Source of the DNA: Flavobacterium sp. ALJ2
GTDB taxonomy: Bacteria; Bacteroidota; Bacteroidia; Flavobacteriales; Flavobacteriaceae
Length of the DNA: 64,000 nucleotides
Reading direction: 5' to 3'
Assembly: GCF_015594725.1 (NCBI RefSeq)
Contig: NZ_JADNRC010000006.1
Coordinates: 1-64,000, forward strand
Shown: piece by piece, positions 1-64,000 of the stretch
Layout of the letters: each line of letters begins with the position of its first letter
How positions within the stretch are numbered: position 1 is the stretch's first letter
Program-made: the position numbers and the translations under genes
Notes under the pieces: generated by a model
Databases searched by the model: none
Seen by the model: the letters and a program-made list of their open reading frames with translations, nothing else
Told to the model about the DNA's origin: nothing

Positions 1-8
1 ATTTTAAG

Positions 9-2282
9 CTATATTAATTTATAAACTAAATTATCTTTATTGCTTTGTAATTTAATGACATTACTTTCAGAAATAATATTTTTTTCCATGAGTAAACGTG
101 CTGTTAAATAACAAATAGTAGATTCAGCTCCCTGATTTAAATTTACATTTTCTTTTTCCAATCCATCATAACACCCACCTGTAATGGGATCATACATAAT
201 TTGGTTTAAATGATTTTGACCTAGAAACCAATTAAATGCAACTTTCATTAATTTTTTATATAGAGGATCATTGAAAGTTTTATAAAAAAGATCCAGAGTT
301 TGTATGGTATAAGATACATCTATTGGCTGTTCACCATATTTATAAGGTATTGCTCCTTTATGATGCCATCCATTATTTGAAATTACTTTGAATTCACCGT
401 TTATAAACATTTTAGATAATAAAAAGTCAAATGATTGTATGGTAATATTTTTATAAATTAATTTATCAGTTGCTAAATATGCATAAAGCATAGATTCAGA
501 TAATATACTATTGGCATAAGTAAGATAGTTTTCGAACCAGTTCCAATTTTTAATTGCATGATCATTATAATTCTTAGAAAGTCTTGTTGCCAGTTTATCA
601 ATTATTTCGTTAATGCGTGAACTAGGATCTACAGTATTAAATAAAAACAATCCTTTAATTATAAAACCTATTGATCTGGGTGACGAAACAGTTTCTGTCC
701 AATTTAGAGCTTTTAAGACGCATGTTGTTGCTTTATTTATTGCACTAGGAGGGATTAATGTAGATTTTAGTGAAACGAGCATTCCTAGAGCCCAAATTGC
801 TCTGGCATTTGAATCTTCTAGGTTGACAGTATCATTTTTAGGATCTATTGTATTGAATTCATCTACATAATTTATAAAACTTCCCCCTGGTTGTTGGCAT
901 CTTTCAATAAAATTCATATAGGTATTAATATAATAAATATCATTGATGTCTTCTTTTAGTTGGTAGTGCAAACACATAGATATTAGTGCTCTGGCATTAT
1001 CATCAAGTGTATATCCAGAAGTGATGTCAGGTTCAGAAATTTTGCTAAATTGTATCATCCCTAGAGCTGTTGTCATATTTTTTTGATGGTCCATCTTTAT
1101 TGGTGGATACATAAATTTGGCTGCTGTTAGTTCATCTGTAATTTTTTGATAAGTAATTATATGTTTTATTGCTACATTTTCCCAAGATGTTTTTCTGGTT
1201 TTTTCAAATGCATTCAAAGCCATTGATTCACGCAATTTTGGATCTAATAGTAACTTTATCGTTGCATTTGCAAATTGTTCAGCATTTTTAATATCAACTA
1301 AAATACCAGTATCTGGAGATAAAACTTCAATTGTATGAGGAATTTTTGTTGCAACAATAGGACATGAGCAACTCATTGCATACGAAAAAGTACCGCTTAC
1401 TGCTTGATTTGGGTCTTTAGATGTAAATAGATATACATCTGTTGCTTTTAAATAATTTAAGAGCTCGTTTACTTCTAAATATTGATTTATAAAGAGAACA
1501 TTCTTTTTTAAGTTCAAATCATTCACAAGTGATTCTAAATGATTTCGATATTCATCTATGTTGTTTATAATATTGTTGGGATGTGTTTTTCCAATAATTA
1601 AATATAATACATTGGGAAATTGTTCAACAATTTTTGGAAGTGCTTTTAAGCCTGTTTCAATATTCTTTCCCTCTCCTAATAACCCAAATGTAGAAAGAAC
1701 TATTCTGTTTCCTAAATTAAATTTTTGTTTAGCTTTAATGGTATTTTCATATTCCACAATGTGTGTTCCATGATGTACACAAACAATATTTTCGTGATTT
1801 ATCCCATAATCTTCAATAAGGTTTTTTTTGGATTGATTTGTCATTACAAAAGTTGAGCTAGAATAGGAAATTAATAGCTTAACGAAGTTTTTTAATTTTT
1901 CGTTAGGTCTTGGAATCACACTGTGAAAAGTAAATGTAATGGGTTTGTTATTCGCATTCAAAAAATCAATTAGGTAATTACCATATTCACCTCCAAAGAG
2001 ACCAAATTCATGTTGAATATGAATTAATTTCACCGCATTATCTTTATTTATTTGTAATGCTGTTTTTTTATATTCATCCTTATTTTTAGGATGTAGTATA
2101 TAGGCTGATTTTTGGTCATTAGCTACTTTGTCTGTTAATTCACATATTTCGCATTCAATACTTTTGCCATATACTTTGTTTATAGCATTGATGCTATCTT
2201 CTGTATAGGTTGCAATTCCGCATTGTGTAGGTGGAAATGTAGAAAGGAATATTATTTTTGATTTAGGGTCTTTCGTTTTCAT
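9..2282 (-). CDS. Two-domain GT4 glycosyltransferase with C-terminal alpha-helical domain
   Basis: The N-terminal half (about residues 1-380) reads as a GT-B retaining glycosyltransferase of family GT4. It has the early STFPPTQCGIATYTED loop, a nucleotide-sugar half with LSTFGLLGEGKNIETGLKA near residue 195, and an acceptor/donor segment ending AMSCSCPIVAT. The second half (about 390-757) is helical with DDNARALI and NARAIWALG repeats, typical of an alpha/alpha-toroid carbohydrate domain. The start ATG overlaps the end of the upstream GH130 gene by 20 bases, so the two are probably translated together. In Bacteroidetes this pairing is recurrent and points to making or remodelling a mannose-containing glycan; the exact acceptor is not visible. 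No signal peptide, so cytoplasmic. The family call is firm, the substrate is inference. Confidence 0.85.
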   Translation of the reverse strand: MKTKDPKSKIIFLSTFPPTQCGIATYTEDSINAINKVYGKSIECEICELTDKVANDQKSAYILHPKNKDEYKKTALQINKDNAVKLIHIQHEFGLFGGEYGNYLIDFLNANNKPITFTFHSVIPRPNEKLKNFVKLLISYSSSTFVMTNQSKKNLIEDYGINHENIVCVHHGTHIVEYENTIKAKQKFNLGNRIVLSTFGLLGEGKNIETGLKALPKIVEQFPNVLYLIIGKTHPNNIINNIDEYRNHLESLVNDLNLKKNVLFINQYLEVNELLNYLKATDVYLFTSKDPNQAVSGTFSYAMSCSCPIVATKIPHTIEVLSPDTGILVDIKNAEQFANATIKLLLDPKLRESMALNAFEKTRKTSWENVAIKHIITYQKITDELTAAKFMYPPIKMDHQKNMTTALGMIQFSKISEPDITSGYTLDDNARALISMCLHYQLKEDINDIYYINTYMNFIERCQQPGGSFINYVDEFNTIDPKNDTVNLEDSNARAIWALGMLVSLKSTLIPPSAINKATTCVLKALNWTETVSSPRSIGFIIKGLFLFNTVDPSSRINEIIDKLATRLSKNYNDHAIKNWNWFENYLTYANSILSESMLYAYLATDKLIYKNITIQSFDFLLSKMFINGEFKVISNNGWHHKGAIPYKYGEQPIDVSYTIQTLDLFYKTFNDPLYKKLMKVAFNWFLGQNHLNQIMYDPITGGCYDGLEKENVNLNQGAESTICYLTARLLMEKNIISESNVIKLQSNKDNLVYKLI

Positions 2283-3321
2283 TTTTATTATTTTTTAGTT
2301 CAAGTAATAAATCATTTATGTTTATTGATGCCACAGCAATTTTATCATCGGCAGCGCCGTAGTATATATATAGTCTATCATTAAAAATTGCTGTACCAGT
2401 AGGGAAAACAACATAATTTACATAACCGTGTCTTTCGTAATATTCAGTAGGAGATATTAAAGGTTTTTTTAATCTTGCAATAACTTTCAGCGGATTATTT
2501 AGATCTAATAAAGCGGCTGAAGCATGATATACGAGTCCTTTTTCTCTTTTCTCAACAGAATGATAAATAATAAGCCAACCCTCTTTTGTTTCGATAGGAG
2601 GACTTCCTGATCCGATATGACTGGTTTCATGCTCATATTTTGGGCTCATTACAATATGTTGGCTTAAATTTGAAATATATTCTCGCCAGAATTCAACTGT
2701 TAATTCAGAAGGTTTATTAAAATATAATAGTTGTATAGAAGGGAATAGTCTGTGAAAGACAGCAAATTTTCCGTTAATCTTTTTAGGAAAAAAAACAACA
2801 TTTTTATCCCATACATATATCTTACTTTCTATACTTTGGTCTAACGGATAATTTAGGTTTAGATTAAATAGTAAGCTATCGAATATGCATGAATTCTTTA
2901 AGCCATGTCGGAGTAAATCGGAGTATTCTTTGATTAAAAATTTGGGTGTAATAATCCCTTTTTTTTTAAATTTCTTTAAATCTTTAGAAACGGCATATGC
3001 TCCAAATACATTTATGCCATCATAAGCTGCATATGATAAATAGTAAAGATCTTCAATCTTTGTTATACGTGGATCTTCTACCCCATGAATTTCATATATG
3101 TATTCAGGTGAAATTATTGGCTCAGAAGCTCTTTCAATTACTTTTAAAGGTCCTTCTAGTTTGCAGTATCCTATTGAAGAAAAATTTCCTATCTGGGCTG
3201 CCCTATAAAACATATGAATCGTATTTCCTTCTTGATAAATAGCTGGGTTTAGAACTCCAAGATTTTCAAAATTTAAATCGGTACGTTCTAATATTACACC
3301 ATGCTTAGTAACTGATTCCAT
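2263..3321 (-). CDS. GH130 family mannoside phosphorylase-like protein
   Basis: This 352-residue protein has the five-bladed propeller signature of glycoside hydrolase family 130: GVEDPRITKIEDLYYLSY near residues 80-97 (the Asp of EDPR is the family's general acid), HRLFP near 190 and GSGSPPIETKEGWLIIYH near 240. Family members phosphorolyse or hydrolyse beta-mannosides; the retained HR pair suggests phosphate binding and thus a phosphorylase, but this is inference. There is no signal peptide. It is first in a two-gene operon with the glycosyltransferase, overlapping it by 20 bases. Such genes are sometimes misnamed 'pesticidal protein Cry7Aa' in databases; nothing here looks like a toxin. 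Confidence 0.85.
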   Translation of the reverse strand: MESVTKHGVILERTDLNFENLGVLNPAIYQEGNTIHMFYRAAQIGNFSSIGYCKLEGPLKVIERASEPIISPEYIYEIHGVEDPRITKIEDLYYLSYAAYDGINVFGAYAVSKDLKKFKKKGIITPKFLIKEYSDLLRHGLKNSCIFDSLLFNLNLNYPLDQSIESKIYVWDKNVVFFPKKINGKFAVFHRLFPSIQLLYFNKPSELTVEFWREYISNLSQHIVMSPKYEHETSHIGSGSPPIETKEGWLIIYHSVEKREKGLVYHASAALLDLNNPLKVIARLKKPLISPTEYYERHGYVNYVVFPTGTAIFNDRLYIYYGAADDKIAVASININDLLLELKNNKNENERP

Positions 3322-3603
3322 AATAGATTTTGCTTTTTATAAAATTAGAAATGAATATCCATATAGATTAACTCAATCGATTATTTGATTGACTCATCTA
3401 TGCTTATTCTAATTTTTTTAATTAAAATAGTGTTAGTAAGCTAGTTGTTTGGTTTTAGGTTAACTTTTTAGAAATAATAATTTTAAATTCAAATGAGTCA
3501 ATAGTTTTAGCATTAGCGTTAAGCATTATGCTTTATAAAGTAGAAATTTGTTACAATTAGAAGATTGTTTAGAATGTTATTTACTAACTAAAAAAAGAAT
3601 CAT

Positions 3604-3765
3604 ATGCTACGTTGGACAGTTATTTTTATAGTTCTCGCAATTATTGCGGGAATTTTTGGTTTTGGTGGCATTGCTGCTGGAGCTGCTAGTATAGCCAAAG
3701 TGCTATTCTTTATCTTTATTGTATTATTTGTAATCTCATTAGTTACAGGGAGAAGGAAAATATAA
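3604..3765 (+). CDS. DUF1328 small membrane protein (YtjA-like)
   Basis: A 53-codon gene starting [20 protein letters not shown] and continuing [20 protein letters not shown], then ending SLVTGRRKI. This matches the DUF1328 pattern: two hydrophobic helices joined by a Gly/Ala-rich turn and a short basic tail. It lies alone between divergent neighbours, and an A-rich stretch precedes the ATG. Members are inner-membrane peptides of unknown function, often stress-linked. A 67-codon frame on the opposite strand (3600-3803) is its shadow. The family match is strong despite the short length. Confidence 0.9.
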
Positions 3766-3900
3766 ATTAAATGAGATAAAATAGAATACGTTTTTTTAAA
3801 CACTTTATAAATAATTATAAAGACAACTTAGATTGTGTCTTTTTTGTTTGAATTTATTCAGACATGACAACAAAGGATATCTCTTTAAAATATATTAATT

Positions 3901-4239
3901 ATGAAATTAGAATATGCAAAACACGAAATAGATTATATCGGAGAATATCAAAAAAAGGGATATACATCTAATTATCTTTTTGAAAATGGATGCTTGATTG
4001 ATACTGAAACAAAATACTCTTATAAACCAGAGGAAATTTTTATAGTTGCACAACATCGATACGAAGGGATGAGTAATCCTGATGATATGTCAATTTTGTA
4101 TATAATCGAAACTGCCGATTTTGAAAAAGGAACATTTTTACTCGGATATGGACCAACAAGTGATTTAGAAGCTTCAGAATTCTTTAAGGATATTCCTGAG
4201 AGTAATTGTTCGGATAAAGAAAGTATAAATAATCCATAA
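3901..4239 (+). CDS. Small conserved Bacteroidetes protein, function unknown
   Basis: A 112-residue soluble acidic protein. Its core, with YQKKGYTSNY followed by HRYEGMSNPDDMSILYIIE and a GTFLLGYG segment, resembles a small Bacteroidetes family that databases sometimes label 'phosphoribosylpyrophosphate synthetase'. It lacks the PRPP-binding motif and the length for that activity, so the label should not be transferred. No signal peptide or membrane segment. It is a single-gene unit closed by a hairpin terminator about 50 bases downstream. Confidence 0.7.
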   Translation: MKLEYAKHEIDYIGEYQKKGYTSNYLFENGCLIDTETKYSYKPEEIFIVAQHRYEGMSNPDDMSILYIIETADFEKGTFLLGYGPTSDLEASEFFKDIPESNCSDKESINNP

Positions 4240-4289
4240 TTAATTTTATTTTTTATTGATATTAGAATTAACTAAAATTATTTGAAAAG

Positions 4290-4316
4290 CCTTGTTGTTA
4301 TGACAAGGTTTTTTTT
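4290..4316 (+). terminator. Rho-independent terminator
   Basis: The six-base arms CCTTGT and ACAAGG enclose a seven-base loop and are followed by a run of T. It sits downstream of the small hypothetical gene ending at 4239. Confidence 0.8.
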
Positions 4317-4443
4317 GTTTTTAATTGATTTATAGGTAATTGTGAAACTTAATATCGGAATTCTATAACATAATCATTGAATTGATTACTAGATTTGAAT
4401 GTACTAATAAGCTATTAAGAATTATTTTAAAAATAAATTAAAG

Positions 4444-5463
4444 ATGAAAAGTATATATCTAAAAGCCGGAAAAGCACAAGATGTTTTTAATGAATTAAAA
4501 AAGAATCTTACAGGAAGACTAACCTCAAATAATGGGGAGTATAATTTAGCGTTAGAATCAGATTTTGTAAAGGGTAATATCGAAGGAATGACATTTCAAG
4601 AAGGAATGACTTATATGCAATTTGAGATTGTTTTTTCTGATGATGTAATACTGAGTATAGAATCGTATAAAACATCGCCTATTTTCTTTGCCTATTGCTC
4701 AGAGGGATCTATGATGCATAGCTTTGGAGTAAATGGAGATAAAAAACACCTTAAAAAATATAATTCAGGAGTTCTAAAAAGTACAAGCAGTATTAATAGT
4801 ATTTTATACTTTGAAAAAAACATTCCAATTAAATTTTCTATTATAGGAATTGGTACTAGTGCAATTAGTAATGTACAGAATGATAATTTAATACATAAAC
4901 TAAAAAAAACATTCCTAAAGAGGAAAGATGATTATGTTGATATTAGATTTCGAAACTTTAAAATTGATGAGAAAATTAAAGAATTTAATAGCATAACACA
5001 AACCGGAATTGTTCGAAATTTATTAAAAAAAGGGATTTTACAAATTATTCTAGCAATGGAAATAGAACAGCATACGGATAGTTTTGTTAAGGTATCTGAA
5101 GCAATTACTTGCCTTACATTAAAACAAATTGAGGAAATTAAAAGAATTTCAAATTTCATTATGAATTTTCCTGCGGAGCAATTCACAATTAAGTTTCTGA
5201 CTCAAAAAACGGGATTATCACCATATAAATTACAAGAAGGATTTAAGCTGGTACACAGTCGAACAGTTAATGACTTTATAACTTTTATGAGGATCGAAAA
5301 AGCAGAGAACTTAATTAGAACATCCGATTTAAATATTTCAGAAATAGTTTATGCTATTGGTTTTACAAGTAGAAGTTATTTCTCTAAAATATTTAAGCAA
5401 AAATACAATTGTAGTCCCAAGGATTATAAATATAATCAGAATTCGATAGCTAAAACAGCCTAA
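4444..5463 (+). CDS. AraC family transcriptional regulator
   Basis: Of its 339 residues, the last 100 or so form a typical AraC/XylS double helix-turn-helix: FLTQKTGLSPYKLQEGFKLV (first HTH, about 255-275) and ISEIVYAIGFTSRSYFSKIF (second HTH, about 300-320), ending in SPKDYK. The N-terminal 230 residues are a sensor region that I do not recognise; it is not an obvious cupin. A TAGATTTG -7-like motif lies at 4390-4397, without a clear -33 element. The next gene is convergent, so the target is not evident from context. Confidence 0.9.
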   Translation: MKSIYLKAGKAQDVFNELKKNLTGRLTSNNGEYNLALESDFVKGNIEGMTFQEGMTYMQFEIVFSDDVILSIESYKTSPIFFAYCSEGSMMHSFGVNGDKKHLKKYNSGVLKSTSSINSILYFEKNIPIKFSIIGIGTSAISNVQNDNLIHKLKKTFLKRKDDYVDIRFRNFKIDEKIKEFNSITQTGIVRNLLKKGILQIILAMEIEQHTDSFVKVSEAITCLTLKQIEEIKRISNFIMNFPAEQFTIKFLTQKTGLSPYKLQEGFKLVHSRTVNDFITFMRIEKAENLIRTSDLNISEIVYAIGFTSRSYFSKIFKQKYNCSPKDYKYNQNSIAKTA

Positions 5464-5487
5464 TATATTATTGTTTATTAATAAAAG

Positions 5488-5516
5488 AAACAGCTTTTCA
5501 TGGGGCTGTTTTTTTT
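5488..5516. terminator. Terminator between convergent genes
   Basis: AAACAGC and GCTGTTT arms enclose a ten-base loop, with a T-run to the right and an A-rich flank to the left. It can serve both the araC-type gene from the left and the SemiSWEET gene from the right. Confidence 0.75.
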
Positions 5517-5519
5517 GCT

Positions 5520-5780
5520 TTATTCTTTTTCGTATTTGCTGATGAAATAAATCATGACTATATTCAGGGATAATGAGATACTATTAGTTATCATTATCGG
5601 ATAATCTTTTTTGAGAAAACCATAAACTACCCATAAAAAAACACCTAATGTTAGTGTGCTAAACATGGTTAAAGAAACATTTTTTACTTTTTTTGATTTC
5701 CAGACTTTTATAATTTGCGGAATAACGGCTATGGTTACACAGATTCCTGCTGCAAGACCTATGATATTAGTTATTTCCAT
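5520..5780 (-). CDS. SemiSWEET sugar transporter (PQ-loop)
   Basis: An 86-residue protein with three membrane helices. The PQ-loop IPQIIKVWKSKKV (about residues 20-32) follows the first helix and FLWVVYGFLKKDYP sits in the second. Length and topology match bacterial SemiSWEETs, which dimerise to form a sugar uniporter. It is 25 bases from the FAD oxidoreductase gene in the same orientation, so co-transcription is plausible. The transported sugar cannot be inferred. Confidence 0.88.
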   Translation of the reverse strand: MEITNIIGLAAGICVTIAVIPQIIKVWKSKKVKNVSLTMFSTLTLGVFLWVVYGFLKKDYPIMITNSISLSLNIVMIYFISKYEKE

Positions 5781-5805
5781 AATAATTAATTTAGGGGGTT
5801 TAAAA

Positions 5806-7005
5806 TTATCTATTGAATTTATAAAATTTTAAATCTGGGTGAGGAGTGCCGTTTAATGATGCAATAATAGAATTCATAGCCATTACACTAAAAGTAATGC
5901 CGTTACCGCCAAAGCCTAAAACATAATGTTCTTTTTTTTGAGGATTAGGTTTGCCAAAATAGGGTAGCGCATCCTGGGTTTCACCAAAGGTACCAGCCCA
6001 AGAATAATCAAGTTTGAAATTTATATTTAGAAAGCATTTTTTAAATTGTTTTAAAAGGTAGATTTCTTTTCTTGGTAATAGTTCATCTCGTTTTTCCGGA
6101 TTGTGAAATTCTTCATCTCCACCACCCATTATAATTCGATTATCGGCAGTTGCTCGAAAATATAAATAAGGTTCAGATGTATTCCAATAAATACTATTTT
6201 TAAACACTTCAGGAAGTTTTGTAAAACTTTCAGAAGCCAATGCATAAGTACTTTTTAAATCTACTATCTTTTCAGTAAGTGTTAGAGTACTTTCATAACC
6301 ACTGCAGTGAATACTATTTTTTGCTGTAATTGTAAATTGATCTTCTGTTATGGCAAGTGTTTTTCCGTTTTGGTATTTAAATTCTACAATATTGGTACGG
6401 TCATATATTTGCATTCCTTTTTGTGCACAATATTTTAAAAGATCATAAGCCAGTTTATAAGGATCCATTACAGCTCCAGACTCAGATTCAATTGCAGCAA
6501 AAGCATTTATGCCCTGTTCTTTTAATTCAATTTCATTCAGCCATTTTACTTTAAAGCCATTTTCTTTACGAGCTTTAAATTCTCTTTCTAAAAACGGAAT
6601 ATCTTTTTTTACTGAACAAAAGTAAACACTCTTTTTAAACTCAAATTGGCAATAACTTTTTATTGAATCTACTATTTTTTTGAGATCAAAGATTGCCTTT
6701 TCGCAATTCTTATAACTGGATACAGCACAATCAAAACCTCTTTTTTCTATTAGTTGATGCAAAGAAATATCAATTTCGTATTGCAATAATGCAGTACTTG
6801 CAGCTGTACTGCCATTACATATATCACGTTTATCTACAAGAACCACTTTTTTTCCTTCGGTTATCAATTTGTAGGCTATTAATGCTCCGGTAATTCCTCC
6901 ACCAATAACCAAAATTGGTGTAGAGATGTTAGCACTTAATGAAGGATAACTTGTATCCATCGCGTTTTTGATTGGCCAAAAAGTTTCGGTTGAATGTAGT
7001 TTCAT
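5806..7005 (-). CDS. FAD-dependent oxidoreductase, DAO family
   Basis: A 399-residue protein with an N-terminal dinucleotide-binding fold, ILVIGGGITGALIAYKL near residues 31-47, then VVLVDKRDICNGSTAAST, the FAD-contacting segment of D-amino acid oxidase/glycine oxidase-like (DAO) enzymes. The C-terminal YVLGFGGNGITFSVMA is the second FAD-contact motif of this fold. It lies upstream of the SemiSWEET gene and downstream of the Mla-type operon, on the same strand. Cytoplasmic; the amine or amino-acid substrate is not deducible. Confidence 0.85.
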   Translation of the reverse strand: MKLHSTETFWPIKNAMDTSYPSLSANISTPILVIGGGITGALIAYKLITEGKKVVLVDKRDICNGSTAASTALLQYEIDISLHQLIEKRGFDCAVSSYKNCEKAIFDLKKIVDSIKSYCQFEFKKSVYFCSVKKDIPFLEREFKARKENGFKVKWLNEIELKEQGINAFAAIESESGAVMDPYKLAYDLLKYCAQKGMQIYDRTNIVEFKYQNGKTLAITEDQFTITAKNSIHCSGYESTLTLTEKIVDLKSTYALASESFTKLPEVFKNSIYWNTSEPYLYFRATADNRIIMGGGDEEFHNPEKRDELLPRKEIYLLKQFKKCFLNINFKLDYSWAGTFGETQDALPYFGKPNPQKKEHYVLGFGGNGITFSVMAMNSIIASLNGTPHPDLKFYKFNR

Positions 7006-7090
7006 GATTTTATCTTTTCGATACTAATTTTAATTATAGTTTTTGAACTAGTAATTTTATTTGAAGGGAAAGTAGAAATGTTTTCTAATA

Positions 7091-7852
7091 TTATTTTTTC
7101 ACGTTGTCTTTTTCCTTTGGAGCTTCTTCTTTTTTTTCTTTCTCTAGTTTTTCATTCTCCTCTTTTTCTTTTTTATCAGCTTTTTCTTTTTCCTTTTTCT
7201 TGAAATATCCTCTAAACAGAAAATTACTTTTTGCTGCCTCCATGTTTTGACTAAATCCCTGCGTACCATTTTCTAAATTGGTAATTGTTTTAGTTAGTGT
7301 GTTTGCGAGTTTAGGATCTGTTAATAATTTTGATAATGCGCCATCTCCATTATTCATATTATGGGTAAATTCGGCAAGTTCTTCGGATATTATACCTGCA
7401 TTATCCACACTTTTTTTAACGCTTTTCATAATGTCATCCATCTCTATGGCATCTATAGAAGCAATTTTGCCGTCATTAGCAATAATTCTATTTGAATTAT
7501 TTCCTGGAGAAATAGTAAGGACTTTGTCACCCATTAATCCCTCAGAACCAATACTGGCTCTGGCATCAGTTTTTATAAATTGTCTTACTTCATCTTTGAT
7601 AATCAGCTTTACAACCACTGATGAGTCGTTTATTAATTGTATGTCTTCAACAGTACCTATATTAATTCCTGAGAAACGTACATTATTTCCCACTTGTAAA
7701 CCACTTACGGTTTTAAAAGTCGATGTTATACGGAATGTTGAACCAAATAAATTTTGTTGTTTTCCAATAAAATAAATGGTTAGCATAAAAAGAATTAAAC
7801 CTATTGTTACAAACATTCCTAGTTTCCACTTAAATCCAGATTCCTTATTCAT
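7091..7852 (-). CDS. mlaD: MlaD-like MCE domain protein
   Basis: This 253-residue protein has one N-terminal membrane helix (about 9-29) followed by an MCE domain: STFKTVSGLQVGNNVRFSGINIGTVEDI near 44-71. MCE proteins form hexameric periplasmic rings that pass phospholipids to or from an inner-membrane ABC transporter. The last 40 residues are almost only Lys and Glu, an unusual low-complexity tail. It is third in the operon after the permease and ATPase genes, 20 bases behind the latter. No MlaB or MlaC gene is present beside it. Confidence 0.9.
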   Translation of the reverse strand: MNKESGFKWKLGMFVTIGLILFMLTIYFIGKQQNLFGSTFRITSTFKTVSGLQVGNNVRFSGINIGTVEDIQLINDSSVVVKLIIKDEVRQFIKTDARASIGSEGLMGDKVLTISPGNNSNRIIANDGKIASIDAIEMDDIMKSVKKSVDNAGIISEELAEFTHNMNNGDGALSKLLTDPKLANTLTKTITNLENGTQGFSQNMEAAKSNFLFRGYFKKKEKEKADKKEKEENEKLEKEKKEEAPKEKDNVKK

Positions 7853-7872
7853 AATTTCTTATTGTTAAAAGT

Positions 7873-8649
7873 TTATATAAAAAATGATCTTACCCATTTA
7901 TCTTCGCTTTTTTCTAATTCTTCGTATTTTCCTTCGGCATGTATTACGCCATCTTTTAATATCATAACCCGATCTGCAGTTAATTTGGCGCAGGACATAT
8001 CATGTGTAATAATTATAGAAGTCGTTTTGCGTTTTTTCTTGATATCTAAGATTAGTTCGCTTATTTCCTTAGATGTAATTGTGTCTAGACCAGTAGTGGG
8101 TTCATCGTACAAAATAATTTCTGGCTTTAGAATTAATGTACGGGCAAGGCCAATTCGTTTTCGCATACCACCAGATAATTCTGAAGGCATTTTATCTACA
8201 GCATCTGCCAAACCCACACTATCAAGAACATCTATGACTTGTGATTCAATTTCCTGAGCTGTTAGTTCTTTTGAATGTCGTATTAATGTGAATTCTAAAT
8301 TTTCTCTTACCGTCATTGAATCATATAAAGCGCCACTTTGAAAAAGAAACCCAATTTTGACTCTTATTTTGTTTAATTCACTTCTATTTAATCCAATTAT
8401 TTCTTCTCCTAAAACGGTTATATTTCCTTTATCAGGAATTACCAATCCTACAATGCATTTTATAGTAATTGATTTTCCTTCGCCAGATCTTCCTAAAATC
8501 ACTAAGTCTTCACCTTTATTTACAGTGAGATTTATCCCTTTTAAAACATCATTATCGCCAAAGGACTTATGCAAGTCTTTAATCTCGATTACGGGACTTC
8601 GTTTAGTAGGACTAGCTGTTTTTACTATATTTTCTTGTTCGGTTTTCAT
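7873..8649 (-). CDS. mlaF: MlaF-like ABC transporter ATP-binding protein
   Basis: A 258-residue ABC ATPase. Walker A is GRSGEGKSIT near residues 53-62, with Glu where Gly or Cys is more common. The signature is LSGGMRKRIGLARTL near 157-171, followed by Walker B ILYDEPTTGLD and the switch His in IIITHDMS. MRKR after LSGG is characteristic of the MlaF/lipid-ABC branch. It starts one base after the permease stop codon, indicating a tightly coupled operon. It drives lipid transport with the neighbouring permease and MCE protein. Confidence 0.92.
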   Translation of the reverse strand: MKTEQENIVKTASPTKRSPVIEIKDLHKSFGDNDVLKGINLTVNKGEDLVILGRSGEGKSITIKCIVGLVIPDKGNITVLGEEIIGLNRSELNKIRVKIGFLFQSGALYDSMTVRENLEFTLIRHSKELTAQEIESQVIDVLDSVGLADAVDKMPSELSGGMRKRIGLARTLILKPEIILYDEPTTGLDTITSKEISELILDIKKKRKTTSIIITHDMSCAKLTADRVMILKDGVIHAEGKYEELEKSEDKWVRSFFI

Positions 8650-8650
8650 A

Positions 8651-9412
8651 CTAAAAAAATAAATCTGTGATTTGTACTGCGAGCATATCTAAAATAAAGA
8701 TGGTTAGTGAAGCTGTAACTACAGCTGAATTTGCTGCTTTACCAACACTTTCGGTACCATTTGAGGCATTAAAACCTTTGTAACAGCCAATCATTCCGAT
8801 GAAAAAACCAAAGAAAAAAGTTTTAATGGTTGCAGGAATAATATCTATAAAGTCTAATGATTCAAAAACTTGCGAAATATAGCGGTATGCGTTTACATCG
8901 CTATGCATTGTTATTCCGACATAGCCGCCTAATATTCCGACTGCATCTGCAAATACAACTAAAATCGGAACCATCAATGTTGTGGCTAAAATACGTGTTA
9001 CAACTAAATATTTAAAAGGATTTATGGCGGCAACTTCCATGGCATCTATTTGTTCTGTAACCTTCATCGAACCTAGTTCGGCTCCAATTCCTGATGAAAT
9101 TTTTCCAGCGCAAATCAATGCTGTAATTACTGGTGCAATTTCTCGAATTAATGATAAGGAGACCATACCAGGCAACCATGACTCTGCTCCAAAAGTGGCC
9201 AATGTGGGTCTTGTTTGCAATGTGAGTACTAATCCCATTATAAAGCCAGTGATAGCTACCAATGGCAACGATTTATAGCCCATGAGATAACATTGCCTAA
9301 AAAATTCTTTGGATTCGTAGGGAGGAATAAAGACTTCCTTGAAAAACTTTTTAGTAAAAAGTGTTACATCACCTATATCTGTAAATGTATTTTTAAAGTA
9401 TAAAGTTGGCAT
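8651..9412 (-). CDS. mlaE: MlaE-like ABC transporter permease
   Basis: A 253-residue integral membrane protein of the MlaE family. It has an N-terminal amphipathic stretch and about five to six helices, with the hallmark LIREIAPVITALICAGKISSG near residues 88-108 and GSMKVTEQIDAMEVAAINP just after it. It is the first gene of the permease-ATPase-MCE operon, so its upstream region should carry the promoter. The system probably maintains outer-membrane lipid asymmetry; direction of transport is not shown by sequence. Confidence 0.92.
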   Translation of the reverse strand: MPTLYFKNTFTDIGDVTLFTKKFFKEVFIPPYESKEFFRQCYLMGYKSLPLVAITGFIMGLVLTLQTRPTLATFGAESWLPGMVSLSLIREIAPVITALICAGKISSGIGAELGSMKVTEQIDAMEVAAINPFKYLVVTRILATTLMVPILVVFADAVGILGGYVGITMHSDVNAYRYISQVFESLDFIDIIPATIKTFFFGFFIGMIGCYKGFNASNGTESVGKAANSAVVTASLTIFILDMLAVQITDLFF

Positions 9413-9868
9413 AATATATTTTTAGTTGATGAAAATCATTTTATAATACTCTTAAGGATAAAAAATCCTGTGTTTGTAATAAAGTATGCCCTTCTTTTAG
9501 ATTCCTAATTTTTTGAAGAATGGTTACTTTCAATATTAAATTATTTTAGTTTGCGTTCTTTAATTATTGATTTGGTGTGAATTATGTATAAAAACATATA
9601 GTTAAAGGTCAGTTTTTATATATGGCTAGCATTATACAACTTTAAAAAATAGTTATATAATTAACATAATGTGGTTATAATTGTATGTAAAGATGGAATT
9701 AGAGCGTGCTAAATGTAAAATCTATTAGCTAGACCAAAAGTAAAACGCGAAAGAATTATGATTTATGAAACTAGATAATTATGTTTTGAAATCATAGTTA
9801 GGTAGTATTCAGGTAATCCCGAAAACTATAGGAATGGAAAACATTAACTGCAAAGACTGTAAAGTTTT
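9413..9868. other. Intergenic region without a recognisable gene
   Basis: Very A+T-rich spacer between the Mla operon and the pentapeptide gene. I found no open frame with coding character and no consensus promoter. Its right end should carry the 3' end of the pentapeptide transcript, its left end the operon promoter. Confidence 0.5.
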
Positions 9869-10438
9869 TTAACTTACTATAATATCATGTTTAAAAAGTA
9901 GTCCTTTGACTTCTTTTAAAGTAAAAATCGCCTTTTTTAGTTTTACTCTCGAAGGATCTATGGTATAATTGTAACTGGATTTAAAATCGGCTTTATTTGC
10001 AATTGCTCTATCAAATTCGGCGCGGTATAAGTCGCAATTATCAAAAACTACATTTGTGATATCGCTAGCCATAAAATCTACAGCAACCAAACTACAATCG
10101 GTAAATGAAGTTCCTTTTATCTTTAAAGTATAAAACTTAGAAAAATCTAAAACACAATTATTAAAATTCACTTCGAATATAAGTTTATCACACATGGCAA
10201 AATTTACATCTTTAATTTCGCAGTCATTAAAAGTAGCAGTTCTAAAAGCGACATAGTTTATTTTGGCTTCGCTAAATGTGCAATTATTAAATATACAATC
10301 AATAAAAGTAAGCGCTAGGAAAGTACAGGCTGAAAAATTACAATTGCTAAAAGTACAGCATTCAAAATCCTTGAAATTCAGATCATCTATATGGTAAGTG
10401 ATGTCTTTGTATTGTTTATCAAGGAAATAGTTTGTCAT
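9869..10438 (-). CDS. Pentapeptide repeat protein
   Basis: 189 residues built from A(D/N)LXX-type pentapeptides such as CTFSNCNFSACTF and CDLYRAEFDRA, running from about residue 18 to 155 with Phe, Leu or Val at every fifth centre. These fold into a right-handed quadrilateral beta-helix. The layout recalls Qnr-like proteins that mimic DNA and protect gyrase, and relatives are often labelled quinolone resistance. That function is only a possibility here. A short non-repeat helical tail (IDPSRVKLKKAIFTLKEVKG) closes the protein. Monocistronic. Confidence 0.85.
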   Translation of the reverse strand: MTNYFLDKQYKDITYHIDDLNFKDFECCTFSNCNFSACTFLALTFIDCIFNNCTFSEAKINYVAFRTATFNDCEIKDVNFAMCDKLIFEVNFNNCVLDFSKFYTLKIKGTSFTDCSLVAVDFMASDITNVVFDNCDLYRAEFDRAIANKADFKSSYNYTIDPSRVKLKKAIFTLKEVKGLLFKHDIIVS

Positions 10439-10529
10439 AATTGTTTTTAGAGAAAGAAGTAAATATTTAGGACAAATAAACGAAATTATTTTCTTTTAAA
10501 TAGTGCTGATTTTAATTTGGATCTTCCTA

Positions 10530-11012
10530 TTATAAATCTAAAATGACTTTCCATTCATTTAGTTTTGTATCAAATGATTTACTGGCATTGGCAGGGCTTG
10601 TAGATGGAAGTGTAATTAGTTTATAATCATCACTTATTTGAATGTATTTCTTAAAAAAGGCAGCTGCTTTTTGCCCATTAAAAAGGATAGTTTTAATATG
10701 GCGATGTTCTTTTAAGAAAGCTTCAAAATCATTCGTGATTTCATTTTTAATGGCGCTATCCAAACTTCCAATTCTATCACAGTATTTTAAAACATCCCAT
10801 AAGGCAATATTGTTTTTTAAAAGAATTTCTTTTTTAGCTTCGTAATCATCCGTTCTATCTTCATTAAAAATAGTGAATACTAATTTCCAAAAGTTATTTT
10901 GTTTATGCCCATAATATTGTCCTAATTCTAAAGATTTTATTCCCGGCATGGTTCCAAGAATTAAAATAGTGGCATTGGGAGATGCAATAGGTTCAAAGGA
11001 ATAACTTTCCAT
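10530..11012 (-). CDS. Hypoxanthine-DNA (deoxyinosine) glycosylase, UDG superfamily
   Basis: A 160-residue protein with the family-6 uracil-DNA-glycosylase-like motifs: ILILGTMPG near residues 16-24, YYGHKQNNFW near 34-43 with the Asn characteristic of HDG enzymes, and LPSTSPANA near 135-143. The family removes deaminated adenine (hypoxanthine) from DNA, starting base excision repair. It lies three bases after the DMT exporter stop codon on the same strand, so the two are likely co-transcribed although functionally unrelated. Confidence 0.9.
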   Translation of the reverse strand: MESYSFEPIASPNATILILGTMPGIKSLELGQYYGHKQNNFWKLVFTIFNEDRTDDYEAKKEILLKNNIALWDVLKYCDRIGSLDSAIKNEITNDFEAFLKEHRHIKTILFNGQKAAAFFKKYIQISDDYKLITLPSTSPANASKSFDTKLNEWKVILDL

Positions 11013-11015
11013 TTG

Positions 11016-11873
11016 TTATTTGCTGTTTTGAGAAATTACAATTAAAACAATTGCTATTAAGGCTAAGAAAAGTCCAAGGTAATTCATCTTGGATTGTTTT
11101 TCTTTAAAGATTAAAATACCAATAAGACTACCTATAATGATAACTCCCATGTTCATTCCTGCAAAAACTGTCGATGGATTATCGGCAAACTCCTTATGCG
11201 CTTTTAGATAAAAGAGAATATTACCAAAATTAAGAATACCTACCAATCCGCCAAAAAGGATATTATTTGCAGTTAGTTTTACTTTCTTAAAAATGATTTC
11301 GTAAATAATAACTACAATCATTATGGTCATTGAGATTGCAAAAATGGCAAACAATGAAGTAGTGTAGGGAAGATCGGTGTAGGTTGCGATTTGCTTAAAA
11401 AGAACATCAATTATTCCAAAACCAAATAATACAACAGCAGGATAAATCCATTTGTTGGTTGTTTTATCAGTGGGTTTATTCAAGATAAGTAATAAGGCAG
11501 GTATGGCTATTAAAAGCGCTATAACTTTAAGAATATTAAAATCTTCTTTAAATAATAACCAAGCGGCTAGAATAGGAATAAATAACGAAAGACGCTGTGC
11601 AGCATCTGTTTTTACAATTCCCATATGTTTTATAGAAAGTGCCAAAAATAGAAATATTGAAGGTAATAAAACCCCAATTACGATATAAAGATTCCAAGGA
11701 GCAGCGACTGAAATTGCAGTAATATCTGGGCTGAATGACAGATAACAAAGTGACAAGGCAAAAATATAATTGTAAGCCACGATTTGTGTATTGCTGGTAT
11801 TGTATTTTCGTGCTATTTTAAATAAAACACCAACACTCACACTGCATAAAATACTTAATATTAGAAATAACAT
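11016..11873 (-). CDS. DMT/EamA family transporter
   Basis: 285 residues with about ten hydrophobic helices in two EamA-like halves (about 1-130 and 145-282), typical of drug/metabolite transporters that export amino acids, nucleosides or drugs. The first gene of a two-gene unit with the DNA glycosylase. A TAAATTTG -7-like element on the minus strand lies at 11912-11919, upstream of the ATG. The substrate is unknown. Confidence 0.82.
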   Translation of the reverse strand: MLFLILSILCSVSVGVLFKIARKYNTSNTQIVAYNYIFALSLCYLSFSPDITAISVAAPWNLYIVIGVLLPSIFLFLALSIKHMGIVKTDAAQRLSLFIPILAAWLLFKEDFNILKVIALLIAIPALLLILNKPTDKTTNKWIYPAVVLFGFGIIDVLFKQIATYTDLPYTTSLFAIFAISMTIMIVVIIYEIIFKKVKLTANNILFGGLVGILNFGNILFYLKAHKEFADNPSTVFAGMNMGVIIIGSLIGILIFKEKQSKMNYLGLFLALIAIVLIVISQNSK

Positions 11874-11930
11874 ATATTTTCGGGTTTATTTTCGACGAAA
11901 TAATTCGCTCCCAAATTTACTTCTATTTTA

Positions 11931-11969
11931 ATTAAAAAAGCCTTCAAAATGAGCTATTTTGAAGGCTTT
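11931..11969 (-). terminator. Strong terminator of the GNAT gene
   Basis: Perfect 14-base arms (11937-11950 and 11956-11969) around a five-base loop. On the minus strand the stem is followed by a T-run, so it ends transcription of the acetyltransferase gene that stops at 11991. Confidence 0.88.
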
Positions 11970-11990
11970 GTATTTAGCTGAAAATCAGAT

Positions 11991-12440
11991 TTATTTAATA
12001 AAATCCATTTCAACGTGATCGATTCCAGCATCTACAAAATAATTGTCGGTTACTTTAAAACCATTTTTAATGTAAAATTGTTGAGCAACAACCTGAGCAT
12101 GCAAGTATATCTTTTCTTCTGATTTTACATCATCCAAAATTTTAAGCAATAGTGCTTCGCCAATACCTTTTCCTCTGTAGTTTTTTAATACAGCGATGCG
12201 TTCTATTTTAGTTCCTTTTTCGGTTTTTCTGTATCTGGCCGCCCCGGCAGGTAAGTTATTGTAAGTTGCCAAATAATGTATAGATTCGTTATCATCCATC
12301 GATTCGCGTTCTACAGAAACATGTTGCTCCTCTACAAAAACTTGTCTGCGGATATAGAAAGCAAGATCTATCTGATCTTTATCATTAACTAATGCTGTCT
12401 TGATTATATTGGTCAAAGTGTGATTTGAATTAGTCTCCAT
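11991..12440 (-). CDS. GNAT family N-acetyltransferase
   Basis: A 149-residue single GNAT domain. RRQVFVEEQHV near 28-38 and ARYRKTEKGTKIERIAVLKNYRGKGIGEALL near 69-99 include the acetyl-CoA pyrophosphate-binding R-G-K-G-I-G loop. AQQFYIKNGF is the usual C-terminal strand-helix motif. The target amine is unknown. Regulation is visible: a consensus promoter (12478-12509) with an almost perfect palindrome in its spacer lies about 40 bases upstream, so a dimeric repressor probably controls it. Confidence 0.88.
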   Translation of the reverse strand: METNSNHTLTNIIKTALVNDKDQIDLAFYIRRQVFVEEQHVSVERESMDDNESIHYLATYNNLPAGAARYRKTEKGTKIERIAVLKNYRGKGIGEALLLKILDDVKSEEKIYLHAQVVAQQFYIKNGFKVTDNYFVDAGIDHVEMDFIK

Positions 12441-12477
12441 TTTATTGATTTTATACTGTCAAAAAATAATTTATATG

Positions 12478-12509
12478 CAAATATATGTAGTTGACTACAT
12501 ATATTCAAA
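12478..12509 (-). promoter_or_regulatory. Bacteroidetes-type promoter of the GNAT gene
   Basis: On the minus strand TTTG (12506-12509), a 20-base spacer and TATATTTG (12478-12485) match the Bacteroidetes -33/-7 consensus. Transcription would begin near 12471, about 30 bases before the ATG. Confidence 0.7.
12481..12504. promoter_or_regulatory. Palindromic operator candidate
   Basis: Two 11-base arms (ATATATGTAGT and ACTACATATAT) separated by TG. The palindrome fills the promoter spacer and overlaps the -7 box, where a bound dimer would block RNA polymerase. No regulator gene is adjacent. Confidence 0.65.
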
Positions 12510-12684
12510 ATCAAAAAGAAAATTTTAAGTTTTATTACTAATCAAAACCGATAATCTTTTGGAAAACGAATAAAAAACAGATAATAAACGAAGAATTTAT
12601 TTTTTGAATATTATAATTATCTATTTTTGATTCGAGCACTTTTGAATATGAATTACCAGAATTTGTCTGGAAAAAATAGCATAA

Positions 12685-13311
12685 ATGAAAAAAGAAATTT
12701 TAGATAGAATTCAACAACTAGGAGGTAACATAAGTAAAGTAAAAGGATTGTCTTCGCATAGCGATATTTTGTCTATTACTTTTGATACCGTTCTTTATAA
12801 AAGACCAATTGATACTCCATGGGAAAAAGCAGAGGATTCGGAACCTATTTATGGAATTTCGGAGTTTATTAACGAAAATCACGAACTTTTTAAAAAAGAC
12901 CGAAAAGCTTTTTATGATAAAATAATCGAAAAATATTATCGATTAACGATTGAAGGCTATGGGCAGATGTTTTGGGAAGGCCAGCCTTTTACCCCTTTTA
13001 AAGTAGGTACAGAAGACTATGAGGAATGGAATGATGATTTTATAGATGAAGATATTGATTTAAGCGAAATAACTAAGGTAACGAATGATCCTGCTCCGGA
13101 TTTTATTTACCTTTTTTCTAGTTATGGCTTTCCTGATAATTACTATATATGCTTATCAGATCCAAATCCAGAGAATCCTACATTATTTGGTACCGATCAC
13201 GAAGTCTTTTTTAGTGAAGTTACTAATGAAGGAAATCTAGAAGATTTCTTAAATACTTTTTTGACGAAAGAAGAACTTTTAGAAATAGTTAAAAAACGAA
13301 TTGAAAGTTAA
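12685..13311 (+). CDS. Conserved hypothetical protein, possibly SUKH-like
   Basis: A 208-residue acidic soluble protein. The C-terminal segment FIYLFSSYGFPDNYYICLSD, then FGTDHEVFFSEV and LEDFLNTFLTKEEL, is reminiscent of SMI1/KNR4 (SUKH)-type proteins, many of which are toxin immunity proteins. I cannot confirm this and no toxin gene lies nearby. A TATTTTTG -7-like motif occurs at 12622-12629. The next 30 bases beyond the stop enter an unusual leader-like region. Confidence 0.55.
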   Translation: MKKEILDRIQQLGGNISKVKGLSSHSDILSITFDTVLYKRPIDTPWEKAEDSEPIYGISEFINENHELFKKDRKAFYDKIIEKYYRLTIEGYGQMFWEGQPFTPFKVGTEDYEEWNDDFIDEDIDLSEITKVTNDPAPDFIYLFSSYGFPDNYYICLSDPNPENPTLFGTDHEVFFSEVTNEGNLEDFLNTFLTKEELLEIVKKRIES

Positions 13312-13333
13312 ATGAACTTAATAAGTTAAGGCA

Positions 13334-13375
13334 ATGAGAGAGTGGGAGGTTCTTGAATTGCTCTGTATTCCTTAA
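13334..13375 (+). other. 13-codon leader-like ORF
   Basis: An ATG at 13334 preceded by TAAGG opens a 13-residue frame reading MREWEVLELLCIP before TAA. The frame covers the 5' arm of the antiterminator-like helix (13341-13354), as in translational attenuators. It could be chance; there is no cluster of one amino acid to name an effector. Confidence 0.3.
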
Positions 13376-13440
13376 ATACGTACCCAAAAGAAGTTCCCAC
13401 TATAATTAACCAAGAATAAAGAACTTCTTTTTTGTTTTTT
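13341..13440 (+). terminator. Terminator with a competing upstream helix (attenuator-like)
   Basis: Terminator: 11-base arms 13386-13396 and 13421-13431 with a 24-base loop, followed by a long T-run. Competitor: 13341-13354 can pair with 13388-13401 (12 Watson-Crick pairs, one G-U, one mismatch), using the same left arm, so the two helices exclude each other. It may simply be the terminator of the gene ending at 13311. Confidence 0.5.
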
Positions 13441-13486
13441 TAGTCGATATCAAAATTAACTGCTTTTTTATTGAAAGGGAAAGTCC

Positions 13487-13516
13487 TTTGATTACAAGGG
13501 TTTTTTGCTATATTTG
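13487..13516 (+). promoter_or_regulatory. Consensus promoter upstream of the 13.5-13.9 kb unit
   Basis: TTTG (13487-13490), an 18-base spacer and a perfect TATATTTG (13509-13516). Predicted transcript start is near 13522, so the structured segment 13558-13633 would be close to the 5' end of the RNA. A small hairpin (CCTT/AAGG, about 13485-13499) followed by six T overlaps the -33 box. Confidence 0.7.
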
Positions 13517-13518
13517 CT

Positions 13519-13541
13519 TTTCCTAAATTACAGAATCATGA
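13519..13541 (+). repeat. Direct repeat copy 1 (start-site repeat)
   Basis: This 23-base segment runs from TTTCCTAAA to CAGAATCATGA and contains the ATG at 13538. It matches 13640-13663 at 20 of 23 positions with one gap. Confidence 0.7.
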
Positions 13542-13557
13542 CATCTAAAAAACTTTT

Positions 13558-13633
13558 GCCCGTGTGGTATGGTGGCGGTATTGGAAACAACCGTAACACT
13601 TCTGTAAGTGTAGGACACCTTAGCTACACGGGT
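13558..13633 (+). ncRNA. Predicted structured RNA with multi-helix junction
   Basis: Nested helices fold the whole segment. P1 pairs 13558-13567 with 13624-13633 (ten pairs, two of them G-U wobbles plus one at the tip). P1b pairs 13571-13574 with 13616-13619 (GGTG/CACC). P2 pairs CGG..TTG (13576-13583) with CAACCG (13588-13593), closed by a GAAA tetraloop. P3 pairs ACACTT (13596-13601) with AAGTGT (13606-13611), closed by CTGT. A GNRA loop and a compact junction are typical of selected RNA. I cannot assign it to a named family. Confidence 0.5.
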
Positions 13634-13639
13634 TTTATA

Positions 13640-13663
13640 TTTCCTAAAATTGCAGAGTTATGA
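13640..13663 (+). repeat. Direct repeat copy 2 (start-site repeat)
   Basis: Second copy of the 13519-13541 repeat. It supplies the sequence before the start of the 77-residue gene and includes its ATG at 13660. Confidence 0.7.
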
Positions 13664-13893
13664 GTACAAACACCCTTTCAGAAGAAGCCAAAACAAGGCT
13701 TATGAATTTTTTCAGCCATGTAATTGAGCCAAAAGATATGGCTAAGGTAATAAGGCAAGCAAATTATCTTCTTACTATGAGTGCTATTAAAGAAAATCAA
13801 GACCTTCAGAACGAAATAATCAACTTTGAAGACAGCTTTTATTGGCTCAATGAATTAGCCGAAGCTTTAAATCCTTATTTGAGTGTAAAATAA
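13660..13893 (+). CDS. Small helical protein, function unknown
   Basis: A 77-residue protein predicted to be all helical, with segments EEAKTRLMNFFSHVI, DMAKVIRQANYLLTM and EDSFYWLNELAEALNPYL. No signal peptide, membrane helix or metal-binding motif is visible, and I do not recognise the family. It follows a well-formed promoter and the structured leader and has its own strong terminator, so it is clearly an expressed unit. Its ATG overlaps the stop of the 41-codon frame. Confidence 0.65.
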   Translation: MSTNTLSEEAKTRLMNFFSHVIEPKDMAKVIRQANYLLTMSAIKENQDLQNEIINFEDSFYWLNELAEALNPYLSVK

Positions 13894-13915
13894 GTTTTAA
13901 TTAGCATATTTTAAG

Positions 13916-13947
13916 ACCCCTCGATTTGTATAAATCGAGGGGTTTTT
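13916..13947 (+). terminator. Strong rho-independent terminator
   Basis: Perfect 12-base arms beginning ACCCCTCGATTT around the loop GTAT, followed by five T. It closes the 77-residue gene's transcript. Confidence 0.9.
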
Positions 13948-14001
13948 GTTTTGATTTACAAATCAAGATGGGGCTTATATAATAGGGTAAACAACAATAA
14001 A

Positions 14002-14436
14002 CTAAACCCTTTCGTAATCGCCATTCCAATCGGTAATAGATTTTTTAATTGAATTTCCGGATAGATTTTCATCCAGTGTTTTTTCGATTAGTACAAGGAG
14101 TTCTTTATCAGGACTAAATCGTAATGCGAATAATTGTTCATCACTTAGCTGGTCTTCAAATTCTTCTAGTCTTTTACCTGTTATGACAAAATACCGATAT
14201 CGAAGTTCTAATTTTACTATTCGGTTTTGTAATGTTAGTGCATAATGTTGTCGCAGCATGAATGCCAATCCAAATAAAACTATAAAAATGAAACTGATAA
14301 ATATCCAAATTAATTGTTCTTCGGTTGTAAAAGAAAAATAGATGCTAAAAAAAAGTAAAATTAGTAGTACTGGATAATAAATAAAATGATGTGGCGGATA
14401 GTACCGAACATGATTTTTATAAGATTGTGTTTCCAT
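14002..14436 (-). CDS. Membrane protein, DUF6526-like
   Basis: 144 residues. A polar N-terminus (NHVRYYPPHHFIYYP) is followed by two membrane helices (about 20-38 and 44-60), then a soluble part with LRYRYFVITGKRLEEFEDQLSDEQLFALRFSPDKEL. The HHF-YYP entry and the later LRFSPD segment match a Bacteroidetes family I know as DUF6526. Function unknown. Single gene, convergent with the small helical protein gene. Confidence 0.65.
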   Translation of the reverse strand: METQSYKNHVRYYPPHHFIYYPVLLILLFFSIYFSFTTEEQLIWIFISFIFIVLFGLAFMLRQHYALTLQNRIVKLELRYRYFVITGKRLEEFEDQLSDEQLFALRFSPDKELLVLIEKTLDENLSGNSIKKSITDWNGDYERV

Positions 14437-14743
14437 GTGAGTTAGTTTTTTTTAAAGGTAATCAAAACCTTAGTTTCTTAAATGGTATTTATCAATACGT
14501 TAAGAGTTAAAAATTTTGTTAAAAAAGACTAATTCGCCATATAATCAATTGTATAAGTGTAGATTAAGTGAGTCAAATTTTAAAATCTAAATACCGATAA
14601 TTAATTGATTTAAAGAGTTAAATATTTCCATTTATTCTTGGTTACTTCACTATCGGAAAGATGTTTATTAAGTCATTTTATTTGGGTAACTTTTTTAGCT
14701 ATTCTCTAAATTCCGATTGATTTTTAAAAAATATTGGACTCAT
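14437..14743. other. Intergenic region, nothing recognised
   Basis: A+T-rich spacer between two minus-strand genes. I see no coding frame, clear promoter or strong hairpin in it. Confidence 0.5.
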
Positions 14744-15199
14744 TTAATTTTCTTCTACTAGTTTTTTTATTTCTTCCAAAATCGGATTCCAACCTTCTCC
14801 ACTATTTAAAGCTTCAGAATATCTTCTTTGTCCATCTGCCACTGTTGAGTAATCGCCTTGAGAGACATTAAGAACGGTTTTCCCATTATTATCGGCCAAT
14901 TCATATGTTACATTCAGATAATTTTCCGGAATATCTGGAATAGTTGAGTTTGGGTCGAAAGTAGAATAAATAAGCTTTTTATTTGGTTCAATGCTCACAA
15001 TATGTCCTTTTACAAAAACCAAGTCCTGACCTTCATAATTAGCTTGCCAAAGAAGTTCGCTTCCAATTTTCCAGTCGGATAAAGCTTCGCAACCAAACAT
15101 ATAAACTTTTGTTTTCTCTGGATTTGTTAATGCATCCCATACTTTATCAGCAGGAGCATTTATCTCGATAGTATTGTTAACTGTTAGTTGGTTTGCCAT
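14744..15199 (-). CDS. SRPBCC/AHSA1-like domain protein
   Basis: A 151-residue START-like helix-grip protein: INAPADKVWDALTNPEKTKVYMFG near 13-36, then GSELLWQANYEGQDLVFVKGHIVSIEPNKKLIYSTF and a closing helix GWNPILEEIKKLVEE. Such proteins bind small hydrophobic ligands or act as Hsp90 co-chaperone-like (AHSA1) domains. It starts 11 bases after the upstream membrane-protein gene, so the two form an operon. Ligand unknown. Confidence 0.82.
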   Translation of the reverse strand: MANQLTVNNTIEINAPADKVWDALTNPEKTKVYMFGCEALSDWKIGSELLWQANYEGQDLVFVKGHIVSIEPNKKLIYSTFDPNSTIPDIPENYLNVTYELADNNGKTVLNVSQGDYSTVADGQRRYSEALNSGEGWNPILEEIKKLVEEN

Positions 15200-15210
15200 G
15201 ATTATTTGAA

Positions 15211-15672
15211 TTACTTATTATAATATTTCTTTGTAATGTATGCAATAGGAATCCCGATACAAAAAATCAGTATTAGGATTGATAATAGTAACGGAAAATC
15301 TAAACTTTTTGCAGGTAGAATTGGAAATACAATTGGAAGAACAACCAGGTTCATTATAATCCAAACAAAAATACCATATACGATTCCTGAAATTATGACA
15401 TTATTTTTTATAAATGGTATATATGGATAAATTATAAAATAGAATAAAGCAAAGCTGATAGCAATTATAAAATGAAATACAAGTCCGTAGAAAGTCATTT
15501 TTGGATCACCCGAATAGGCATCTTGTTTAAAAATACCACTAGCAATAGATTGCAATATTTTAGTTGCAGTAGTGTTTTGTAATATAACTGCATAAATAAG
15601 AATAGAGATAATAATATCCAATATACCAGCAATTAAACCTGATAATAATACCGTTCCAACTTTTGATTTCAT
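15211..15672 (-). CDS. Four-helix membrane protein, YagU/DUF1440-like
   Basis: 153 residues with four hydrophobic helices and the pattern LLSGLIAGILDIIISILIY at the N-terminus, FYGLVFHFIIAISFALFYFI in the middle and GIVYGIFVWIIMNLVVLP later. The GxxAGxxD start and YG-FVW motif resemble YagU-type inner-membrane proteins. Function is not established. A TAAGTTTG -7-like element on the minus strand at 15710-15717 could drive it and the downstream SRPBCC gene. Confidence 0.6.
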   Translation of the reverse strand: MKSKVGTVLLSGLIAGILDIIISILIYAVILQNTTATKILQSIASGIFKQDAYSGDPKMTFYGLVFHFIIAISFALFYFIIYPYIPFIKNNVIISGIVYGIFVWIIMNLVVLPIVFPILPAKSLDFPLLLSILILIFCIGIPIAYITKKYYNK

Positions 15673-15977
15673 ATAGATAATTGTTTTTTTGTGTTTAACA
15701 AATACTAGACAAACTTAGGGGCTTGTTACTGCTTTTAAAATTGACTTTAATTGTTTTATATGTCTTTGCATATGAATGAGTGTGAAATTAATCCATTAGT
15801 AAATTCTAAATTTTATAAATGAAGGACTTTTAAAACTGCGACAGGTTAAAGTTAAATCATAAGTTTCGGATATGTGCAATAAATCTTCTTTTGTTTTTGC
15901 TGGGCTTAAGTTATCCAACTCTTATTGCATTTGATTTCTTGAACTAGTATTAATTTAACTACTTAAACGTGTTTTTT
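15673..15977. other. Intergenic region with a doubtful coding remnant
   Basis: No intact gene. On the minus strand about 15800-15910 reads ELDNLSPAKTKEDLLHISE and continues open for about 38 codons with amphipathic character, but without start or neighbours in frame. It may be a gene fragment; I do not name it. Confidence 0.3.
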
Positions 15978-16187
15978 TTATGTAAGTATTTCACAATGAT
16001 ATCCATATGAATTGAGCAGTTTGATTATTTCTTTATTTGAAATTTTCAAATCATGTACTCGCAGAATTCTATCACAATCTTCTAAGTCAAAGTTGATGCT
16101 ACTATTTGGAAAATGTTCAAGAAGTTTTTCAATAATTATTTTTGATTGCGCTACTTCTTGAACATTTGTTTTAAAAACTTTTATCAT
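15978..16187 (-). CDS. Small HMA-like ferredoxin-fold protein lacking the metal site
   Basis: A 69-residue protein, KVFKTNVQEVAQSKIIIEKL with a C-terminal KEIIKLLNSYGYHCEIL. It has the length and beta-alpha-beta pattern of heavy-metal-associated domains but no CxxC pair, so copper or zinc transfer is unlikely. It follows the DoxX-like gene by 18 bases on the same strand and is probably co-transcribed. Role unknown. Confidence 0.65.
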   Translation of the reverse strand: MIKVFKTNVQEVAQSKIIIEKLLEHFPNSSINFDLEDCDRILRVHDLKISNKEIIKLLNSYGYHCEILT

Positions 16188-16205
16188 AGTTTTCTTTATT
16201 TAAAA

Positions 16206-16580
16206 CTAAATGCTTTTGTAGCTTAATAGTTTGTGGTAATTGATATATGAGATTATCAAAATTACCAGAAAAATTAAAGGGAAAATTGCTTGAAAACCTG
16301 TTCCATCAACTGCAAAGTGGCTTATTGAGGCGAATATAAAGTCGAAAGCAAAGCCTGCATATGCCCATTCTTTAATACGATTTGGGACTTTTGGAATTAT
16401 CAATACTAGTACCCCTAAAATTTTAAAAATGACTAATGCATTTCCGAAATAGCCAGGATAGCCTAAATGTTTGATTCCTTCTTTTGCTAGTTCTGTTTGA
16501 GATGTTAGGGCTGGCATAACGCCTTCAAATAGAAAAATAATAATGGTAGTTACCCAGAAAATAATTTTTGTTGATTTCAT
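16206..16580 (-). CDS. DoxX-like membrane protein
   Basis: 124 residues with four membrane helices. FEGVMPAL, LGYPGYFGNALVIFKILGVL and EWAYAGFAFDFIFASISHFAVDG are the conserved blocks of the DoxX-like family. Members are small quinone- or redox-linked membrane proteins of uncertain role. It leads a two-gene unit with the small HMA-like gene. Confidence 0.82.
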   Translation of the reverse strand: MKSTKIIFWVTTIIIFLFEGVMPALTSQTELAKEGIKHLGYPGYFGNALVIFKILGVLVLIIPKVPNRIKEWAYAGFAFDFIFASISHFAVDGTGFQAIFPLIFLVILIISYINYHKLLSYKSI

Positions 16581-16922
16581 TTTTTGTTAGTTTTTTGGTT
16601 GATCACTACTTATTTAACGAAATTACGAATATTGTTTTTATGTTAAATGCGCATTTACGACTATTTTAGGGGCGTATGAGACAATCATTTTTTTTACACC
16701 ATTAAGACATTAAGAAAAAATAAGTTTAATGCTACAGATTAAAAGGATTAGAAGGATTTTTATAAAATAGAGTATTTACTCTATTGGTTTTATCGTAATC
16801 TTGTTTCTCTGAGAGGAGTCGAAGAGTTGTATGGGCTTCGACTGCGCTCAGCCTGACAAAATGAGAGTATAAATCTGCTTAAATCCGCGTCATCTTCGTG
16901 CCATTAAATTCAAAGTTTATCG
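16581..16922. other. Intergenic region with degenerate interspersed repeats
   Basis: No gene found. Besides the repeat at 16815-16864, 16872-16891 carries a segment of the AATC-n-TAAATCCGCGT type that recurs at 31624-31643. Confidence 0.5.
16815..16864. repeat. Interspersed repeat with CTTCGA...GCTCAG...TGACAAAA core
   Basis: The segment has eight-base inverted arms AGTCGAAG/CTTCGACT and then a GCTCAG-n-TGACAAAA tail. Related copies lie near 24706-24731 and, more degenerate, 24830-24851. This looks like a genome-wide noncoding repeat. Confidence 0.6.
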
Positions 16923-17660
16923 CTAGCTTTTTAAAATGTAATTTTTTATGATAAACAAGTCTTTAAAGCCAAGTTTGGTATAGATTCCTTTTCCCATTAC
17001 AGATGCTTGTAATAAAGCATATTCGGCATTTAAATCTATAGAAAGATTGAGAGCATATTTCATGATTTCTTCAGCAAAACCTTTTCTTCTCATTTCTGGA
17101 ATAACGCCCACGCCATGTATTCCAATATTGTTTTCTGTTTGAAACAGCATAAAAGTACCAATTGGTTGGTTTTGGTATGTAACTAAATGAAATTGTACTT
17201 CGTTGTAATTATGCATTAGGATTTCTTTACTGATTGTATATCCAAATGCGTTTGGATATAAATCAGTCCAGATTTTGGCATCTTCGCTGTTCCATATACG
17301 TTTGAATTCTAGTGTATTTTGTAGTTCGAATGGTTTGTCTAGTTTTAATGCCATTGCTACTTGTTCGGTCTTTTTTATCAATCCTTTGGTATCTAATATT
17401 TCATTAGAATTTGTTTCGTAAATATCCCAATACGGAATTACTAAAGTTGGATTGGATTCAAGAAATTCGATTGCAGTTTGGGCGCTTTTTTGATTCACAT
17501 CCTCACTAAACCATAATTTATTTGGCCAACCTGAACTTTCTATTTTGCAATATTCGAAAGTATTATTTTTATGATAGGATTGAAAAGGAGTTCCTACTGT
17601 TTTCCAAAAATGGGTAAGATTATTAATGTTGTCATCAATTAGATTTGTGTTTTTTTCCAT
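16923..17660 (-). CDS. GNAT family acetyltransferase (two-domain)
   Basis: 245 residues from the ATG at 17660; the longer frame to 17690 begins with TTG and is less likely. The C-terminal half holds the GNAT core: VQFHLVTYQNQPIGTFMLF, then IHGVGVIPEMRRKGFAEEIMKYAL with the acetyl-CoA loop RRKGFA, and ASVMGKGIYTKLGFKDL. The N-terminal half looks like a second, degenerate GNAT domain (NKLWFSEDVN, FLESNPTLVIPYWDIYE). It follows the Crp/Fnr gene by 72 bases, probably one transcript. Substrate unknown. Confidence 0.82.
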   Translation of the reverse strand: MEKNTNLIDDNINNLTHFWKTVGTPFQSYHKNNTFEYCKIESSGWPNKLWFSEDVNQKSAQTAIEFLESNPTLVIPYWDIYETNSNEILDTKGLIKKTEQVAMALKLDKPFELQNTLEFKRIWNSEDAKIWTDLYPNAFGYTISKEILMHNYNEVQFHLVTYQNQPIGTFMLFQTENNIGIHGVGVIPEMRRKGFAEEIMKYALNLSIDLNAEYALLQASVMGKGIYTKLGFKDLFIIKNYILKS

Positions 17661-17732
17661 TTTTAATAAAATTATAAGAGGGTAATTCAAAGCTAAGTAA
17701 GGTCTTTTATCTAAACCTTTACTTATGTTGAT

Positions 17733-18338
17733 TTAGGTCTTTTGATCTAAAATTTTTCTTATTCGACTTAATTGTGTTGCAGTAATTCCTAAATGTGATG
17801 CTATATGGAGTAGGGGTATTCTATGCAAAATATCTGGATGCTTTGCTAATAAATCTAGATATCTTTCGGTAGCATTTTCCATAACGATTGAGATCTCTCT
17901 TTGCTCTTTTTCGATTACCCAGTTTTTTTCGAGGTAAGCAATATAATAGTCTTTTAAATCATCATTTTGGTTAATTAGTTCTCTGTATTTCTTGTAGTTA
18001 ATAGCAATAAGAGTTGAGTCTTCTAGCGCTTCGATTGTAAAATCAGAAGGTGTTTGCTGCAATAATGAAACCGTTGAACCTGCAAAATAGCCTTCTAAGA
18101 AAATATTCTTATTATAAATATTTCCTTCCTTATCGGTAATATAAGCTCTTAAAGCACCTTTGCAGATAAAGTAAATTTCTTTGGCAATTTGTCCATGCTG
18201 TAAAAGGTTTTCTCCTTTTTTTAAGAGTTGAAATTCGGTAATGCTTTCTATTAACTCCCAAGATACGTCTGTAATAGGAGCGTAGCTTTGAAGCTTTAAT
18301 TTTAGGTCGTTACCATATTTATCTTTATCAATTATCAT
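17733..18338 (-). CDS. Crp/Fnr family transcriptional regulator
   Basis: 201 residues: a cyclic-nucleotide-binding-type beta-roll (ENLLQHGQIAKEIYFICKGALRAY, FLEGYFAGSTVSLL, FTIEALEDSTLIAI) followed by a C-terminal winged helix, RIPLLHIASHLGITATQLSRIRKIL. There are no N-terminal cysteines for an Fe-S cluster, so it is not an Fnr oxygen sensor. This short single-HTH form is common in Flavobacteria. A TACATTTG -7-like element on the minus strand lies at 18357-18364. Likely co-transcribed with the GNAT gene. Confidence 0.88.
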   Translation of the reverse strand: MIIDKDKYGNDLKLKLQSYAPITDVSWELIESITEFQLLKKGENLLQHGQIAKEIYFICKGALRAYITDKEGNIYNKNIFLEGYFAGSTVSLLQQTPSDFTIEALEDSTLIAINYKKYRELINQNDDLKDYYIAYLEKNWVIEKEQREISIVMENATERYLDLLAKHPDILHRIPLLHIASHLGITATQLSRIRKILDQKT

Positions 18339-18420
18339 TTACCTTGATTATGTTATCAAATGTATTTAATTATGATCAAAGTGTTTTTAAATTCGAGAGA
18401 ATATTTTGAAAATTTTAGTC

Positions 18421-18525
18421 ACTAGCCCTGATGGGAACGGCATCCTTTTGTGGCGGTGTTCGCCATAAAAGATATAATAGACAGCAGGTCCCGATAGCTA
18501 TCGGGATAGTTCCTTATCCTGCTTA
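18421..18525. repeat. Interspersed repeat with two stable hairpins
   Basis: First hairpin: 18445-18455 pairs with 18461-18471 (11 pairs, centred on TGGCG/CGCCA). Second: a perfect 18-base palindrome at 18489-18506 centred on GATAGCTATC, inside outer arms AGCAGG (18483-18488) and CCTGCT (18518-18523). The wording recalls a repeat common between flavobacterial genes (CCCTGAT..GGCATCCTTTTGTGG). Confidence 0.65.
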
Positions 18526-18534
18526 ATTTTGGAT

Positions 18535-18570
18535 AATAAAAAATGCTGTAAAACCTAAGTCTTACAGCAT
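18535..18570 (-). terminator. Terminator of the efflux operon
   Basis: ATGCTGTAA (18543-18551) and TTACAGCAT (18562-18570) enclose ten bases. On the minus strand a T-run follows. It lies just beyond the outer-membrane channel gene. Confidence 0.85.
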
Positions 18571-18606
18571 CTTCTCAAAAAATAAATAATTAACGGGTAA
18601 TAGGTA

Positions 18607-20025
18607 TTATTTCCATCCTCCACCGAGTGCTCTATATAATTCGGTATTAGCGGTTAATTGTTCGCGTTTGATGTTGGCTAGTTCCAACTCACTTTGCAAT
18701 ATATTCGCTTGTGCTGTAATGACTTCCAGATAATCTGCCATTCCGTTTTTGAATATCATATTTGAATTTGTAATTGCTTGTTGCAATGTTTTTACACGCT
18801 CTTTAAGAAAGTACTGTTGGCTTTCTAGTTTTTCAATTTTAACCAAAGCATCTGATACTTCACTAACGGCAACGAGTACCGATTGTCTGAAGTTTAATAC
18901 TGCTTTTTCTCTTTCGGCTTTGGCAATATTATATTGTGTTCTTATTCTTTTGCTGTTTAGCAAAGGCTGTGTTAATCCGCCAAGAGCAGTTCCGAATAGC
19001 GATGCAGGAATATTAAACCAATTACTTGTTTCGAAAGAATTTAAACCTCCGCTTGCCGTAATTTTAAGGGAAGGGTATAAGTTTGCTTTTGTGATTCCAA
19101 CAGTGGCATTTGCTTTGACTAATGCTAATTCGGCATTTTTTACATCGGGTCTTTGTCTTACTAATGATGATGGAATTCCGGCGGTTAAATTCTCTTTTAA
19201 TTCGATAGAATTAAGTGTTATTGTTCTTTCTTTAGAGCTAGGAAATGAACCTGTTAATACGCTTAATGCATTTTCCTGAATGGCAATGTTTTGCTCCAGT
19301 AAAGGGATTAATTGTGCTGCAATTAGTTTTTGTGCTTCCGATTGCTGAATTGCTAATGAGGTTACCTGACCTGCATCGTATTTTAATTTGATGATGAAGG
19401 TGGTACTATCATTTAATTTTAAGTTCTTTTTGGCAATTTCTAATTGAGAATCGAGCATTAAAAGGTTGTAATATCCTTTGGAAACATTAGAAACAATTGT
19501 CGTTTGCAATGCTTTTTTTACTTCTTCTGATTGAAGATATCCTGCATAAGCTTCTTTTTTCTGACTGCGAATCTTGCCCCAAATATCTGCTTCCCAAGAA
19601 AAGTTTATTCCAGCGGAGTAATCTTCAATATGACTTTTATTTAAAGATTGATTCAGATTATGTCCGTTAAAACTGTTTTTAGATGGATTATTGATACTTC
19701 CGTTTACAAATGCATTTACTTCGGGAATATTTCCCCATTTCGCTTGCGTTAATTGATATTGTGCAATTTCAATATTTTTGGTTGCAATTTGCAAATCATT
19801 ATTTTTTGTAATAGCACTGTCTATTAGTTTTACAATATCTTTTTCTGTAAAGAACGTTTTCCATTCCATATCGGCAATACTTGTAGTATCGCTTGAAGCG
19901 GATGCACCCCTGAAATTATCAGGAAATGCATCTTTTGGAACTTCAATATCCTTTGAAACTTTACAGGATATTAATGTTGTGATGAGTAACAGTATCACAA
20001 CCGTTTTTGTTATATAATTTTTCAT
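18607..20025 (-). CDS. Outer membrane efflux lipoprotein, TolC/OprM family
   Basis: 472 residues from the ATG at 20025. I prefer this start to the one at 20055 because it gives a clean lipoprotein signal, MKNYITKTVVILLLITTLIS before Cys, with lipobox LISC. Two repeated outer-membrane-factor halves follow, with SSLVRQRPDVKNAELALVKANATVGIT near 285-311 and GLTQPLLNSKRIRTQYNIAKAEREKAV near 355-382. It forms the outer-membrane duct of the RND pump encoded directly upstream and is the last gene of the operon. A degraded copy of its first 37 codons precedes it at 20040-20153. Confidence 0.92.
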   Translation of the reverse strand: MKNYITKTVVILLLITTLISCKVSKDIEVPKDAFPDNFRGASASSDTTSIADMEWKTFFTEKDIVKLIDSAITKNNDLQIATKNIEIAQYQLTQAKWGNIPEVNAFVNGSINNPSKNSFNGHNLNQSLNKSHIEDYSAGINFSWEADIWGKIRSQKKEAYAGYLQSEEVKKALQTTIVSNVSKGYYNLLMLDSQLEIAKKNLKLNDSTTFIIKLKYDAGQVTSLAIQQSEAQKLIAAQLIPLLEQNIAIQENALSVLTGSFPSSKERTITLNSIELKENLTAGIPSSLVRQRPDVKNAELALVKANATVGITKANLYPSLKITASGGLNSFETSNWFNIPASLFGTALGGLTQPLLNSKRIRTQYNIAKAEREKAVLNFRQSVLVAVSEVSDALVKIEKLESQQYFLKERVKTLQQAITNSNMIFKNGMADYLEVITAQANILQSELELANIKREQLTANTELYRALGGGWK

Positions 20026-20039
20026 TTTATATGGTATCA

Positions 20040-20153
20040 TTAATTTTTTCGACATTTATCTTCAGGTGCTTCAAGTGCTTTTGATACTTTCCAGGATATT
20101 AATGTAAAGACAACAAAAACTGTTATCAGAACTGATGTTATATAATTTTCCAT
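20040..20153 (-). pseudogene. Decayed duplicate of the 5' end of the efflux channel gene
   Basis: A 37-codon frame, MENYITSVLITVFVVFTLIS then WKVSKALEAPEDKC, aligns along its length with the start of the outer-membrane factor next door (MKNYITK...LISC KVSKDIEVPKDAF). DNA identity is visible too, for example GGATATTAATGT and GTTATATAATTTT-CAT in both. The lipobox Cys is Trp, and the frame stops at 20040, so it encodes no lipoprotein. It sits two bases after the pump gene's stop codon. Confidence 0.8.
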
Positions 20154-20155
20154 TT

Positions 20156-23100
20156 TTATTTTTCTTCGTTATGAATTACGGCCAATGATTTTCCAGAAAC
20201 CTTTTCTTGTAAATGTTGGAATACGATAAATAGAACTGGGATAATTAATACCCCAAGGATTACTCCTGAAATCATTCCACCTGCAGCGCCAATACTTATA
20301 GAGTGGTTCCCTTTTGCAGATGGACCTGTAGCGCTCATCATCGGTATGATTCCCACGACAAATGCTAATGATGTCATGATAATTGGTCGTAGTCTTAGTT
20401 TGGCAGCTTCTATCGATGATGCCACTAACGATTTTCCTGCTTTTCTTCGCTGTGAAGCAAATTCAACGATAAGAATTGCATTCTTTGCCAGCAATCCTAT
20501 AAGCATGACCAGAGCTACTTGTACATAAATGTTATTTTCGATACCAGTTAATCCGATAGCTACAAATACTCCAAATATTCCAACGGGGATTGATAATATT
20601 ACTGCTAAAGGCAAGATGTAACTTTCGTATTGTGCTGCAAGTAGGAAGTAAATGAATATTAGACAGAGTAGGAAAATAGTTGTTGATTGTCCTCCTGAAG
20701 AAATTTCTTCACGTGTTTGTCCTGAAAACTCATAGCTGTATCCTGTTGGCAATTGTTGTGCTGCAACTTCTTCAATTGCTTTAATGGCATCTCCTGAACT
20801 AAATCCTGGTTTTGGAATGGCATTAATTGAAATTGAGTTAAACAAGTTATATCTCGAAGCTGTTTCGGATCCATAGATACGAGTCAGTTTTACCAAAGTA
20901 TTGATTGGAACCATTCCGCCATTTTTGTTTTTTACAAAAATGTTATTAATTGATGATGGTGCAGCTCTATCGTCGATATCTGCTTGTACAACTACTCTAT
21001 AATATTTACCAAATCGGTTAAAGTCAGATGCTTGTGTACTACCAAAATAAGCTTGCATTGTTTGTAGAATGTCTTTTACATTTACGCCCAATTGGTCTGC
21101 TTTTTCGTCATCAATATCCAATTGCAATTGTGGATAATCTGCTTTAAAGGTGGTAAATGCTACTGCAATTTCTGGGCGTTTCATCAACTCTCCAATAAAG
21201 GTTTGTGATATTCCGCTAAATTTATCTAGTTTACCTCCTGTTTTATCTTGTAGCACCATATCCAATGCCTCTACGTTACTGAATCCAGGTACGGTAGGGA
21301 AACTGAATACAAAGAAACTACCTGTTGAAATAGCACCTAATTTTCCTTGTACGTCGGCCATGATTTGATCAATATTCTTGATTGCTCCACGCTCTTCATT
21401 TGGTTTAAGCAAAACAAAAATAACGGCTGATGATGGACTTGTTGAGTTCGTTAACAAGTTAAAACCTGAAATCGCTGTTACAAATCGTGATGCATCTAAT
21501 CCTCTTAAAGTATTCTCTGCTTCGGTCATTACTTTTTGAGTTCTATCTAGCGATGTCCCTGATGGCGTATTTACTGCAATTGCAATAAAACCTTGATCTT
21601 CTGTAGGTATAAATCCTGAAGGTGTCGTATTTACCATTAAGATAGTTGCAGCAGTTATTATTGCTAATCCTCCTAAACTAACCCATTTATTACGTATTAA
21701 GAATCTTAAACTTCCGACATAGCGGTTGGTTAATGAGTTGAAGCTTTTATTGAATCCTATAAAGAATTTTTCTTTAAATCCTTTTTTTGTTTCTGGATTA
21801 GCTGCATGCGTTGCTGCATGATTATTTTTTAAGAATAAAGCAGCAAGTGCTGGACTTAAAGTTAGTGCATTAACTGCCGAAATTAGAATTGCAATTGCCA
21901 AGGTAAAGGCAAACTGACGATAGAAAACTCCTGTAGAACCTTCCATAAAACCTACGGGCAAGAAAACGGCAGCCATTACTAAGGTAATAGAAATAATTGC
22001 TCCTGTAATTTCATGCATCGCTTCATTTGTGGCTGCTTTTGGCGATAAATTCTTGTGTTCCATTTTTGCATGCACCGCCTCGACGACGACAATTGCATCA
22101 TCGACGACAATACCAATTGCAAGGATTAAGGCAAATAATGTTAACAGATTTATCGAAAACCCGAATAGCTGCATGAAGAAAAACGTACCCAAAATAGCAA
22201 CTGGAACAGCAATTGCAGGAATTAATGTTGATCTAAAATCTTGCAGAAATATAAATACTACGATAAATACTAATATGAAGGCTTCTATCAGAGTGTGTTT
22301 TACTTGATCGATAGATTGGTCTAATGAAACTTTTGTGCTATAGAATACATTTTGTTTTATTCCTGCTGGGAAACTTTTAGCTGATTTTTCCATCAGCTTG
22401 TTAATTGCTACCTGAATTTCATTTGAGTTAGATCCTGCTAACTGTATGATACCTATTACAACTCCTTTTTTACCATTTAAACGAGTTAAACTATTGTATG
22501 AATAAGCTCCAAGTTCAACTCTTGCCACGTCTTTTAAACGAAGTATTGAACCATCAGCATTGGCACGAATAGCTATTTTTTCATATTCTTCAGGTTTTGT
22601 TAATTTACCTTTATATTTGATAACGTATTCAAAAACTTCTTGACTTCGTTCTCCAAATTTCCCAGGTGCTGCCTCTAAACTTTTGTCTTGTATGGCTTTC
22701 ATTACTTCGTTTGGCGTAACCTGATAGGTTGCCATTTGTGTTGGATTTAGCCATACGCGCATTGAGTAATCTCTTACACCTCCAAATATACTCGCTGAAC
22801 CTACTCCCGGAATACGTTTTATTTCAGGAATAATATTGATTTGAGCATAATTGGCAACGAATGTCTGGTCGTATTTAGCTTCGTCTTCGGTATATAAACC
22901 AATACCCATAATGAAGCTGTTTTGTTGCTTGGCAGTGGTTACACCTTGCTGAACTACCTCTGTAGGCAATTGACTTGTTGCTTGAGAAACTCTGTTTTGA
23001 ACGTTAACTGCTGCTTGATCGGCATCTGTACCCAATTTAAAGAATATGGTAATGGCTAATGTACCATCATTGCTCGCTGTTGAGCTCATATAGCTCATGT

Positions 23101-23320
23101 TTTCTACACCATTTATAGATTCTTCTAGTGATGGTGCTACCGAACGTAAGACTGTTTCGGCACTTGCACCCGGATATACTGCTGTTACTAAAACCGATGG
23201 TGGTGCTATATCAGGAAACTGTTGTAAGGGTAATTTTGTAAGTCCAAGTACACCCAATATCACCAATAAAATGGAGATAACAGTTGCCAGTACAGGTCTT
23301 TGTATGAATATTTTGAACAT
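20156..23320 (-). CDS. RND efflux pump, HAE1/AcrB type
   Basis: 1054 residues, normal for AcrB-like pumps. It starts MFKIFIQRPVLATVISILLV, the usual first helix. TM4 carries the proton-relay Asp pair in LAIGIVVDDAIVVVEAVHAKM (about 400-420). The docking/porter segments VLVTAVYPGASAETV and GQTREEISSG are present, as is the C-terminal half repeat PVGIFGVFVAIGLTGIENNIYVQ. It exports hydrophobic compounds from the periplasm using proton motive force, with the adaptor encoded ten bases upstream and the channel downstream. Substrate range is unknown. Confidence 0.95.
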   Translation of the reverse strand: MFKIFIQRPVLATVISILLVILGVLGLTKLPLQQFPDIAPPSVLVTAVYPGASAETVLRSVAPSLEESINGVENMSYMSSTASNDGTLAITIFFKLGTDADQAAVNVQNRVSQATSQLPTEVVQQGVTTAKQQNSFIMGIGLYTEDEAKYDQTFVANYAQINIIPEIKRIPGVGSASIFGGVRDYSMRVWLNPTQMATYQVTPNEVMKAIQDKSLEAAPGKFGERSQEVFEYVIKYKGKLTKPEEYEKIAIRANADGSILRLKDVARVELGAYSYNSLTRLNGKKGVVIGIIQLAGSNSNEIQVAINKLMEKSAKSFPAGIKQNVFYSTKVSLDQSIDQVKHTLIEAFILVFIVVFIFLQDFRSTLIPAIAVPVAILGTFFFMQLFGFSINLLTLFALILAIGIVVDDAIVVVEAVHAKMEHKNLSPKAATNEAMHEITGAIISITLVMAAVFLPVGFMEGSTGVFYRQFAFTLAIAILISAVNALTLSPALAALFLKNNHAATHAANPETKKGFKEKFFIGFNKSFNSLTNRYVGSLRFLIRNKWVSLGGLAIITAATILMVNTTPSGFIPTEDQGFIAIAVNTPSGTSLDRTQKVMTEAENTLRGLDASRFVTAISGFNLLTNSTSPSSAVIFVLLKPNEERGAIKNIDQIMADVQGKLGAISTGSFFVFSFPTVPGFSNVEALDMVLQDKTGGKLDKFSGISQTFIGELMKRPEIAVAFTTFKADYPQLQLDIDDEKADQLGVNVKDILQTMQAYFGSTQASDFNRFGKYYRVVVQADIDDRAAPSSINNIFVKNKNGGMVPINTLVKLTRIYGSETASRYNLFNSISINAIPKPGFSSGDAIKAIEEVAAQQLPTGYSYEFSGQTREEISSGGQSTTIFLLCLIFIYFLLAAQYESYILPLAVILSIPVGIFGVFVAIGLTGIENNIYVQVALVMLIGLLAKNAILIVEFASQRRKAGKSLVASSIEAAKLRLRPIIMTSLAFVVGIIPMMSATGPSAKGNHSISIGAAGGMISGVILGVLIIPVLFIVFQHLQEKVSGKSLAVIHNEEK

Positions 23321-23330
23321 TTTCGTTAAA

Positions 23331-24473
23331 TTATTTTTTGTTAATTATTTGAGCAACTTTAGCAGTCGATTTTTCTGGCTGAATTACTTGTCCTTCCTGT
23401 AGTTTGTCGATACCAGTTAATACGATTTGGTCACCAGATTTTACACCATCTTTAATTAGATAATCTGTTCCAGTTTTTCCGATAATTGTGATTGGCATTT
23501 TGTTTACCTTGTTTTCTTTAGTCAGCGTATAAACGAAAACTTTGTCTTGCATTTCTATAGTAGCAGATTGCGGAACCAAAATAGCATCATCATGCTGAAT
23601 CCCTAAGCGGATTTTCCCTGTATTCCCTGAGCGCAATGTTCCATTTGAATTAGGAAAAGTTGCTCTAAGTGTTATTGCTCCAGTGTTTTTATCGAATTGT
23701 CCATCGACCATGTCGATTTTTCCTAATTGTGTATAAGCATTACCGTCGGCTAGTATTAAAGAAACCGGAGGCAGGTTTTTGATTTTGTCACCAATTGTAT
23801 TTCCAGAATATTGAGTTTTGAAATTGATAAAATCTGTTTCTCCTAATGAGAAATAAGCATATACTTCATGAACATCTGATAATTTTGTTAATGGTTCAAT
23901 ATCAGATACAGAAACTAAACTTCCTTGTTTTTTAGGAAGTCTTCCTATGTATCCGCTTACTGGGGCTGTGATTGTGGTATAACTTAAATTAATTTTTGCA
24001 GATTCTACCATTGCTTTGGCTTGTTCAATATTTGCAGCAGCAATTCTATGAGTAGCTTTTGCCGTTTTTAATTGATAGTCAGAAACTACTTTGTTCTGTA
24101 CAAGTGGAGTTAGCTTATCAATTTCTAGTTGCGCATTGATCAATGCAGCTTCGGCTCCGTGAAGGTTTGCCAATGCATTGTTGAGCTGTTCACGGAATGG
24201 GCGTTCGTTTATTTTAAATAATGACTGTCCTTTTGAAACGTAAGCTCCTTCGTCTACCAAAACTCGGTCTAGGGTACCACTTACTTGTGGTCGAATTTCT
24301 ACATCAATCGTTCCTTGTATTGAAGCAGGATATTCTGAATCTGTTGTTGCATTTGTGTTTTTAATAGCAAGTACGGGTAATAATGGGGCTGCAGGAGCAG
24401 GTGCTTGAGTCTTATCTGCACATCCTATTACAACTAGTGCTACAAGGATACTGGTTAAGATTACTTTTTTCAT
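23331..24473 (-). CDS. RND efflux periplasmic adaptor lipoprotein (MFP)
   Basis: 380 residues from the ATG at 24473, which gives the lipoprotein signal MKKVILTSILVALVVIG before Cys. The in-frame ATG at 24548 would add 25 Asn-rich residues and bury the signal. The body has the AcrA layout: SIQGTIDVEIRPQVSGTLDRVLVDEGAYVSKGQSLFKI (barrel-sandwich), a coiled-coil hairpin (about 85-150), ITAPVSGYIGRLPKKQGSLV and the C-terminal membrane-proximal domain. First gene of the efflux operon. An operator-like box lies upstream at 24559-24580. Confidence 0.92.
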   Translation of the reverse strand: MKKVILTSILVALVVIGCADKTQAPAPAAPLLPVLAIKNTNATTDSEYPASIQGTIDVEIRPQVSGTLDRVLVDEGAYVSKGQSLFKINERPFREQLNNALANLHGAEAALINAQLEIDKLTPLVQNKVVSDYQLKTAKATHRIAAANIEQAKAMVESAKINLSYTTITAPVSGYIGRLPKKQGSLVSVSDIEPLTKLSDVHEVYAYFSLGETDFINFKTQYSGNTIGDKIKNLPPVSLILADGNAYTQLGKIDMVDGQFDKNTGAITLRATFPNSNGTLRSGNTGKIRLGIQHDDAILVPQSATIEMQDKVFVYTLTKENKVNKMPITIIGKTGTDYLIKDGVKSGDQIVLTGIDKLQEGQVIQPEKSTAKVAQIINKK

Positions 24474-24558
24474 TTTAGCGTTGATTTTAATTTGTTGAAC
24501 ATTTGGATTATTTAAATTCGGATTAGGTTTTGTATTATTTTGATTCATATTTACTAGT

Positions 24559-24580
24559 GTTAAAAAATCTAACAGCGTTA
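24559..24580 (-). promoter_or_regulatory. TetR operator-like box upstream of the efflux operon
   Basis: GTTAAA, five bases, then TAAC-AGC-GTTA. The 4-3-4 palindrome (24570-24580) and its 11-base offset from the left half match the box in front of the tetR gene. Confidence 0.6.
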
Positions 24581-24642
24581 ACTATATTGGTGTAAAAATT
24601 TATATAAATATTCCTTCCACTTATAAATAAATTATAATTGGT

Positions 24643-24911
24643 ATTAAATTATTTATCACTGTTTAGTGATGTTTCAAAAAACTTCAATTTTTCTTTCAAC
24701 ACGACCTTCGATTCCGCTCAGGATGACAAAAGGATGATAATAAATTGAAATTATAGTATTAAATTACTGCATTAAATTTTTTAACGTCGTTAAGTAGAGT
24801 TGTAAAAAAAACTTTTTGATTTTTATTTTGACTTCGTTTAAGATGACAAAATTTGGTTCAAATTTACTACATTAAATTATTTATCAGCGTTAAGTGAGCA
24901 TTAAATTTTTT
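24643..24911. repeat. Degenerate tandem copies of the operator box and a 100-128 base unit
   Basis: Boxes begin at 24643, 24771 and 24871, each ATTAAATT followed 11 bases on by a TAAC/TATC-n3-GTTA-like dyad (24782-24792 is perfect, TAAC-GTC-GTTA). A shorter copy starts near 24900. The units at 24643 and 24771 also align further on, through a T-rich stretch to a CTTCG-n-GATGACAAAA tail. Confidence 0.6.
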
Positions 24912-25505
24912 TTAACGTATTGATTTTATGATTCCACCAATGGCATCTTTTAAAATTTGGGTATTAATTGTTTCTAATGTTTCACTTTTGTTGATGATGT
25001 TGATAGAAATTAAACCATGTATTACTGAAAAGAAAGTAAAATATTTTTGTTTTATTATTTCTTCAGTTGGTTTACTGTCTTTCATTATTTCTGCAATAAC
25101 GGCAATAAATAGTTTGTAAGGAGCTTCTGAGGCAGAACAACGCTCATTACAGCATGTCATCTGTACTCCAAACATTAACTGATACATATCGGTATCGGTA
25201 AATGCGTAGTCCCAATATGCCATCCACATTGCTTCAAGCTGTTCTTCGGGATTATCGGATTTGTTTTTGGCTTTTTCTAGTTCGATAGTTAACTTAACGA
25301 AACCTCTACCTGTTAGTTCTTGTAATATTGCATCTTTGTTCGAAAAGTATTCATAAATGATAGGAGCAGTATATTCAATCTTATCTGCAATTTTTCGCAT
25401 ACTAAGACCTTGCCAACCCTCATCTTTTACAATAGTACAGGCAGCATCCAGAATGTTTTTTCTGGTCTCTTGTTTTTGTCTTAAAATTCGATCTTTGCTT
25501 GCCAT
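24912..25505 (-). CDS. TetR family transcriptional regulator
   Basis: 197 residues. The N-terminal HTH is RKNILDAACTIVKDEGWQGLSMRKIADKIEYTAPIIYEYFSNKDAIL (about 14-60), a standard TetR DNA-binding domain. The ligand domain holds a CCNERC cluster (about 123-128) that could sense metals or electrophiles, though this is speculative. Encoded just upstream of the tripartite efflux operon on the same strand, so it probably represses it. An operator-like box lies 23 bases before its own ATG, next to a TACATTTG -7 element, suggesting autoregulation. Confidence 0.9.
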   Translation of the reverse strand: MASKDRILRQKQETRKNILDAACTIVKDEGWQGLSMRKIADKIEYTAPIIYEYFSNKDAILQELTGRGFVKLTIELEKAKNKSDNPEEQLEAMWMAYWDYAFTDTDMYQLMFGVQMTCCNERCSASEAPYKLFIAVIAEIMKDSKPTEEIIKQKYFTFFSVIHGLISINIINKSETLETINTQILKDAIGGIIKSIR

Positions 25506-25516
25506 TTTTTGAGAGT

Positions 25517-25538
25517 ATTAAATTGTTTAACACCGTTA
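25517..25538 (-). promoter_or_regulatory. Operator-like box before the tetR gene
   Basis: ATTAAA, five bases, then TAAC-ACC-GTTA (25528-25538). It lies two bases downstream, in the direction of transcription, of the -7 element at 25541-25548, so it covers the predicted transcript start. Confidence 0.65.
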
Positions 25539-25540
25539 GG

Positions 25541-25548
25541 CAAATGTA
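25541..25548 (-). promoter_or_regulatory. -7 element of the tetR gene
   Basis: TACATTTG on the minus strand fits TAnnTTTG. I could not find a clear -33 partner. Confidence 0.5.
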
Positions 25549-25921
25549 TGGCAATTTTTAAGATTAAAAAATATTTATTTCATAGTTTTTTCTTATTGCC
25601 TAATAAATAAATCACAAGTAAGATGTTATGTAAGGTAAAGTATAAAAATTGTGATGTAATATGCTTGAAGTAATAGGTAAATTGATAAAAGATAAGGTAT
25701 ATAATGTAAATGGGGGTAAAGGGTATGTTAACTTATTGAGTGTGATTAAGTTGTTTGTTTGTTATTATTCTTATTTAATGTTTTTTCTATGTTAATTAGC
25801 TTAATTGATTTATAATCATTCAATTGTACTATTATTAAGTTCTTTTATTCTAATAAAAAAACGACTTGGTGAATTTAAAATTGCTAATAATTCTTACATT
25901 AGACGATTCTAAATTTAAACT
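25549..25921. other. Divergent intergenic region, nothing else recognised
   Basis: A+T-rich region between the tetR gene and the DUF2339 gene. I see no coding frame, hairpin or consensus promoter for the rightward gene. Confidence 0.5.
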
Positions 25922-28900
25922 ATGGTTGGTTTTCTCCTTTTTGCTTTAATTGTTTGTGTTGTTATTCTGTTTTATAATTTTTCCATATTAAAAAAGGAAA
26001 ACGAATATTTAGATTCCCTTTATAGTAAAAGTAAAGAGGAATACAATTCTTTGAAAAAAGAGATTGATGACCTCAGAAAGCAAATCACGCAGCCTGGTTT
26101 TGTTACCGAAAATTTAGTTTCAAAAATTGCTGAAGTAAAAAATATTTCAGAACCTATTCAAGAAGTTATTTCTCAAGATATTCCTGATATTATAAATGAT
26201 ATTGATGATTTCCCTCAAAAAGAAGAAGATATCATTATTGAAGAACCTATAGAAGAACCAGCTTTTAGTTTTGAATCCCGAACGATTCATATACTTGACA
26301 AAGGAGAAAAGGTTGATGAAGAAGAAACTCCAAAATTAGAAGAAAACCTTGAAAAACAGCCTGTTTATAAACCTGAACCTCAGCCTGGGCCTCAAGTTTA
26401 TGAAGAAGAGGTTTATGTAGAAAGTGCTTTTTCTCTTTTAATGAAAAAGATAGAACATCAATTTGCTGAAAATTGGACCGGAATTTTAGGTACTGCCATA
26501 ATGGTTTTAGGAATTGGTTATTTAAGCATTTATACTGCTTTGAAAGTTTCGCCAATGTTCAGAATCCTAATTCTTTGGCTTTATGCTGGAATTTTAGTTG
26601 GATCCTATTTCTTTTTAAAAACAAAAGAAAAATGGTTTAAAACAGGGCTTTGGCTTCGCAGTGCTGGAGCGAGTTTGTTTTTGTTTGGTTGTTTTGGTGC
26701 TTCGCAAATTCCGGCGCTTACTTTTATACATAATATTCCAATTGCTTATTCACTCATCGGAATTGGAATTGCAATCAATTTATATGTTGGTTACATTATA
26801 AGGCAGCAAACTTTTTTATCGCTTCACGTAATTTTAAGTATCTTGATTTTATGTGTAATTCCAGAAAAACTCTTAATTACATTTTTGTTGGCAGCGATAA
26901 CGGCTACGGCAGGAATTATTTTATCTTATAAAGAAAAGTGGGAATATCATTTATTGATTGTCATTTCGTGTTTTATCATATTTGATATTTGGTTTACTCA
27001 AGGAACAAATGTTTTGAGTGCATCTCAAAATGTTTTTGCAATACTGGGTATTATTTTGGTTTCAGTAAGCTGTATGTATATGCAGTATCGAAATATTTAT
27101 GCTAACACTCATTTTGATAAAATTGCTTTTGTAACGCATCTTATTAACTGGGTTTTATTTGCTTTAGGCTTAATTTTGCATTCAACAGGAAGCACGATTA
27201 AAATTTTCGTTTTATTTATTGCAGGAGTTCTTTGCCTTTTTGCGACTCTTTTTGCTAGAAAGAAAAAGATCTTTTGGTTGTATCATTTAGATGGGATGGT
27301 TTCGTTTTTGCTTTTTGCATTGAGCATCATCATGCTTAATGATTGGAGAGTAGGTTCTGATATTATTGCTTGCGGGTTGTATGCCTTAGTAATTACTTGT
27401 TTGTTTATTGTTTATAAAAATAAAGAAGTGTTGCTGTCTAAAATATTTTTAGGTCTCAATCATATTTTCTGTTTGTTTATTTTCGGCTTTTTTGTTATGC
27501 ATATTAATCCATCAATTGAACAAACCAATATTACAAATTCTTTTGCTAGCTTGATCGTAATGATAGTCATGACATTATTAGTTCCTGTTTTTTGTTCTAT
27601 TAAAAAAGAGTTCTTAGCAATAGATTCTTTTATTGCTAAAAAAGATTTGAGCTTAAACGGAATCTTCTCAGTACTATTTTCAATATTATTTTTCTTAAGT
27701 TGGTATCATACGATTGAAATTTCGTTTTATTACCCTCTTTTATTTATCGCTTTATTGTGGTGCTTTTTACGATTCAAATTCAAAACAAATACTTTTGATT
27801 TTGGAAGATTCACTTTTTTAATCATTACCATTGCCACAGGATTAACACTAATTCTAACTGAGCCAAAATCTAATTTAGATGTTGTATTTGCTTTAGGAAT
27901 TGTTTCTGTAATAACATTCAACTGGTTTATAAAATTATTATATACAGATGATTCTACTATCAAAACGGTCGGGATTATTGGTGTAAATGTTTTATTAGTT
28001 TCGTTTTTATATAAATATTTTGCTCTTTATTATATTATCCAAATTTTCGGATTCTTTGTTATAGCGCTATTAAATCACGAATTTTTATGGATTCAATTTA
28101 AACGAAAAACACTTTCTGTCAGCAACCAAACTTTGCTCTATGGTTCTTGTCTTGCTTTTTCGATATTTGGAAGCTTTTTGTTTTTATACAATACCCAATT
28201 TTTGAATAATACCGAAATTGGATTAATTGCTGTTGGACTTTCTATAATCGAAACGTATATTTTGTTTGCAGACAAAATCAGAAACAAATCAAATGCTATT
28301 ATCTCGGGGTGGGGAAATTTAAGTGTTCTTAATTCTGAATTTATTCTTTTTAATGCTTTAGTTTTTGGATTTTCTTGTATTGAAATCGATTATATCCCTG
28401 TTTATTTAGGTGCTTTGGCATTGCTTACTTTTTGGGTTTTTCAAAAAACTGAAAAAATTAAACGTTATAATATTTACTCCTTTATATTATTAATGAGCGC
28501 TATACTTATAAGTGTTTATTTAGCTATCGATGAAGCAAATGCTGCTAATAAAACGATGCTTTATGTGACACAAGCAACATGCATTTTGTTGTCTGTTGTT
28601 TATAGTTATTTACAGATTAAATGCTTGAAAGAAAAAGGAAAAATGTTTATTGCTATTTTACCTGTTATTCAAAATCTATGGATTATAATTTTATTATTTA
28701 TTCAGGTAGAGATGGCTTATTTACCAATGTTATTTATGCTTTTGGCAATTCTTAATTTTGGTTTAATCGTATATAAAAAAATAAATTTGGTTCCAGAATC
28801 GGTACTAGTGATAGGGTTATTATCTATTTTAATCTCTGTTTTGTACAGTATTAAAGAGTTAAATCAATTTAACTTGTTGGATTGGGTTTTGCAACTTTCT

Positions 28901-29578
28901 AGTATTGCTTTATTAATTGTTTTAGTGCTCTTGATGAACAAAAGAGACTTTGTTAAATCATTAAAAATAGATTATCAAATTATCATAAACATTTGGCTTT
29001 CGATTATTATGTTCTCTCAATTAGAACACAAATGGCTTCCTGTATTTTGGGCAGTAACAGCTATAATAAACTTATGTCTTTATTATAAAAAAATTGGTAC
29101 TAAAAAAGAGATTAGTATTGTTTATTATTTATTGGCAAATTTTCATTTAGCGTTTATTAGTTTCAATTATTACGAATCTAAATTTGAATTTGTTTATCTG
29201 ATTATATTTGCCCTATTAGCATTATACATTTTTATTATTTATAAATATATTGAAGATTTCAAATTCAGAAACAGTATCATTATTTATCCTGCTACTTTTA
29301 GTATCGGATTGTTTCTGTTTCTCTCATTTGACAAAGGAATCTTAACGTTCTTCTGGATTTTAGAATCTCTAGGATTATTAATACTCGGAATTATTCTGAA
29401 AGAAAAATATTTCCGTTACGTTTCGCTTTCCTTAGTTGGTGTTTGTGTAATCCGATTAATGTTTTTTGATTTATCAAATGCGGATTTCCTAATAAGAGCT
29501 TTAGTCTTATTGGGAGTAGGAGTAGTGCTTTTGATAATGAATACTTTGTTCAAAAAATACAAAGAGAGATTTGATTAA
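25922..29578 (+). CDS. DUF2339 giant polytopic membrane protein
   Basis: 1218 residues. A first helix (about 2-20) and a charged coiled-coil/acidic linker to about residue 165 are followed by roughly 30 membrane helices to the C-terminus. The entry motif, FAENWTGILGTAIMVLGIGYLSIYTALK near 181-208 and FRILILWLYAGILVGSYF, is diagnostic for DUF2339. These proteins are common in Bacteroidetes and have no assigned function; a role in envelope transport or assembly is conjecture. Monogenic, followed by a hairpin. Confidence 0.9.
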   Translation: MVGFLLFALIVCVVILFYNFSILKKENEYLDSLYSKSKEEYNSLKKEIDDLRKQITQPGFVTENLVSKIAEVKNISEPIQEVISQDIPDIINDIDDFPQKEEDIIIEEPIEEPAFSFESRTIHILDKGEKVDEEETPKLEENLEKQPVYKPEPQPGPQVYEEEVYVESAFSLLMKKIEHQFAENWTGILGTAIMVLGIGYLSIYTALKVSPMFRILILWLYAGILVGSYFFLKTKEKWFKTGLWLRSAGASLFLFGCFGASQIPALTFIHNIPIAYSLIGIGIAINLYVGYIIRQQTFLSLHVILSILILCVIPEKLLITFLLAAITATAGIILSYKEKWEYHLLIVISCFIIFDIWFTQGTNVLSASQNVFAILGIILVSVSCMYMQYRNIYANTHFDKIAFVTHLINWVLFALGLILHSTGSTIKIFVLFIAGVLCLFATLFARKKKIFWLYHLDGMVSFLLFALSIIMLNDWRVGSDIIACGLYALVITCLFIVYKNKEVLLSKIFLGLNHIFCLFIFGFFVMHINPSIEQTNITNSFASLIVMIVMTLLVPVFCSIKKEFLAIDSFIAKKDLSLNGIFSVLFSILFFLSWYHTIEISFYYPLLFIALLWCFLRFKFKTNTFDFGRFTFLIITIATGLTLILTEPKSNLDVVFALGIVSVITFNWFIKLLYTDDSTIKTVGIIGVNVLLVSFLYKYFALYYIIQIFGFFVIALLNHEFLWIQFKRKTLSVSNQTLLYGSCLAFSIFGSFLFLYNTQFLNNTEIGLIAVGLSIIETYILFADKIRNKSNAIISGWGNLSVLNSEFILFNALVFGFSCIEIDYIPVYLGALALLTFWVFQKTEKIKRYNIYSFILLMSAILISVYLAIDEANAANKTMLYVTQATCILLSVVYSYLQIKCLKEKGKMFIAILPVIQNLWIIILLFIQVEMAYLPMLFMLLAILNFGLIVYKKINLVPESVLVIGLLSILISVLYSIKELNQFNLLDWVLQLSSIALLIVLVLLMNKRDFVKSLKIDYQIIINIWLSIIMFSQLEHKWLPVFWAVTAIINLCLYYKKIGTKKEISIVYYLLANFHLAFISFNYYESKFEFVYLIIFALLALYIFIIYKYIEDFKFRNSIIIYPATFSIGLFLFLSFDKGILTFFWILESLGLLILGIILKEKYFRYVSLSLVGVCVIRLMFFDLSNADFLIRALVLLGVGVVLLIMNTLFKKYKERFD

Positions 29579-29593
29579 AAAAAGATAAATTTT

Positions 29594-29626
29594 ATTTCTG
29601 CAAGGTTTTTTTAACCTTGCAGAAAT
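29594..29626. terminator. Hairpin between convergent genes
   Basis: Perfect 14-base arms beginning ATTTCTGCAAGG around five T. It lacks a good T-run on either side, so it may be an RNA-stabilising or repeat hairpin instead of a classic terminator. Confidence 0.6.
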
Positions 29627-29652
29627 CTATTCAAATCAAAATTAATTATTCT

Positions 29653-30576
29653 TTAATTTTGCGAAATAATTCTTTCGTTGATACTCTCATAAAAAGGTGT
29701 CAGGATTTCGTGTTTCTTACAATTTTCGATGACGTAATCTACTAAGAAAGTTTTTTCAGTTTGGTTGTTGTTTTCAAAATCCAATTGTAAAGATGATTTG
29801 GACTCAAATGGAAATTTAGTCAATAGATCTTTTGAAGTTTCGATATCTTCTTTCGTCAGGTTGATATTATTTTTGCTGGCTAGTGATTGAATTTCTATCA
29901 TCATATTTTCTAGAATATGCATTAGATTTTTATCTTCTAAGAGTTGCCCAAAAGTGACTTTATAAGCTGAGGTTATTGCGGCAACTGGAGCTACGAATAG
30001 GTATTTCTTCCAGAGTATTTGATTAATATCAGAAACATAAGTAATGTCTAAACCTCCTGTTGTTAATAGATCTATTAGCCATTTATTCTCTTTTTCTCCT
30101 CCAACGAAAATTTTTCCTGGTCCTCCAATATGCTGAACGTGCCCTGGTTTTTTTACATTTGATGCCACATAAATGCAACCTTCCATTATTTGCCCTAGTT
30201 CGGGTAATGTCTCACGAATAATTTCTCTTGCATTTACAACATTCTGCAAAGTGATTATAATAGTATCAGGACTTATGCAATCTTTATAAGAGTTTAGTAT
30301 TTCGTTTACAGAGTATGATTTACTTGTGATTATAAGCACATCCAAGATTCCAATTTCAGTTGGATTATCTGATACTAAATCTGGAAATAGAGTTTCTTTT
30401 ATGCCTTTGGATTCAAATATTAATCCGTCTTTTTGGATGGCATTTTTAGTTTCACCTCTGCAAATAAATATAATTTTGGTACTACTGTCTTTGTACTTTT
30501 TTGCCAATGGTGCGCCTACAAATCCGCCGATACCACCAATTCCAAGAATTCCTATTTTTATTGTATCTGTATTCAT
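29653..30576 (-). CDS. panE: Ketopantoate reductase family protein (PanE/ApbA)
   Basis: 307 residues. An N-terminal NADP-binding loop, IGILGIGGIGGFVGAPLAKKY (about 7-27), is followed by VLIITSKSYSVNEIL and TLQNVVNAREII; the C-terminal dimer domain has WKKYLFVAPVAAITSAY with the catalytic-type Lys, and SSLQLDFEN near 263. This is the PanE fold, which reduces ketopantoate to pantoate in coenzyme A synthesis. Many paralogues act on other 2-keto acids. The divergent AraC-type gene suggests regulated use, so pantothenate synthesis is not certain. Confidence 0.82.
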   Translation of the reverse strand: MNTDTIKIGILGIGGIGGFVGAPLAKKYKDSSTKIIFICRGETKNAIQKDGLIFESKGIKETLFPDLVSDNPTEIGILDVLIITSKSYSVNEILNSYKDCISPDTIIITLQNVVNAREIIRETLPELGQIMEGCIYVASNVKKPGHVQHIGGPGKIFVGGEKENKWLIDLLTTGGLDITYVSDINQILWKKYLFVAPVAAITSAYKVTFGQLLEDKNLMHILENMMIEIQSLASKNNINLTKEDIETSKDLLTKFPFESKSSLQLDFENNNQTEKTFLVDYVIENCKKHEILTPFYESINERIISQN

Positions 30577-30636
30577 CTTTTAGTATTTACCGTATTTAGG
30601 TTATTGATACAAAGTAAACTGGTTTGTATTTATATA

Positions 30637-30663
30637 TTGATGTAAAAATATAGGTTATATTTG
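30637..30663 (+). promoter_or_regulatory. Promoter of the AraC-type gene
   Basis: TTG (30637-30639), a 16-base spacer and TATATTTG (30656-30663). The predicted start is about ten bases before the ATG at 30679 and rules out the TTG at 30661 as a start codon. Confidence 0.6.
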
Positions 30664-30678
30664 TATAATTTAAGGATT

Positions 30679-31506
30679 ATGAACAACACTTTTTTTATAT
30701 ATAAAGATTTCGAAATTTATTCGGTTGAAGAATTAACATGGAAGAAAGAGGTGCATAGGCATAACTTTTTTGAGTTGTTATATATTGAATATGGTACTGG
30801 AAATCATATTTTGAATTCCATTCATCATAATTATAAACAGCATGATATTTATTTGCTTACGCCAAAAGATTACCATTCTTTTAAAACATTAGAACCTACA
30901 AAGTTTCATTGTTTGCGTTTCTTACCTAATTTTTTTTCGAATAAAACGGAAATAGAAGAAATAGAAAAAATATTTTATTACCACAATCAGCTTAATGGAA
31001 ATTTGATTTTACCTGATGATGATAAGGTATTTTGCGAATTGGTGATTTTAAAAATATTAGATGAAGTAGCTAGACAAAAAGGACAGAATGAAATTATAAT
31101 CAAAAGTTTGATGATGTCACTGATTCAAATAATAAGAAGAAATGCTAATCTACATGAAAATGATTTAAATATCCAAACTACTGAGGTTTTAAAGATAGAT
31201 ACTATTTTAAGTTACATCCGTTTTAATATTGCGAATCCACATCTGCTTAAGAAAAAAGAAATAGCCAGTTATTTTAATGTTTCTATACATTATATAGGGG
31301 AATATTTTAAAACTCATTTAAACATTACTTTAAGAGATTACATTGAACAAACGAAACTGAAGGTTGTGACTGAAAAATTGAGCAAAAGCAATTTGACTTT
31401 TTCAGAAATCAGCAATGATTTGGGTTTTATAGACAGCAGTCATTTTAATAAATTCATTATGCGAAGTACTGGAGTTTCCCCATCTGAGTTTAGGAAGAGG
31501 ATTTAA
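30679..31506 (+). CDS. AraC family transcriptional regulator with cupin-like sensor
   Basis: 275 residues from the ATG at 30679. The N-terminal part, VHRHNFFELLYIEYGTGNHILN and YLLTPKDYHSF, is an AraC-type cupin sensor. The C-terminal double HTH is LLKKKEIASYFNVSIHYIGEYFKTHL and LTFSEISNDLGFIDSSHFNKFI, ending TGVSPSEFRKRI. It is divergent from the panE-like gene, the most likely target. The effector is unknown. The 13-base repeat AAGGTTCAAAGGT begins at its stop codon. Confidence 0.88.
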   Translation: MNNTFFIYKDFEIYSVEELTWKKEVHRHNFFELLYIEYGTGNHILNSIHHNYKQHDIYLLTPKDYHSFKTLEPTKFHCLRFLPNFFSNKTEIEEIEKIFYYHNQLNGNLILPDDDKVFCELVILKILDEVARQKGQNEIIIKSLMMSLIQIIRRNANLHENDLNIQTTEVLKIDTILSYIRFNIANPHLLKKKEIASYFNVSIHYIGEYFKTHLNITLRDYIEQTKLKVVTEKLSKSNLTFSEISNDLGFIDSSHFNKFIMRSTGVSPSEFRKRI

Positions 31507-31643
31507 GGTTCAAAGGTGCAGAGGCACAAAGGTTCAAAGGTTTTTTGTAGAGGTGTATAGCAGTGCGCGTTTAGTATGTGATAAAGGAACACGATACGGA
31601 TTTTTTAGTTTCATTATTAAAGAAATCCGTTTAATCCGCGTTC
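31505..31643. repeat. Degenerate repeats downstream of the AraC-type gene
   Basis: AAGGTTCAAAGGT occurs at 31505-31517 and 31529-31541. AATCCGTTTAATCCGCGTTC at 31624-31643 resembles 16872-16891. Both are of a kind scattered between flavobacterial genes; no gene is present. Confidence 0.55.
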
Positions 31644-31663
31644 CATTTCTAGACAATCTAATT

Positions 31664-31699
31664 AAAAAAACACCTTTAAACATGAAGTCCAAAGGTGTT
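31664..31699 (-). terminator. Terminator of the metal efflux operon
   Basis: AACACCTTT (31669-31677) pairs with AAAGGTGTT (31691-31699). On the minus strand the stem is followed by seven T. It lies 25 bases beyond the pump gene. Confidence 0.8.
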
Positions 31700-31723
31700 C
31701 TTAAATTCAATATAGTAAGATGA

Positions 31724-34700
31724 TTATGAATCGGTATTACTTGTATCTTTTTTGCGATACACTAGATAAAATACTTGAGGTAATACTGTTAATGATAAGA
31801 TCATACAAACAATTAGACCTCCTACAATCATAATTGCCAATGGTTTTTGTACCTCAGATCCCATTCCTGTAGATAATGCTGCAGGTAATAATCCAAGAGA
31901 CCCCATAAGTGCAATCATTACAATAGGTCGTATTCGGCTGTATATACCATTTGATATTGCATCTTTTAGGTGCATATTGGCTCTCATGTTTTCTTTTATG
32001 ATTCCGATGAGGACAATACTATCAATTGCACTGACTCCAAAGAGTATAATGAAACCTATTCCTGCTGATATTCCGAACACTGTTCCTGTTATCCATAACG
32101 ATAAGAAACCACCTATAAAGGCATATGGCATGGCACTCACTGCTACCATAGTATCCTTGAAATTACCAAAATTGAAATACAATAAGCATAAAATAAGAAT
32201 TAGTACTACTGGAACAATCATAGACAATTGTTTAGATGCTCTTTCTTTACTTTCAAATTCTCCTGCCCATTTCATTACATTTTCTTTAGGTAGTTTTACT
32301 TCGGCAGCCACTTTTTTCTGTGCCTCGTTAATTGTACTACCTAGATCTCGACCTTCGATACTAAATCCTACTGCTATATAACGGCTGTTTCCTTCACGAT
32401 ATATAAATGTTGGACCCGTTTTATATTCTACAGTAGCGATTTCTTTTAAAGGCACCTTTTTCCCGTTCATGGTTGGAATTAGAATATCTTCTATCTTTTC
32501 TTTTGAGTCACGGTATTCTTTTTCGAAACGTATGCTAATATCAAATATCTTTTCGTCATCATAAAACTGAGTTGCCGCTTGACCTCCAATTGTCATTCGA
32601 ATAACTGCTTGCGCATCTGCAGTTGTAATAGCATAACGTGCCATTTTTTCATCATGGAGTTGTATTCTTAATTCTGGTAAACCGATATTTTTATATACAT
32701 TTATATCTTCAATTCCTTTTACATCTTTTATAGATTTGGCAACTTTTGCAGCCATTTCTTCTAATTGAAATAAGTCATTTCCGAAAATCTTTATAACAAG
32801 AGGACTTTTTACACCTGCGACATATTCTTCTACATTATCCTGAATAGGTTGGCTAAAACCAAAGCTAATTCCAGGATATACATCCAACTCCTTTTTAATC
32901 TCGGCGATTAAGTCCTCTTTACTAATTTTACGTTTCCATTCATCCTGATGCAGTAATTCAATATGCAATTCGATATTAAAAAATCCTGTTGGATCGGTTC
33001 CGTCATTTGGTCTTCCTGTTTGCGTAAGTATAAATTTTACTTCTTCAAATTTTCTTATTTTCTCTTTCATCTCTTTTGTAAGACGTACGGCTTCATCAAG
33101 ATTAATGCTATTAGGTAAAGTTGCTCTTACATAGATCGCTCCTTCATTTAGTTTCGGAATAAATTCGGAACCATAAAAAGCAAATTTGGCACAACATACA
33201 GCAAGTAATACCAAGAATCCGTATAATGTTGCTTTACGATTTCGAGTACTCCATTTAAATAATTTAAATAGGTTTTCTCTAAAGAAACGCGAAATCATAT
33301 TTTCTTTCTCAACTATATTTTTGGTCAACATTACTTTACACATTGCTGGTACGTAGGTAAGAGACAGGATTAATGAGCCTAATAACGCATAGCTTAAAGT
33401 AAAGGCTAGGGGAGAGAACATTTTTCCTTCTACCTTATTAAAAGAGAATATAGGCATAAGTGCTACAATCAAAATAATTAGAGCAAAGAAAATATAAGTA
33501 GCTACGCTACCGACACTTTTCTTGATAAGTCCCATTTTACTCATTTTGTTAAAACGTTCCATACCCACTTTATGTGCTTTCTTTTCTAGCGATACAAAGA
33601 CTTGTTCGACTATAACTAGTGTTCCCTCAAGCAGAAGCCCAAAATCCAGTGCTCCCATAGATATCAGATTCGCGGGTAATCCTTGTATTCGTAACATTAT
33701 GATTGCGAATAAGAATGAAAGCGGAATCACCGATGCTACAATTAATGATGTACGCCAATTGTAAAGGAAAATAAATACAATTAATGATACTAGTAATATT
33801 CCTTCAACAAGATTTTTTGTAACTGTTTTTACCGTTGTGTTTACCAATTCGGTACGGTCAATAAACGGAACAATTTTCACGTCATCAGGAAGTACACGTT
33901 CATTAAGTTCATTTATACGATCTTTAAGTCGTTTTATAACTTCGCCTGGGTTTTCTCCACGAAGCATAACTACAATACCTTCTACTACATCATCATTGTC
34001 ATCTAAGCCTACTTGTCCTAATCTTGGTTTAGCAGCTATTTTAACTTCTGCTACATGTTTTACCAATATTGGTGATGCGCCTTTGGTTTCAATCAGTATA
34101 TTACCTATATCTTCTATTTTATTGATAAGACCAACTCCTCTTACCACATATGCTTGATCGCCACGTTGTATTACATCACCACCAACGTTTACGTTACTTT
34201 TGGAGACAGCTTCGTAAACATCGAGTGCTGATAGGTCATAATTTTCTAATTGGGTAGGGTTAATTTTTATTTCGAATATTTTTTCTTCTCCACCAAAACT
34301 TACTACATCAGCAACTCCTGAAACGGATACTAATTCTCTTTCAATTACCCAATCCTGAATGGCTTTTATCTCTTTAATTGGTAAATCACTTTTTATAACA
34401 TACCTGAATATTTCACCTGTTGCTCCAGATGGTGGTTCAATATTTACATCTGCTCCTTCAGGAAGATCTAATCCGTTAAGACGATTAGATGCATATTGCT
34501 GTGCGTAAAAATCATCAACATCATCATCAAACAATACTGTTATTACTGATAATCCAAAAAGCGAAATAGATCGTACTTCTGATTTTTTAGGTATCGTATT
34601 CATTTGTTTCGAAATAGGAAGCGTAATGAATTTCTCTACTTCTTCGGCACTTCTTCCAGGCCATTGGGTAATTATCCTTGCTCGGGTATTGGTTACGTCA

Positions 34701-34828
34701 GGAAAAGCTTCTATAGGTGTATTGATATAGCTTACTATTCCGGCTACTAGTAGTACTGCTGTCAAGAAAAAAACTATTAATGAGTTCTTTAATGAGAAAG
34801 CTACTAAACCTTGTACAAATTTTTTCAT
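31724..34828 (-). CDS. Heavy-metal type RND efflux pump (CzcA/CusA family)
   Basis: 1034 residues with the HME-RND layout. It begins FVQGLVAFSLKNSLIVFFLT and carries TPIEAFPDVTNTRARIITQWPGRSAEEVEKFITLPI near 37-72, a hallmark of CzcA/CusA. TM4 reads MGALDFGLLLEGTLVIVEQVF near 400-420. The canonical motif is DFGxxxDxxxxxxE, so the second Asp is Glu here, which may alter proton coupling or specificity. It is the last gene of an adaptor-channel-pump set with its own two-component system, and exports a metal ion that cannot be named from sequence. Confidence 0.92.
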   Translation of the reverse strand: MKKFVQGLVAFSLKNSLIVFFLTAVLLVAGIVSYINTPIEAFPDVTNTRARIITQWPGRSAEEVEKFITLPISKQMNTIPKKSEVRSISLFGLSVITVLFDDDVDDFYAQQYASNRLNGLDLPEGADVNIEPPSGATGEIFRYVIKSDLPIKEIKAIQDWVIERELVSVSGVADVVSFGGEEKIFEIKINPTQLENYDLSALDVYEAVSKSNVNVGGDVIQRGDQAYVVRGVGLINKIEDIGNILIETKGASPILVKHVAEVKIAAKPRLGQVGLDDNDDVVEGIVVMLRGENPGEVIKRLKDRINELNERVLPDDVKIVPFIDRTELVNTTVKTVTKNLVEGILLVSLIVFIFLYNWRTSLIVASVIPLSFLFAIIMLRIQGLPANLISMGALDFGLLLEGTLVIVEQVFVSLEKKAHKVGMERFNKMSKMGLIKKSVGSVATYIFFALIILIVALMPIFSFNKVEGKMFSPLAFTLSYALLGSLILSLTYVPAMCKVMLTKNIVEKENMISRFFRENLFKLFKWSTRNRKATLYGFLVLLAVCCAKFAFYGSEFIPKLNEGAIYVRATLPNSINLDEAVRLTKEMKEKIRKFEEVKFILTQTGRPNDGTDPTGFFNIELHIELLHQDEWKRKISKEDLIAEIKKELDVYPGISFGFSQPIQDNVEEYVAGVKSPLVIKIFGNDLFQLEEMAAKVAKSIKDVKGIEDINVYKNIGLPELRIQLHDEKMARYAITTADAQAVIRMTIGGQAATQFYDDEKIFDISIRFEKEYRDSKEKIEDILIPTMNGKKVPLKEIATVEYKTGPTFIYREGNSRYIAVGFSIEGRDLGSTINEAQKKVAAEVKLPKENVMKWAGEFESKERASKQLSMIVPVVLILILCLLYFNFGNFKDTMVAVSAMPYAFIGGFLSLWITGTVFGISAGIGFIILFGVSAIDSIVLIGIIKENMRANMHLKDAISNGIYSRIRPIVMIALMGSLGLLPAALSTGMGSEVQKPLAIMIVGGLIVCMILSLTVLPQVFYLVYRKKDTSNTDS

Positions 34829-34865
34829 GTCTTGTATTGTGTTTATCCGTTTTTATGGACGATAC

Positions 34866-35954
34866 TTAGTTTTTTAATCTCTCTTGAATTAACAAGTGAT
34901 TTTTAGTAATAACCTTTTCACCTTCTTTAACTCCTTTATCAAAATAAATCCAGTTGTTATTTTTTTTGATTGGATTTATTTCTCTTGATTCGATTGTGCA
35001 ATCGTCTTTATAGATTAAGATATAATCTCGATTATTATCAAAAATGGCTGCTTTTGCAGGAACTGCGACAAGTATTTCTCCTCCTAAGCTTTTATCAATA
35101 ACGATATCTGCTGTCATTCCGGGTTTTAATTTTAAGTTTTTATTTTCCATCACGATTCGGGCTTTTAGAACGTGTTCTTCGGCATCAAAAACTTTAGAAA
35201 GCATGGTTATTTTTCCTTTAAATACTTCTCCAGGATAAGCTGGTGTTGTAACATCTACAAGCATATTTTCGGTAACATTTTTTAGATTACTGGTATAAAC
35301 ATTTACCAATACCCAAATTTCTTTTAGATCAGAAATTGTAAAAAGAGATTCGCTGCCATTAGTTATCTGCATTCCAGGGCTAATGTTTTTTGCTACGACA
35401 TATCCTTCAGTTGGTGCTTTTATCTGAAATACGGCTCTTTCACTGCTCGCACTAAACATAGCAAGATTTGCTTTTACATTTTCTAAAGAAGATTTTAAAA
35501 TATCTAATTCACTTTGTGCTTGCAAGAGGTCTTTTTGTGAAGCAATTCCATCATCAAACATTGATTTTGTAGCTTGTAATTGACGCTGAGCAACTGACAA
35601 TTGTGATTGTAATGATTTGCTTTCTGATTGCATACCGTTAAGTTCTGTACTCTTTATTTCTGCAAGTACTTGTCCTTTTTTTACATAATCACCTAATGAA
35701 AAGGTAGTTTTGGTTATAATTCCTTCCACAAGGCTATTAAACTGTACTACATGATCATTATTATAGGTGATATTTCCTGTAAGATTTATAGATTCACTAA
35801 CGGTACGTTTTTGTATAAGCTCGATAGTGATTTTTTCTTTTAGGTTTTTATCAATACAAAATTGCTCTTCTTTTGTATCTTTAATTGCTTCTTTTTTGTC
35901 ACACCCATAAACGAGCATTAATCCAAGGATAGGAAGTAAAATATGTTTCTTCAT
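34866..35954 (-). CDS. Metal efflux periplasmic adaptor lipoprotein (CzcB/CusB-like)
   Basis: 362 residues with a lipoprotein signal, MKKHILLPILGLMLVYG before Cys. The barrel-sandwich half VQFNSLVEGIITKTTFSLGDYVKKGQVLAEI and its partner IKAPTEGYVVAKNISPGMQI flank a coiled-coil hairpin (about 110-165). The C-terminal part has GKITMLSKVFDAEEHVLKARIVMENKNLKLKPGMTADIVI, typical of HlyD/CusB adaptors. It links pump and outer-membrane channel. No Met-rich or His-rich metal segment is visible at the N-terminus. Confidence 0.9.
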   Translation of the reverse strand: MKKHILLPILGLMLVYGCDKKEAIKDTKEEQFCIDKNLKEKITIELIQKRTVSESINLTGNITYNNDHVVQFNSLVEGIITKTTFSLGDYVKKGQVLAEIKSTELNGMQSESKSLQSQLSVAQRQLQATKSMFDDGIASQKDLLQAQSELDILKSSLENVKANLAMFSASSERAVFQIKAPTEGYVVAKNISPGMQITNGSESLFTISDLKEIWVLVNVYTSNLKNVTENMLVDVTTPAYPGEVFKGKITMLSKVFDAEEHVLKARIVMENKNLKLKPGMTADIVIDKSLGGEILVAVPAKAAIFDNNRDYILIYKDDCTIESREINPIKKNNNWIYFDKGVKEGEKVITKNHLLIQERLKN

Positions 35955-36006
35955 TATGTTTGTTGTTATTTTTAGATAATTAGTGCAGTATTCCAGATTT
36001 GGATAA

Positions 36007-37293
36007 TTAATTAATTTCCTGACCTGCTATATAACGTAGTTCTTCAAGATTTTTATTAAGGTCTTTTTTAGAATGTAGTAGAATTGATTTGTTTTGTAAA
36101 TAAGCTTCTACAAAATCTAGGTATTCTAATATGCTGGTATTTCGCTGCATGAAGTTTTTGCGATAACTTTCTAAAAGCTTATCTAAATCTTCTTCATAAT
36201 TGGAGTCAACACTATCATAAAGTCTTTTTGTAACTATCAAGTCTTCATAGGCTTGTAGCACTTCTGCTTGCACACTTATTGCTTTCTCTTCGGTAAGTAG
36301 TTTGCCTTGGTCGATGGCTATTTTTGCAGTTTTTATATTCCCTTGATTTCTATTGAAAAAAGGAAGATCCATAGAGAATCCTACTCCTACAAAATCCTTC
36401 ATTATATTTGAGGCACGATCATAGCTTACGCCAAGAGTTACATCAGGTGTTCGCATGGCTTTTTCGTACTTATACTTATTTGTATTATACTCATTTTCCA
36501 GTTTGAGCACTTTCATGTCGGGTCTATTTTCTATAGCCGAAGCCAATAGACTGCCCAAGTTTATGTTATTGATGTTTTTATTATCTGGGACAAAGCCTTC
36601 ATCTGTAATTTTAATGTAGCTTGTAGCTGGCATATTCATAAGAACTTTGAGTTCTTTTTGCAATGAATTATTTTCTTTTTTGAGTTCGCTTATTTCTTTT
36701 AAGAATTGTAGCTCAGAAGCCTTTAATCTGATATATTCACCTTTACCAATATTACCTTGTGTAACTTGATTACTATATGCTTTGAGTAGTATTTGCATTG
36801 AAGAAAGCTGTTTTTGATAAACGGCTTCTTGCGCTTGTACAAATTGTAATTCAGTAAGATTTCCTCTAAATTCAATTTTAAGATTACGTAAAAAAGTTTT
36901 AAAATATTCTTTGGCGATATCTACACCAACTTTTTCCATGGCGATCATCTTTTTTCTTTTCCCCGCTGTTTGGATAAGTTGTTCTAGCTCGACATTAACT
37001 TGCGTAGTTCTTCCAAAATTACCCATCATAGGAGGTAAGTCTTCAACTGTAGCATTTTTCCAAAGATTTATTTCACCAACGTTAAGCGTCGGATTTGGCC
37101 ATAATTTTGCTTGAATTACTTGTGCATCGGCAATATCAATATTTAATTTTTCGGAAATAAGTGAAAGATTCTTGTCTAGAAACAAAGCCTCAGCCTGTGT
37201 TCGAGAAAGAACAATTGTATCATTTATTGTAGAAATTTGCGCCACAGCTTTGTGTGATACAATAACGAGTAGGGTTAAGATTATACGTTTCAA
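36007..37293 (-). CDS. Outer membrane efflux channel of the metal pump (TolC/CzcC family)
   Basis: 428 residues. The only workable start is TTG at 37293: it opens a signal peptide (KRIILTLLVIVSHKAVAQ), and no in-frame ATG exists upstream before a stop. A TAGCTTTG -7-like element at 37316-37323 fits a short leader. The body is an outer-membrane-factor pair of coiled coils with LWPNPTLNVGEINLW and RTPDVTLGVSYDR, then FVGVGFSMDLPFFNRNQGNIKTAK. First gene of the structural efflux set, about 100 bases after the kinase gene. Confidence 0.88.
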   Translation of the reverse strand: MKRIILTLLVIVSHKAVAQISTINDTIVLSRTQAEALFLDKNLSLISEKLNIDIADAQVIQAKLWPNPTLNVGEINLWKNATVEDLPPMMGNFGRTTQVNVELEQLIQTAGKRKKMIAMEKVGVDIAKEYFKTFLRNLKIEFRGNLTELQFVQAQEAVYQKQLSSMQILLKAYSNQVTQGNIGKGEYIRLKASELQFLKEISELKKENNSLQKELKVLMNMPATSYIKITDEGFVPDNKNINNINLGSLLASAIENRPDMKVLKLENEYNTNKYKYEKAMRTPDVTLGVSYDRASNIMKDFVGVGFSMDLPFFNRNQGNIKTAKIAIDQGKLLTEEKAISVQAEVLQAYEDLIVTKRLYDSVDSNYEEDLDKLLESYRKNFMQRNTSILEYLDFVEAYLQNKSILLHSKKDLNKNLEELRYIAGQEIN

Positions 37294-37315
37294 ATTATGT
37301 TGTTTTAATATGATG

Positions 37316-37323
37316 CAAAGCTA
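37316..37323 (-). promoter_or_regulatory. -7-like element before the efflux channel gene
   Basis: TAGCTTTG on the minus strand matches TAnnTTTG. No convincing -33 partner. It suggests the three structural genes have a promoter separate from the regulators. Confidence 0.45.
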
Positions 37324-37389
37324 CTTGCGGCATATTAAATGATAATTTGATATATATTAAAAAAGGATTAGACTAACATTAGAAAACGA

Positions 37390-38748
37390 TTAGAGTGGCG
37401 GAAATAGTAGTGTTACTGTTGTTCCTTCCTCTTTTTTAGAAGTAATTGTAAAGTGAATATTATTTTGCTTGAATATGATATTTGCTAAAGAGAGTCCTAC
37501 GCCGCTACCTTTTATATCATCCACATTTTTACCTCTATAAAAGGTTTGTTTGATAAATTTTAAATCGTTTTCACTGATACCTGTACCGTGGTCTTCGATT
37601 ATGATTTTTAGCTGGTTTTCTTGTTGTAATAAGCTTATTTTTATGGGATTGCCATTCGAATATTTCACAGCATTCTCGATGATGTTATACAAAGCAATCT
37701 TAATCTCGTTACTATTTCCTTTTATCGAAAGTAATTTATCATTAGTGATTTCTATTGCAATTTGTATTTGAGAATCCTTTAGTTTATATACATCTGGTAA
37801 CTGGTCATTGATATCCCATACGAGTTCATCTACTCTAAAAACTTCATTAAGTTCGGTATTATCTCTGAGCCCAGACAGCATCATAAGGGTGTTGAGCGTA
37901 TCTTCTATTTGATATACATTTTCTAATACTTTTTCAGACATTTCTTTGTACTCAGCACTTGTTCTTTCTTTTTGTGCAAATACTTCTAAATTTCCAGATA
38001 TAGCTGTTAAAGGCGTTTTAAATTCATGAGAAACATAATTGATGAAGTTTTTTTGAATTACAAATGTATCCGATAAACGCTTAAATAAATTATTATAAGT
38101 TTCTATAAGTTCTTGTATTTCGTCTTTGGTATTTGGAGATATAATATGCCTGTCTAGTGACGAAGCCTCGATTTCGTTTACCTGATCTACAATGTTTTTA
38201 ATTGGACTGTAAGCAAGGTTTGATAACTTACGGCTAACCATGTATATTAGTATGAGTCCAATGAGTAAAACCAGCACCATGATAATTAACAATCGGTTAG
38301 TGATAGTTTTAAATTCAATATCATTTTTCTTAACAAAAACAACAAAATCACCTTGATTGTCACGGTAATAGCTTCCGAAATAAAAGTGGTGATTTGATTT
38401 AAAACTTAATTTCCTATTCTTCCGAATATAATCTAGTCTTTCAATAGTTATATTTTTATCATGTTCTTTTTCACCATAAACAATTTCGTTTTGTTTGTTG
38501 TAAACGCGGGTTACCATTTCCAGAGAATTTTCTCTGAATTGCTGCCCGATGATTAAGTGTTGGTTTTCTGGAAGTTCATCTTTCTCTAAATAGAATATAC
38601 CAGTAAGTAAACACGTTTTCTGAAGTTCATTGTACATTATCTTTTCTGAATAGCTGTAAAATGATAAATATGTTATAATCGAAGCAATTATAAATACAAT
38701 GCTAAACGTAATTGAAGATATTAATGTAAATCGGTTGCGTATTTTCAT
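37390..38748 (-). CDS. Sensor histidine kinase of the metal efflux locus
   Basis: 452 residues: TM1 (about 10-30), a periplasmic sensor domain (about 31-150), TM2 (about 155-172), HAMP, then the H-box NYVSHEFKTPLTAISGNLEVF with the phospho-accepting His. The catalytic domain has the N-box IIENAVKYSNG and the G-boxes DHGTGIS and GSGVGLSLA. It starts two bases after the response regulator gene, so the pair is co-translated. It probably senses the exported metal or periplasmic damage. Confidence 0.92.
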   Translation of the reverse strand: MKIRNRFTLISSITFSIVFIIASIITYLSFYSYSEKIMYNELQKTCLLTGIFYLEKDELPENQHLIIGQQFRENSLEMVTRVYNKQNEIVYGEKEHDKNITIERLDYIRKNRKLSFKSNHHFYFGSYYRDNQGDFVVFVKKNDIEFKTITNRLLIIMVLVLLIGLILIYMVSRKLSNLAYSPIKNIVDQVNEIEASSLDRHIISPNTKDEIQELIETYNNLFKRLSDTFVIQKNFINYVSHEFKTPLTAISGNLEVFAQKERTSAEYKEMSEKVLENVYQIEDTLNTLMMLSGLRDNTELNEVFRVDELVWDINDQLPDVYKLKDSQIQIAIEITNDKLLSIKGNSNEIKIALYNIIENAVKYSNGNPIKISLLQQENQLKIIIEDHGTGISENDLKFIKQTFYRGKNVDDIKGSGVGLSLANIIFKQNNIHFTITSKKEEGTTVTLLFPPL

Positions 38749-38750
38749 GA

Positions 38751-39422
38751 CTATTCTTTAATCATATATCCTGTTCCTTTTATGGTGTGGATAAATTTAT
38801 GGTTTTGTTCTATTTTGTTTCTTAAGTAAGAAATATAAACATCGACTACATTGGTATTATTATCATAATTAATTCCCCAAACGGCATTTAATATTTGGGT
38901 TCTTGACATTACTTTATTTCTGTTTTCAAGTAAAAATAACAGCAATTTATACTCTCTTGGTGATAAATCAATAGGTTGATTGTTCTCGGTAACTTTATGT
39001 TCTTCGGGGTTAATGGTTAAGCTTCCACAGGTGTATAACGTTTCTACTTTATCATAATTAAATTTAGTTCTTCGCGTAAGCGCATTAACTCTGGAAATTA
39101 ACTCCTGAAAATGAAAAGGCTTCACAAGATAATCATCGGCTCCAGAATCTAAAGCATTCACTTTATCATCAGTATTACTAAGCGCACTAAGCATTAATAT
39201 AGGAGTATGGATTTTTTTAAAACGCATTAATTTGGTCAACTGAATACCATCAATGCCTGGAAGCATAATATCCATTAAGATAATATCCCAAGTGTTTTCT
39301 TGAAGTAAGTCTCTGGCAATCTCACCAGTTTCTGCTAAATGCACTGTAAAATTGTTTTCTTCTAAACCTTTTACTATAAATTCGCTTATGCGTTTATCGT
39401 CCTCGATGAGTAAAACATTCAT
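38751..39422 (-). CDS. OmpR family response regulator of the metal efflux locus
   Basis: 223 residues. Receiver domain with LIEDDKRISEFI, the phospho-Asp in DIILMDIMLPGIDG (about 50-60) and KPFHFQEL. The winged helix carries LSPREYKLLLFLLENRNKVMSRTQILNAVWG and VDVYISYLRNKI. It heads the five-gene same-strand array with the kinase and efflux genes, the usual CusR/CzcR arrangement, and probably activates the efflux promoter. Confidence 0.93.
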   Translation of the reverse strand: MNVLLIEDDKRISEFIVKGLEENNFTVHLAETGEIARDLLQENTWDIILMDIMLPGIDGIQLTKLMRFKKIHTPILMLSALSNTDDKVNALDSGADDYLVKPFHFQELISRVNALTRRTKFNYDKVETLYTCGSLTINPEEHKVTENNQPIDLSPREYKLLLFLLENRNKVMSRTQILNAVWGINYDNNTNVVDVYISYLRNKIEQNHKFIHTIKGTGYMIKE

Positions 39423-39742
39423 ATTATAGTTGTTTCTTGTATTTATTATAGTTACAAAGATTATCTAAAATGGGATGCAGATTAAACAGATTCTTAAAAT
39501 TATCGGAAGGAAAAAAATCCGTTTTTATGAGCACCTTTACGTTAGTAAATCAGCGACATCAGCGTTCTATTTTAGATAATATTCTTAAAATGATTATCAA
39601 AAATAACACTTAATTGTGGGAATGTACTATTAAAATTGATAGTTATAGCCAAGCTCCAGTTTTTTTAATACTTTGTTATGAAACAGAATTCTCAAATAAT
39701 TAATATCAATTCGTAAATTAGGGGCAATATAAATACATTCTA
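39423..39742. other. Divergent intergenic region with degenerate repeat
   Basis: No gene. Around 39510-39570 short AATCCG and AATCAGCGACATCAGCGTTC-like phrases resemble the interspersed repeats at 16.9 and 31.6 kb. No clear promoter match on either strand. Confidence 0.45.
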
Positions 39743-40579
39743 ATGACAGTACTTACATTTACTCTGATTATGCTTTTTGGTGCTTTTTTAGCTGGTTTTA
39801 TAGGTTCTTTATCAGGTTTAGGCGGTGGAATAATCATTATACCTTTGTTAACAGTTGTTTTAGGAGTCGATATTCATTATGCAATAGGTGCAGCTTTGGT
39901 ATCAGTAATTGCAACCTCATCGGGTTCAGCGGCTGCGTATGTAAGAGAGGGAATTACCAATATGCGTTTGGGGATTTTTCTTGAGATTGCAACTACTATT
40001 GGTGCTGTGGGTGGCGCGCTACTTTCTACAATTGCACCAACCTCTTTTATTGCTGTTTTATTCGGACTTACATTAATTTTCTCGGCTATTAATTCATTAC
40101 GAAAAAAGGAAGAACATATTGTTTTAGAGTCAAGTCCTTTAGCTAAAAAGCTGAAATTACAAGGAACTTATCCTACACATGATGGAGAAGTTATTAGTTA
40201 TGGAACAAAAAACGTCGTGGGGGGATTTAGTATGATGGGGATCGCTGGAATGATGTCGGGATTACTTGGAATTGGTTCTGGAGCTTTTAAAGTTATTGCA
40301 ATGGATAATATCATGCAGATTCCGTTTAAGGTTTCTACCACGACCAGTAATTTTATGATGGGAGTTACAGCAATGGCAAGTTCTGTAATTTATATCCAAA
40401 AGGGATATGTTGAACCAGGAATATGTATGCCAGTAGTAATAGGCGTATTATTTGGGGCTATGGCTGGAGCCAAATTATTAGTTAAAACAAATCCTAAAAA
40501 GCTTCGTATCTTTTTTGCCTGTCTTATTTTTGTGCTTGCAATAAATATGATTTATAATGGACTTAATGGAAAAATCTAA
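39743..40579 (+). CDS. TauE/SafE family anion exporter
   Basis: 278 residues with about eight helices in two repeats. LAGFIGSLSGLGGGIIIIPLLT (about 13-34) and MMSGLLGIGSGAFKVIAMD (about 170-188) are the paired TauE motifs. Family members export sulfite or sulfonates and other organic anions. The downstream DUF1634 gene overlaps its 3' end, a conserved pairing. The substrate here is inference. Confidence 0.9.
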   Translation: MTVLTFTLIMLFGAFLAGFIGSLSGLGGGIIIIPLLTVVLGVDIHYAIGAALVSVIATSSGSAAAYVREGITNMRLGIFLEIATTIGAVGGALLSTIAPTSFIAVLFGLTLIFSAINSLRKKEEHIVLESSPLAKKLKLQGTYPTHDGEVISYGTKNVVGGFSMMGIAGMMSGLLGIGSGAFKVIAMDNIMQIPFKVSTTTSNFMMGVTAMASSVIYIQKGYVEPGICMPVVIGVLFGAMAGAKLLVKTNPKKLRIFFACLIFVLAINMIYNGLNGKI

Positions 40580-40973
40580 GGTTATGACACAGGAAAAATT
40601 TGGAGAAAAAGATTTTCAATCCATTATTGGGAATTTATTGCGTTACGGAGTATGGATTTCATTATCTGTTGCTTTTATCGGTGGTATTATCTATTTGATG
40701 CATCATGGCAACGATATCGAAGATTATTCGGTATTTAAAGAAAACGACAGAAACATCTTCGAAGTAATCACAGCAATTTACAATGGAGTTATCCAAGGTA
40801 AAGGAGAATCTATAATATTCTTTGGAGTAATATTGTTGTTTCTCACACCTGTATTACGTGTATTACTATCGTTATTTTCTTTTTTACTAGAGAAAGATTA
40901 TCTGTATGTAGTAATTACTCTAATTGTAATCTGTATTATTCTGGTTAGTGTTTCATTAGGATTTTCTCATTGA
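40566..40973 (+). CDS. DUF1634 membrane protein
   Basis: 135 residues with three membrane helices: YGVWISLSVAFIGGIIYLMHHG, SIIFFGVILLFLTPVLRVLLSL and YLYVVITLIVICIILVSVSL. This is the DUF1634 pattern, usually encoded with TauE proteins and perhaps an accessory subunit. The start is uncertain: ATGs at 40557, 40566 and 40584 are in frame; the first two overlap the tauE-type gene, implying translational coupling. Confidence 0.85.
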   Translation: MEKSKVMTQEKFGEKDFQSIIGNLLRYGVWISLSVAFIGGIIYLMHHGNDIEDYSVFKENDRNIFEVITAIYNGVIQGKGESIIFFGVILLFLTPVLRVLLSLFSFLLEKDYLYVVITLIVICIILVSVSLGFSH

Positions 40974-41034
40974 TGACTTGAGAGAAGAAGAATTTAGATT
41001 TATTTTGCAATCTGAAGTAATACATGCATGATAC

Positions 41035-41424
41035 TTAATCAATTTTTATCATTACACTTCCTGAAATTAAATCATGTATTGAACGACTTTTTGGATTCAT
41101 GAAAATCGTAATAAAAGAAAACCAACCAAAAATAAGCTTAAAAAAATATCTAATTATTGATTGAAATATATTCAGACGCTTAGAAGTATCTGATATTTTT
41201 CTGACTCTGATATTGTTTTTGTGATTTCCTATCGTTGCACCAAATGTAGTGCAGATTGGCTCGTACATAAGCAATGATACAAATAAAGTAACTTTAACCC
41301 AATTAGGAATAGTACTGAAATTAGTAAGTATATCGGTAAAAATATACATACACGCTATAAGTAATATGGTATCTATAAGTGTAGATTTGGTTCTGTCTAG
41401 TATGGTAGGGTATTTTACGCTCAT
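41035..41424 (-). CDS. RDD family membrane protein
   Basis: 129 residues. The N-terminal ILDRTKSTLIDTILL carries the R..D..D pattern that names the family. Two or three helices follow, and the C-terminus has MNPKSRSIHDLISGSVMI, the typical RDD ending. Function generally unknown. Single gene between the DUF1634 and DUF4328 genes. Confidence 0.82.
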   Translation of the reverse strand: MSVKYPTILDRTKSTLIDTILLIACMYIFTDILTNFSTIPNWVKVTLFVSLLMYEPICTTFGATIGNHKNNIRVRKISDTSKRLNIFQSIIRYFFKLIFGWFSFITIFMNPKSRSIHDLISGSVMIKID

Positions 41425-41489
41425 GTGTTTATTTAAAAATTGTTACGTTTTTGAAGTTGAATTTTTTTGATAAAGCAATAAAGTATTTA

Positions 41490-42191
41490 CTATTCTTGTT
41501 CTATCAAATTTGCTACTGGTTGATGTTGTTTTTTACTCTCTTCAGTTTGAATTAATAATGGCTCAATTTGAGAATAATCTTTGATGACTTTTATAGTAAT
41601 TAAGGCAAGTGGTATTCCAATAACATTTAAGACTATGCTCAAAATCGTACTGGTATTCAATTGATCAATAGTTATGGCTTTCATAGAATATCTAAATACA
41701 ATTTGCCCAAGAATATTGCTGATTATCCAAAGTGTCCACCATACAGCCAAAGTTGCTGTTGAAAGACTACTAGTTGTTGTTATCTTATTTCTATCTAGAA
41801 AGGATTTTGTTTTTTCATACAATTCTGCCATAATCTGATAAGGTCTATAAAGATTTATAAAAGGTAAAAACCAACTTCCTGCTGCCCATCCTTCTGTATG
41901 AGATAAGGGGCGAGTTATTATATGAAGATTAAAATATGCTCTTCGGAACCATTGAATAAAAGTTACTCCAGAAACTACATAAGCAATCAAATAAATTATG
42001 CCTATAACTTGTTCTCTGCTATCGTTTGCATTTGCTACATCTGTTGAAATTGTGCCTCCAGCCGCAGCAGTTTGAATCATATCATATTGTAAAAAACTAG
42101 AAATTAAACTTACAATCTTAAGAGAAAGTATAATCCATATTAATAATATTGCATTTTTTGCCCTTTGTCCGTTAGGTCTTAATTCGTTCAT
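41490..42191 (-). CDS. DUF4328 membrane protein
   Basis: 233 residues from the ATG at 42191. A longer frame to 42290 would overlap the upstream VOC gene and adds non-conserved residues. NELRPNGQRAKNAILLIWIILSLKI at the N-terminus, FIQWFRRAYFNLH and GWAAGSWFLPFINLYRPYQIMAELY (about 100-125) are the DUF4328 signature. About five membrane helices. Function unknown; possibly co-transcribed with the VOC gene 80 bases upstream. Confidence 0.85.
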   Translation of the reverse strand: MNELRPNGQRAKNAILLIWIILSLKIVSLISSFLQYDMIQTAAAGGTISTDVANANDSREQVIGIIYLIAYVVSGVTFIQWFRRAYFNLHIITRPLSHTEGWAAGSWFLPFINLYRPYQIMAELYEKTKSFLDRNKITTTSSLSTATLAVWWTLWIISNILGQIVFRYSMKAITIDQLNTSTILSIVLNVIGIPLALITIKVIKDYSQIEPLLIQTEESKKQHQPVANLIEQE

Positions 42192-42271
42192 TATTTTATG
42201 TTTTGGTTTAGTCAGTTTTTTGCAGAGCGAAGATATCCTATTATTCTGTAAAGAGTGATACCGTAGAATAA

Positions 42272-42664
42272 TTATCCCATTGGGGTACAAACTTCTATCA
42301 AAAAACCATCAATATCTCTTATGTAAGCAACTGTTTGCCCCCAAGGTTTTTGTTTTGCTTCTTGTAGAATAGTCGCACCTGCTTCTTTAGACTTTGCAAG
42401 AATTTCAGCTACATTATCGGTTATAAAACCCAATTCGGTAGCAAAAGGTTTATTGGTTACATCACTTTCTATGAAACCATTTTTTAAGTTTGAATTAGCT
42501 AGTTCTTTTGATGCGAATGAAATTGTAGTTTCTCCAGTACTAAGTTCACCATAATCATTTTCGGGAGTTACAAATTTTCTCGTAAAGCCAAATGCATTTT
42601 CATAAAACGTAATTGATTTACTCACGTCGTTAACATATAATATTGTATAGCCGAATTTCACCAT
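42272..42664 (-). CDS. VOC family (glyoxalase-like) protein
   Basis: 130 residues forming two beta-alpha-beta-beta-beta modules: GYTILYVNDVSKSITFYENAFGF near 5-27 and LGFITDNVAEILAKSKEAGATIL near 78-100, ending YIRDIDGFLIEVCTP, where the Glu is the usual metal ligand. VOC proteins include glyoxalase I, dioxygenases and resistance proteins; no specific activity can be named. A well-spaced promoter lies upstream at 42723-42757. Confidence 0.85.
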   Translation of the reverse strand: MVKFGYTILYVNDVSKSITFYENAFGFTRKFVTPENDYGELSTGETTISFASKELANSNLKNGFIESDVTNKPFATELGFITDNVAEILAKSKEAGATILQEAKQKPWGQTVAYIRDIDGFLIEVCTPMG

Positions 42665-42722
42665 TTTTTAGTTTGTTTTTTATACTGCGTTGTCTAACTC
42701 ATTAAATTTATTAAACACATAG

Positions 42723-42757
42723 CAAACATAGATTTTAAGAGTGAAATAGAACTCAAA
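42723..42757 (-). promoter_or_regulatory. Promoter of the VOC gene
   Basis: Minus-strand TTTG (42754-42757), 23-base spacer, TATGTTTG (42723-42730). Transcription would start near 42716, some 50 bases before the ATG. Confidence 0.55.
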
Positions 42758-42918
42758 AAGAAAATTATTCCTTTCACATAGCTAGAGTTATATGCGTTTT
42801 AAATAAGTGAAATGCCTTTTTCAGACTACAAAATCTATGTTTCTATATGTTGGAATTAATTATCAGTAACGAATTTAGAATAGTTGTTTCTGAGATTTAT
42901 TTCTTCATTTATAAATTT

Positions 42919-43000
42919 AAAAAAAGCTTGGCAAAATAGAAACAAATCGTTTTGTATTGTGCGAAAATACAAATAAAAAACAAGTTTCTATCTCGCCAAA
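42919..43000 (-). terminator. Long segmented hairpin terminator
   Basis: Three stacked arms: TTGGC/GCCAA (42928-42932 with 42995-42999), ATAGAAAC/GTTTCTAT (42936-42943 with 42984-42991), and an inner TTTGTATT/AATACAAA (42951-42958 with 42966-42973). On the minus strand a run of T follows the outer stem. It closes the DoxD/DoxA gene. Confidence 0.75.
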
Positions 43001-43015
43001 CCTAATTAATTTGTT

Positions 43016-44035
43016 TTATTTAGCAACAGTACTAGTCCATTCCGTTCCGCTAATGTCGGTGAGGATTATAGTATAATTGGTGTTTTTTTGCAGATGATAA
43101 CTTGTTAAATCAAAATTCAGAATTGCTTTTGCGCCAAGCGGAATTATCAAACTGTGTTTGCCTGGTTTTACTTTTGTGACGTATTTGTTGGCTATATCTT
43201 TTTTAGGGAATTTAGCCAAATCTTCTCCTTTTAAATCCAAAATCATTTCGCCTTGCTCATTTTTTAGTTGAATTCCAATTAAAAACGAACCATAAACATC
43301 AACACCTTCTGTACGATATATTTGAAATTGTAAGGCATCATTTTTTATAGTGGCATTGCTAATTTCAACTTTAGGTTTTACCGATTTATTATGCAATTTT
43401 CCAAATACTCCACCATGAAAATATTGATTGGTATATAAGGTAAGCGCTAATATTAGCAAGGATCCAACAAGAACAATTGGCTTAAGATTAGGAATATGTA
43501 GTGGACCAGAACCTAGCCATGAAAACCATTTTGTTTTAGTGAAGGCATAATCCTTATTCATGAAGTAATTGTCTAAGGAATAAGAACCACTTCCGCTTAA
43601 AAATAGGGTAAAACCACAAGCTATTCCTAAAACTCCAATTTGCCATTCGTCTAAGCAAGTAGTTCCAATCCAACCCGAACCTAATAAAATACCCATGGCT
43701 AAATTAAAGACTCCAAAGCTCATTAATCGGGTGAATAACCCAAGCATGATCAGTAAGCCTACAATAGCTTCGATAATGGTAAAACTAACCATTGACCACC
43801 AAAGCGCTTCGGGATTTGTAACTAAATATTCGATTATAGGCTTAATTCCTAATGCATTTGGTAGAAAATGATTGAATTTTTCGCCAATATATCCTGCTTC
43901 ATCTTGAATTAATTTGTTCTCCAGAATAAGTCTTCGCCAGAAAGCCGAAAAGTATGTCCAGCCAATAACAAGCCTAATAGAAAGCGTAAAAAGACCAGCC
44001 AAATTGTATGACTGATTCAAATGAATATTTTTCAT
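43016..44035 (-). CDS. DoxD/DoxA-type membrane protein (TQO subunit family)
   Basis: 339 residues. The N-terminal 160 or so form a DoxX/DoxD four-helix unit: LSIRLVIGWTYFSAFWRRL near 17-35 and LLIMLGLFTRLMSFGVFNLAMGILLGSGWIG near 93-123. The C-terminal part (about 220-339) after another helix resembles the DoxA domain, with VEISNATIKNDALQFQIYRT and LAKFPKKDIANKY. Together they correspond to the fused small subunits of archaeal thiosulfate:quinone oxidoreductase. In Bacteroidetes the activity is unproven. Confidence 0.82.
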   Translation of the reverse strand: MKNIHLNQSYNLAGLFTLSIRLVIGWTYFSAFWRRLILENKLIQDEAGYIGEKFNHFLPNALGIKPIIEYLVTNPEALWWSMVSFTIIEAIVGLLIMLGLFTRLMSFGVFNLAMGILLGSGWIGTTCLDEWQIGVLGIACGFTLFLSGSGSYSLDNYFMNKDYAFTKTKWFSWLGSGPLHIPNLKPIVLVGSLLILALTLYTNQYFHGGVFGKLHNKSVKPKVEISNATIKNDALQFQIYRTEGVDVYGSFLIGIQLKNEQGEMILDLKGEDLAKFPKKDIANKYVTKVKPGKHSLIIPLGAKAILNFDLTSYHLQKNTNYTIILTDISGTEWTSTVAK

Positions 44036-44090
44036 AAGTGTATATTTTAATTTTAAAAAACGATAATAAGTAAAATGCGATTGTTTGGGA

Positions 44091-44471
44091 TTATGCTAGA
44101 TCGGATTTTAATCGTTTGTATAAAATATACAAAGGAGGAGTGTTTACAGTGGCTACATTTACATAAATGTGTTTTTTATGTAATACTGTTGCTAATAAAA
44201 TTTGATTTTCAGAAACAGAAACGGGTAAAATAGGGATTTGTTTCTTGAGTTTCTCAATGCTGTTTTCTGATTGATTAACGCTGGATTCTTGTACTTCGCA
44301 ATAAGAAACTCCTGTCGTTGTAGTTTGGTTCTTATTGAGTGTTTGAAAGTATTCGATATCAAAAATAGAAAACAATGAACTCTTTACTGAACACGGAGTA
44401 AGTGCAAACACTACAGCAAGTAGTATCACGACAAGTCGCATCTTTTTTGGATAGGTTCGTTTGTTCTTCAT
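44091..44471 (-). CDS. Secreted or membrane-anchored hypothetical protein
   Basis: 126 residues from ATG 44471: a basic n-region, a hydrophobic segment MRLVVILLAVVFALTPCSVKSS, then a polar domain with NKNQTTTTGVSYCEV and PPLYILYKRLKSDLA. I do not recognise it. A TATCTTTG -7-like element at 44478-44485 lies so close that the ATG at 44441 (directly before RLVVILL) may be the real start. It precedes the DoxD/DoxA gene by 55 bases on the same strand, so they probably share a transcript. Confidence 0.6.
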   Translation of the reverse strand: MKNKRTYPKKMRLVVILLAVVFALTPCSVKSSLFSIFDIEYFQTLNKNQTTTTGVSYCEVQESSVNQSENSIEKLKKQIPILPVSVSENQILLATVLHKKHIYVNVATVNTPPLYILYKRLKSDLA

Positions 44472-44636
44472 GTTTTTCAAAGATAGAGTATTTTTGGTAA
44501 GATAGATTGCAAGATTACTTCTTATAATTGAATTTCATGAAAAAGTAAGATTGTAATACAAAACGAATAGTTTGTTTTCATGTAGCTAGTTTAGGATGTA
44601 GTAGCTTTATTAAATCACCTTAAAATCATTTTTCGA

Positions 44637-45098
44637 TTAATTAAATGAATTACAATTTTTGAATGTACTTTTGAGTTCTAATTTCTTTCTGAATTCTTTT
44701 GGTAATAATAGTTTTGTTCTACAAAAATCTTTAGCCTCGTACAATTTCGTCTCAGGATTAAATAAAATAACTTTTGGAGAATCATCAGAATTATAAAACC
44801 ATACATTAGCTTGTTCATCAACATATAAACACCAATAATTATAAGGAGTAAAAGTGCTAAAGGGGTTGTTTGAATTTTGTTGAAACAATATTTTATTATG
44901 AATATCTGATATTACAAATATTAGATGCTCATCTTTAATTTGTTTTAGAAATATTTTTTTAGTTTCAAGATCGTTTTGAAAAACAGAATATACTCCTGGT
45001 TTATTAATGAATCCTGATTTAATTTGTTGTCTTTTCAGTTCGGATTTATTGCATGATACAAAAAGTAGGAATAGTAGAAATAATAGATTTTTTTTCAT
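44637..45098 (-). CDS. Hypothetical lipoprotein
   Basis: 153 residues starting KKNLLFLLFLLFVS before Cys-19 or so, a clear lipoprotein signal (LFVSC). The mature part is mixed and includes YNYWCLYVDEQANVWFYNSD and FCRTKLLLPKEFRKKLELK. I find no family match. Single gene, with the remnant of another gene lying just upstream. Confidence 0.65.
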   Translation of the reverse strand: MKKNLLFLLFLLFVSCNKSELKRQQIKSGFINKPGVYSVFQNDLETKKIFLKQIKDEHLIFVISDIHNKILFQQNSNNPFSTFTPYNYWCLYVDEQANVWFYNSDDSPKVILFNPETKLYEAKDFCRTKLLLPKEFRKKLELKSTFKNCNSFN

Positions 45099-45126
45099 TT
45101 TTTCAATTAAATTTTATCTAAGATAA

Positions 45127-45401
45127 TTATAGTCTCAATATGTTTTCAACCATTTTTATTGCTCTTTCGTTGGTTATTCCGTTTTCCTGATCGATTGTTA
45201 GTTGATGATCTTCTTCGATGCATTTAATCTCAGGAATAAATCCAAGTTCTTGCTCAATAGCAATTGTTTTTAAGCTTAGTGTTTCACCATAGTTTGCAAC
45301 CAGCCAAAATAAGGATTTTGTTTAATATGGTCTTTATCTTTCCATAATTTTATTGTAGTTTTAACATTTTGAATAGCTGTTATAATGTAATTGATGGCTA
45401 T
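45127..45401 (-). pseudogene. Frameshifted remnant of an unrecognised gene
   Basis: Two adjoining frames read as one protein with a frameshift near 45300: AINYIITAIQNVKTTIKLWK, then DKDHIKQNPYFGW, continuing in another frame LVANYGETLSLKTIAIEQEL, GFIPEIKCIEEDHQLTID and KMVENILRL before TAA at 45127. There is no start codon on the 5' side. Composition and codon use look genuine. I cannot name the family. Confidence 0.55.
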
Positions 45402-45446
45402 TTATCTTATGCTCAAAATATTATTAATTTATAATTTTTTTAAAAA

Positions 45447-46205
45447 ATGCTAAAAATCATTCTATTTTCATTGTTGAGTATTACAACTCTTAAAGCTCAA
45501 GATACTGTAAAAGATACTGTAGCTGTGAAAAATGATACGGTACAGAATTTGAAATTCAATTATAAGCAGCTTATTATTCCAGGTGCTTTAATTGGGTATG
45601 GGCTTATAGGTCTTAATAGTGATCAGTTAATTAGTTTTAACTCACAAATTCACAATGAAGTAAAAGAAGATATTGATAAGAAAATAACCATTGATGACTT
45701 TTCGCAATATGCTCCGGCTGCTTCTGTTTATGCTTTGAATGGATTTGGTGTTGAAGGAAAGAATAATTTAAAAGACAGAACTATAATATTGGGTACGTCT
45801 TATGTAATTATGACAGCTACAATATTAGCTCTTAAATCTATTACTAAAGTTGAAAGACCAGACGGAAGCTCTAATAATTCATTTCCTTCGGGACATACCG
45901 CAACTGCTTTTGCGGGAGCTGAATTCTTGTATCAGGAGTATAAGGATAAATCGATATGGTATGGTGTTGCAGGATATGCTATTGCTACTGGAACAGGAGT
46001 ATTTAGGATGGTTAATGACAGACACTGGCTTACAGATGTTGCGGCAGGAGCAGGGATCGGAATAATGAGTACAAAAATTGCTTATTGGATTAGCCCGTAT
46101 GTTACTAAGAAGATTTTTGGAGCGAAAGAAAAAAATGTTTCTTCGGTAATAACTCCTTTTTATAATGGCAAACAAATCGGATTTGGGTTTGCAATGGCAT
46201 TTTAG
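45447..46205 (+). CDS. PAP2 family phosphatase
   Basis: 252 residues with a signal peptide (LKIILFSLLSITTLKAQ). The three phosphatase motifs are present: KSITKVERPDGS, SFPSGHTATAFA and RMVNDRHWLTDVAAG, which hold the Lys/Arg, the acid His and the nucleophile His. The family dephosphorylates lipid phosphates such as phosphatidate or undecaprenyl pyrophosphate. The signal peptide suggests activity in the periplasm or outer membrane. Followed by a strong terminator. Confidence 0.9.
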   Translation: MLKIILFSLLSITTLKAQDTVKDTVAVKNDTVQNLKFNYKQLIIPGALIGYGLIGLNSDQLISFNSQIHNEVKEDIDKKITIDDFSQYAPAASVYALNGFGVEGKNNLKDRTIILGTSYVIMTATILALKSITKVERPDGSSNNSFPSGHTATAFAGAEFLYQEYKDKSIWYGVAGYAIATGTGVFRMVNDRHWLTDVAAGAGIGIMSTKIAYWISPYVTKKIFGAKEKNVSSVITPFYNGKQIGFGFAMAF

Positions 46206-46632
46206 AATAACGTAATAACTGTTTTAAACGATATATAATTGCTTTAAAAATATGGTCTTAAATAAATTTACAAGACTTACATGATAGACTATTTTAGAGA
46301 AATAAAAGGTATAGATAATTTGTGATTTTACTTTTAGAAGTTTAATTAGATAACTCAATAAAACAATAATGCAAAAATAGCGCGGTTCTATTTTTGCATT
46401 TTTTAATCTACTTGTTTTCAGTTCTATTAGGGGGGTAAATTTGTATGCGTGTTTTTGGGAATAACCTGATTTAAATGATTTTTTTGGTTTTAAAACAGAT
46501 TTAAGATAATTCTAAACAAGAGCGTAATTAATTTTACAAGCATACTTATTGTTATTATAAAAGATGAGAATTATCTATCAAAAATACCTAGTTATATTTG
46601 TTTAAAATTGTAAAAATGTAACCTTAGAGAAA
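46206..46632. other. Intergenic region with one terminator
   Basis: Apart from the terminator at 46368-46404 I see no gene or consensus promoter between the convergent PAP2 and AraC genes. Confidence 0.5.
46368..46404 (+). terminator. Strong rho-independent terminator
   Basis: Thirteen-base perfect arms (46368-46380 and 46388-46400) around a CGCGGTT loop, with a T-run. It is 160 bases beyond the PAP2 stop, so the transcript has a long 3' tail or a small unseen RNA. Confidence 0.8.
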
Positions 46633-47463
46633 TTATATATACATCCAATTAATAATTCCATCTTCATGAGAGGTTATTTTATTGAAGAAATTTTTTGGAG
46701 AAAAACCTGTCATTGATTTAAAATCTTTGATAAGATGTGATTGGTCAAAGAAATCAAGCTGATAAGTAATGTCTGAAAAATTATTCTTCGTACGATTATT
46801 TATTTGTTGATGCATAGCTTGGCGAAATCTAATGATTTTTCGGAGTTCAGAAGGTGTTTTTCCAATATGTATTTCAAAATGCTTGCACAATGTTTTACGG
46901 CTTATTTTATATTTATCGGCAAGGTCTTTAATTGTATAATTACCTTCAGTGTGTTGCATATCTGTGAGTATAGAACTTAAAAAAGGGTGGCTGAATCCTA
47001 TGAATTTACTGATGAGATAATGTTCTAATTTTTTTATTTTCTCTTCTCCCAAAGTAGTATTCATGATTTCTGACATAGATGCAGTAAAATCATTAAACGG
47101 ATTAAAGTAAGAAAAAGATTTTCCCGTATAAAAGTTTAGGTTCTTTTCTAAAAATGCATTTATTCCTAATGGTTTAAAGCTAATGGTTATTTCATGAATA
47201 TATCCCGGAATATTAATTTCTATAGGTTTAGTATAACCACATATTAAGGTAGCAAGTAAAGGATTGTTACTGTTTTTTCCGACAGTTAGTTTGTTGTTTT
47301 CAAATATGAACTCCGGATATTGATTAATAGAGACTATAGAATTTACATAAGGAAAAGTATAGTAACTTACGTTTTCAGAATTAGGAGATTTTTTTAGAAT
47401 ATAAAAATAATCGATATAGTTTTTTAACAATTTATTTTGGGGGACAAAAAGTTTTAGATCCAT
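46633..47463 (-). CDS. AraC family transcriptional regulator
   Basis: 276 residues. The N-terminal part PQNKLLKNYIDYFYILKKS, and later GYTKPIEINIPGYIHEITISFKPLGINAFL, is the sensor type found in many Bacteroidetes AraC proteins (DUF6597-like). The C-terminal HTH pair is YTIKDLADKYKISRKTLCKHFEIHIGKTPSELRKI and FSDITYQLDFFDQSHLIKDFKSMTGFSP. A TATATTTG -7-like element sits at 47509-47516. Targets unknown. Confidence 0.87.
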   Translation of the reverse strand: MDLKLFVPQNKLLKNYIDYFYILKKSPNSENVSYYTFPYVNSIVSINQYPEFIFENNKLTVGKNSNNPLLATLICGYTKPIEINIPGYIHEITISFKPLGINAFLEKNLNFYTGKSFSYFNPFNDFTASMSEIMNTTLGEEKIKKLEHYLISKFIGFSHPFLSSILTDMQHTEGNYTIKDLADKYKISRKTLCKHFEIHIGKTPSELRKIIRFRQAMHQQINNRTKNNFSDITYQLDFFDQSHLIKDFKSMTGFSPKNFFNKITSHEDGIINWMYI

Positions 47464-47628
47464 AAATACAATTAATTGATTTAGTTGTTTTTAAATCGAT
47501 TCGGGGTTCAAATATAGTCAAAAAGTAGTCTGATATTTTAAGGTTCTGAAAAAGTCAAAAACAACCATGGATATAAAGTAGGTAGCAGCCATAAAGTTGG
47601 ATGCTGCTTTACAAATAAGTAAATCTAT

Positions 47629-48510
47629 TTAGTCTGTAATAACCGTAAGTCCACTTTTAATAATTGATATGTTAATTTTATTTGTATTCAATACGTGCGA
47701 TTCTCCATCTATTTGAGCATCCAGCTGAGTAACATCTGGAACTTCAATATCAAGATTTTGGATCAATGCATGTTCTGCTTTTTTAAATTTTTCAACACTA
47801 TTACGCAATACATGATAACCTAAAGCCATCTTTTTGATAAATGATAATTTAGGAACAATAATTAAATCCAACCAACCATCATTAAGACTAGCTTTTGGCG
47901 TTAAGCTCATATTATAGCCCATTTCATTTGAATTAGAAATGAATAATAAAAATGGTTTTGCATTTATTTTTTTATCATTAAAAGATAATAGCGTATTACG
48001 AGTTTTAAATTCTAAACTAGAAGCCAAAGAAGCTTTTACATAAGCAATAAGCGTACGATTTCCTGAGTGTTCGTATTTTTTTATAATCAATGCATCAATT
48101 CCAATTCCTGTATTGCTAAAGAAATAATGATCATTTATTTTACCCACATCTATAGTAGAAACAGCTCCTTTTCGGATAATTTCGATTGCTTTTTCGAAAT
48201 TTCTTGGGATATTTAAATTCGAAGCTAAACCATTTCCAGAGCCAACAGGAATTATTCCTAGTTTTATATTAGTACCAATAAGGCAAGAAGCAACTTCGTT
48301 TATCGTACCATCACCACCACACGCTACAATATAGTCAGGAGCATTAGCAACAGCTGCTTCGGTTAACTCGATGGCGTGTTTTTTATGTTTTGTATAATCT
48401 ATTTCAATTTTAAATTCAGAGCTTGAAAAAGTGCTATTTAAAAAAGTGCTGGTAATTTTGTGTTTCCCATTTCCCGAAATCGGGTTAACTATGAAATGGA
48501 TGTATATCAT
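47629..48510 (-). CDS. Diacylglycerol kinase-like lipid kinase (DagK/YegS family)
   Basis: 293 residues. The N-terminal FIVNPISGNGKHK, then DYIVACGGDGTINEVASCLIG near 58-78 with the GGDGT nucleotide motif, and LGIIPVGSGNGLASNLNIPRNF near 84-105 define the catalytic domain; DGWLDLIIVPKLS marks the C-terminal beta domain. It phosphorylates diacylglycerol, sphingosine-like or related lipids. Cytoplasmic, membrane-associated. Monogenic. Confidence 0.9.
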   Translation of the reverse strand: MIYIHFIVNPISGNGKHKITSTFLNSTFSSSEFKIEIDYTKHKKHAIELTEAAVANAPDYIVACGGDGTINEVASCLIGTNIKLGIIPVGSGNGLASNLNIPRNFEKAIEIIRKGAVSTIDVGKINDHYFFSNTGIGIDALIIKKYEHSGNRTLIAYVKASLASSLEFKTRNTLLSFNDKKINAKPFLLFISNSNEMGYNMSLTPKASLNDGWLDLIIVPKLSFIKKMALGYHVLRNSVEKFKKAEHALIQNLDIEVPDVTQLDAQIDGESHVLNTNKINISIIKSGLTVITD

Positions 48511-48648
48511 TATTCTAAAAATTTGTTTATTAAAGTATAATTAGTTCCTTGATTGCAATTTTTTTGATACCAATTCGATAATCACAACCAGCCTGTTATA
48601 ATTAGCAATATAGTATATATTTAAAAATAAGGCGCAAAATTACTCTTT

Positions 48649-48850
48649 TTAAAACTTATAACTGTACCCAAATCAAACAACTTATGTTTCTTAATAATCT
48701 CTGCTATTGTAACTAAAATCATTGCCTTGTATTTCTTTCTTATTTACAAGTGTATTTAGGATATCAGTTGCATTAATAAATACTTCGCCTTTCCCTTTTT
48801 GAACTTATTTTTTAGCCCTAAATCTATTGAGAAACGAGAGTTAATACTTC
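48649..48850 (-). pseudogene. 3' remnant of an outer-membrane beta-barrel receptor gene
   Basis: On the minus strand one reads NSRFSIDLGLKNKFKKGKG, a frameshift, then EVFINATDILNTLVNKKEIQ and GNDFSYNSRDY, followed by three in-frame stops within FGYSYKF and TAA at 48649. This is the usual last-strand ending of TonB-dependent or outer-membrane beta-barrel family receptors (INATDILN, FGYSYKF). The stops fit C-to-T changes in CAA and CGA codons. No 5' part remains. Confidence 0.7.
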
Positions 48851-48939
48851 ACTGCGGAATGACATCAAATGCGAAATCAACTGCTGATAATTGGCTATTA
48901 ACAGTTTTATTAAATTGAAAATGAGTGTTCTCAAATAGT
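48851..48939. other. Rest of the spacer downstream of the PepSY-like gene
   Basis: Short stretch between the receptor remnant and the intact PepSY-like gene. No frame here aligns clearly with a receptor, so the deletion boundary of the remnant lies within or near it. Confidence 0.35.
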
Positions 48940-49368
48940 TTATTTGGATATTTCTTTTACAAAATTCCCTTTATAATCGAATATTAAATCTTTTTTATAG
49001 ATTTCTACTTCAAAGAAAATTTTACCGTTCACATCTGTAATTTTAGCAACTTCTCTGATTTTTTTACGACGATAATTAACTTTAACGTATGGTAAAATAC
49101 TATTTGGTAATTGATCTTTTGTTATTTTAATTTCAGTTTGAATAAGATTGCCTGAGCTATCCAGTAACGCTAATTGAGGTTGTTTATCATGAATAAATGA
49201 TACCTCATAGTTGTCTTTTTCTTTTTCCCATTTAGCATTAGTAACATCTGGAAATTTTATTAAAAATGTTGATTTTACAATTCCAGGAACATCTTTTTGA
49301 TTTAAATCCTGAGCCATTGCAAAAGTTGAAATTAATATTCCGAATAGTGATATTATTGTTGTTCTCAT
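48940..49368 (-). CDS. Periplasmic PepSY-like domain protein
   Basis: 142 residues from the ATG at 49368, with signal peptide RTTIISLFGILISTFAMAQ. The TTG at 49404 lies inside a TAATTTTG -7-like box (49402-49409) and is rejected. Two PepSY-like repeats follow: FLIKFPDVTNAKWEKEKDNYEVSFIHDKQPQLALLDSSGNLIQTE and the second with KVNYRRKKIREVAKITDVNGKIFFEVEI. Such proteins are often encoded with two-component systems and outer-membrane receptors. Here both partners survive only as fragments on either side. Confidence 0.85.
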   Translation of the reverse strand: MRTTIISLFGILISTFAMAQDLNQKDVPGIVKSTFLIKFPDVTNAKWEKEKDNYEVSFIHDKQPQLALLDSSGNLIQTEIKITKDQLPNSILPYVKVNYRRKKIREVAKITDVNGKIFFEVEIYKKDLIFDYKGNFVKEISK

Positions 49369-49508
49369 ATTGTTTTTAGTTTTATTAATAAATCTACATT
49401 TCAAAATTAGACTAGAATGCTGTAGGAAGTTTGAATTTTTTAGAATTTAACGGTAAATTGGGGTAAATTATTTTCAAAAGCATAGTCTATTTTTCAATGA
49501 CTTTTTTT

Positions 49509-49691
49509 TTAAAAATCTTTTAATATATCAAATCGATTACCATCCAGAAGCATTAAGTCTAATAATACACAATCATAAAGATTAATTTTGTCAAGAGCAT
49601 CTTTGTAATATCCCGAGGTCTCACAATGAATGTCATTGGGCTTGAAATAACTTTTTATGCTGGTAGCTATTTCTAATTTTAAGCAAAGCTT
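49509..49691 (-). pseudogene. Remnant of a response regulator receiver domain
   Basis: The minus-strand frame reads CLKLEIATSIKSYFKPNDIH, then CETSGYYKDALDKINLYDC and VLLDLMLLDGNRFDILKDF, with TAA at 49509. This matches an OmpR-type receiver with its phospho-Asp in LLDLMLLDG (usually LDLMLPDG). The first strand with the acidic pair and the whole DNA-binding domain are missing, and no start codon is present. Confidence 0.75.
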
Positions 49692-49730
49692 CTAATTGTA
49701 TAAATAAATATTTATTTTGTTGCACTTTAC

Positions 49731-49738
49731 TATCTTTG
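49731..49738 (+). promoter_or_regulatory. -7-like element before the DUF6377 gene
   Basis: TATCTTTG fits TAnnTTTG. It predicts a transcript start near 49745, 13 bases before the TTG start codon at 49758. No clear -33 element. Confidence 0.45.
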
Positions 49739-49757
49739 ACTATCCTAATTATTTATA

Positions 49758-51416
49758 TTGAAAACGGTTTTGAAAAACACTCTTTTATTTCTTTTTCTGG
49801 TTATTATATGCTATCCTGCTTATGCAGATAACAGAGCTGATTCGGTATTTGTAAAATTGAATTTAGCATTAAAAAACAAGCAGAAATATGTTAAATTAAA
49901 AGACGAAAGGATTGCGAATTTTAAAAAAATAAAATCTACAGATTTATCTGATTATCAAGAGTATAATTACAACAAGAATTTATATAAAGAATACCAAAAA
50001 TTCAATTCAGATTCGGCTATTTGTTATGTTAAGAAGAATCTGAAGATTGCTAATAAATTGCGTAATAAAGATTTAGAAGAAACGGCTCAATTGCAATTAG
50101 CAAATCTTTACTCCTCATCAGGGAGATACCGAGAGTCTGAAGAGATCTTGAAAAGTATAAATAAAAAGCTATTATCTCCGCAATTACTTTCAGATTACTA
50201 CGAAGGGTATAGCGATTTTTTCTCACATTACTCCACCAATAGCTATAATCCGATGTATGTAGAGAAAGTTGTAAAATATCGAGATTCACTATTAATGGTA
50301 CTAAATCCTCAATCACTAAAGTATAAAATCAATCTGGCTGAAAAGAATATTTCAGAAGGAAAAATTGATAGTGCAGAGAAATTTTTAATGCAATTGTTGA
50401 AAGAAACAAATGATAACAATCCGCAGTATGCTATGATAGCCTATCTTTTAGGAAGTATAAATAAAGAGAAAGAAAATCTAGAATTAAAAAAAATATACTT
50501 TGCGATATCAGCAACTGCAGATTTAAAAAACTCAATAAAAGACAATGCTTCAATTCAGGAGTTGGCTTTAGTTTATTATGAATTGGGGGATGTAGGTACC
50601 GCCTATAAATTAACAAAATCAGCCATTGAAGATGCGATTTTTTGTAATGTGCAATTCCGCACACTTCAAATGTCAGAAGTGTATTCGATTATCAATACCG
50701 CTTATTTAGACAAAGAAGCCAAAAGCAAAAGTCAATTGCAATTGTATCTTATATTGATAAGTGTGCTTTCCGGTTTCTTGGTTTTGGCAGTAATTTATGT
50801 TTATAAGCAAATGAAAAGAGTTTCCAGAATAAAGGAAGAACTCTTTAAAACAAGCGAAGAACTGGTCAAATTAAATGCAGACATCAGTAAAACAAATAAT
50901 CAGCTAAAAGAGAGAAATGCCCAATTGTCAGAATCCAATCATATCAAAGAAGAGTATATAGCTCATTTTTTTAGTCTTTGTTCTACTTATATCAATAAAC
51001 TCGAAACGTACCGTATTACATTAAATAAAAAAGCGACGGCAAAACAGTTTGATGAATTGTACAAAATTTTAAAATCGACTACTTTGGTTGATAATGAATT
51101 GGAAGAGTTATACAAGAATTTTGACATTATTTTTCTAAATCTATATCCTACTTTCGTGAAAGATTTTAATTCATTACTTATTAGTGAAGAACAAATTGTA
51201 CTCAAACAAGGAGAATTGTTAAATACAGAACTACGAATTTTTGCTTTAATACGACTTGGGATTAATGATAGTGTAAAAATTGCAGCTTTCCTTCGTTACT
51301 CTTTAAGCACCATTTACAATTACCGTACACGAGCAAGAAATAAGGCCGCTGTTTCTCGTAACGAATTTGAAGAAATGGTTATCAAAATCGGCTTAATTGC
51401 TGTTAAAATGCAATAA
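49758..51416 (+). CDS. DUF6377 membrane-anchored regulator with periplasmic TPR domain
   Basis: 552 residues, start TTG at 49758 (no in-frame ATG that keeps the signal peptide KTVLKNTLLFLFLVIICYPAYA). Residues about 25-325 are TPR-like helices in the periplasm, TM near 332-350 (YLILISVLSGFLVLAVIYVY), a coiled coil to about 400, and a cytoplasmic part ending in TELRIFALIRLGINDSVKIAAFLRYSLSTIYNYRTRARNKA, an HTH-like DNA-binding module. DUF6377 proteins resemble sugar-responsive regulators of polysaccharide loci. The GH3 gene follows on the same strand, so it is the likely target. Confidence 0.8.
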   Translation: MKTVLKNTLLFLFLVIICYPAYADNRADSVFVKLNLALKNKQKYVKLKDERIANFKKIKSTDLSDYQEYNYNKNLYKEYQKFNSDSAICYVKKNLKIANKLRNKDLEETAQLQLANLYSSSGRYRESEEILKSINKKLLSPQLLSDYYEGYSDFFSHYSTNSYNPMYVEKVVKYRDSLLMVLNPQSLKYKINLAEKNISEGKIDSAEKFLMQLLKETNDNNPQYAMIAYLLGSINKEKENLELKKIYFAISATADLKNSIKDNASIQELALVYYELGDVGTAYKLTKSAIEDAIFCNVQFRTLQMSEVYSIINTAYLDKEAKSKSQLQLYLILISVLSGFLVLAVIYVYKQMKRVSRIKEELFKTSEELVKLNADISKTNNQLKERNAQLSESNHIKEEYIAHFFSLCSTYINKLETYRITLNKKATAKQFDELYKILKSTTLVDNELEELYKNFDIIFLNLYPTFVKDFNSLLISEEQIVLKQGELLNTELRIFALIRLGINDSVKIAAFLRYSLSTIYNYRTRARNKAAVSRNEFEEMVIKIGLIAVKMQ

Positions 51417-51635
51417 TTAATTTCAATTTCACTACTTTTTTAGCGTTTTAAGGACATGTAATACTTTTGTTATTAGGTGTTTATGTTTTTATATCGCTAC
51501 TTTTATATAATTAGGCTTTCTAAGTAAACTATATCGTTTTAGCTTTACAATATAATTACATGGATTTTACTTAAGATTAAGTAAGATTTAAATTTTGTCT
51601 TTATATTAAAATAAATTATTAATAAATAAGTAGTT

Positions 51636-53852
51636 ATGTTTAGAAATATTAAAACAGTTGTTGTTTTGCTCTTATTGGGTTCATTCGGAATGAATGCACA
51701 AAATAAAGTACCGGTTTATTTAGATGATAAAAAGCCAATTCAAGAACGTGTCGAAGATGCACTTGCACGAATGACAGTAGAAGAAAAAGTGGCAATGGTT
51801 CATGCACAATCAAAATTTAGTTCGCCTGGAGTAGCACGTTTAGGAATTCCTGAGTTCTGGATGACCGATGGGCCTCATGGTATTCGTCCAGAAGTTTTAT
51901 GGGACGAATGGGATCAAGCAGGATGGACAAATGACTCATGTATTGCTTTCCCAGCACTTACAGCTCTTGCAGCAACTTGGAATAAAGAAATGTCTTCATT
52001 ATACGGTAAATCAATAGGAGAGGAAGCACGTTACCGTAATAAAACAGTTTTATTAGGGCCAGGTGTAAATATTTACAGATCACCACTTAATGGACGTAAC
52101 TTTGAATATATGGGAGAAGATCCATTTTTGGCTTCAAAAATGGTTGTACCATACATTAAAGGAGTGCAACAAAATGGTGTAGCAGCGTGTGTAAAGCATT
52201 TTGCATTGAATAATCAAGAAACAAATCGCCATACTGTAAATGTTAATGTAGATGATCGTGCTTTGTACGAGATTTATTTACCAGCATTTAAAGCAGCTGT
52301 TCAAGAAGGAGATGCTTGGACAATAATGGGATCTTATAACAAATATAAAGGACAGGCTAACTGCCATAATGAGTATTTGTTAAATGATATTCTTCGTGGA
52401 GAATGGGGTTTTAAAGGTGCTGTTGTTGCCGATTGGGGAGGTGTTAGCGATACACGCCAAGCAATTACAAATGGTCTTGACATGGAGTTTGGAACTTGGA
52501 CAAATGGTTTATCAGCAGGAACAAGCAATGCATATGATAATTATTATTTGGCAAAACCATATTTAGACTTGATTAAATCAGGACAAGTAGGGACGAAAGA
52601 ATTAGATCAAAAAGTACGTAACATACTTCGATTAGCATTCCTAACTACAATGGATAAAAACAGACCATATGGTTCGTTCGGAACAGAAGAGCATGGTCTT
52701 GCAGGTCGCAAAATTGCCGAAGAAGGAATTGTTTTATTGCAGAACAAAAATAACATATTGCCAATTAATCTTAATAAGACTAAGAAAATTGCTGTTATTG
52801 GAGAAAATGCAATCAAGATGATGACAGTAGGTGGAGGTAGTTCATCATTAAAAGCAAAATACGAAATTTCTCCACTTGATGGATTAAAGAAAAGAATAGG
52901 CACACAAGCAGAAGTTATTTATGCTCGTGGATATGTAGGAGATGCAGAAAGTAGCTATAACGGAGTAGCTTCTGGACAAAATTTAGCAGAGAAACGTTCA
53001 GCAGAACAATTATTAGCAGAAGCTATAGATGTGGCTAAAAAAGCTGATGTTGTATTGTTTATTGGAGGATTAAACAAAAGTAATTATCAAGATGCCGAAG
53101 GAGTAGATCGTTTGAGTTTAGAGCTTCCATATAATCAAGATAAAATTGTAACTGAATTGCTTAAAGCAAATAAAAATCTAGTATTTATAAATATCTCAGG
53201 AAATGCAGTAGCAATGCCATGGGTAAATGAAGTACCCGGAATTGTGCAAGGATGGTTTTTAGGATCAGAAACTGGTACTGCTTTGGCATCAGTTTTAGTT
53301 GGAGATACTAACCCTTCAGGAAAACTTCCGTTTACTTTCCCAGTAAAATTAAAAGATAACGGAGCACATGCTTTGGGAGAATTTCCAGGAAAAGAAGAAG
53401 TTACCTATAACGAAAGTATTTTTGTAGGATATCGTTGGGCAGATAAGCAAAAAGTAAAACCATTGTTCAGCTTTGGACACGGATTAAGCTATACTACTTT
53501 CCAATACGGAAAAGTTACTGCAGATGCAAAAACTATAACTGCTGCAGATAAAATTACATTTACTGTAAAAGTTAAAAATACAGGAACTAAAGATGGTTCA
53601 GAAATAGTTCAGTTATACATCAGTGATTTAAAATCTTCTTTACCACGTCCGATTAAAGAATTGAAAGGATTTGAAAAAGTAAATCTAAAAGTAGGAGAAG
53701 AAAAAACAGTTTCAATTACAATTGATAAAGCAGCTTTAAGCTTTTTCGATCCAGTTAAGCATGACTGGGTTGCAGAACCAGGTGACTTTGAAGCGTTAAT
53801 TGGAGCTTCTTCGACAGATATTAAAACCAAAGTAAAGTTTGTATTAAAATAG
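51636..53852 (+). CDS. bglX: GH3 beta-glucosidase (BglX-like)
   Basis: 738 residues with a signal peptide (FRNIKTVVVLLLLGSFGMNAQ), so periplasmic. The N-terminal GH3 barrel has PEFWMTDGPHGIRPE, GPGVNIYRSPLNGRNFEYMGEDPFLAS, VKHFALNNQETNRH and the nucleophile Asp266 in GAVVADWGGV. The C-terminal sandwich domain has VLFIGGLNKSNYQDAEGVDR and GWFLGSETGTALASVLVGD, then a fibronectin-III-like tail from about 640. It hydrolyses beta-glucosides or related glycosides. It follows the DUF6377 regulator and ends in a strong terminator. Confidence 0.92.
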   Translation: MFRNIKTVVVLLLLGSFGMNAQNKVPVYLDDKKPIQERVEDALARMTVEEKVAMVHAQSKFSSPGVARLGIPEFWMTDGPHGIRPEVLWDEWDQAGWTNDSCIAFPALTALAATWNKEMSSLYGKSIGEEARYRNKTVLLGPGVNIYRSPLNGRNFEYMGEDPFLASKMVVPYIKGVQQNGVAACVKHFALNNQETNRHTVNVNVDDRALYEIYLPAFKAAVQEGDAWTIMGSYNKYKGQANCHNEYLLNDILRGEWGFKGAVVADWGGVSDTRQAITNGLDMEFGTWTNGLSAGTSNAYDNYYLAKPYLDLIKSGQVGTKELDQKVRNILRLAFLTTMDKNRPYGSFGTEEHGLAGRKIAEEGIVLLQNKNNILPINLNKTKKIAVIGENAIKMMTVGGGSSSLKAKYEISPLDGLKKRIGTQAEVIYARGYVGDAESSYNGVASGQNLAEKRSAEQLLAEAIDVAKKADVVLFIGGLNKSNYQDAEGVDRLSLELPYNQDKIVTELLKANKNLVFINISGNAVAMPWVNEVPGIVQGWFLGSETGTALASVLVGDTNPSGKLPFTFPVKLKDNGAHALGEFPGKEEVTYNESIFVGYRWADKQKVKPLFSFGHGLSYTTFQYGKVTADAKTITAADKITFTVKVKNTGTKDGSEIVQLYISDLKSSLPRPIKELKGFEKVNLKVGEEKTVSITIDKAALSFFDPVKHDWVAEPGDFEALIGASSTDIKTKVKFVLK

Positions 53853-54178
53853 TTAAATAAATTTTAAACAGACTTTTATAAAGATGCTTTTGAAGCTTTA
53901 TAATTAGTGCTTCAATGGTTGGTTAGTTAGTTTGCAAAATCCCGATTATCTTTTGTGGTAATCGGGATTTTTTGCTTAAATTTACTATGTCAGTTTTGTT
54001 TTTAAAATAGTAGCAAACTTCATGTGTTTAGATAGATTAAAGTTATAAAGTAGGATTAATTATAAGGTGTAAGTGCTTAATGGTAGAGATAAACATAATA
54101 TAAAAGAGTCTAATTGATTGTTCTTAAAATAGTTATTAATCGTAAAGTATCACTACTTTACATTTAAATTCAAAAAAC
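53853..54178. other. Intergenic region with one terminator
   Basis: Holds the terminator at 53936-53974. The remaining 200 bases before the DUF1254 gene show no gene and no consensus promoter. Confidence 0.5.
53936..53974 (+). terminator. Strong rho-independent terminator
   Basis: Thirteen-base arms AAAATCCCGATTA and TAATCGGGATTTT with a ten-base loop, then T. It closes the beta-glucosidase transcript. Confidence 0.9.
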
Positions 54179-55645
54179 ATGAAGAACTTTATTCTAATAA
54201 TTTTTATAATTTGCTTATTCACAGGTTGCAAAAAAGATCAAAAAAAAGTAACTAGTGAAAAAAAGGCAGCTATTGTAGACAATGATAGTACGATTATAAA
54301 AACAGCCGAAATGGCTTATTTGTATGGTTTGCCATTAGTATTAATGGATATTACCCGCAGACAATCAACCAATGTAGAAGAGGCGGGGAGTATGGCGGCG
54401 CCTATGAACCAGTTTGCTCATAAATCTACGTTTCCTGATGCAACTCTTAAAAATGGCACACAACTTAATGCCGACACCTATTACTCGTCAGCTTGGCTAG
54501 ATTTAAGCAAAGAGCCTATGGTGCTTTCTGTTCCAGATACTTATGGAAGATATTATCAGCTTTCTATGCAAGATGCTTATACTAATGTATTTTCATCTTT
54601 AAATAAAAGAACCACAGGAACGGGAGCAGCAAATTTTTTAATTACAGGCCCAAAATCTACTGAGCCAGTTCCGATAGGAATGCAAGAAATTAAGTCTCCT
54701 ACCAATATGGTACGTATTATTAACCAAATTCAAATGAATAGTTATGTTGATGGACTAAAAGTGTATAAGCTGCAACGACAATATAAATTAATTCCTTTGA
54801 GTGGTTGGGCTACAGATTATATTGCTCCAAAAGGTAAAATTGATTTATCGGTCCCTAAAGATTCGCCAAATGAAATTGTTTCGAAAATACCTATCGGAGA
54901 GTTTTTTAATTATGTAAATCAGTTAATGGCTAATAACCCGCCAAGCGATAAAGATGCTGAAACTATAAAAATGTTTGCTAGAATTGGAATTAAACCCGGA
55001 AGAAAATTTAGTTTAAGTACTTTTAATAGTTCAGTGCAATCAGTAGTAAGGGCACTTCCTGATAAAATGTTAGGAGCACTTAATAAAGAGATAACGACGC
55101 CTCCAAAACTAGAGAACGGATGGACTCCAATAGATTTAAAATTAGGAGCATTTGGAACTGATTATAAGCACAGAGCAATGATTTCATATAAAGGATTAGA
55201 AATTAATCTTCCTCAAGACATGATTAGTTCATCTTGTATTGTCGATGAAGGAGGTGACAAACTAAATGGTTCAAATAAATATATGATTCATTTTAATCAA
55301 GAAGAAATTCCATTAGCAAATGCTTTCTGGTCATTAACAGCCTATGATTCAAAGGGAGGATTTGTAGCCAATCCTATGAACCGTTTTTCGATAGGTAATC
55401 GTGATTCATTAATTAGAAATGCCGATGGTTCGATAGATATTTATTTTCAAAGATCATACCCAGGGAAAATTAGAGAAAACAATTGGTTACCAGTATCATC
55501 TGGAGATTTTAATATAGTATTACGAGTATATTCTCCAAAAGAACAAATGTTAAAAGGAAAATGGATCATCCCTTCAATTAAAAAAACAGTTCCAATTGTT
55601 CCAGTAACAGAAGCAGTACCAGTGACAGTAGCAACATCAGAATAA
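54179..55645 (+). CDS. DUF1254/DUF1214 lipoprotein
   Basis: 488 residues. Lipoprotein signal KNFILIIFIICLFTG before Cys. The N-terminal DUF1254 block has MAYLYGLPLVLMDITRR, then NQFAHKSTFPDATLKNGTQLNADTYYSSAWLDLSKEPMVLSVPD; the C-terminal DUF1214 block has NAFWSLTAYDSKGGFVANPMNRFSIG and NWLPVSSGDFNIVLRVYSP. Function of the family is unsettled. The tail is Val/Pro/Thr-rich (PVTEAVPVTVATSE). Monogenic. Confidence 0.9.
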   Translation: MKNFILIIFIICLFTGCKKDQKKVTSEKKAAIVDNDSTIIKTAEMAYLYGLPLVLMDITRRQSTNVEEAGSMAAPMNQFAHKSTFPDATLKNGTQLNADTYYSSAWLDLSKEPMVLSVPDTYGRYYQLSMQDAYTNVFSSLNKRTTGTGAANFLITGPKSTEPVPIGMQEIKSPTNMVRIINQIQMNSYVDGLKVYKLQRQYKLIPLSGWATDYIAPKGKIDLSVPKDSPNEIVSKIPIGEFFNYVNQLMANNPPSDKDAETIKMFARIGIKPGRKFSLSTFNSSVQSVVRALPDKMLGALNKEITTPPKLENGWTPIDLKLGAFGTDYKHRAMISYKGLEINLPQDMISSSCIVDEGGDKLNGSNKYMIHFNQEEIPLANAFWSLTAYDSKGGFVANPMNRFSIGNRDSLIRNADGSIDIYFQRSYPGKIRENNWLPVSSGDFNIVLRVYSPKEQMLKGKWIIPSIKKTVPIVPVTEAVPVTVATSE

Positions 55646-55781
55646 TTTTAGTATAAATTATTTTAAAAACAAAAGAGACACTAAATTCAAAATAAATGAA
55701 TGGTAGTGTCTCGGTGTTTTAATATCTTAAAGTATTTTGTAAAGTTTTGTAAAGAAAAATTTAGCTTTGAGTAACAGTAAC

Positions 55782-56004
55782 CTACAAGCTTATTTGATAA
55801 ATTCTAGATTCTTCCCCCCAAGGATGATGTCCTTGTCCGATATAATTAAAACCATATTTCTCATAAAAACTAACATGATCAGTACATAAGTGCAAGTTAT
55901 TAAATCCTGCTTTTTTTGAATCATGTTTTGCTTTTTCAATTAATAATGATCCATACGAATTTCCTCCCTCGGTGTTTTTCATCTATAAAAACGGCAAAAA
56001 CCCA
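55782..56004 (-). pseudogene. Truncated, frameshifted GNAT acetyltransferase remnant
   Basis: From just after the DUF4287 stop codon the minus strand reads WVFAVFIDEKHRG, then shifts frame near 55970 to SYGSLLIEKAKHDSKKAGFN and NLHLCTDHVSFYEKYGFNYI, ending in TAA at 55782. This is the C-terminal half of a GNAT domain (the KHRG..YGSLLI acetyl-CoA loop and the FYEKYGF motif). The N-terminal half is absent. Confidence 0.75.
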
Positions 56005-56007
56005 AGT

Positions 56008-56238
56008 TTATTTACTATTCTCATCTTTAATCCCTTTGAGCAGAGCATAAATTGCCATTGCGTGCCCTTGTCCTAAATCAAAATCTTCTTTAAGCCAGTT
56101 TGTAATATCACCAGCTTTTATTTCAGGTTTAAGTTTTCCATTTAATGTAAAACCTTTTTGCTCAGCCAAAGTTCTAAATTCGGCAGGACCGTTGCCTGTT
56201 TTTTCTTTAATTGTTTTTAAGTATCCTTGAAATGACAT
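56008..56238 (-). CDS. DUF4287 small protein
   Basis: 76 residues: GYLKTIKEKTGNGPAEFRTLAEQKG near 5-29 followed by AGDITNWLKEDFDLGQGHAMAIYALLK near 41-67. This is the DUF4287 pattern, often found as a domain beside DUF5655 or DUF1801 proteins. No function is known. Its stop codon abuts the GNAT remnant, so a deletion may have joined the two. Confidence 0.88.
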   Translation of the reverse strand: MSFQGYLKTIKEKTGNGPAEFRTLAEQKGFTLNGKLKPEIKAGDITNWLKEDFDLGQGHAMAIYALLKGIKDENSK

Positions 56239-56654
56239 AAAATGATGGTTTATTGGTTAGTATTAAATTTTATTTCAGAAAACAACTATAAAAATAAAGA
56301 TTTTTATATTCTTAGTTTATTTAAAATAATAATTTCTCGTTTTAAAAATTATTATCTCGTTATGAATGAATTACCTTTTAACTCAGAAAGAGTTTGTAGT
56401 TTTACAGTAATTTACTAAAACAATAAACTGATAATGTATACTAAACTACTTGAGCTTGTCGCAGGGATTATTTCCTAACATACATCAAGTAGATTGCTCT
56501 GGTTATTACTGAATTTTGTATCAGAAATAATTAAAGAAACACAATTCTTTTGTTTATCTCGAATAGCATTTCATAAAAAACAATTGTGAGATTCTTAACG
56601 CACTTTAGTTAGTAAAATTCATTAATTTAACAAAAGTTAAAAATTAAGCTTACT
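56239..56654. other. Divergent intergenic region with short repeats
   Basis: TCTCGTT occurs twice 20 bases apart (56335-56341 and 56355-56361) around inverted AATAATTT/AAATTATT (56328-56335 and 56346-56353). This may be a regulator site. No gene is visible. Confidence 0.45.
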
Positions 56655-58913
56655 ATGGAAAACTCAAGACTCAAATCCTTTATACCTCTTTTTTACCTTG
56701 TTTGGTCAGATGACCTTTTAACACAAAAAGAGTTTGTAACCTTACAAGAATTTATTCGTTCACAAAATTGGCTTTCCAAAGAAGAACAAGAAGAGTTGCT
56801 TTCGAAAATAGATATTTCGATACCTCCTTCAAGAGAACAACTTACAAAATGGAAGGAAGACATTGAGAAAAGTATTAAGGACAAACAGTCTGTTAAATCT
56901 ATATTTGACATTGTTGTTGCCCTTTCGGGAGATGATAAGAGTCTAAAGGAATTAGAACCAGTTTTTACAAAACTAGAAAATGATCTTGGTGTTTTTGGGG
57001 AAGAAGCTATTGGGGCTTTTAAAAAAAGAGCAACGTCATTTACTTCAAATTATAAAACGGAGAGCAATTTTGACGCCACAAAACTAACGGAGGTTCTTGA
57101 TGGAGAACAAGCTTCAATCATAAAAAAAGTAAAATTGGTTATAAGCAAACCTGAATTTGCCTATGAAACGACAACAGATATTAATGTATATCGCGAAAAA
57201 GTATATGAATGGTGTAAAATCCTTGCTAAAGAAAACCTTGGCAATATGGCATATCCAAAGGAATATGGTGGAGGAGAAAACATAGCTGATTATTTTGCTA
57301 TTATGGAAACACTAAGTTACCATGATTTAAGTTTAGTAATAAAATTTGGTGTGCAATTCGGACTTTGGGGGATGAGTGTACAATCGTTGGGAACAGAAAA
57401 GCATTATAGTAAATATCTGAGAGACATAGGTTCTCTTAAGTTGCCTGGTTGTTTCGCTATGACAGAAACGCATCATGGCTCGAATGTTAAGGGACTTGAA
57501 ACTACTGCAACTTACAATCACAATAACAAAACATTTACTATTCATACACCAAATGTAAATGCGCAAAAAGAATATATTGGTAATGCAGCAGTACATGGGC
57601 AGATGGCAACTGTTTTTGCCAAATTGATAATTAATAATGTTGATTACGGCGTAAACGCATTTATCGTGCCTTTAAGAGATACAAATGGCAATACTGTAAA
57701 AGGAGTTGCTATTGGAGATTGCGGGCATAAAATGGGGCTAAACGGAGTAGATAATGGTACAATTAGTTTTGATAATGTAGTTATCTCAAAAGAGAATATG
57801 TTAGACAGATTTGCATCGGTCAACGAAAAAGGAGAATTCGAAAGTCCGATACCGAGTGATAACCGACGATTCTTTACTATGCTTGGAACTTTAGTTGGAG
57901 GTCGAATAGGAATTCCGCGTTCCGCATTGGCAGCAGCGAAATCAGGACTGGCAATCACAATTAGATACAGCGATCAACGCAGGCAATTTGGACCAGAAGG
58001 AGGTTCAGAAGTTCCTATTTTAAACTATCGCATGCATCAACGCAGATTGATTCCTCAACTAGCAAAAACCTATGCAGTGCATTTTGCTTTGCAATATCTT
58101 ACCAATCGTTTTCTGAACAAGAAAGAATCTGAAATGCAGGAAATTGAAGCGTTTGCAGCTGGAATGAAATCTTACTCAACATGGAGTACGAGAGATATTT
58201 TACAAGAATGCCGTGAAGCATGTGGAGGGAAAGGATATTTGTCTGAAAATAGGATAGATGCGTTAAAAAATGATACCGAAATTTATACCACTTTTGAAGG
58301 AGATAATACCGTGTTAATGCAATTGGTAGCTAAAAATCGTTTATCTGAATTTAGAAAATCATTTGGCGAAATGGGAGCAATGGGAATTATTAATTATGTT
58401 TATGAAAATGCTAAAACAGTGCTTTCTGAGAAAAACCCAATTGCGACACGTAAAACAGATGAGGTTCATTTGCTGGATAATGAATTTCATTTGTTAGCAT
58501 TTCAGCATCGAGAAAAAACAACATTGGCATCAGCTGCTAAGCGTATAAAAAAACTAATCGATAGCGGATTGGAGCCTTACGATGCATTTAATGTAGTGCA
58601 ACACCAAATGATTGATGTAGCCCAAGCGTATCTGGAGCGAATCGTTTTAGAGCAGTTTCAAATTGCTGTAGAGTCTGTTAAAGATAAGAATGTTAAAAAT
58701 ATTCTATCAAAATTATGTCATTTGTATGCTCTTGCTCAAATAGAGAAGAATAAAGGCTGGTATCTTGAAGATGGATATATGGAAGCTGTTAAAACAAAGG
58801 CTATTCGTAAAATGGTTAATCAGCTTTGTTGGGATATCAGACCAGATGCGGTTTCGTTGGTAAATGCATTTGATATTCCTGAAAGTTGTCTCGCTGCACC
58901 AATTTTGAAGTAA
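56655..58913 (+). CDS. Acyl-CoA oxidase/dehydrogenase family enzyme
   Basis: 752 residues, longer than a bacterial acyl-CoA dehydrogenase and with the layout of acyl-CoA oxidases. An N-terminal extension of about 180 residues precedes the core, which has GNMAYPKEYGGGE, LPGCFAMTETHHGSNVKGLETTATYN (flavin contact), CGHKMGLNGVDNGTISFDNVVI, RYSDQRRQFGP and ACGGKGYLSENRI. The catalytic Glu is in YTTFEGDNTVLMQLVAKN. It would oxidise acyl-CoA at the alpha-beta bond in fatty-acid degradation; whether electrons go to oxygen or an ETF is not decidable here. Confidence 0.88.
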   Translation: MENSRLKSFIPLFYLVWSDDLLTQKEFVTLQEFIRSQNWLSKEEQEELLSKIDISIPPSREQLTKWKEDIEKSIKDKQSVKSIFDIVVALSGDDKSLKELEPVFTKLENDLGVFGEEAIGAFKKRATSFTSNYKTESNFDATKLTEVLDGEQASIIKKVKLVISKPEFAYETTTDINVYREKVYEWCKILAKENLGNMAYPKEYGGGENIADYFAIMETLSYHDLSLVIKFGVQFGLWGMSVQSLGTEKHYSKYLRDIGSLKLPGCFAMTETHHGSNVKGLETTATYNHNNKTFTIHTPNVNAQKEYIGNAAVHGQMATVFAKLIINNVDYGVNAFIVPLRDTNGNTVKGVAIGDCGHKMGLNGVDNGTISFDNVVISKENMLDRFASVNEKGEFESPIPSDNRRFFTMLGTLVGGRIGIPRSALAAAKSGLAITIRYSDQRRQFGPEGGSEVPILNYRMHQRRLIPQLAKTYAVHFALQYLTNRFLNKKESEMQEIEAFAAGMKSYSTWSTRDILQECREACGGKGYLSENRIDALKNDTEIYTTFEGDNTVLMQLVAKNRLSEFRKSFGEMGAMGIINYVYENAKTVLSEKNPIATRKTDEVHLLDNEFHLLAFQHREKTTLASAAKRIKKLIDSGLEPYDAFNVVQHQMIDVAQAYLERIVLEQFQIAVESVKDKNVKNILSKLCHLYALAQIEKNKGWYLEDGYMEAVKTKAIRKMVNQLCWDIRPDAVSLVNAFDIPESCLAAPILK

Positions 58914-58971
58914 TTAATGATACGTTTTGTCATTGTGTAAAATTACATAAAGATTAATGTAGATTTTTTAG

Positions 58972-59009
58972 ACACATTTGCCCTTCGCTTGAAGGGTAAA
59001 TGTGTTTTT
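58972..59009 (+). terminator. Strong rho-independent terminator
   Basis: Fifteen-base arms (one G-U pair) starting ACACATTTGCCCTTC around GCTT, then five T. It closes the acyl-CoA oxidase transcript. Confidence 0.9.
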
Positions 59010-59279
59010 ATATCTTATTTGGCTCAAAAGTTTATAACCTTTGTTACTTTACCACTTTTAGCCTTAATTAAAGTAATTCAAAAGTCTTGAGCTGTTCCTT
59101 TTAGTTTTTTGATGATTGCCATGTAAAGATTCTCAAAAATAGTTTGTCAAACAGGAACGACTATAGCTTGAAGTAATTGCATTAAATCATCGGCATGATT
59201 TGTCACTCTTTTTGTCTTTAGTACTTTTTCTTTTTTCTTTTAAATGGATGTTTGTATGTACTAAATATCATTTTTGAAA
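59010..59279. other. Intergenic region, possible minus-strand coding remnant
   Basis: Between convergent genes. On the minus strand 59085-59200 shows broken frames (NHADDLMQLLQAIVVPV in one, NYFENLYMAIIKKLKGTAQDF in another) that could be one frameshifted gene tail. I do not recognise it. Confidence 0.3.
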
Positions 59280-60701
59280 TCACATCTTAGCAACCAGCAT
59301 GCCCAGTGTTTGTATTGATTGTCGTAATTCATTGCTCCATGGTAATCCAAAACTTAAGCGCATGCAGTTAGAAAATTGGTCTTGAAATGTAAAGATACGA
59401 CCTGGCGCTATGCTAATATTATGTTCCATTGCCAGATGATAAAAAACGGCTGCATCAATTTTTTTATCCAATTCCAGCCAAAGAAAAAAACCGCCTTGGG
59501 GCTGACTCACTTTGGTTCCTGCTGGAAAAGATTCCAGTATGGTATTGATGTAATTAATGCTGTTGTGATGCAAAATCTGGCGTATTTTACGAAGGTGATT
59601 TTCATATCTGCCATTTTTAAGAAAATCAGCAACTACTTCATGTGTTATAGTCGTAGATGACACAGTATGATAAAGCTTGGTGCGTAAGATTTCTTTTTTA
59701 AACTTTCCAGGCGAAACCCAACCCACCCGATAACCAGGAGCAAGAGATTTAGATACGGAGTTACAACAAAGTACAATGCCACTTTCGTCGTAGGTTTTAC
59801 AATTAGTTGGTCTGCTTGTTCCAAAATACATATCGCCATAAATATCATCTTCGATAAGTGGTACATTGTAATGTTCCATTAACCGAACCACTTCTTTTTT
59901 GTGTTCTACAGGCATCATGCTTCCCGATGGGTTACTAAAGTTGCTTATTAATAAACAAAGAGTGATTTTTTTGGTTGAAAGTGCTTTTTTCAACGCATCA
60001 AGTTCTATTCCTGTGGTCATGTTGGTAGGTAATTCCATTATATATAGACCCAAGGATTTTGCCAGTTGCAAAATCCCAAAATATACAGGGCTTTCTGTGA
60101 TAATTGTATCGCCAGGTTTGGTCAATGTCATTAAACAATGCGATATAGCTCCTATACAACCAGATGTTGTAATTACATCATCTTCGGTTAATGTACCGCC
60201 CCAAGTAAAGGACCATCTAGCAATTTCTTTTCTCAGGTTTAGATTTCCTTGTACTTCATCGTAGCAAGTACCACTATTAGGAGACTGTCGCATAGCTTGT
60301 ATCATTCCTTTGTTCAATTTGGTAATAGGAAGTAATTCATTAGATGGAAAGCCTAAAGAAAGCATAGTCACGTTTTTATCCATCATGCTGCCATAAACAA
60401 GATCGATTAGATCTTCCCGTTCAATATTAGCACTGCTTATTATAGGTCTGCTTGGCGAAGGTTCAGGTATCATTCGTGATGAAATGTTACTTACATAATA
60501 ACCAGATTGTGGTCTGGACTCTATAAGTGAACGGCTTTCCATCTCATAATATGCTTTGCTTACTGTGCTCATACTGTAACCAGTTTCTGCACAGACTTCT
60601 CGTATTGAAGGAAGTTTATCACCAACATTAAAAAGACCTGATTTTATTTGTTTTTCAATTCGGTCGGCAAATTGCATATATAAATAGTTGGAATTTTTCA
60701 T
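59280..60701 (-). CDS. MocR-type regulator (GntR HTH plus aminotransferase domain)
   Basis: 473 residues from the ATG at 60701; a TTG at 60728 would add nine residues. The N-terminal GntR winged helix is YMQFADRIEKQIKSGLFNVGDKLPSIREVCAETGYSMSTVSKAYYEMESRSLIESRPQSGYYV. The PLP fold-type I aminotransferase-like domain has TTSGCIGAISHCL, ISNFSNPSGSMMP and NSVSKSLAPGYRVGWVSPGKF, where the Lys is the PLP-binding residue. MocR proteins use PLP or an amino compound as signal. The divergent EamA exporter is the likely target. Confidence 0.92.
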   Translation of the reverse strand: MKNSNYLYMQFADRIEKQIKSGLFNVGDKLPSIREVCAETGYSMSTVSKAYYEMESRSLIESRPQSGYYVSNISSRMIPEPSPSRPIISSANIEREDLIDLVYGSMMDKNVTMLSLGFPSNELLPITKLNKGMIQAMRQSPNSGTCYDEVQGNLNLRKEIARWSFTWGGTLTEDDVITTSGCIGAISHCLMTLTKPGDTIITESPVYFGILQLAKSLGLYIMELPTNMTTGIELDALKKALSTKKITLCLLISNFSNPSGSMMPVEHKKEVVRLMEHYNVPLIEDDIYGDMYFGTSRPTNCKTYDESGIVLCCNSVSKSLAPGYRVGWVSPGKFKKEILRTKLYHTVSSTTITHEVVADFLKNGRYENHLRKIRQILHHNSINYINTILESFPAGTKVSQPQGGFFLWLELDKKIDAAVFYHLAMEHNISIAPGRIFTFQDQFSNCMRLSFGLPWSNELRQSIQTLGMLVAKM

Positions 60702-60738
60702 TTTAAAATGATAACTGTTATGCTGCAATTTAATAAAA

Positions 60739-60750
60739 CTGTATCTGTAT
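60739..60750. promoter_or_regulatory. Tandem CTGTAT repeat, possible MocR site
   Basis: CTGTAT is repeated directly without spacing in the 103-base region between the mocR-type and EamA genes. MocR regulators often bind direct repeats; this assignment is inference. Confidence 0.35.
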
Positions 60751-60804
60751 TGCTATTTTATTTTCTAGAAATTTGCAGTATCACAAAAGGTAAATAAAGA
60801 CCCC

Positions 60805-61719
60805 ATGAAGAACACAAAATATTACTTGGCAGCCATTACTGCATATACAATCTGGGGCTTTTTCAGTCTAGTATTAAAACCAATACATTCCTATGCATCG
60901 CTGGACATTTTGTTTTATCGTGTTTTTAGTTGTAGTATATTATTGTTGCTGATAACTTTTCTTTTTAAAAGAAAAAGATTTAAAGAAGCTATTGCTACTT
61001 TTAAAGCATTGTCTCTAGAGAAAAAACGTAAAACTATTTTATTGAATATTGGAGGAAGCATTTTTTTGACTGCCAATTGGTTTACATTTATATATGTGAT
61101 GAATCATGTGAGTGTTAAAGCAACATCACTTGCTTATTTAGTTTGCCCCATCTTAACGACTTTATTGGCCTATTTTATTTTGCACGAAAAACTAACGAAA
61201 ACACAATGGATATCAGTTGGGTTGAGCATTACAGGCTGCCTACTTTTATCATATGCGAATATTATGGATATGTTTTTTAGTATAATTATAGGGTTAACCT
61301 ATGCTTCGTATTTAGTCAGCCAAAGAGTTAATGTTGGTTTTGATAAATTTATTGTACTAACTTTTCACATCACTTTATCGGCGTTATTTTTATTGCCGTT
61401 TTTCCCTGCTTACAGCGGACCAGTTCCTACTGAATTTAAGTTTTATTTGTGTATCGAAATAATTGCACTTGGCTTTACTATTTTTCCATTATTATTGAAT
61501 TTATTTGCTCTTACAGGGCTTAATTCATCTACAGTTGGAATGTTACTGAATATTAATCCAATGATTGCTTTTGGTTTAGCAACTTTTGTATATCATGAAC
61601 AAAGTGGACCGTTACAGGTTTTATCATATGGCATTATTTTTATCTCAGTACTTATTTTTAATTCGCATCATCTTTTTAAAAATAAACAGAAGGCAATTTC
61701 AATGACGAAATGTAGTTGA
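60805..61719 (+). CDS. EamA/RarD-like DMT exporter
   Basis: 304 residues and ten membrane helices. AITAYTIWGFFSLVLKPI near 10-27, then SLDILFYRVFSCSILLLLI and TANWFTFIYVMNHVSVKATSLAYLVCPI near 88-115 are typical of the RarD-like EamA branch, and NINPMIAFGLATFVYHEQ closes the second half. Such carriers export amino acids or drugs. It is divergent from a MocR regulator, a common arrangement for amino-compound exporters. Confidence 0.88.
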   Translation: MKNTKYYLAAITAYTIWGFFSLVLKPIHSYASLDILFYRVFSCSILLLLITFLFKRKRFKEAIATFKALSLEKKRKTILLNIGGSIFLTANWFTFIYVMNHVSVKATSLAYLVCPILTTLLAYFILHEKLTKTQWISVGLSITGCLLLSYANIMDMFFSIIIGLTYASYLVSQRVNVGFDKFIVLTFHITLSALFLLPFFPAYSGPVPTEFKFYLCIEIIALGFTIFPLLLNLFALTGLNSSTVGMLLNINPMIAFGLATFVYHEQSGPLQVLSYGIIFISVLIFNSHHLFKNKQKAISMTKCS

Positions 61720-61742
61720 TTTATAAAACGATCAATTTCATT

Positions 61743-61844
61743 TTAGATAGTAATTTGTCGATACTCCAATTATATAATGGAATTGATGCCAATAGTAAAG
61801 AAGCAGCATTTGTAGTAAATATTCAGAATTTTATTGGAATGTAA
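61743..61844 (+). other. Possible 3' gene remnant
   Basis: The frame reads LDSNLSILQLYNGIDANSKE then AAFVVNIQNFIGM before TAA and is open from the end of the EamA gene. No start codon and no family recognised. It may be chance. Confidence 0.25.
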
Positions 61845-61921
61845 ATCTTAAAGTTAAAGATTTACTTTAGAATAATATCTTTAATGAGTTATATTGAATA
61901 GTATTACAATATTTATTAAAT

Positions 61922-61962
61922 AATAAGTCTTCCGTTTTATCTTTAAAAACGGAAGACTTATT
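61922..61962. terminator. Bidirectional hairpin terminator
   Basis: Seventeen-base perfect arms (61922-61938 and 61946-61962) beginning AATAAGTCTTCCG. It lies between the convergent EamA and FrnE-type genes, 14 bases from the latter's stop. Confidence 0.85.
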
Positions 61963-61975
61963 TGTATTATTTGAT

Positions 61976-62713
61976 TTACATGCAATTTCCATCAGGAGTA
62001 CAGGATTGGCCATCGATTATGTCTAATTTTGTAACTGGATTTTCTTTTCTCCATTCATCAAATGATTTCTCTAAGGTTTGCAAAAAAGTATCAGGAGATT
62101 GTGCTCCATTTATGGCATATTTACGATTAAACACAAAAAAGGGAACTCCATTTACACCAAGTTCTTGCGCTTCCTGAATATCACTTTTTACTTTGTCAGC
62201 ATATTGGTTATCAGTCAAAGATTGTTTTACATCTTCGGCAGTTAAGCCGATATCTTTTCCTAATTCTTCTAAAACTTGTGCATCTCCAAAATTTTTTCCT
62301 TGAGTGAAATAAGCATAAAATAAACGTTCTTCGGCTTGATCTCCAAGCCCTTTTGTTTTGGCTAATTGTATCATTCGATGTGCATTGAATGAATTAGCAA
62401 TAACGGCACTATCAAAGTTATATTCTAATCCTGCATTTTTTGCAGTTTGAACAACTCCTTGATGCATTCTTACTGAATCTTCATAACTAATGCCTTTTCT
62501 GTTAGCAAGGTATTGATAAACGTTTTCTTTTTGGTCAAATTGTTCTGGAATGTTTGGATCAAGTTGAAAACTCTTCCATACAATTTCGATGTCTTTATTA
62601 TCAGCAAATTTGGTAAGTGCAGTTTCATAATTTCGTTTTCCAATGTAGCAAAACGGACACATGATGTCACTCCAAACTTCTACTTTCATTTTAGGTGTTC
62701 CTATTATTTCCAT
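61976..62713 (-). CDS. DsbA family oxidoreductase, FrnE-like
   Basis: 245 residues. The thioredoxin-fold N-terminus is KVEVWSDIMCPFCYIGKRNYETAL with the CPFC redox motif; a helical insert follows with FNAHRMIQLAKTKGLGDQAEERLFYAYF; the strand with the cis-Pro is GVNGVPFFVFNRKYAINGAQ. This is the FrnE branch of DsbA proteins, cytosolic (no signal peptide). The start may be the ATG at 62713 or the one at 62689, which begins directly at KVEVWSD. The C-terminus carries a second Cys pair in GQSCTPDGNC. Confidence 0.9.
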   Translation of the reverse strand: MEIIGTPKMKVEVWSDIMCPFCYIGKRNYETALTKFADNKDIEIVWKSFQLDPNIPEQFDQKENVYQYLANRKGISYEDSVRMHQGVVQTAKNAGLEYNFDSAVIANSFNAHRMIQLAKTKGLGDQAEERLFYAYFTQGKNFGDAQVLEELGKDIGLTAEDVKQSLTDNQYADKVKSDIQEAQELGVNGVPFFVFNRKYAINGAQSPDTFLQTLEKSFDEWRKENPVTKLDIIDGQSCTPDGNCM

Positions 62714-62741
62714 TGTGTTTTGTTTTTAGTTTTTAAAATTA

Positions 62742-62781
62742 GAAAGCTGATTACTTAAATGGGTGAAAGTAATCAGCTTTC
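62742..62781 (-). terminator. Terminator of the OYE gene
   Basis: Fifteen-base arms GAAAGCTGATTACTT and AAGTAATCAGCTTTC around ten bases. On the minus strand a weak T-rich tail follows. It also lies just before the FrnE-type gene start. Confidence 0.75.
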
Positions 62782-62809
62782 GTAAGAAACGTGTACAGGT
62801 TTCTGTAAT

Positions 62810-63916
62810 TTATTGGATAACTAATTGAGCTAATGCATCTTTAGTAAAACCTTTTAGTTCTTCAGTTTTACCATTTTTAATTTTAGCAACCCAATTTGGA
62901 TCTGAAAGTAATGGTCTTCCAACTGCTACTAGATCAAAATCACCTCTATCCATACGTCTTGTTAGTTCATCTAGTGATGTTGGTTGTGAACTCTCGCCTG
63001 CAAATGCACCAAAGAAATCACTTGAAAGACCAACTGAACCTACTGTAATTGTAGGTTTTCCTGTAATTTTTTTTGCCCATCCCGCAAAGTTTAAATCGCT
63101 GCCTTCAAATTCTGGTTCCCAGAAACGACGTTGTGAACAATGTAAAATGTCTACACCAGCATCTACTAGAGGAACAAGCCAAGCTTCCATTTCTAGAGCA
63201 TTTTTTGCTAACTTATAAGTGTAATCTGCTGGTTTAAACTGTGAAAGTCTGATGATTATTGCAAAATCTTCTCCTACTTGTTTTCTTACTTCTTTAATGA
63301 CTTCTACAGCAAAACGGGTACGTTCAGCAAGAGTTTTACCTCCGTAAGCATCGGTTCTATGATTAGTTGCATCCCAAAAAAACTGGTCTATAAGATAATC
63401 ATGGGCTCCGTGAATTTCGATACAATCAAAACCTAATCTTTTGGCATCAGCTGCAGCTTGACCAAAGGCAAGAATTGTATCTTCGATATCTTTTGTTGTC
63501 ATGGTTGTTCCATTGCTAAAACCTGGTCGGTTTAATCCCGATGGGCCTTCAAATGGTACAGGAGGAACCCATCCTGAGTGGTGATTATCCATGATGCCCA
63601 TATGCCAAATTTGTGGACCCATTTGTCCGCCAACAGTATGAACTTTATCTATTACTTTTTTCCAGCCTGCCAATGCTTCCTCACCGTGAAAGTGAGGCAC
63701 GTTAGCATCATTTGAGGATGAAGGTCTGTTTATAACAGTTCCTTCTGATAAAATTAAACCAACTTCGCCTTCGGCTCTTTTTTGGTAATATTTTGCTACT
63801 TCGTCTGTAGGGATTCCGTTAGGAGAAAATGAACGCGTCATAGGCGCCATTACAATTCTATTTTTAAGATTTAGCGTCTTTAATTTAAAAGGCGTAAATA
63901 AACTATCTGTACTCAT
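62810..63916 (-). CDS. Old Yellow Enzyme family NADH:flavin oxidoreductase
   Basis: 368 residues forming a TIM barrel. LNLKNRIVMAPMTRSFSPNG near 14-33 binds FMN. The H-x-x-H pair is in GFDCIEIHGAHDYLIDQFFWDATNHRTDAYGG near 165-196, and VAVGRPLLSDPNWVAKIKNG closes the flavin phosphate site. It reduces activated alkenes or nitro compounds with NAD(P)H. Twelve bases upstream ends a gene that looks like an ArsR-type regulator, suggesting an electrophile- or stress-controlled operon. Confidence 0.92.
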   Translation of the reverse strand: MSTDSLFTPFKLKTLNLKNRIVMAPMTRSFSPNGIPTDEVAKYYQKRAEGEVGLILSEGTVINRPSSSNDANVPHFHGEEALAGWKKVIDKVHTVGGQMGPQIWHMGIMDNHHSGWVPPVPFEGPSGLNRPGFSNGTTMTTKDIEDTILAFGQAAADAKRLGFDCIEIHGAHDYLIDQFFWDATNHRTDAYGGKTLAERTRFAVEVIKEVRKQVGEDFAIIIRLSQFKPADYTYKLAKNALEMEAWLVPLVDAGVDILHCSQRRFWEPEFEGSDLNFAGWAKKITGKPTITVGSVGLSSDFFGAFAGESSQPTSLDELTRRMDRGDFDLVAVGRPLLSDPNWVAKIKNGKTEELKGFTKDALAQLVIQ

Positions 63917-63928
63917 ATTAATTCTTTT

Positions 63929-64000
63929 TTATAAATTCGATTCAATTATTTTACTTAATTCAACAAATGCTTTTTCATTGCGTTTGTAATAGGTCCATTG
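63929..64000 (-). CDS. C-terminal fragment of a regulator, probably ArsR type (runs past window)
   Basis: Only 23 residues are visible, QWTYYKRNEKAFVELSKIIE and SNL before TAA. The W-YYKRNE phrase followed by a C-terminal helix is typical of ArsR-type winged-helix regulators. The rest lies outside. It sits 12 bases before the OYE start on the same strand. Family assignment is tentative because so little is seen. Confidence 0.5.
   Translation of the reverse strand, partial: QWTYYKRNEKAFVELSKIIESNL

Follow-up and report, generated by a model that had tools for sequence, protein, structure and literature searches.

A c4-2 RNA whose hairpin loop covaries with two flanking repeats: a candidate cis-acting leader switch in Flavobacterium

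Introduction

Several kinds of RNA control rest on a short sequence that can pair with more than one partner or with a translation start. In translational attenuators and bistable riboswitch platforms, such as leaders of the erm type, mutually exclusive pairings within the leader set access to the ribosome-binding site. Antisense or kissing-loop control of plasmid copy number and of type I toxins works through a short loop that pairs with a translation start. Type III toxin-antitoxin systems of the ToxIN type encode a ToxN-like endoribonuclease preceded by tandem RNA repeats, and the internal guide sequence of group I introns is a single guide that pairs with both sides of the element.

Here, we analyze a locus in a 64,000-nucleotide stretch of DNA from Flavobacterium sp. 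ALJ2 (contig NZ_JADNRC010000006.1; hereafter the window), in which two near-identical repeats flank an RNA of the c4-2 family and a small gene follows. As in attenuators and riboswitch platforms, exclusive leader pairings would decide whether the ribosome-binding site is free, but here the competing partners are near-identical copies of each other, one of them lies where the transcript is predicted to begin, and the code is replaced from locus to locus. The locus shares with kissing-loop control the use of a short loop against a translation start and of system-specific codes, yet its loop lies in the same transcript as the target, and a second copy of the target is found at the 5′ end. As in a type III toxin-antitoxin system, a promoter is followed by a structured RNA whose end resembles a terminator and then by a small gene, on one transcript; unlike such a system, the locus has a single RNA unit without tandem repeats, no recognizable toxin in the libraries searched, and an RNA complementary to the start of the gene. 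The likeness to a group I intron is confined to one guide pairing with both flanks of the element, as the locus is far too short, has no catalytic core, and gives no evidence of splicing. Judged by its sequence, we would place the locus among the competing-structure leader switches, as a variant of them.

Layout of the locus and identity of the RNA

The unit at the window locus runs in the order promoter, target T, RNA, second target T′, gene, and terminator:

13509–13516, forward strand: −7 promoter element of the Bacteroidetes type (TATATTTG), recognized by sequence; transcription start predicted a few bases downstream, at or just before T
13519–13541: 5′ copy of the repeat, TTTCCTAAATTACAGAATCATGA, seen in the sequence
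13521–13535, forward strand: T, the bipartite target in the 5′ repeat, made of UCCUA (13521–13525) and UUACAGAA (13528–13535); from complementarity to A and covariation
13558–13635, forward strand: c4-2 RNA core (RF02944), with P1, P2, the GAAA hairpin P3, the hairpin P4, and a U-rich run after P1; from the Rfam score and the covariation of all helices
13600–13607, forward strand: A, the P4 loop UUCUGUAA, complementary to T and T′; from pairing, covariation, and duplex energies
13611–13615, forward strand: second antisense segment, UAGGA, complementary to UCCUA of both repeats; from bipartite duplexes in the tested copies and CG/UG/UA changes at the pairs
13640–13663: 3′ copy of the repeat, TTTCCTAAAATTGCAGAGTTATGA, seen in the sequence
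13642–13657, forward strand: T′ in the 3′ repeat, made of UCCUA (13642–13646) and UUGCAGAG (13650–13657) and ending 2 nt before the start codon; from pairing with A and covariation
13660–13893, forward strand: gene for a 77-amino-acid (aa) acidic, helical protein (three predicted helices); relatives in the genus
13913–13946, forward strand: intrinsic terminator 3′ of the gene, a 15-pair stem followed by a T run

The two repeats are present as an earlier note on this DNA had described them, and the fold that it had drawn between them—P1, a GGTG/CACC helix, a GAAA hairpin, and a CTGT hairpin—matches the c4-2 family, to which 13558–13635 belongs with 75 bits, above the gathering score of 41 (E value of 4.4e-15, model positions 1 to 79). 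P1 pairs 13558–13567 with 13624–13633, and the GGTG/CACC helix pairs 13571–13574 with 13616–13619; one of the other hairpins is capped by GAAA, and the other is an ACAC/GTGT stem with CTGT as the central loop bases. The minimum free energy of the window RNA is −38.5 kcal/mol (z score of −2.7). The core is a full-length member of the family, with the same P1-P4 layout and the conserved GGAAAC and UAGGA positions. However, the Rfam model ends at P1 and holds nested pairs only, without T, T′, or the pairing of the P4 loop, and Rfam types the family (clan CL00128) as “Gene; sRNA” rather than as cis-regulatory. The Rfam search at the site matched no intron family, and RF02943, which had been guessed to be a c4-1 relative, turned out to be Bacteroidales-2. 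c4-2 was reportedly first described by Weinberg in 2017; a literature search whose reach did not include that description found no paper on the function of c4-2. The core is thus an already known Rfam family lacking an assigned role, and the original description may already mention part of the pairing of T and T′ with the loop that is absent from the Rfam model.

A covariance search, which the earlier note had put forward as a check of the fold, found c4-2 copies in 28 of 150 Flavobacterium genomes at an E value of ≤0.001 (26 of 150 over the Rfam cutoff), with one to eight copies per genome and four in the genome of the window; the RNA is thus not a product of chance. Compensatory change in the core is strong: 97.4% of the cells at its pairs are paired, covariation is 0.439, and two-sided changes occur at 19 of 25 pairs, against at most 41% paired cells in slid controls. 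The 3′ end of the copies is U rich, with 6.4 T per 10 nt compared to a background of 3.4. In 99 of the 108 copies from the genus, an open reading frame (ORF) of at least 60 aa starts on the same strand within about 45 nt of the RNA. Of 81 main-group copies, 68 have a −7 box that ends exactly 3 to 4 nt upstream of TCCTA; given the known geometry of Bacteroidetes promoters, the transcript is therefore predicted to begin with T itself. In the copies examined, T′ falls inside the region of ribosome binding and translation start.

The P4 loop covaries with both repeats

What the earlier note had overlooked is that the loop of the P4 hairpin is complementary to both flanking repeats. In the window, T:A comprises 8 exact base pairs in the loop plus the 5 pairs of UCCUA:UAGGA (duplex of −14.5 kcal/mol), and A:T′ comprises 7 base pairs, including one G-U, plus the same 5 (−15.5 kcal/mol). 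Our sample consisted of 108 c4-2 copies from genomes of the genus, 77 of which were nonredundant and served to compare complement lengths. Among these 77, the longest exact T:A complement averages 7.65 nt compared to 5.86 nt (standard deviation [SD] of 0.11) when flanks are permuted between loci (z score of 16.9), and the longest exact A:T′ complement averages 7.03 nt compared to 5.34 nt (SD of 0.10; z score of 17.4). The copies contain about 40 distinct A words. Of the 99 copies whose downstream gene is intact, 87 have exact matches of at least 6 nt on both sides; of the 9 lacking such a gene, 2 do.

An alignment of 28 diverse copies, calculated by MAFFT without reference to the loop-repeat pairing, provided a column-wise view. 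T:A columns are 87.2% paired with a covariation of 0.506, compared to 0.173 (SD of 0.020) after shuffling and at most 0.169 when slid by 1 to 3 columns; A:T′ columns are 84.4% paired with a covariation of 0.589, compared to 0.203 (SD of 0.021) and at most 0.171, respectively. The pairs of UAGGA with UCCUA of T and T′ also show CG/UG/UA changes in this alignment, and bipartite duplexes of loop plus UAGGA are predicted in the copies tested. Over 40 copies, the mean duplex energies are −15.3 kcal/mol for T:A and −14.3 kcal/mol for A:T′, that is, similar enough for the two states to be near-isoenergetic, compared to −5.3 kcal/mol for P4 alone; exchanging loci leaves only −9.1 kcal/mol (T:A) and −8.2 kcal/mol (A:T′). 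As read from these alignments, T, A, and T′ change together from locus to locus.

The same holds for a held-out set that played no part in forming the idea, namely, c4-2 copies that later turned up in other genera and one other family of the order. Each of the 10 distinct held-out loci that have a downstream ORF shows matches of ≥6 nt on both sides, compared to a mean of 1.5 and a maximum of 5 of 10 with dinucleotide-shuffled flanks. Their downstream proteins (about 50 to 109 aa; pI of 4.6 to 5.3 in those analyzed) are small and acidic and have no recognizable relation to the 77-aa protein of the window, indicating that the architecture goes with the RNA rather than with a particular gene. In a divergent Flavobacterium subgroup, the 3′ side of the last hairpin serves as the antisense segment, and T′ consists of the start codon plus codons 2 and 3; here, residue 2 of the protein is Q, T, or L and varies in step with the RNA. 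As a separate observation, the differing, acidic proteins of 89 to 109 aa downstream at L238, L240, L241, L246, L252, and L260 frequently end in a motif resembling L..LAE.L.PY.ELE.L. They may be strongly diverged members of a single family, of which hhalign gave no demonstration: profile comparison among the protein groups yielded no reliable homology, just a weak resemblance of the C-terminal helix.

Codes are replaced between near-identical loci

Two comparisons capture the replacement of a code. Genome G071 has two loci, 8 kb apart, that are nearly the same in promoter, RNA core, and coding sequence yet carry different T, A, and T′ segments. Between Flavobacterium sp. KMS and F. shii (L156 and L157), the promoter stretch is identical and most of the coding sequence is shared, with T, A, and T′ switched from the CUACGAC to the UCUUCAC type; CTTTCAGA is an example of a code from another c4-2 locus. 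Such joint replacement of three separate segments between near-identical genes suggests selection for locus-specific codes, the purpose of which is probably to avoid cross talk among paralogues. Codes shared within a genome are fewer than expected, although not significantly so (9 compared to 14.4; 75 of 1,000 shuffles).

The 77-aa protein and its paralogues

Of the 150 Flavobacterium genomes, 27 encode relatives of the 77-aa protein, and 305 relatives were counted in genome contigs. The protein has no Pfam match at E values up to 1 and no NCBIfam, phage, or plasmid match; its best PHROG match is insignificant (E value of 0.066), and a close paralogue and relatives have no PADLOC match. An AlphaFold model consists of three helices (pLDDT of 81, pTM of 0.56), for which the structure search returned no convincing PDB match (best Foldseek E value of 3.8) and VIA-align gave Z scores of 5.5 and below, which are uninformative for helices. 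A type III toxin-antitoxin assignment was rejected on the single RNA unit and the missing Pfam and PADLOC matches.

Some paralogues lack c4-2. One set of loci (L116 to L123, L158, L170, L174, L175, L178, L181, L205, and L234) keeps T at the 5′ end together with a degenerate RNA and, immediately upstream of the start codon, an imperfect complement of T; this complement scores 7.2 against T of its own class and 5.0 against the other class, as if T itself were to mask the start. Other paralogues without c4-2 (L131, L132, L137, L142, L145, L146, L148, L150, and L153) are preceded by a divergently oriented gene for a small XRE-type regulator (HTH_3, PF01381; E value of 3.6e-15), with palindromes in between that vary by locus. 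The protein family thus appears under at least two kinds of locus-specific control. In genomes G071, G006, G083, G117, G122, G144, and others, a c4-2-controlled copy of the gene and a copy that lacks c4-2 and is preceded by XRE or palindromes lie about 19 to 31 kb apart, apparently a conserved arrangement. A Flavo-1 RNA (RF01705, 61.7 bits) is located at 18420–18495 of the window, and Flavo-1 matches are also found near three paralogues without c4-2 (L118, L120, and L133).

Discussion

Based on these sequence comparisons, we consider it fairly probable, if well short of certain, that the 77-aa gene has 13519–13663 as its 5′ leader and that this leader acts in cis as an RNA switch. The transcript would start with T, and the c4-2 RNA would fold next, exposing the antisense loop A beside UAGGA. 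A could then choose between two partners, T at the 5′ end and T′ in the ribosome-binding and start-codon region, but could never pair with both. Pairing of A with T′ would mask the start and lower translation, whereas T:A pairing would sequester the loop and leave the start free; it is the sign of these effects, as well as the trigger and the action in cis, that we infer, while the complementarity, the three-way covariation, the near-equal duplex energies, and the position of T and T′ relative to the predicted 5′ end and the start codon come directly from the data. The near identity of T and T′ would give the two states similar energies and could let them exchange by strand displacement, so that a small influence on the conserved core—a ligand, a protein, or the speed of transcription—could tip the balance. 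The downstream proteins, which have no assigned function, point to no particular ligand. Translation initiation in Bacteroidota uses signals other than Shine-Dalgarno pairing (PMC9723704).

Two properties expected of a cis-regulatory leader are found: the RNA stands consistently before a gene on the same strand, and an alternative pairing covers the translation start. Moreover, a search for two code words as targets in four genomes (G000, which is that of the window, G083, G122, and G684) and a leader-pattern search in G000 both found target-like leaders outside c4-2 loci at chance level, which favors action in cis. Against a pure cis switch, the different codes on near-identical neighboring genes are not explained by cis action by itself, P1 and the U-rich run could terminate transcription and so give a free small RNA, and the full bipartite pairing would melt P4.

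The first two of these points lead to the strongest alternative, which we hold to be unlikely: that transcription mostly terminates at P1 and the U-rich tail, and that the free c4-2 RNA binds T′ (and T) through loop A in trans, on mRNAs of its own or of sister loci, with diverse codes keeping paralogues apart. The richness in T after P1 and the Rfam type of the family are in line with such an RNA, as are the several differently coded loci per genome, including the pair with all three segments changed at a distance of 8 kb, and a few RNAs that lack T and T′ of their own and lie downstream of a complete unit. Within one molecule, however, A would encounter T first; the two code words do not occur above chance as leader-like targets elsewhere in the four genomes; the matches are usually lost in RNAs lacking a gene of their own, where only 2 of 9 keep both; and the deficit of repeated codes within genomes falls short of significance. 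The solitary RNAs (G122:C22:9650, G083:C3:5858, and G684:C11:350538), each directly 3′ of a complete c4-2 unit, are possibly trans RNAs or relics. Cis and trans modes could also coexist.

The earlier note had offered two origins for the locus. Its suggestion that a duplicated leader evolved into a cis-regulatory RNA comes close to the evidence, as the repeats are partners of the loop and covary with it; its other suggestion, of an RNA-bearing insertion whose excision would restore the gene, is mostly unsupported, since the repeats are kept in concert instead of decaying like target-site duplications, and promoter, RNA, and gene travel together at many loci. A promoter-T-ATG arrangement without the RNA is almost absent among members, and the sole exception seen is L155, in the same genome as the window (G000:C4, about 241.0 to 241.3 kb, minus strand), where a C20-type promoter is fused to a single T-like leader, TTCTGAAATTACTACATTATG, and the gene, without c4-2 RNA. 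This gene carries a frameshift near its end, and the locus looks like a relic of a collapse by T/T′ recombination; it demonstrates that collapse between the repeats can occur, though only as a relic. A search for empty sites by means of the neighboring gene gave alignments that stop at that neighboring gene.

These observations bear on two further readings. It is very improbable, in our view, that A acts as a guide for cutting and joining, aligning T and T′ in the manner of a group I intron (or of a DNA recombination guide) so that c4-2 is removed and promoter, T, and gene are rejoined. A single guide pairing with both flanks does follow the logic of an internal guide sequence, and L155 has the promoter, a single T-like leader, and the gene with the RNA gone, but the core of about 80 nt contains no known catalytic core, the segment sits in an untranslated leader whose removal is not needed for making the protein, and the RNA is retained at about 100 intact loci; L155, for its part, is one frameshifted copy of a kind that ordinary recombination between direct repeats can produce. 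Slightly less credible still is a mobile insertion with target-site duplications. Direct repeats of 20 to 24 nt on both flanks and copies at many genome positions would fit, yet the repeats of an old insertion decay independently, whereas here both stay complementary to the internal loop and change with it, which led us to reject this reading; furthermore, promoter, RNA, and small gene form one unit, in other genera as well, and the 77-aa protein has no phage or plasmid matches. Least plausible of all is a leader-peptide operon, with the repeats as its two promoter/start regions and the complementarity arising from coding or promoter constraints: a 41-codon frame does overlap the start of the window gene by ATGA, but the conservation along this frame that the earlier note had named as evidence against its own reading is not found, as the frame reaches the gene start in just 9 of 108 copies, a suitable ATG is lacking in 51, and whole subgroups that retain T have lost the 5′ ATG, which refutes the leader peptide as a general explanation.

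For c4-2, an orphan Rfam family, the three-way covariation supplies a concrete candidate mechanism while widening its boundaries to T and T′. In Bacteroidota, c4-2 would provide a naturally occurring RNA switch, and its loci point to small acidic proteins without known relatives that are kept under RNA switches or XRE-type regulators. More tentatively, we speculate that c4-2 may represent a widespread family of RNA switches with a locus-specific code in three parts—5′ end, loop, and start codon—whose cassettes are exchanged among near-identical genes, leaving each paralogue responsive solely to its own RNA. These would be natural orthogonal riboregulators, and the code cassettes could possibly also serve as a self/non-self code between loci or strains. 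The about 40 natural code words would, in addition, be a ready-made set for engineered regulators.
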